A stretch of 20,003 bases of DNA from the IMG/VR virus record IMGVR_UViG_3300025828_000266, positions 1 to 20,003 of that record. The stretch is one strand, 5' to 3'. Positions 1 through 20,003 of this stretch are shown piece after piece (position 1 is the first letter of the stretch; each line of letters starts with the position of its first letter). The position numbers and the translations under genes are program-made. Source of the DNA: a virus. The notes beneath the pieces are model-generated. The model made no database searches. It saw nothing but the letters and a program-made list of their open reading frames with translations, and was not told the DNA's origin.

Positions 1-24
1 CTAAATAATAATCCCGGGGCCTTG

Positions 25-290
25 CCCCTAGTAATAAGAATTAGGGAATATAACCTAAATTATATTATAGGCTATATTTTAGGGTATTTACCCGGGGGAA
101 TATGTCATTAATAGGAGGGTACTAGATATAGATAAATATATATAAATATACTAGATATAGTATACTAGGGCCACGGGGGGTGGTACATATGCTTGTATGC
201 CAGTAAGAAAATAAATTAGGAAAATGGGGGTGTAAACTAGATTGGTCGGCTATGCCCCGGTAATCCCCCCAATAACCCCCCTAGTAATAA
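25..290. repeat. 13-bp direct repeat CCCCTAGTAATAA
   Basis: CCCCTAGTAATAA is found at 25-37 and 278-290. An inverted pair, TACCCGGGGG at 89-98 and CCCCCGGGTA at 337-346, lies across the same region. Together with the CCCCTA/TAGGG motifs these give the region a repeat-based architecture; the role is unknown. Confidence 0.55.
120..160. repeat. 12-bp direct repeat TACTAGATATAG
   Basis: TACTAGATATAG is present at 120-131 and again at 149-160, a 29-bp period, followed by a related TATACTAG at 161-168. The spacing is close to three helical turns, which would put both copies on the same face of the DNA. Function is unknown; a protein-binding pair is possible. Confidence 0.6.
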
Positions 291-301
291 TTGGTCGGCT
301 A
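241..301. repeat. 12-bp direct repeat ATTGGTCGGCTA
   Basis: ATTGGTCGGCTA occurs at 241-252 and 290-301, a 49-bp period. Each copy is followed by a run of C (CCCC in both). The intervening DNA carries a run of six C. No function can be assigned from the sequence. Confidence 0.65.
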
Positions 302-417
302 ACCCCTAATATACCCCCTAGGGTATAGGTGTAAAGCCCCCGGGTAGGGGTAACTTATATATTATACACCCAAATCCAAATCTGTCAAGAAAAAAATAAT
401 TTTTTTATAGAAAAAGG

Positions 418-445
418 TTGACAACTAGTAAATACGGGATATAAT
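418..445 (+). promoter_or_regulatory. Perfect-consensus sigma70-type promoter
   Basis: TTGACA (418-423) and TATAAT (440-445) are both exact consensus hexamers separated by 16 bases. A second TATAAT overlaps at 445-450. Directly upstream lies an A/T tract (about 390-416) that looks like an UP element. Transcription would start near 452 and read into the small terminase gene at 540. It is the only strong promoter I saw in the window, so it may drive the whole structural operon using host RNA polymerase. Confidence 0.75.
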
Positions 446-458
446 ATAATATATTGTA

Positions 459-499
459 ATTAAATAATTGCACACAATTCCACAAACCTATTATTTAAT
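459..499 (+). promoter_or_regulatory. Inverted repeat in the 5' leader
   Basis: ATTAAATAAT at 459-468 is repeated in inverted form (ATTATTTAAT) at 490-499, with 21 bases between. It lies just downstream of the predicted transcription start. An alternative small hairpin, AATTG/CAATT (466-470 and 475-479), overlaps it. It could be an operator or a leader hairpin; the sequence alone does not decide. Confidence 0.4.
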
Positions 500-524
500 A
501 AAAGAGAATTAGTGGTGCATACAA

Positions 525-536
525 AACCCGCGGGTT
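525..536. promoter_or_regulatory. 12-bp GC-rich palindrome AACCCGCGGGTT
   Basis: A perfect palindrome sits three bases before the ATG of the first small terminase gene, exactly where a Shine-Dalgarno sequence should be; none is present. It could be an operator, a cohesive-end cutting site or a hairpin masking translation start. All three are inferences. Confidence 0.5.
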
Positions 537-539
537 ATC

Positions 540-959
540 ATGATATCAAACTTACTAGCACAATCAAAGAAACAAAAGAAAGAGCTTACTGAAAAGCAAT
601 CTATCTTCATTGATGAATTAATGCGTAATGGCGGTAGCATATCTCAAGCTATAAAAGTAGCGGGATATAGCGAAGGCTCACGCAAATGGTTAGTAGAATC
701 AGTACGGGATGAGATAATAGACCGTACCAAACAAGAACTAGCCCTTAATGGCCCAAAAGCCGCTAGTAGGTTAGTTTCTACCCTAGATGAAGATGGAACA
801 ACCCCTAAAGGGGATTTAAGGCTCAAAGCCGCAGAAAGTTTATTAAACAGAATTGGTATTGGCTCTAATGAAGCCATAGACCATAATGTACAAGTTATGC
901 ATGGTGTTGTATTACTACCAAGCAAAAAAGAAGAGACAATAGAACATAGCGATGAATAA
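540..959 (+). CDS. terS: Terminase small subunit, module 1
   Basis: This 139-residue protein is probably the DNA-recognition subunit of the packaging motor. It would bind the packaging site on concatemeric phage DNA and hand it to the large subunit. An N-terminal helix-turn-helix-like stretch starts at ELTEKQ (about residue 15) and includes VAGYS (about 41-45), typical of small terminases. The middle carries LDEDG and an arginine-rich helix. The C-terminal motif QVMHGVVLLP matches QVAHGIFILP of the second copy at 13442, as do LTE-Q, LDEDG-TP and AA--LL-R-G. It lies directly upstream of other packaging genes. The ATG at 540 has no Shine-Dalgarno; no alternative in-frame start is better. Function rests on position and the paralogue, so it is likely but not proven. 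Confidence 0.82.
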   Translation: MISNLLAQSKKQKKELTEKQSIFIDELMRNGGSISQAIKVAGYSEGSRKWLVESVRDEIIDRTKQELALNGPKAASRLVSTLDEDGTTPKGDLRLKAAESLLNRIGIGSNEAIDHNVQVMHGVVLLPSKKEETIEHSDE

Positions 960-1182
960 TGGACACGATACCAGAAAAACATCTACTATACCCTTCGGAT
1001 ACGAGCTTAGCAATGATGGGAAGACGCTTCTACCCATCGAGCAAGAGCTTGAGGCATATCAAAAAGCTAAACAGTATCTTCAAACTTGCTCTTATAGGGA
1101 AGTTGCTAGTTGGTTATCCGCAACAACAAAACGGCCTATTAGTGCCCAAGGTTTACGAAAGAAGGTTTTAAATGAGCAATAG
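952..1182 (+). CDS. Small recombinase-domain-like DNA-binding protein, module 1
   Basis: A 76-residue protein whose sequence resembles the DNA-binding 'recombinase' domain found after the catalytic domain of large serine recombinases. The visible signature is IPFGYEL, then G-K-L-P, then SYREVASWLS, then GLRKKV. No catalytic serine domain is attached, so it cannot be a recombinase itself. The start overlaps the end of the small terminase gene by 8 bases. A homologue sits in the same place in module 2 (13818), with IPFGFKL, SYREVARWLT and GLRKIV. Conserved location between the two terminase subunits suggests a part in recognising or regulating DNA for packaging. That role is inferred. Confidence 0.75.
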   Translation: MNNGHDTRKTSTIPFGYELSNDGKTLLPIEQELEAYQKAKQYLQTCSYREVASWLSATTKRPISAQGLRKKVLNEQ

Positions 1183-1336
1183 CAATAAATTAGCAAACCC
1201 AAGCAAAGCTGACCTAAATAAAGATGGTAAGCTATCTGGATATGAGAAAAAGCGTGGCAAAGCCATAGAAAATGCAATGAAATTGCAAAAGAAATACGGG
1301 GGAAAGGTAAGAACGCCAAGTAACTACGGGTTATAA
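1172..1336 (+). CDS. EF-hand microprotein between TerS and TerL
   Basis: A 54-residue protein with one EF-hand-type calcium loop at residues 14-25, DLNKDGKLSGYE. Acidic or polar ligands stand at loop positions 1, 3 and 5, glycine at 6, a hydrophobic residue at 8 and glutamate at 12. The loop is followed by a basic helix and a lysine-rich tail. The start overlaps the previous gene by 11 bases, and the stop lies one base before the large terminase start. Similar one-loop proteins occur beside terminase genes in marine phages. Module 2 has no equivalent. It may bind calcium or be a structural mimic; its function is unknown. Confidence 0.7.
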   Translation: MSNSNKLANPSKADLNKDGKLSGYEKKRGKAIENAMKLQKKYGGKVRTPSNYGL

Positions 1337-1337
1337 G

Positions 1338-2987
1338 GTGAATGATATACCTCTACCAAAGCCGAAAAGGCAGTATAACTACAGTTCTGCTCAAAAAGCA
1401 AAGATAGCGGCTCAGAAAAAGATTAGAGAAGCTAAGAAAACAGCAGAAAGAAAGAAAAAACAGCTAAAAACCTACCGAGATAAGGCTAGAAATGCTGAAA
1501 ATAACCTAAAAAAGATAGAAGGTACACTTACAGGTAAGAAACCTGCTGTTTTAACAGAAGAAGACATACAAAAAGCACCAAAGGCTGTTCGTGAAGAGAT
1601 AGATAATAGCAATGTTATCTTTAAACCAAACGAAGGGCCACAAACAGATTTCCTAGCCGCACCAGAACGTGATGTTTTATACGGTGGAGCGGCAGGCGGA
1701 GGTAAATCATACGCCCTACTAGTTGATTTACTACGTTATGCGGATATACCAGACCATCGTGCATTACTCCTCAGACGTACTTTAAATGAATTAACAGAGT
1801 TAATTGATAAAAGTAAACAAATATATCCAAAAGCATTTCCGGGGGCAGTATTCAAAGAAGCAAAATCAATGTGGGTGTTTCCTAGTGGAGCAACTGCATG
1901 GTTTTCTTACTTGGATAAAGACACAGACGTTACACGATATCAAGGACAATCCTTTACATGGATTGGTGTTGACGAAATAACACACTACCCAACCCCATAT
2001 GTATGGGAATATTTACGTTCACGTCTAAGAACAACCAACCCAAGCATAAAAGCGTACATGCGATGTACAGCTAACCCCGGTGGTGTTGGAGGATGGTGGG
2101 TTAAGAAAATGTATATTGACCCTGCTCCTCCCGATATTGCCTTTGCGGCACAGGACATGGAAACGAAAGAGGTTTATCGTTGGCCAACAGAACATGAAAA
2201 ATCTGGTCAACCATTATTCTTCCGTAAATTTATACCGGCTCGTTTAACAGATAACCCCTATCTAATGAATGATGGCCAGTATGAGGCAATGCTACGTTCA
2301 TTACCAGAAATAGAACGTAAAAGATTACTAGAAGGTGATTGGGATGTTGCAGAAGGAGCGGCGTTTCCAGAATTTGAAAGGTCACTACATGTTGTTAAAC
2401 CTTTTGAGCTATCACCGTCATGGCAACGCATACGAGCGGCTGACTATGGATTTACTTCACCCTCTTGTGTATTGTGGGGCGCTGTTGATTGGGATGGTAA
2501 TCTAATAATATACAGAGAGTTATACGGAAAACAATATACTGGTGAAGCTCTAGCCCGTCTAATTGTACAATTTGAACGTGATGATAAACAACCATCAACA
2601 TTTGTATTAGATGCAAGCTGTTGGAATAGAACAGGGCACGGCCTTAGTATAGCTGAAACAATGATACGCAACGGTGTAAGGTGGACACCTTCCGATAGAA
2701 ACCGGCTTGCCGGTAAAATGGAAATACATCGCCGATTATCACTTGATAATGGCAAACCATCTATTTACATATTTGAAACGTGTACTAATTTAATTAGAAC
2801 GCTTGGTAACATACCAACATCTAAAACAAATCCAGAAGATGTAGATACAAAAGCTGAAGACCATGCTTATGATGCATTGCGTTATATGGTAATGACAAGG
2901 CAATCAAGTAGACCTACAGTTCCGGATATACTACAACAAATAAAGCGCGAAGCTTACCAACCGGAAGATAATGTTTTCGGTTATTAA
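1338..2987 (+). CDS. terL: Terminase large subunit (packaging ATPase and nuclease), module 1
   Basis: A 549-residue packaging motor that uses ATP to pump DNA through the portal and cuts the concatemer. The first 70 residues are basic and helical. The ATPase has a Walker A motif GGAAGGGKS at 116-124 (Lys123) and Walker B WIGVDE at 208-213 (Asp212, catalytic Glu213). The RNase H-like nuclease has its expected acids in AADYGF (Asp369), VLDAS (Asp425) and EDHAYDALRY (Asp508, Asp512). All motifs are intact. The start is a GTG: the N-terminus NDIPLPKPK aligns with DNIPPPKPK of the paralogue at 14039, fixing this choice. The paralogue is about half identical by eye. Family assignment is secure. Confidence 0.97.
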   Translation: MNDIPLPKPKRQYNYSSAQKAKIAAQKKIREAKKTAERKKKQLKTYRDKARNAENNLKKIEGTLTGKKPAVLTEEDIQKAPKAVREEIDNSNVIFKPNEGPQTDFLAAPERDVLYGGAAGGGKSYALLVDLLRYADIPDHRALLLRRTLNELTELIDKSKQIYPKAFPGAVFKEAKSMWVFPSGATAWFSYLDKDTDVTRYQGQSFTWIGVDEITHYPTPYVWEYLRSRLRTTNPSIKAYMRCTANPGGVGGWWVKKMYIDPAPPDIAFAAQDMETKEVYRWPTEHEKSGQPLFFRKFIPARLTDNPYLMNDGQYEAMLRSLPEIERKRLLEGDWDVAEGAAFPEFERSLHVVKPFELSPSWQRIRAADYGFTSPSCVLWGAVDWDGNLIIYRELYGKQYTGEALARLIVQFERDDKQPSTFVLDASCWNRTGHGLSIAETMIRNGVRWTPSDRNRLAGKMEIHRRLSLDNGKPSIYIFETCTNLIRTLGNIPTSKTNPEDVDTKAEDHAYDALRYMVMTRQSSRPTVPDILQQIKREAYQPEDNVFGY

Positions 2988-3011
2988 TTTAAATTTTAAG
3001 AGGAGTAAAAA

Positions 3012-3239
3012 ATGAAAACTGCAAAAAATCCAGTTGATGCAAGTATAGTTAACTCTATGCCAAGCCAAGGATATCTTAGCCCTGCAAGTGAAGCGGCGGG
3101 TGCAAAAGAGAAACCTCAATTTTCTACAGAAATTAATGAGCCAAATAAATCATTAATTTTAGAAGCAGGAAAAAAAGGAAAAGGCAAAGCACAAGTTGAT
3201 TCTGCTATACTAAATTCAAGCGAAGACAAAGATTACTAA
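3012..3239 (+). CDS. Microprotein between TerL and portal, module 1
   Basis: A 75-residue hydrophilic protein without recognisable domain. AAGAKEKP near residue 31 matches the AKEKPS units of the repeat protein at 16230, and the C-terminus DKDY resembles DKKDY at the end of the protein at 16009. So it is probably the module 1 member of the same microprotein family, at the same location between large terminase and portal. A strong Shine-Dalgarno, AAGAGGAG, lies at 2998-3005. The role is unknown; a small head or portal accessory is a guess from position. Confidence 0.7.
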   Translation: MKTAKNPVDASIVNSMPSQGYLSPASEAAGAKEKPQFSTEINEPNKSLILEAGKKGKGKAQVDSAILNSSEDKDY

Positions 3240-3253
3240 AATAAGGAATAACA

Positions 3254-5359
3254 ATGGCAGATGACGCAAAAGATACAGCGTCTACATTAGTACCGGAAGA
3301 TGCACCGGGTATTGTTGGTTACATTACTGAAAAATATAATGAAGCTAAAAATGCTAGGTATACTCATGAACAACGATGGTTAAAAGCATTTAAAAACTAT
3401 CGTGGTATTTATGATTCATCAACACAATTTCGTAGTACAGAAAAAAGTAAAGTTTTTGTTAAAATAACAAAGACAAAAGTTTTGGCCGCATATGGTCAAA
3501 TCGTAGATGTTTTATTTGCAAATAAAAAATTTCCAATAACTATTACATCGACACCTTTACCAGAAGGAATAGATGAAACAGCACACTTAGGTGTACCGGG
3601 TGAAGAACAATTAAAATCACCTTATGGTTTTCCGGGTGATGGTATGGAATTACAACCGGGAGCAACAGAAGCAACACCAAGGCAAGGTGGTGCTAATCTC
3701 GGTGGTTTAGCAGATGAATACGCAGGTGCAAACTTACAATCGGGTAAAGCACGTATTCCAAATCAACCAGAAATACATCCTGCACAAGAGACAGCAAGAC
3801 GTATGGAGAAATTAATCCATGACCAATTGCTTGATACAAATGCAACTAATGTATTGCGTCATGCTATATTTGAATCTGTTTTATTAGGAACAGGTATTGT
3901 TAAAGGCCCCTTTAACTATGCAAAAACAGTTCATCGTTGGGATAACATAGATGGACAAAAAATGTATGCACCATATGTAAAAGAAGTTCCACGTATTGAA
4001 GCTGTATCATGTTGGGATTTTTTTCCAGACCCAGATGCAACATCAGTAAATGATTCAAATTATGTAATTCAACGACATAAATTTACACGTAATCAACTAC
4101 GTGATTTAATTAATCATGCGTATTTTGACGGTGATGCTATTGCTGATTGTTTAGCAATGGGAGCAAACTACACAACAGAATACTATGAAGATATTATCCA
4201 ATCATATGATAATCAAAGTGGTAGTTATGAAATGGATAGATATGAAGTTTATGAGTATTGGGGAACTTTAGATAAAAATTTAGCAAGTGAAATTGGTATG
4301 GATGAACCACTTAATTCATCTGAGTTAGACCAATTTCAAATAAATGCGTGGATATGTAATGGAAAAGTTTTACGAGCAGTTTTAAATCCATTTACACCAG
4401 AAAGAATACCATATCAATCAATCCCATATGAAATAAATCCATATCAATTATTTGGTGTTGGTGTTCCAGAAAATATGGAAGATGCACAACTACTAATGAA
4501 CGGCCACGTTCGTATGGCAATAGATAACTTAGCGTTAGCAGGTAATTTAGTTTTTGATGTTGATGAAGCATCTTTAGTACCGGGACAGAGTATGGATATA
4601 TTTCCGGGTAAAATATTTAGACGACAATCGGGTGTTACAGGAACAGCTATTAATGGTTTGAAGTTTCCAAATACAGCCGGTGAAAACTTACAAATGTATA
4701 TGCAAGCAAGACAACTTGCAGATGAAGAAACAGGAATACCGTCTGTTATGCATGGACAAACAGGTGTAGCAGGAACGGGTAGAACAGCATCGGGATTATC
4801 AATGCTACTTAGTGGTGCTAGTTTATCAATAAAAACAGTAATGAAAAATATTGATGACTTTTTATTAAAGCCACTTGGTGAAGCAATGTTCCAATGGAAT
4901 ATGCAATTTGATGAAGACAATCCAGATATTGTTGGTGATTTGGAAATTAAACCACATGGTGTTGCAAGTGTAATGCAAAAAGAAGTTAGGTCACAACGCT
5001 TAACAACTTTATTACAAACAGTATCTAATCCTATGTTAGCACCATTTATTAAAATTCCAAATTTAATGAGGGAGTTAGCAATTGCACAAGACATTGACCC
5101 AGACAGTTTGGTTAATGATATTAATGACGCACAAATTTTTGCAGAAATGTTAAGAGGTTTAAATGTTCAACAACAAGCAAGCGAGCAAGCTCAAGGCCCT
5201 AGTCAGCAACAAGATGGCATGGGAGGCACTGGAGGAATACCTGCAGGCGCTAACCCACAAGACGCATCGGGCGTTGGTGGTGGCACAATCGGAACAGGAA
5301 ATGTTCCGCAATCAGGGGAGAGCAATTTTACTGGAAACGCTCCTTCAACTGAAGAGTAA
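3254..5359 (+). CDS. Portal protein, module 1
   Basis: A 701-residue portal, expected to form the ring at one head vertex through which DNA enters and to which the tail joins. It follows the large terminase, the usual order. Conserved segments shared with the second portal at 16458 include KVFVKITKTKVLAAYGQ near residue 70, CWDFFPDPDA at 253-262, and NPYQLFGVGVPENM near 400. Length is near that of P22-like portals, longer than T7-type connectors. The C-terminus is glycine-rich and low in complexity (GVGGGTIGTG) and is overprinted by another gene in a different frame. Shine-Dalgarno AAGGA stands at 3243-3247. Assignment rests on motif pattern, size and neighbours. Confidence 0.9.
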   Translation: MADDAKDTASTLVPEDAPGIVGYITEKYNEAKNARYTHEQRWLKAFKNYRGIYDSSTQFRSTEKSKVFVKITKTKVLAAYGQIVDVLFANKKFPITITSTPLPEGIDETAHLGVPGEEQLKSPYGFPGDGMELQPGATEATPRQGGANLGGLADEYAGANLQSGKARIPNQPEIHPAQETARRMEKLIHDQLLDTNATNVLRHAIFESVLLGTGIVKGPFNYAKTVHRWDNIDGQKMYAPYVKEVPRIEAVSCWDFFPDPDATSVNDSNYVIQRHKFTRNQLRDLINHAYFDGDAIADCLAMGANYTTEYYEDIIQSYDNQSGSYEMDRYEVYEYWGTLDKNLASEIGMDEPLNSSELDQFQINAWICNGKVLRAVLNPFTPERIPYQSIPYEINPYQLFGVGVPENMEDAQLLMNGHVRMAIDNLALAGNLVFDVDEASLVPGQSMDIFPGKIFRRQSGVTGTAINGLKFPNTAGENLQMYMQARQLADEETGIPSVMHGQTGVAGTGRTASGLSMLLSGASLSIKTVMKNIDDFLLKPLGEAMFQWNMQFDEDNPDIVGDLEIKPHGVASVMQKEVRSQRLTTLLQTVSNPMLAPFIKIPNLMRELAIAQDIDPDSLVNDINDAQIFAEMLRGLNVQQQASEQAQGPSQQQDGMGGTGGIPAGANPQDASGVGGGTIGTGNVPQSGESNFTGNAPSTEE

Positions 5360-5396
5360 CGTACAAGATTTTGAGAAAAATAATAGGGAGAAATAA
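5163..5396 (+). CDS. Overprinted small helical protein inside the portal 3' end, module 1
   Basis: A 77-residue protein read in another frame from the last 197 bases of the portal gene and on past its stop. It is not a chance frame: the same arrangement occurs in module 2 (18394), with the shared core SEQEMFRNQGR against SEQEVFRKQGR followed by a leucine-rich helix. Small helical proteins with an EL-RLQG-type motif after the portal are common in podovirus-like phages. AAGAGG at 5152-5157 is a well placed Shine-Dalgarno, and the stop overlaps the next start as TAATG. It may help in head-tail joining or portal assembly; function is not known. Confidence 0.8.
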   Translation: MFNNKQASKLKALVSNKMAWEALEEYLQALTHKTHRALVVAQSEQEMFRNQGRAILLETLLQLKSNVQDFEKNNREK

Positions 5397-7705
5397 TGGC
5401 AACCAATCCATTTGAAGTAACAATACCGGAAGGTTTTATTGGCATTGAAAAAAAAGATGAAGATAAGATTTACGATGTAAAACCAAATGTTGAAGCTTTA
5501 TCAAAAAAAAGTAAAGAAGACGAAGTAAAAAAACAAACTGTTTTAGAAAGTGCTCCGGCAGGAGCAGAAGTAACTGATGTTACTTCACCTAGTACACAAG
5601 AAGCAGATTTACTAAGTGAAATGGAAACAACGATTGGTGGAACACCAGTAACAGATATTGAAGCTATTACAAGTGGAACAGCAACGCCTTTAATGGCCTC
5701 ACAAAAATCAAAAGGAACAATATTTGATAATGTAAACAATAATAATTATGATAATTACACGCAAAATGTTTCTACTACATCACCCAAATTAAAAAGTTTA
5801 GATATCTCTGGTTTTAAAGAAGAATTAAAAACTTCTGGAATGGGCCCTTTACTGTCAGCTGTAACAGGTGGCCCTTTTGGAGCAGTAACAGCATTTATTC
5901 CACTAATTGGCTATGGTATAAAACAAAACAAACAACGTAATGAGTTTTTAAAAGAATTTGGTGAAAAAGGATTTAGTGAAGAAATTTTAAAAAAAGAATA
6001 CGAGTGGGCGGGAAAAGCAAATAAAACTGGCTCACAATTTTTAAATTATGTTTTAGCGGATAGTTTTAATCCGGGGTATGCTTTAAAATACAATGCATAC
6101 GGCGGAAAAAATTTTGATGGTAATCATCATGACGCTTTACAAAAATTTATCAAAGATGGTGTTAATGAAGGATTCTTTAATCAAGATAGTATATTAAAAT
6201 TTGCATCACAGCGATACGCAATGAAAGCCGGTAGTGATAATTATTGGAAAGCTACAGCGGCACAAAAAGCATTAAAAGATTTAGGTTTTCAAATAAAGGG
6301 TAGACGAGCAATTGACTCTGCAGGTAATGAATATTTAGATGGTGTTTTAGTTAAAGCGACTACACAAGCTCCTACAACATCACCAACTCAACCAACAGAT
6401 ACAGGTGTTGAACAACCATCAAGAATAAAATTTGAGCAAGCGCAAGACCCTCAAACTGGGCAAACAACAGGGCCCGCAGGCGGTGGATTTATACCAACAC
6501 CAACACCAAGAACTGGGCCAGATTTAACTTTACGACAAGAAGGTGGCCCTATACCGGCAGACAATTTAGAATTAGTAAATGAACCACAAAAAGATATGTC
6601 GGGTGTTGCTGATGATGTACCTCGTAATTTAGATGAAGGTGATTTTGTTATTAATGCACCGGCTGTTATGCAAGCAGGCAGAGGCGATATAGAAAAAATG
6701 ATTAACAGTGCTGTAATTGAGTTACAACGTAAAGGTATAAAACTTGATTTTGGTCAAACAGCAGAAGATATAGATAAAGCAATTAATACATTAGTAAGTA
6801 ATGGCGAAGTTATTATTCCAAAAGTATTAGCAGAACAAATTGGCTATGACCGATTAGAAAAAATTAATAATCGTGGAAAAGAAAAAGTAAAGGAATTAGA
6901 TGCACAACAAGAACAGATGGCTCAGCAAAGTCCTACTATGCAACAGCCTGTTATGGCTCAGCTTGGGGGAGCAGTAGGCAATATTCCAAATCCATATGAA
7001 CAACAAAATGGTTTTATGGGTATTGCCGAACAAATGCCAACATCAAAATTTTTAACACAAACACAAGTGGGTCAAAATATAATGCAACCTACGCAACAAA
7101 TGCAAGAGGGTGGTGATAAAATTGAGATAAAAAAAAAGCCTTCAATAACCAAATTAGAATTAGTTCGTAATAGTTTAAATAGTCAAGACGATATTGCATC
7201 ATTAAGACAAGAAGCAATAGCAGGTATATTAGGTAACGTTGCTGTTGAAACAGGGGATACCTTTGATTATCGTACACAACAAAGAGGCGGCCCGGGACAA
7301 GGTTTATTTCAATTTGAAGGTGGTCATTTGAGAGCATATGAAGACTATAAAAGAAAAAATATGCTACAACCATCTATTAATGCCCAAGTACGATACATGT
7401 TAGATAACATTTATAATGGTGTTGGTTTTGATATTGGAATAGCAAATAGAAAAAAATTACAAGAAGTATTTGAAGAAGGAACAACAGAACAAGTAGCAGA
7501 TTCTTTTGCAAAACTTTTTGAACGACCAAAAAACGAAACAGCTCAGTATGATAAAAGAATACAAAGAGCTAAAGAAATTTATGATAGTTTATTTAGACCT
7601 TCACCACAAAAGTCTTTTAAATTAAATCAAACAAAAGAACAAGCAATGCAAGACATTGATACCATGGAACCTGTTTATGACACAGGTATGATGGCACAAC
7701 AATAA
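5396..7705 (+). CDS. Large virion protein with C-terminal tail-lysozyme domain
   Basis: A 769-residue multidomain protein. Residues 1-145 are acidic and low in complexity. About 148-175 is a hydrophobic glycine-rich stretch that could enter a membrane. About 320-395 is a Pro/Thr/Gln linker. About 415-490 contains DEGDFVINAP and GRGDIEKMI, a block typical of marine phage virion proteins. From about 582 to the end lies a phage tail-lysozyme-like domain: AGILGN, then VETGDTFDY with candidate catalytic Glu618, then GLFQFEGG and QVRYMLDN. The lysozyme part would cut peptidoglycan during DNA entry. It is probably an ejected or tail-associated protein. It starts in a TAATG overlap with the overprinted gene. 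The lysozyme call is good; its virion location is inferred. Confidence 0.8.
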   Translation: MATNPFEVTIPEGFIGIEKKDEDKIYDVKPNVEALSKKSKEDEVKKQTVLESAPAGAEVTDVTSPSTQEADLLSEMETTIGGTPVTDIEAITSGTATPLMASQKSKGTIFDNVNNNNYDNYTQNVSTTSPKLKSLDISGFKEELKTSGMGPLLSAVTGGPFGAVTAFIPLIGYGIKQNKQRNEFLKEFGEKGFSEEILKKEYEWAGKANKTGSQFLNYVLADSFNPGYALKYNAYGGKNFDGNHHDALQKFIKDGVNEGFFNQDSILKFASQRYAMKAGSDNYWKATAAQKALKDLGFQIKGRRAIDSAGNEYLDGVLVKATTQAPTTSPTQPTDTGVEQPSRIKFEQAQDPQTGQTTGPAGGGFIPTPTPRTGPDLTLRQEGGPIPADNLELVNEPQKDMSGVADDVPRNLDEGDFVINAPAVMQAGRGDIEKMINSAVIELQRKGIKLDFGQTAEDIDKAINTLVSNGEVIIPKVLAEQIGYDRLEKINNRGKEKVKELDAQQEQMAQQSPTMQQPVMAQLGGAVGNIPNPYEQQNGFMGIAEQMPTSKFLTQTQVGQNIMQPTQQMQEGGDKIEIKKKPSITKLELVRNSLNSQDDIASLRQEAIAGILGNVAVETGDTFDYRTQQRGGPGQGLFQFEGGHLRAYEDYKRKNMLQPSINAQVRYMLDNIYNGVGFDIGIANRKKLQEVFEEGTTEQVADSFAKLFERPKNETAQYDKRIQRAKEIYDSLFRPSPQKSFKLNQTKEQAMQDIDTMEPVYDTGMMAQQ

Positions 7706-7816
7706 GAGTTTCTAACTACTCGCCGGTAGTTAGCTGTTAGGCAACTCACAATTACGTGACCCCTAAGTTAATGACAACCGTGGCTACTCGTTTATACGAC
7801 CCCACAAGGAGGAAAA
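7706..7816 (+). promoter_or_regulatory. Structured leader before the scaffold-capsid genes
   Basis: This 111-base gap is the longest in the coding part of module 1. It contains a perfect 8-bp hairpin (CTAACTAC 7712-7719, loop TCGCCG, GTAGTTAG 7726-7733). Next comes a weaker stem, TTAGG 7737-7741 with CCTAA 7762-7766, enclosing TCAC/GTGA (7746-7749, 7756-7759). Last is TCGT/ACGA (7788-7791, 7796-7799) just before the Shine-Dalgarno AAGGAGG at 7806-7812. No U-run follows, so a simple terminator is unlikely. It may be an RNA processing site or translation-control leader that raises capsid output. This is inference. Confidence 0.5.
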
Positions 7817-8683
7817 ATGGCAAAGACAGACGATAATACTCAAATCGCTGATAATGAAAATCTTATACCGGAACCGACTCCCTATAAAGGACAGTACCGA
7901 AAAGATGTTTACAAGGAAGAACCAGAACAAAAAACCGAAGAGCAAGACACTTCTGTAGAAGAAGCTACTCAAATGCAAACTGGATTTATGTCTGGAAAAA
8001 GTGCAGAGAAACCACAGCACGATTTCAAAAAACGTTATGATGATTTAAAATCTCATTATGACAGAAAGCAGTCTGAAAATAAGCAAAAAATAGAAGAACT
8101 GGAAGCTAAATTAAAAGTAGCGGCAGAACCTCAATTTAAGCCAAGTAAGTCTGATGATGAACTTAAAACATTTAGAGAAAAATATCCAGATGTTTATGGT
8201 GTGGTAGAAACAGTTGCGCATAAGCAAGCAGACGCTAAAGTACAATCACTACAGTCTGAAATTGATAAATTAAGACAACGTGAAAGTGAATTAGTTGTTC
8301 AATCAGCTTATAAAGAACTGACAAATGCACATCCCGATTTTGCTGAATTAAAAGATACATCAGAATTTAATGAATGGTTACAAACACAACCATCTTCAAT
8401 AAGTGATGGTGTTATCAAAAATAATGTAGATTCAAAATGGGCTATCCGAGTTGTAGACCTTTATAAAGCAGACGCAGGTATTTCTAAGTCAAAATCCAAA
8501 TCAAAATCAGCGGCCGAGGCTGTTACAAAAACAACTTCTAGAGCTGTTAATGTAGACAACAAGGACGGGAAAAAGATTTGGAAGGCTTCGGATATTCAAA
8601 AGTTAAAACCTTGGGAGTATGCGAAAGTCGAACAAGAAATAGACTTAGCATTACGCGAAGGGCGTGTAATGCAAGACACATAA
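7817..8683 (+). CDS. Capsid scaffolding protein
   Basis: A 288-residue, highly charged, mostly helical protein placed immediately before the major capsid gene, the typical scaffold position. The first 60 residues are acidic and probably disordered. About 72-180 is a coiled-coil-like stretch rich in K, E and Q. A serine-lysine repeat (SKSKSKSKS, about 219-227) follows. The C-terminal WKASDIQKLKPWEYAKVEQE and its following helix resemble the coat-binding end of marine phage scaffolds. It would direct procapsid shell assembly and then leave the head. No protease motif is seen. The Shine-Dalgarno is very strong (AAGGAGG), matching the need for many copies. Confidence 0.82.
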   Translation: MAKTDDNTQIADNENLIPEPTPYKGQYRKDVYKEEPEQKTEEQDTSVEEATQMQTGFMSGKSAEKPQHDFKKRYDDLKSHYDRKQSENKQKIEELEAKLKVAAEPQFKPSKSDDELKTFREKYPDVYGVVETVAHKQADAKVQSLQSEIDKLRQRESELVVQSAYKELTNAHPDFAELKDTSEFNEWLQTQPSSISDGVIKNNVDSKWAIRVVDLYKADAGISKSKSKSKSAAEAVTKTTSRAVNVDNKDGKKIWKASDIQKLKPWEYAKVEQEIDLALREGRVMQDT

Positions 8684-8707
8684 TTAACCTAATTTTAGGA
8701 GGCTAAA

Positions 8708-9622
8708 ATGGCATTTAATAGTGCAACAGGTTATGGAAACTTATCGCAAGGTAATTTCGTACCTGAAATATATAGCCAAAAAGTATTAAAATTTTTCCGT
8801 AGGTCATCAGTTGTAGAAGACATAACTAATACAGACTACTACGGCGAAATTGAAAATTTTGGCGATACAGTAAGAGTCATCAACGAGCCAACAATTACTG
8901 TATCTTCTTACTCAAGAGGCTCTGTAATTAATACTCAAAACTTGGATGACAACCAATTCACGCTAACAGTTGATACTGCTAACGCGTTTGCTTTCAAAAT
9001 CGATGATATCGAAGAAAGACAATCTCACCTTAACTTTGAAGCATTAGCAACCTCTTCAGGTGCTTATTCGCTTAAAAGAAAATATGATAGAGATGTCTTA
9101 GAAGCAATTCAAGGCGCATCTAGCATTAGCACTGGTACAGCGGTAACTCCATCTGGCGCAACTGCGGGTGACACTGTTGTTGATATGATTGCTGAAGCAG
9201 GCAGAATATTAGACGACAATGAAGTTCCAGAAGAAGGAAGATGGATGGTTGCACCACCTAAGTTATATGAAGTATTAAAGACAGCAGGTTCTAAGTTTTT
9301 AGAAGTACAAGTAACTGGTATGGCAGAATCACCATTATTAAATGGTAAAGTTCTACCGGGCCCGGTACATGGCTTTAATCTTTATAAATCAACTGCATTA
9401 AATCTAACTGGTACAGATATTATTACAGCAACTGGAACATCAAACCAGTTCAAAATATTATTTGGTCATATCTCTTCAGTAGCTACTGCTTCGCACATTG
9501 CGAAAACAGAAGTTGTAAGAGATACTGATTCTTTTGCAGATATAATCAGAGGATTACACGTTTATGGTGAAAAAGTTTTAAGACCAGAAGCGATTGTAAG
9601 AACTCTAGCAACAATGGCGTAA
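8708..9622 (+). CDS. Major capsid protein
   Basis: A 304-residue protein that would build the icosahedral shell, most likely in the HK97 fold. Evidence is size, position directly after the scaffold, and family-like features. These are an N-terminal segment FVPEIYSQKVLKFFRRSSVV, the beta-rich GDTVRV, NAFAFKIDDIE with a following helix, and a late stretch MVAPPKLYEVL typical of this kind of coat protein. AGGAGG lies at 8697-8702, six bases before the ATG. Codons ending in C are commoner here than in flanking genes, as expected for a highly expressed gene. No capsid gene of module 2 is inside the window. Confidence 0.88.
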   Translation: MAFNSATGYGNLSQGNFVPEIYSQKVLKFFRRSSVVEDITNTDYYGEIENFGDTVRVINEPTITVSSYSRGSVINTQNLDDNQFTLTVDTANAFAFKIDDIEERQSHLNFEALATSSGAYSLKRKYDRDVLEAIQGASSISTGTAVTPSGATAGDTVVDMIAEAGRILDDNEVPEEGRWMVAPPKLYEVLKTAGSKFLEVQVTGMAESPLLNGKVLPGPVHGFNLYKSTALNLTGTDIITATGTSNQFKILFGHISSVATASHIAKTEVVRDTDSFADIIRGLHVYGEKVLRPEAIVRTLATMA

Positions 9623-9637
9623 GGGAGGACATAGAAA

Positions 9638-10132
9638 ATGGCAACATATAATGTAACTGGGCCGGGAGGTACTACTGGTCATCCATCGAATGTACGTAGA
9701 CCTTACCTAATTGAAAACACAATTGACATCTCAGCAATCAATGGTGATACAGGAGCCGCAAGTGCCGATGTATTACAAGCTATTGATATTCCTGCTGAAT
9801 CATTATGTCTAGCCGCAGGTAATGAAGTATTAACTGCAGGTTCATCATCAGTAACTTATGATATAGGTTTTGGTGGAGACCCGGACAGATGGGTAGATGG
9901 AGATACAAATGCAGTAGGTTATGGTGCTTTAAGAACTGTAACTGATAATGCAACAACAGCTTTACCTTTTGGTAATGCAGTTGTATTTGGTTCTGCTGAT
10001 ACTATTGATGTAACAATCGGTGGTGCAACAGATTCTGCAGGTAAAATTAGAGTATGGGCTATATTAGTTGACATATCTGGTGTAGAAGAAAGTGATTTAA
10101 ACACTGATTCTCAACACGATACAGCAGTATAA
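9638..10132 (+). CDS. Probable head accessory or decoration protein
   Basis: A 164-residue protein right after the major capsid gene, with its own strong ribosome site (AGGGAGGA, 9622-9629). It is rich in Gly, Thr, Ala and Val, low in Lys, with alternating beta-type patterns (LQAIDIPAESL, SVTYDIGFGG, IRVWAILVDI) and an acidic C-terminus. Proteins of this make-up next to the coat gene in marine phages are virion components, possibly shell decoration. A terminator follows at once, closing the capsid group. I see no motif giving a specific function. Confidence 0.65.
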   Translation: MATYNVTGPGGTTGHPSNVRRPYLIENTIDISAINGDTGAASADVLQAIDIPAESLCLAAGNEVLTAGSSSVTYDIGFGGDPDRWVDGDTNAVGYGALRTVTDNATTALPFGNAVVFGSADTIDVTIGGATDSAGKIRVWAILVDISGVEESDLNTDSQHDTAV

Positions 10133-10147
10133 TTAGTATTCAATACA

Positions 10148-10168
10148 GGGGGCTTATTAGCCCCCTTT
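10148..10168 (+). terminator. Rho-independent terminator after the capsid genes
   Basis: GGGGGCT at 10148-10154 pairs perfectly with AGCCCCC at 10159-10165 around the loop TATT, and TTTAT follows. This is a 7-bp, GC-rich stem between the head accessory gene and the small-gene cassette. It should lower transcription into the cassette and module 2, though the short T tract suggests partial read-through. Confidence 0.85.
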
Positions 10169-10196
10169 ATCATACAAACTAAATAAAGGAAACAAA

Positions 10197-10385
10197 ATGG
10201 CAGTATATAATTTGACAAAAAAACAAAAGGGAGTTTCCGGACAAAGAATAACATCACTTGATGGTGGTGATTCATTAGTAATGAAAATACAAGAACAACG
10301 AATAGAAAAATTAGAAAAACAATTAGACGAAATAAAAAATTTATTATTAAAACAAAATAATGAAAAAGATACACAAAAATCCTAA
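10197..10385 (+). CDS. Small coiled-coil protein
   Basis: A 62-residue protein. The N-terminal half is polar with glycines (SLDGGDSL). The C-terminal half, from about residue 28, is a regular heptad-like helix (EKLEKQLDEIKNLLLKQ), so it probably forms a coiled-coil oligomer. AAGGAAA precedes the start. It is the first gene after the terminator, and its end overlaps the next gene by 26 bases. I do not recognise a function. Confidence 0.65.
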   Translation: MAVYNLTKKQKGVSGQRITSLDGGDSLVMKIQEQRIEKLEKQLDEIKNLLLKQNNEKDTQKS

Positions 10386-10638
10386 AGGAGGTTTATCAGC
10401 GGCAGGTCGCGCTTACTTTAAAAGAAAAGAAGGTGCTAATTTAAAACCCCCAGTTAAAAAAGGTGTTAATCCACGAAGAATTTCATTTGCCGCGAGATTT
10501 GCAGGAATGAAAGGCCCTATGAAAGATGAAAAGGGTCGCCCAACACGAAAGGCACTAGCCCTTAGAGCATGGGGATTCCGCTCACCAGAATCTGCTCGTA
10601 ATTTTGCAAATAGACATAAAAAAAAGAAAGGAAAATAA
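10360..10638 (+). CDS. Small basic phage protein, NPKGGLSAAGR family
   Basis: A 92-residue very basic protein. The motif NPKGGLSAAGRAYFKRKEG, followed by NLKPPV and then RRISFAARFAGMKGPM, is a pattern I recall from small proteins of T4-like and other marine phages (a domain of unknown function). The C-terminal WGFRSPESARNFANRHKKKK is arginine- and lysine-rich. Such proteins could bind DNA or RNA, perhaps packaged with the genome; that is inference. AAAGGAGG occurs inside the gene at about 10384, not as its ribosome site. Confidence 0.75.
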   Translation: MKKIHKNPKGGLSAAGRAYFKRKEGANLKPPVKKGVNPRRISFAARFAGMKGPMKDEKGRPTRKALALRAWGFRSPESARNFANRHKKKKGK

Positions 10639-10640
10639 TT

Positions 10641-10748
10641 ATGCCAATATGTAGTATATGTGAACACGAATGTCATTGTTCAAATGGCGGCTCTTGCCTC
10701 GGTGGTATATGCCATTGTGGAGATTGCCAACATAAAGAAGAAGCATAA
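10641..10748 (+). CDS. Cysteine-rich metal-binding-like miniprotein
   Basis: A 35-residue protein with eight cysteines (4, 7, 11, 13, 19, 24, 26, 29) and histidines at 9, 12, 25 and 31. The pattern CxxC...CHC...CxxxxCHCxxC, with a glycine-rich centre (GGSCLGG), suggests two zinc or other metal sites, much like a tiny metallothionein or zinc knuckle. It is separated from its neighbours by only two bases on each side, as expected for a real operon member, and contrasts with the lysine-rich proteins around it. Function unknown. Confidence 0.7.
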
Positions 10749-10750
10749 TT

Positions 10751-10921
10751 ATGCCACTTAAAAAAGGAAAGTCACAAAAAGCTATTTCGGCTAATATCCG
10801 TAAGATGAAAAAAGAGGGTAAAAAGCCAATGAAACAAATCATTGCTATTGCTTTGACAATATCGGGTAAAACAAAACCAAAGAAGAAAAAAGATGGCCGT
10901 AAGAAAAAAACAAAAAAGTAG
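10751..10921 (+). CDS. Small lysine-rich protein of the MPLKKGKS family
   Basis: A 56-residue protein beginning [19 protein letters not shown], followed by [12 protein letters not shown] and a lysine-only tail. This is a very widespread small protein of marine phages and some bacteria (a DUF family, I believe DUF6496, not checked). Pattern: basic N-terminus, one helix with AIAL, then a highly basic end. It probably binds nucleic acid. It overlaps the next gene by 29 bases. Confidence 0.75.
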
Positions 10922-11084
10922 TGTAAACAAAGCAGGTAATTATACCAAACCAAGTTTACGAAAAAAAATATTTCAACGTATTAAAGGACAGGCATCACAT
11001 GGTACAGCCGCAGGTAAGTGGTCAGCAAGAAAAGCCCAAGCATTAGCTAAAGCTTATAAAAAAGCAGGCGGAGGATATAAGTGA
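10893..11084 (+). CDS. Small basic protein, [13 protein letters not shown] family
   Basis: A 63-residue protein of about one third Lys plus Arg. It shows [20 protein letters not shown], then [19 protein letters not shown] and a glycine-rich end AGGGYK, a pattern I recall from marine myovirus and podovirus genomes. No function is established. It starts inside the preceding gene and ends in a GTGA overlap with the following one, so translation is probably coupled. Confidence 0.72.
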
Positions 11085-11863
11085 GTATTACTCATTATCC
11101 TACTATTATTAGTAATGTTAGTGGTAGTGAAGCAGGGTATCCTTTTTATTTAGAAGTAGCTCAAGGTAAAATTCCCGGGCATTCTCTGCTTAATAAGTTT
11201 GGATACAATCCATCTATAGGAAGTCTTAGCTTTGAAACTATTTGGGAAACAGGGGATAATTATCCTTGGCAAACAAGTGCCGTAACTGTTGATGTTGTTA
11301 GTGATGATGCTAATGATGTTCACACTACTGGCTCTGGTGCTAGAACTTTAAGAATACAAGGATTAGATGGTTCTTATAATTTAGCTGAAGAAACTGTTAA
11401 TTTAAACGGTACAAGTACAGTTACAACTACGCAAACTTTTTTAAGAGTATTTAGAATGTCTGTTGAAACAGCAGGGTCTTCTGGAAATAATGAAGGAACA
11501 ATCACTGTAACCTATACAGGTGGTTCTGATGTAGCCGCAACTGTATCTGCAGGTAGAGGTCAAACATTAATGTGTTTATATACGATTCCTGCTAACTATA
11601 CGGGTTATTTACTATCAATCAATATTTCATCTGGTAAAGACCAAGAAATGGATTTTAAATTTATACAAAGAGACAATACTATTACAAATGCCGCATTTCA
11701 GACTAAGCAATTTTTAAATGTTAGAGGTGGTCAAACAACAGTTATATTTAATGCAATTAATGTAATATCAGAAAAATCTGATATTTATATATCTGGAAAG
11801 GCAAGTTCTACCTCTTCTTCTTCTGCTTCATTTGATTTATTATTAGTACAGGATGGCTATTAA
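11081..11863 (+). CDS. Beta-rich virion-like protein
   Basis: A 260-residue protein with the Thr/Ser/Val-rich composition of phage structural proteins. An N-terminal domain (about 1-150) is beta-rich. A second part (about 155-260) contains TIPANYTGYLLSI, KDQEMDFKFIQRDN and a serine run before the C-terminal FDLLLVQDGY. A related TVPNNY element opens the next gene, so the two may share a fold. The start is GTG with GGAGG at 11070-11074; the stop overlaps the next ATG. Role as head fibre, decoration or tail-associated protein is open. There is no signal peptide. Confidence 0.65.
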   Translation: MSITHYPTIISNVSGSEAGYPFYLEVAQGKIPGHSLLNKFGYNPSIGSLSFETIWETGDNYPWQTSAVTVDVVSDDANDVHTTGSGARTLRIQGLDGSYNLAEETVNLNGTSTVTTTQTFLRVFRMSVETAGSSGNNEGTITVTYTGGSDVAATVSAGRGQTLMCLYTIPANYTGYLLSINISSGKDQEMDFKFIQRDNTITNAAFQTKQFLNVRGGQTTVIFNAINVISEKSDIYISGKASSTSSSSASFDLLLVQDGY

Positions 11864-12198
11864 TGTCAACAAAAAATAGAACAGTAGCTTTAGAATTAGG
11901 AACATCTAATAGTGATATCTATACAGTTCCTAATAACTATGAAACACAAGTTAAAAGTATTTTTATTAGTAACTTAACAGGTAATCAAGTAACTTTTAGT
12001 TTAGATTGGTATGATAGTTCGACAACAACTTATTATACTATTACGGAAGCAACTAAGCTATTACCAAATGCTATAATACAAATTACAGAATCTTTATGGT
12101 TAGAAGAAGCAGATAAGATAAGAGGTTTAGCTAGTGCTACCAGTTCTGTTAGTATTAGTATCAATGTAGAAGAAGATTATATACCGAGGCAAATCTAA
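11863..12198 (+). CDS. Small beta-rich virion-like protein
   Basis: A 111-residue protein, mostly predicted beta strand, with IYTVPNNYETQVKSIFISN near residue 20, then VTFSLDWYDSS and an acidic C-terminus SISINVEEDYIP. It looks like a single jelly-roll-like or Ig-like domain of the kind seen in phage head or neck accessory proteins. It begins in a TAATG overlap with the related upstream gene, suggesting matched production. Function is inferred only from composition and context. Confidence 0.62.
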   Translation: MSTKNRTVALELGTSNSDIYTVPNNYETQVKSIFISNLTGNQVTFSLDWYDSSTTTYYTITEATKLLPNAIIQITESLWLEEADKIRGLASATSSVSISINVEEDYIPRQI

Positions 12199-12251
12199 TG
12201 GCTTTAGCTAAATTACAAAAAATTTTACAAACAGGAGGGACATATAGATAA
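12198..12251 (+). CDS. Very short coupled ORF (17 codons)
   Basis: MALAKLQKILQTGGTYR starts at the ATG overlapping the previous stop (TAATG) and itself ends in a TAATG with the next gene. The sequence ACAGGAGGG inside it supplies the Shine-Dalgarno of the next gene. It may be a genuine microprotein or simply a translational bridge that keeps ribosomes on the message. No evidence beyond the junctions. Confidence 0.35.
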   Translation: MALAKLQKILQTGGTYR

Positions 12252-12391
12252 TGCCTTTTAAAAAATATTCACCAAAACAAAAAAAACTAGCAAGAGTTGC
12301 ATCACCAAGAGATAAAATAACTGGTGCGGACTTTAAAGTATTAAAAAGAAAACCAAAAAATGGCACTAGCAAAAAGTCAAAGAAGTCTTAA
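12251..12391 (+). CDS. Small basic protein, MPFKKYSPKQKKLARVA family
   Basis: A 46-residue lysine-rich protein beginning MPFKKYSPKQKKLARVASPR, followed by DKITGADFKVLK and a Lys/Ser tail. I recall this opening from small open reading frames of many marine phages; no function is known. AGGAGGG at 12234-12240 is a good ribosome site. It overlaps the next gene by 32 bases. Confidence 0.68.
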   Translation: MPFKKYSPKQKKLARVASPRDKITGADFKVLKRKPKNGTSKKSKKS

Positions 12392-12608
12392 AGCTTGGGG
12401 TAAACAAAAGTGGCGAACGAAGTCTGGAAAGAAGTCAAGCGATACTGGAGAAAGATATCTACCCGAAAAAGCAATCAAGTCACTGACATCTGCAGAGTAT
12501 GCGGCAACGACAAAAGCAAAGCGAAAAGGAACAAAAAAGGGCAAACAATTTGTGAAGCAACCGAAAAAGATTGCAAAGAAAGTAAAACAATATAGGAGTT
12601 TTTCATAA
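12360..12608 (+). CDS. Small basic protein with WGKQKWRTKSGKKS motif
   Basis: An 82-residue protein with LKAWGKQKWRTKSGKKS, then TGERYLPEKAIKSL, then SAEYAATTKAKRKGTKKGKQ. This is a recognisable small family of unknown function in phages and some bacteria (I believe DUF5872, not checked). Nearly one third of residues are Lys or Arg. It starts inside the preceding gene and ends in a TAATG junction. An alternative frame inside it (12410-12595) is a shadow. Confidence 0.75.
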   Translation: MALAKSQRSLKAWGKQKWRTKSGKKSSDTGERYLPEKAIKSLTSAEYAATTKAKRKGTKKGKQFVKQPKKIAKKVKQYRSFS

Positions 12609-12775
12609 TGGGTAAAGGCGTAAAACATTATACAAAAGATGGAAAAGAATTTAAAGGGGCATATCATAAAATGCCTAACGGTAAATTACACAGTGGTAAA
12701 ACACATAGTAAAACAAGTAAGCCTTTATTTCATTTTAAAGAGTTAAGCAAATCAGCACAAAAAAAAGCAAAATGA
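12608..12775 (+). CDS. Small basic protein, MGKGVKHYTKDGKE family
   Basis: A 55-residue protein, MGKGVKHYTKDGKEFKGAYH, then KMPNGKLHSGKTHSKTSK and FHFKELSKSA. A short family seen in marine phage genomes, with histidines and lysines at regular spacing; function unknown. It starts at a TAATG junction and ends at ATGA with the next gene, so the three neighbouring reading frames are coupled. Confidence 0.7.
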   Translation: MGKGVKHYTKDGKEFKGAYHKMPNGKLHSGKTHSKTSKPLFHFKELSKSAQKKAK

Positions 12776-13080
12776 AAAAGAAAGATTCTAGATTAGAGCG
12801 TGCCGGGGTAAGCGGTTATAACAAACCAAAACGTTTAAATGATGGAAGTGGTAAATCACATATTGTTGTTGCTAAAGAAGGTGACAAAATTAAAACCATT
12901 AGATTTGGACAAGCAGGGGTAAAAACTAATCAAACAGCAGGTCAACGAAAAGCTTTTAAATCTAGACATGCAAAAAATATTGCTAAGGGAAAAATGTCTG
13001 CAGCTTGGTGGGCAGATAAAGTAAAGTGGAGCCCAAGCAAAACTAAATCGCCATCTAAAAAATGGGTGAAAGGGTCTTAA
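12772..13080 (+). CDS. Small basic protein with KSHIVVAKEGDKIKTIRFGQ motif
   Basis: A 102-residue basic protein. DSRLERAGVSGYNKPKR opens it, then KSHIVVAKEGDKIKTIRFGQ, then a helix-rich region FKSRHAKNIAKGKMSAAWWAD and a Lys/Ser tail. The central and C-terminal motifs are widespread in T4-like cyanophage and other marine phage proteins of unknown function. A nucleic-acid-binding role is plausible from charge. Its stop overlaps the following ATG as TAATG. Confidence 0.74.
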   Translation: MKKKDSRLERAGVSGYNKPKRLNDGSGKSHIVVAKEGDKIKTIRFGQAGVKTNQTAGQRKAFKSRHAKNIAKGKMSAAWWADKVKWSPSKTKSPSKKWVKGS

Positions 13081-13370
13081 TGCCATTATACGAATATGAA
13101 AATAAAAAGACTGGTAAAAAATGGACAGAACATTTACCAATACACAAAAGAAACTTTCCTTGTCGTAATCCTTTTGTTAGACGAGTTATATCAGCTCCTA
13201 ACTTATCTATTATATCAGATGTGGGTGGAAAAGAAGATAAGGCAAGAGAACAAATAATGCAAGCAGCAGAAAAAGGTTATGAAGAACGTGAAAAAGACAA
13301 AACAATTAAAACGCCAAACTGGTCAAAAGAAAGAAGAGAAAAAAGCAAACAAAAACGACGTTGGTTTTAA
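13080..13370 (+). CDS. FmdB-like small protein without zinc cysteines
   Basis: A 96-residue protein opening MPLYEYENKKTGKKWTEHLP. That is the start of FmdB-type zinc-ribbon proteins, but where those have CxxC this one has NKKTGK; only one cysteine remains (about residue 29). A short stretch RRVISAPNLSIISD matches the 'P-P' loop of phage relatives. The C-terminal third is highly charged (KERREKSKQKRR). The start at 13080 is chosen because it forms TAATG with the previous stop; an in-frame ATG at 13062 is less likely. Function unknown. Confidence 0.66.
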   Translation: MPLYEYENKKTGKKWTEHLPIHKRNFPCRNPFVRRVISAPNLSIISDVGGKEDKAREQIMQAAEKGYEEREKDKTIKTPNWSKERREKSKQKRRWF

Positions 13371-13467
13371 ATTAATAGACCCATATGGTTTAGGCCAATC
13401 CTTTATGGAATTGTCTGATTTTATGTTTGGAAAAGGATGGAATGTTACCGACAAAAAAAATAGATAG
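13279..13467 (+). CDS. Possible small protein overlapping the FmdB-like gene
   Basis: Up to 62 residues. The first 30 are lysine-rich and overprint the end of the previous gene. The unique part, LIDPYGLGQSFMELSDFMFGKGWNV, is not lysine-rich and looks protein-like with aromatic and hydrophobic residues. It runs into the second small terminase gene by 26 bases. The start is uncertain: the ATG at 13279 is the first in frame and has no clear ribosome site. It fills a gap that otherwise would be the only empty one here. Confidence 0.45.
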   Translation: MKNVKKTKQLKRQTGQKKEEKKANKNDVGFKLIDPYGLGQSFMELSDFMFGKGWNVTDKKNR

Positions 13468-13834
13468 AGAATTAACAGAACAGCAACAAACTTTTTTAAC
13501 AGCATTATTTGGAGAAGCAAAAGGTGACCCAAGAAAAGCAGGAGAGATTGCAGGATATGCATCAACGTATTATCCAAAAGCTGTTAAAGCATTAAAAGAA
13601 GAAATACTAGAGAGAGCAGAATATTCTTTAGCATTGCATTCTGCAAAAGCTGTAAAAGGTTTAGTAGATGCACTAGATGAAGACGGTAAAACACCGGGTG
13701 TTAATATTCGTATGGATGCAGCAAAACAAATTCTTGATAGAGTTGGTTTAGTAAAGAGAGATAAAATAGATATCAATGCCCAAGTTGCTCATGGTATTTT
13801 TATATTACCACCGAAGGATGAGATTAAAACGTAG
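13442..13834 (+). CDS. terS: Terminase small subunit, module 2
   Basis: A 130-residue paralogue of the small terminase at 540. Shared features in order are ELTEQQ, IAGYAS (helix-turn-helix region), SLALHSAKAVKGLV, LDEDGKTPG, a DAAKQILDR helix, and QVAHGIFILPPKDE. I take the ATG at 13442 (AAGGA 13433-13437 just upstream); a TTG at 13427 would add five residues. There is no promoter or non-coding recognition region before it, unlike module 1, so its DNA site must lie elsewhere or within genes. Sequence divergence in the recognition helices suggests it might recognise a different site; that is inference. Confidence 0.8.
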   Translation: MLPTKKIDRELTEQQQTFLTALFGEAKGDPRKAGEIAGYASTYYPKAVKALKEEILERAEYSLALHSAKAVKGLVDALDEDGKTPGVNIRMDAAKQILDRVGLVKRDKIDINAQVAHGIFILPPKDEIKT

Positions 13835-14159
13835 TAAAGGAAGTACAATTCCATTTGGATTTAAACTAGCAGATGATGATAATAAATACATCGAGCCAGT
13901 ACAATCTGAATTGGATGCATTAGAAGAAGCAAAAGAATATTTAAATAATTGTTCTTATCGTGAAGTGGCTAGATGGCTAACACAAAAAACAAATAGACCA
14001 ATAACACACGTAGGATTACGAAAGATAGTAAATAACAGATGGACAACATCCCACCACCTAAACCAAAACAAAATCTTGGAAGAAAAAGAGGAGAGCCACA
14101 AGGCAAACGAATCCTTAGTACAGAGTCAAAAGCAAGATACGCTGCAAAGCGAAGGATAA
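13818..14159 (+). CDS. Small recombinase-domain-like DNA-binding protein, module 2
   Basis: A 113-residue homologue of the protein at 952: GSTIPFGFKLADDD, then SYREVARWLTQKTNRPI and GLRKIV. The true start is ATG 13818, overlapping the small terminase stop. The module 1 version ends just after GLRKKV, but here there is a further tail of about 40 residues encoded in the first 121 bases of the large terminase gene in another frame. That tail (QNKILEEKEES) is charged and may be a read-on after loss of the original stop. The conserved part is well supported; the tail is less certain to matter. Confidence 0.74.
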   Translation: MRLKRSKGSTIPFGFKLADDDNKYIEPVQSELDALEEAKEYLNNCSYREVARWLTQKTNRPITHVGLRKIVNNRWTTSHHLNQNKILEEKEESHKANESLVQSQKQDTLQSEG

Positions 14160-15682
14160 AAAGACAAGAAGAAAGAATAAAAAAAGCAACGGCAGTTGTT
14201 AATCACGCAAAAAGAAAAAAAGACGATATTCTTAAAACAAACGATGCGTTGTTAGGTAAAAATTCTTCTGTAATAACAGAGGATACTATAGAGTCATTAC
14301 CCCCAAATGTGCAAGAGCATGTAGAGGAAAATGTTATTTTTAGACCTAATGAAGGGCCACAAATGCAATTCTTAGCGTCAGCAGAAAGAGAAGTATTTTA
14401 TGGTGGAGCAAGAGGTGGAGGTAAATCTTATGCCATGCTTATTGACCCTCTTCGTTATTGTGATAAACAAAATCATAGAGCTTTATTAATTAGACGTTCT
14501 ATGCCAGAGTTAAGAGATATGATTAATCATTCTCAACGATTATATTCACAAGCATTTACTGGTGCTAGATGGAGAGAACAAGAAAAAGAATGGAGATTTC
14601 CATCCGGTGCTAGAATTGAATTTGGTTACGCAGAAAATTTAACTGACGTTCTTCGTTACCAAGGTCAATCATATACATGGATAGGTATTGATGAATTACC
14701 ACAATATCCTACTCCAGAAATATATAATTTTTTACGTTCATCACTTCGTAGTGTTGACCCAGATATACCTGTTTTTATGCGAGCAACAGGTAACCCGGGA
14801 AACGTAGGTTCACAATGGGTTAAAGAAATGTTTGTTGACCCTGCCGAACCTAATACGGCGTTTGATGTAAAGATAGATACAATTGCAGGACAAAAGTCTA
14901 TAACAAGACGTTTTATTCCGGCTAAGTTACAAGATAATCCTTATCTTATGCAAACAGATGATTATCTTATTATGCTCTCTTCTTTACCAGAAGTACAAAG
15001 AAAACAATTTTTAGAAGGAGATTGGAGTGCATTTGAAAATTCAGCTTTTCCGGAGTTTAGCATTACTACTCACGTTGTTCAGCCTTTTGATATTCCCAAC
15101 AACTGGCTCAAGTTCAGAACATGTGACTGGGGCTATTCATCTGCGGCTTGCGTTCTTTGGATTGCAGTTGACTTCGATAACAATTTCTGGGTATACCGAG
15201 AGCATTATACCCAACGAGTTACGGCAGATACCTTTGCCCGACAAGTCTTGGAAAAAGAGCGTGACGAATATATTCGATACGGAATCTTGGACTCTTCTAC
15301 TTGGGCAAAACGAGGGGATGCCGGCCCTAGTATTGCAGAGACAATGATTAGAGAAGGCTGTCGATGGAGACCTTCAGATAGGTCGCCCCGAAGTCGAGTA
15401 GCAGGAAAGTTAGAATTACATAAACAACTTTCTATTAATGAACACACGGGACAACCCAGTTTAAAAGTGTTTTCTAATTGTAAAAATTTAATTAGAACAT
15501 TACCAATGCTGCCTGTAGATAAAAGCAATCCCGAGGATGTTGATACACATGCAGAAGACCATGCTTATGATGCCTTGCGTTATGGTGTAATGAGTAGAGC
15601 AGTACATCCAAAAAGTTATGACGCAAATAGGTACACAGATAAAGAAAAATTTAAACCTGCTGATAGAGTATTCGGATATTAA
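14039..15682 (+). CDS. terL: Terminase large subunit (packaging ATPase and nuclease), module 2
   Basis: A 547-residue second large terminase. Walker A GGARGGGKS is at 122-130 (Lys129), Walker B WIGIDE at 214-219 (Asp218, Glu219). Nuclease acids sit in TCDWGY (Asp363), ILDSS (Asp418) and EDHAYDALRY (Asp507, Asp511). All are intact, so it should be an active motor and nuclease. It aligns end to end with the protein at 1338, including N-terminal DNIPPPKPK and C-terminal RVFGY, at about half identity. Differences are spread evenly, as expected for old divergence. It lies in a gene order matching module 1. Confidence 0.97.
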   Translation: MDNIPPPKPKQNLGRKRGEPQGKRILSTESKARYAAKRRIKRQEERIKKATAVVNHAKRKKDDILKTNDALLGKNSSVITEDTIESLPPNVQEHVEENVIFRPNEGPQMQFLASAEREVFYGGARGGGKSYAMLIDPLRYCDKQNHRALLIRRSMPELRDMINHSQRLYSQAFTGARWREQEKEWRFPSGARIEFGYAENLTDVLRYQGQSYTWIGIDELPQYPTPEIYNFLRSSLRSVDPDIPVFMRATGNPGNVGSQWVKEMFVDPAEPNTAFDVKIDTIAGQKSITRRFIPAKLQDNPYLMQTDDYLIMLSSLPEVQRKQFLEGDWSAFENSAFPEFSITTHVVQPFDIPNNWLKFRTCDWGYSSAACVLWIAVDFDNNFWVYREHYTQRVTADTFARQVLEKERDEYIRYGILDSSTWAKRGDAGPSIAETMIREGCRWRPSDRSPRSRVAGKLELHKQLSINEHTGQPSLKVFSNCKNLIRTLPMLPVDKSNPEDVDTHAEDHAYDALRYGVMSRAVHPKSYDANRYTDKEKFKPADRVFGY

Positions 15683-16009
15683 ATGAAAATACCTAATAGT
15701 ATAAAGATTGGATATAGAGATTATAAACTAGAGCAGTGGAAACAAACTGTTGCTACAGCAAACGAAGCTCAAGGTCAATTTTTTTCTAAAGAAGGTATCA
15801 TCGGATATACGGAAGAAGAACAAGGAGTTTCTCACGCTAATACATTAATGCATGAGATATTACACGCAATAGTATATCAATGGAATATTGATATTGGCGA
15901 TAAAGAAGAAACAATAGTCAATGGATTAGCCAATGGCTTAACAACTGTTTTTGTAGATAATCCTAAATTAGTGGATTACTTAAAGGCAAAAATCAAGGAG
16001 GGCAAATAA
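15683..16009 (+). CDS. HEXXH zinc metallopeptidase-like protein, module 2 only
   Basis: A 108-residue single-domain protein with the zinc-protease motif LMHEILHAI (His57, Glu58, His61). Downstream lie EETIVNGLANGLTTVFVDNP, which could supply a third ligand from the conserved Glu. Similar small HEXXH proteins occur beside terminase genes in phages and prophages and are sometimes called ImmA/IrrE-like. Its target is unknown; a role in head maturation or in attacking a host repressor are both possible. It starts directly after the large terminase stop. Module 1 has no counterpart. Confidence 0.75.
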   Translation: MKIPNSIKIGYRDYKLEQWKQTVATANEAQGQFFSKEGIIGYTEEEQGVSHANTLMHEILHAIVYQWNIDIGDKEETIVNGLANGLTTVFVDNPKLVDYLKAKIKEGK

Positions 16010-16218
16010 TGCCACAACCAGTATTAACAAAATATAAACAAGGTGACCTTGGTGCGGACTATCCAAAGCAAAAGCCAAGTGGAGTAAAAACATTAAATTT
16101 ATCTTCACATAACGGGGGAGAAGCTGACCCGGATGTAAGTACTAAAGATTATCCAAAACAAAATAAACAATATATTGAGCCAAGCTTTTTTGCAATGGCT
16201 GATAAAAAAGATTACTAG
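16009..16218 (+). CDS. Microprotein with KYKQGDL...KQKPSG unit
   Basis: A 69-residue hydrophilic protein. The N-terminal TKYKQGDLGADYPKQKPSG resembles one unit of the repeat protein downstream (KKYSHGELS...AKEKPS). The C-terminus MADKKDY resembles the DKDY end of the module 1 microprotein at 3012. It begins in a TAATG junction with a strong AAGGAGGG at 15995-16002. No known domain; it belongs to a local family of portal-proximal microproteins. Confidence 0.7.
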   Translation: MPQPVLTKYKQGDLGADYPKQKPSGVKTLNLSSHNGGEADPDVSTKDYPKQNKQYIEPSFFAMADKKDY

Positions 16219-16229
16219 GAGAAACGACA

Positions 16230-16454
16230 ATGGAAATGCAAATTAAAATGAAAAAATATTCGCATGGAGAACTTTCTGATGTTGCTGATGGTGCTCCTGC
16301 AAAAGAAAAACCAAGTGCTAATATTTTAAAAAAATATTCACATGGCGAATTATCAAGTGCACCAGAAACTTATGGAGCAAAAGAAAAACCAAGTAACGAT
16401 ATTTTGAAAAAATACTCACAAGGTGAATTTTCTAAAGTAGCAGACGGAAAATAA
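16230..16454 (+). CDS. Microprotein built of three 26-residue repeats
   Basis: A 74-residue protein consisting almost wholly of a tandem repeat. KKYSHGELS at about 8-16, KKYSHGELS at about 34-42 and KKYSQGEFS at about 60-68 give an exact period of 26 residues. The first two units end in AKEKPSaNI and AKEKPSnDI. The third unit is incomplete. AGGAG at 16217-16221 is the ribosome site; a second in-frame ATG at 16236 is possible. Repetition suggests it binds a repeated partner such as a ring of portal or terminase subunits. That is a guess. Confidence 0.72.
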   Translation: MEMQIKMKKYSHGELSDVADGAPAKEKPSANILKKYSHGELSSAPETYGAKEKPSNDILKKYSQGEFSKVADGK

Positions 16455-16457
16455 TTA

Positions 16458-18569
16458 ATGGCTAAAGAAACGCAAGCTGAAATTTTAGCATTGCAAGATA
16501 AAGATACAAAAGAAGAACAGGAATATGATGTTTCTGGTCTTTCTGCATTAGTTAAAAGTAAATTTATTGATGCAGAAAATGCAAGAAAATTTGATGAAGA
16601 AAGATGGCTAAGAGCTTATCGTAACTATAGAGGTGTTTATGGTAATGATATGGCTTTTACAGAATCTGAAAAATCAAAAGTATTTGTTAAAATAACTAAA
16701 ACAAAAGTTTTAGCTGCTTATGGTCAGTTAATAGAAGTTTTATTTTCTAGTGGAAAATTTCCAGTAGGAGTAGAACCAACACCTATTCCAGAAGGTATTG
16801 CAGAATATGCACATGTATCTAAGTTTAAAAAAGAACAAGATACCCAAGAACAGCCAGAGAGTCCATATGGATTTCCCGGTGATGGTAAAGATTTACCACC
16901 CGGTGCAACAATAGATACTATACTTGGTGGATTAAAAGAAAAATATCAAGGTGTTGATTTTGTTGAAGGCGAAGCGACAGACAGTAAAGCAGAACCTCAA
17001 ATTAGCCCTGCAGAAATAGCAGCGGGTAATATGGAAAAAACTATTCATGACCAATTAGAAGAAGCTAGTGCTGTATCGGTTATTCGTCATGCATTGTTTG
17101 AAATGGCATTACTTGGAACTGGTGTTATTAAAGGCCCATTTACTTATGAACAAACAAGTCATAATTGGGTTAAAAATGAAGAAACAGGTTTAAATGAGTA
17201 TCAACCTAAAATAAAAAATGTACCAAGAGTAGAGGCAGTATCTTGTTGGGATTTTTATCCAGACCCAGATGCAACAAGAGTTGAAGATGCAGAATATGTT
17301 ATTCAACGACATGTATATACTAAAGCTCAAGTAAGAGATTTAATTAATAGACCGTTTTTTAGAAAAGAAGCTATTAAAGAATCTTTAATGATGGGCCCAA
17401 GCTATGAAGCTAGAGGTTATGAAGCATCTTTACAAGATAGAGAATCTACAGATGAGTTTGATAAAAACAGATATGAAATTTTAGAATTTTGGGGAACATT
17501 AGATAAAGATTTAGCTGTTGAAGCAGGTTTAGAACTTGATGAAGAATTAGATGAATTAGATGAAGTGCAAGTTAATGCATGGGTATGTAATGGTCAAGTA
17601 ATACGATTAGTATTAAATCCATTTACTCCAACTAGACTTCCTTATTTAGTTATACCTTATGAAATAAATCCATATCAGTTTTTTGGTATAGGTATTCCAG
17701 AAAATATGGATGATGCACAAACAATTATGAATGGTCATGCAAGAATGGCTATTGATAACTTAGCATTAGCAGGTAATCTAGTATTTGACATTGATGAAAC
17801 AATGTTAGTACCGGGTCAAGATATGAAAGTATTTCCGGGTAAAATATTTAGAAGGCAATCTGGTATGCCGGGTCAAGCAATACATGGTGTTAAGTTTCCT
17901 AATACATCAACAGAAAATTTAATGATGTTTGATAGGTTTAGACAACTTGCAGATGAATCAACAGGTATACCTTCATACTCACATGGTACTACTGGTGTTC
18001 AATCAACAACAAGAACAGCCGCAGGTATGTCTATGTTAATGGGAGCTGCAGCTCTTAGTATAAAAACAGTTATAAAAAATATTGATGACTTTTTATTACG
18101 ACCATTGGGTGAAACATTATTTGCATGGAATATGCAATTTAATATTGACGCTCCAGAAATAAAAGGTGATTTACATATTAAAGCAAGAGGTACAACATCG
18201 TTGATGCAAAAAGAAGTAAGGTCACAAAGACTTATGACTTTCTTACAAGTCGCATCAAATCAAAACCTTGCTCCGTTTGTTAGATGGCATTCTATATTAT
18301 CTGAAATTGCAAAGTCACTCGATATAGAACCAGAAAAATTAATTAATGACCCGGAGAAAGCGGCAATCTTTGCAAAAATAATGGGAATGGCAAATGGAAA
18401 TCAACAAACTGAAGGCAATAATCAACAGTCCTCAATGGCCTCTAGTGGAGGAGCTCCTACAGGAGCGAATCCAGATGACATTACAGGCGTTGGCGGTGGA
18501 AACATCGGAACAGGAGGTGTTCCGCAAACAGGGGAGAGTGGCTTCGCTGCAGGAACTGATGAAACTTAG
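16458..18569 (+). CDS. Portal protein, module 2
   Basis: A 703-residue portal homologous over its whole length to the one at 3254. Shared segments include KVFVKITKTKVLAAYGQ, ESPYGFPGDGKDLPPGAT, CWDFYPDPDA at about 263-272, INPYQFFGIGIPENMDDAQ, MAIDNLALAGNLVF and NIDDFLLRPLGE. The glycine-rich tail GVGGGNIGTGGVPQ is also kept, and again overlies another gene. The two are clearly closer to each other than the small terminases are. Ribosome site is weak (GGAAAATAATT). Expected to form the DNA entry ring for heads packaged by module 2. Confidence 0.9.
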   Translation: MAKETQAEILALQDKDTKEEQEYDVSGLSALVKSKFIDAENARKFDEERWLRAYRNYRGVYGNDMAFTESEKSKVFVKITKTKVLAAYGQLIEVLFSSGKFPVGVEPTPIPEGIAEYAHVSKFKKEQDTQEQPESPYGFPGDGKDLPPGATIDTILGGLKEKYQGVDFVEGEATDSKAEPQISPAEIAAGNMEKTIHDQLEEASAVSVIRHALFEMALLGTGVIKGPFTYEQTSHNWVKNEETGLNEYQPKIKNVPRVEAVSCWDFYPDPDATRVEDAEYVIQRHVYTKAQVRDLINRPFFRKEAIKESLMMGPSYEARGYEASLQDRESTDEFDKNRYEILEFWGTLDKDLAVEAGLELDEELDELDEVQVNAWVCNGQVIRLVLNPFTPTRLPYLVIPYEINPYQFFGIGIPENMDDAQTIMNGHARMAIDNLALAGNLVFDIDETMLVPGQDMKVFPGKIFRRQSGMPGQAIHGVKFPNTSTENLMMFDRFRQLADESTGIPSYSHGTTGVQSTTRTAAGMSMLMGAAALSIKTVIKNIDDFLLRPLGETLFAWNMQFNIDAPEIKGDLHIKARGTTSLMQKEVRSQRLMTFLQVASNQNLAPFVRWHSILSEIAKSLDIEPEKLINDPEKAAIFAKIMGMANGNQQTEGNNQQSSMASSGGAPTGANPDDITGVGGGNIGTGGVPQTGESGFAAGTDET

Positions 18570-18591
18570 GACACAACTTAAAGAAAAATAA
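18394..18591 (+). CDS. Overprinted small helical protein inside the portal 3' end, module 2
   Basis: A 65-residue protein encoded in another frame across the last 176 bases of the portal gene. SEQEVFRKQGRVASLQELM matches the module 1 copy (SEQEMFRNQGR and a leucine-rich helix), while the N-terminal part is more divergent. As in module 1, its stop overlaps the next ATG as TAATG. Conservation of frame, position, motif and junction supports a real gene. Function unknown; likely portal or connector accessory. Confidence 0.8.
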   Translation: MEINKLKAIINSPQWPLVEELLQERIQMTLQALAVETSEQEVFRKQGRVASLQELMKLRTQLKEK

Positions 18592-20003
18592 TGGCAGAAA
18601 AATATTATAAAGGAAATAACATTGGATTAACTTTTGATGGTACAGGATGGAAATTAAATAATCTTCCACAAAATTTTATTAATCCAGAAGCTTTTTCAAC
18701 AAAAGACCCTGTATTTCCTAAAATACCAACAACACCGGAACCACCATCAACAGAACCAGAACAAGACCCATGTCCACCCGGATATATTTATGATAACTCT
18801 TTAAAACAATGTGTACCAGACCCTAATTATCAAAATCCTTTTAGACAAGATAATCAAGGTGGAGGTAATGAACAACCTTTTCAACCGGGTACAGGAAAAG
18901 AACTTCCAAAAGGAGTTAATTATAACTCAAATAGTTTATTTCCTTATTCAACAGACGCACCTACAAGAGCACAACAAAATGAACATATGCTTTTACAATC
19001 TGGTATATCTCTTGGATGGTTAGAAAAAGATGGTAATGGTAATTATGTTAAAGTTCCTTTTAAAGTTCAAGCAGGGGATATGACAGGAATTGGTTGGGGA
19101 GGAATGGCAATGAAATACTTTAATAAAAAATCATATGATGATTATTTTAATGTTTTAGAAAATGGGTGGCAACCCGAAGGTAAAGGTTTATGGGATAAAT
19201 TTTTACGAGGTAATAGTGTTTATTCATTAAAAGGCGGTATGAAAAAAACAACTATGTCTGGCCCGGGTGGTATGGATATGGAAGTTTATAATTACAGTCC
19301 AGAGTTTCAAGAAAAAATTAATCAAGCACAATCTATTACCGGTGGTATGATTGATAGAGATGGTAATGTAAATATTAATGCTGATGGTAAAGGCGGATAC
19401 TATAGAGAAGATGGTAAGTTTGTTTTAAATAATGGACAAGTAGTATCATTTGGAAGTTTATCTGCAGGATTAAATTATGTTTCTAAACTTCAAGGAAGTG
19501 GATTAAAACTATCAAAAACATTACGAGATAGATTAGCTAAAGGAATAGATAGTGTTAATTTTAATTCTAATATGTTACCAGAAGGATTTACTAAAGAAAG
19601 TTTAAAAAATATAATAAATACTTATAAACAAGAAAAACAAACTCAAACAGATGTAGACTTAGGTATAACTACAGAGGAAACAAAAGATGATGGTTCAACA
19701 GATGTAAGTACTGTTGGCCAAAATGTTGTAACAGCTGTAGGAGGAGATATATCTTCTAACACTCCAGATGCTAACATTGACCCATCTAGTCCAACATATA
19801 CTCAAGATAATTATGAACAAGCATCTGGTGTTAATCAAAACAATAACAATAATACTCCAGTAGTAGGCCCTAATCCGGGAGATGCAGGAGGTTCAACTAG
19901 TTCTGGTAGTAGTAGTTCTAATCAACAAGATACTAATGCACCTAACTATCCGGGAAATCAAAGTTATACACCCCCACCAAGTAGTGCGGCAGAATCATTT
20001 AAA
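18591..20003 (+). CDS. Large virion-like protein, module 2 (cut by window end)
   Basis: At least 471 residues with no stop before the window ends. Occupies the same position as the 769-residue lysozyme protein of module 1, but I see no clear similarity in the part available. Residues about 45-90 are Pro/Glu-rich and contain DPCPPGYIYDNSLKQCVPDP, a two-cysteine motif seen in marine phage virion proteins. About 120-360 is glycine- and aromatic-rich, without known domain (GDMTGIGWGGMAMKYF, YYREDGKFVLNNGQ). From about 395 on it is a Ser/Asn/Pro linker. A lysozyme or other domain may follow beyond the window. No module 2 capsid gene is visible yet. Confidence 0.75.
   Translation, partial: MAEKYYKGNNIGLTFDGTGWKLNNLPQNFINPEAFSTKDPVFPKIPTTPEPPSTEPEQDPCPPGYIYDNSLKQCVPDPNYQNPFRQDNQGGGNEQPFQPGTGKELPKGVNYNSNSLFPYSTDAPTRAQQNEHMLLQSGISLGWLEKDGNGNYVKVPFKVQAGDMTGIGWGGMAMKYFNKKSYDDYFNVLENGWQPEGKGLWDKFLRGNSVYSLKGGMKKTTMSGPGGMDMEVYNYSPEFQEKINQAQSITGGMIDRDGNVNINADGKGGYYREDGKFVLNNGQVVSFGSLSAGLNYVSKLQGSGLKLSKTLRDRLAKGIDSVNFNSNMLPEGFTKESLKNIINTYKQEKQTQTDVDLGITTEETKDDGSTDVSTVGQNVVTAVGGDISSNTPDANIDPSSPTYTQDNYEQASGVNQNNNNNTPVVGPNPGDAGGSTSSGSSSSNQQDTNAPNYPGNQSYTPPPSSAAESFK

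Follow-up and report, generated by a model that had tools for sequence, protein, structure and literature searches.

A Candidate Packaging-Terminus Site Ahead of the Terminase Genes of an HMO-2011-Like Podovirus

The window considered here, the whole 20,003-b stretch of an IMG/VR record, opens with a region rich in G/C runs, for which a first-pass annotation had suggested a packaging function. We propose that a single bipartite element on the leftward strand (202-160) is the candidate packaging-initiation or terminus site of an HMO-2011-like podovirus, with a probability of roughly three in four, based on comparison with relatives and on analogy with two phages whose genome ends are mapped. 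The earlier reading of a packaging site is most likely right in kind, with a different recognized element and a sharper position.

The Phage and Its Terminase Genes

The large terminase gene of the window (terL, 1338-2987, plus strand; phrog_979, 1.4e-65) encodes a protein approximately 52% identical to those of the Pelagibacter phage HTVC115P, of HMO-2011 and of the Roseobacter CRP phages, and by this resemblance the window phage is part of the HMO-2011-like podovirus assemblage. The small terminase gene terS precedes it (540-959, plus strand), matching phrog_51 at 6.6e-7, with Terminase_2 below its cut-off. A second terminase module is encoded farther to the right, and the lack of a G/C-run region there had been raised as a puzzle. 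However, identity of the window to contig G001 is 97-98% as far as 12,230, after which the sequence represents another phage type, the switch lying near a gene that is 84.5% identical in both types (junction 12230-12604). Beyond the junction the genes are HTVC033P-like (TerL2 74% at the nucleotide level), and TerS2 is 55% identical to HTVC033P TerS versus 37% to TerS1. Thirteen of 13 relatives possess one TerL each. By these comparisons the contig is a chimera or a recombinant, its second module coming from another phage type whose packaging site would lie outside the part present, and the puzzle therefore dissolves.

The G/C-Run Region

What had been noted about the composition of this region was borne out by recounting. 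Positions 1-417 contain four CCCCTA and five TAGGG motifs, in both orientations (starts at 25, 42, 80, 166, 278, 303, 315, 319, and 345), and a further CCCCTA is found within terS, as CCCCTAAAGGGG (802-813). Three direct repeats, CCCCTAGTAATAA (13 nt, 25-37 and 278-290), TACTAGATATAG (12 nt, 120-131 and 149-160) and ATTGGTCGGCTA (12 nt, plus strand, 241-252 and 290-301, in the variable segment), are present as described, as is an inverted 10-nt pair (89-98 and 337-346). The motif excess is modest for the composition, since dinucleotide shuffles of 1-417 average 4.6 motifs and at least nine occur in 16 of 1000; for the looser pattern CCCTA|TAGGG, 115 of 1000 shuffles contain at least nine. The count alone is thus a weak signal. 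The real anomaly is the density of G/C runs, through which the region does stand out within the window: 12 runs of at least four in 417 b, versus 35 across the remaining 19,586 b, with the four richest 400-b windows all inside 1-700. In a near-identical 51-kb contig (L004), the G/C-run gap extends approximately 200 b leftward past the window edge, so the window starts inside a non-coding gap of approximately 730 b. A blastn search with window positions 1-540 against phages matched nothing.

As to the motifs having been taken for the recognized sites, most relatives have zero to three copies of CCCCTA/TAGGGG within the 560 b that precede terS, yet the bipartite core is retained. Conservation in relatives, proposed at the outset as a check, is therefore seen for the core and not for the motifs. 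Of 54 leaders, 22 have phage-specific direct repeats between the leftward promoter and the core that are significant against shuffled sequence (p<=0.05), as at 241-301 in the window. These were considered as TerS sites and rejected: contigs L014 and L021 encode TerS proteins that are 99% identical, while their variable segments are only 51% identical, so the repeats do not simply track TerS.

A Conserved Bipartite Core

Read on the leftward strand, the element common to the relatives consists of an A/T tract, a TTGCATA-like half, 19-22 nt closing with a C or G run, and GTGGCCCT. The window version, TGGCATA-N20-GTGGCCCTAGTATAC (160-202, minus strand), was aligned with 12 other cores; it is flanked by an A/T-rich stretch, TTCCTAATTTATTTTCTTACT (203-225, minus strand), where relatives have an A-tract, and beyond it lies an A/T element, ATATTTATATATATTTAT (128-155), similar to one found in relatives. 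The spacing from TTGCATA to GTGGCCC is fixed at 26-29 nt in 61 aligned cores, and it is kept although the GC content of the gap spans 29-52% among relatives. For a two-block weight matrix we used 61 distinct metagenomic cores, leaving out the window and its close group as well as contigs L079 and L080, whose cores are unlike the others. Scanning both strands of the window with this matrix gives a single clear match, at 202 (minus strand, 13.9 bits), the next independent one scoring -3.4. One contig outside the training set (L130) scores 43.3, and in a scan of viral contigs for TTGCATA-N20-GTGGCCC, 79 of the 120 matches listed exceed 40 bits, the other 41 staying under 23. There is one core match per record in 16 of 16 records, the uniqueness per genome that a headful pac site should have.

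The matrix does not place the eye-aligned cores of HTVC115P and HMO-2011 first, and ranks that of HTVC033P first only weakly. A matrix from C-type cores only gives 18.5 bits for the cobavirus ICBM2 and 19.3 for CRP-5, with the CRP-4 site ranked 386, while an all-type 40-mer matrix ranks ICBM2 second and CRP-5 fourth; our conclusions rest on the original two-block matrix. The G/C block at the center of the core is G-rich, C-rich or palindromic among close relatives (L120 and L128; L125, L141, and L148). An A-run/CCC (as read leftward) resembling a rightward intrinsic terminator lies at a nearly constant distance beyond the core (median 303 nt, 125 loci).

The pac sites of the SPP1/P22 type lie near terS and near the packaging-initiation cut, and the earlier proposal had invoked multiple short sites adjoining terS. 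The single-copy core gives this logic no support. It is found beside terS in the window, in phiM6 and in the HTVC phages (HTVC115P, HTVC033P, and HTVC103P), and 3-8 kb away, in unchanged orientation, in nine isolates, whose core-like elements were located by eye or by loose pattern, not by the matrix: HMO-2011, CRP-1, -9, -13, -345, -603 and MW202701, in which it occupies the gap heading the late genes, and CRP-3 and CRP-212, in which it occupies a large gap among same-strand genes.

Divergent Promoters

Two perfect (12/12) sigma-70 promoters, each TTGACA-16-TATAAT, form a conserved divergent pair between the core and terS: P_L at 361-388 on the minus strand and P_R at 418-445 on the plus strand, in front of terS. 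In simulated 20-kb sequences, back-to-back pairs of at least 10/12 each appear in 3 of 100, and a 12/12 pair in none of 100. The pair is recognized in 112 of 164 sequences, a count in which the window and L001, its own copy, both figure, with some of the others ending before the region, and it is kept where small genes part it from terS, as well as in relatives of approximately 50% GC. It could be placed in seven of eight long metagenomic contigs mapped; in these, the late genes starting at terS are oriented rightward, and a further rightward operon of small genes separates the core from the replication genes, which run leftward. P_R would drive the terminase/virion operon and P_L a leftward, mostly non-coding transcript; in L004 no minus-strand ORF of at least 50 aa follows P_L. 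Intrinsic terminators occur on the leftward strand in 16 of 61 distinct leaders and on the opposite strand in one of the 61, and 13 of the 16 lie 56-113 nt after the -10 of P_L, so P_L is probably in use, its transcript often being short.

Two contigs carry small basic ORFs in this otherwise non-coding variable segment (L117, 2139-2327, and L137, 2680-2814, both minus strand), sharing RNPFYKELA-LGHKVLKNKK-YSRK; an ArfA-like identity was considered for them and dropped, Pfam giving no support. A motif, TTACGATAATTA, recurs in both orientations in L004 (4386 and 4912) and in upstream gaps of L007-L043, and is perhaps a phage promoter or operator.

The Core at Mapped Genome Ends

Two phages with mapped ends link the core to packaging. 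In the Sinorhizobium phage phiM6 (MH700630), whose terminase is approximately 52% identical to that of the window, the matrix scores 135,702 positions and ranks 93, on the minus strand, highest (16.2 vs. 3.1 bits), placing the core 93 bp from position 1, which is the pac cut mapped by PhageTerm, with the phage classed as headful (PMC6256558). As in the window, a 12/12 promoter, a small gene and an HMO-2011-like TerL gene follow directly downstream; unlike in the window, the leftward consensus promoter is missing, and the product of the small gene is only 26% like the window TerS. In ICBM2, the top match genome-wide is at 40750 (13.8 vs. -1.1 bits), 1 bp from the annotated start of the direct terminal repeat (DTR) at 40749; this likeness was first spotted by eye and then scored with the matrix. 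Cobavirus DTRs have been seen in PacBio reads, and their G+C-rich 5' end is described as conserved in the parts of that report considered here (PMC6775973). The DTR 5' ends of ICBM1 and ICBM2 resemble the window core in possessing TTG(T/C)A..ATA, approximately 18 nt and CCCCC, and are oriented alike with respect to the early and late genes. They differ in having no GTGGCCC half and in a TerL of another PHROG family (for ICBM2, phrog_38 vs. the window-type phrog_979, with no BLASTP similarity), and with TerL families that differ, the two sites may or may not share descent. The cut also falls on opposite sides of the core, immediately preceding it in ICBM2 and lying approximately 44 nt beyond it in phiM6. 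In T7, Skadi and VpV262, whose ends are known, the matrix gives no match at the ends. The proposal of a packaging site thus most likely stands as to its kind, with the core lying at or near the mapped ends of phiM6 and ICBM2, and is not supported as to its motif and the weight given to closeness to terS.

We suggest that the terminase of the window phage, TerS with TerL, would recognize the bipartite core on replicated concatemers and cut within approximately 100 bp of it. The predicted cut interval is 109-204: at 203/202 by analogy with ICBM2, or at approximately 109 by analogy with phiM6. Packaging would then probably proceed rightward through terS in a headful mode, as in phiM6.

Alternative Readings

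The core may instead mark the start of a short DTR of the T7/cobavirus kind, a variant that shares in the probability of the packaging reading and that we regard as possible, if clearly the less favored mode. The cut would be made just before the TTGCATA half, with the repeat extending leftward, and this would agree with the repeat start of ICBM2, within 1 nt of the top matrix match, with the common layout and orientation, and with the conserved rightward terminator beyond the core, which could bound such a repeat. On the other hand, phiM6 was read as headful by PhageTerm (PMC6256558), and end repeats are marked in none of 29 related viral records. As phiM6 has the related terminase, a headful mode appears likelier than a DTR for the window phage. 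Among the viral-contig matches listed, no contig starts at the core, which is neutral for phages of either mode. It does bear on a cos site with cohesive ends, to which the arrangement upstream of terS, a variable G/C center between two halves that are conserved, could otherwise be likened: assemblies run continuously through the core rather than ending at it, only L153 breaking inside and none of the 79 high-scoring matches beginning at TTGCATA, among the matches listed. We have rejected this reading as very improbable.

A replication origin or initiator-binding region, with packaging determined elsewhere or nearby, would suit the frequent position of the core in the gap between divergent early and late genes, and the A/T element, the repeats and the consensus promoters would fit there too. 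We consider it unlikely, and less likely than a packaging site, as the core lies at mapped packaging ends in two phages. The comparison of two isolates also speaks to this: CRP-1, which we take to have HMO-2011-type replication genes, and CRP-13 have cores that are 89% alike over 37 nt, and the CRP-13 core has the GTGGCCC half, which cobaviruses lack. This is despite the replication genes of CRP-13 being cobavirus-like and its packaging genes HMO-2011-like, according to the portion of the isolate description considered here (PMC8528129). The comparison favors linkage of the core with packaging, though late-gene control would travel in the same way. It is also quite improbable that the core serves as template for a structured non-coding RNA running leftward from P_L. 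The 12/12 promoter is conserved in position, and terminators are enriched on that strand, but the 13 terminators at 56-113 nt precede the core, so that transcription from P_L would scarcely reach it in the phages concerned; the G/C block at its center flips sign among close relatives, with the invariant CCC having no constant partner, and some members carry small ORFs in this place instead. The terminators and the flipping center lead us to set this reading aside for the core. Rfam gives no hits at the gathering score in the window or in nine other loci, and an evalue search of L004 gives sub-threshold matches only.

Implications

Judged by its recurrence in metagenomic contigs and isolates, the candidate packaging core is a signal found throughout a phage group that is very abundant in the ocean. 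A survey describes HMO-2011-type phages as dominant there and widespread, and its main text uses none of the terms circular, permuted, terminal and intergenic (PMC9038755). Among the literature matches listed on HMO-2011 packaging and on pelagiphage termini or non-coding regions, there is no account of the element. A recognizable core would allow placing termini in hundreds of metagenomic genomes and telling real genome starts apart from arbitrary ones, and it offers a cis site for TerS tests. The likeness to ICBM2 opens a way to test how pac and DTR signals are related. A single packaging-terminus signal common to the HMO-2011/phiM6-type TerL, read as headful, and to the T7-type TerL of cobaviruses, acting at a DTR, is a tentative idea to which we give somewhat less than even credence; if true, it would mean that the DNA signal is older than the packaging strategy, or moves independently of it.
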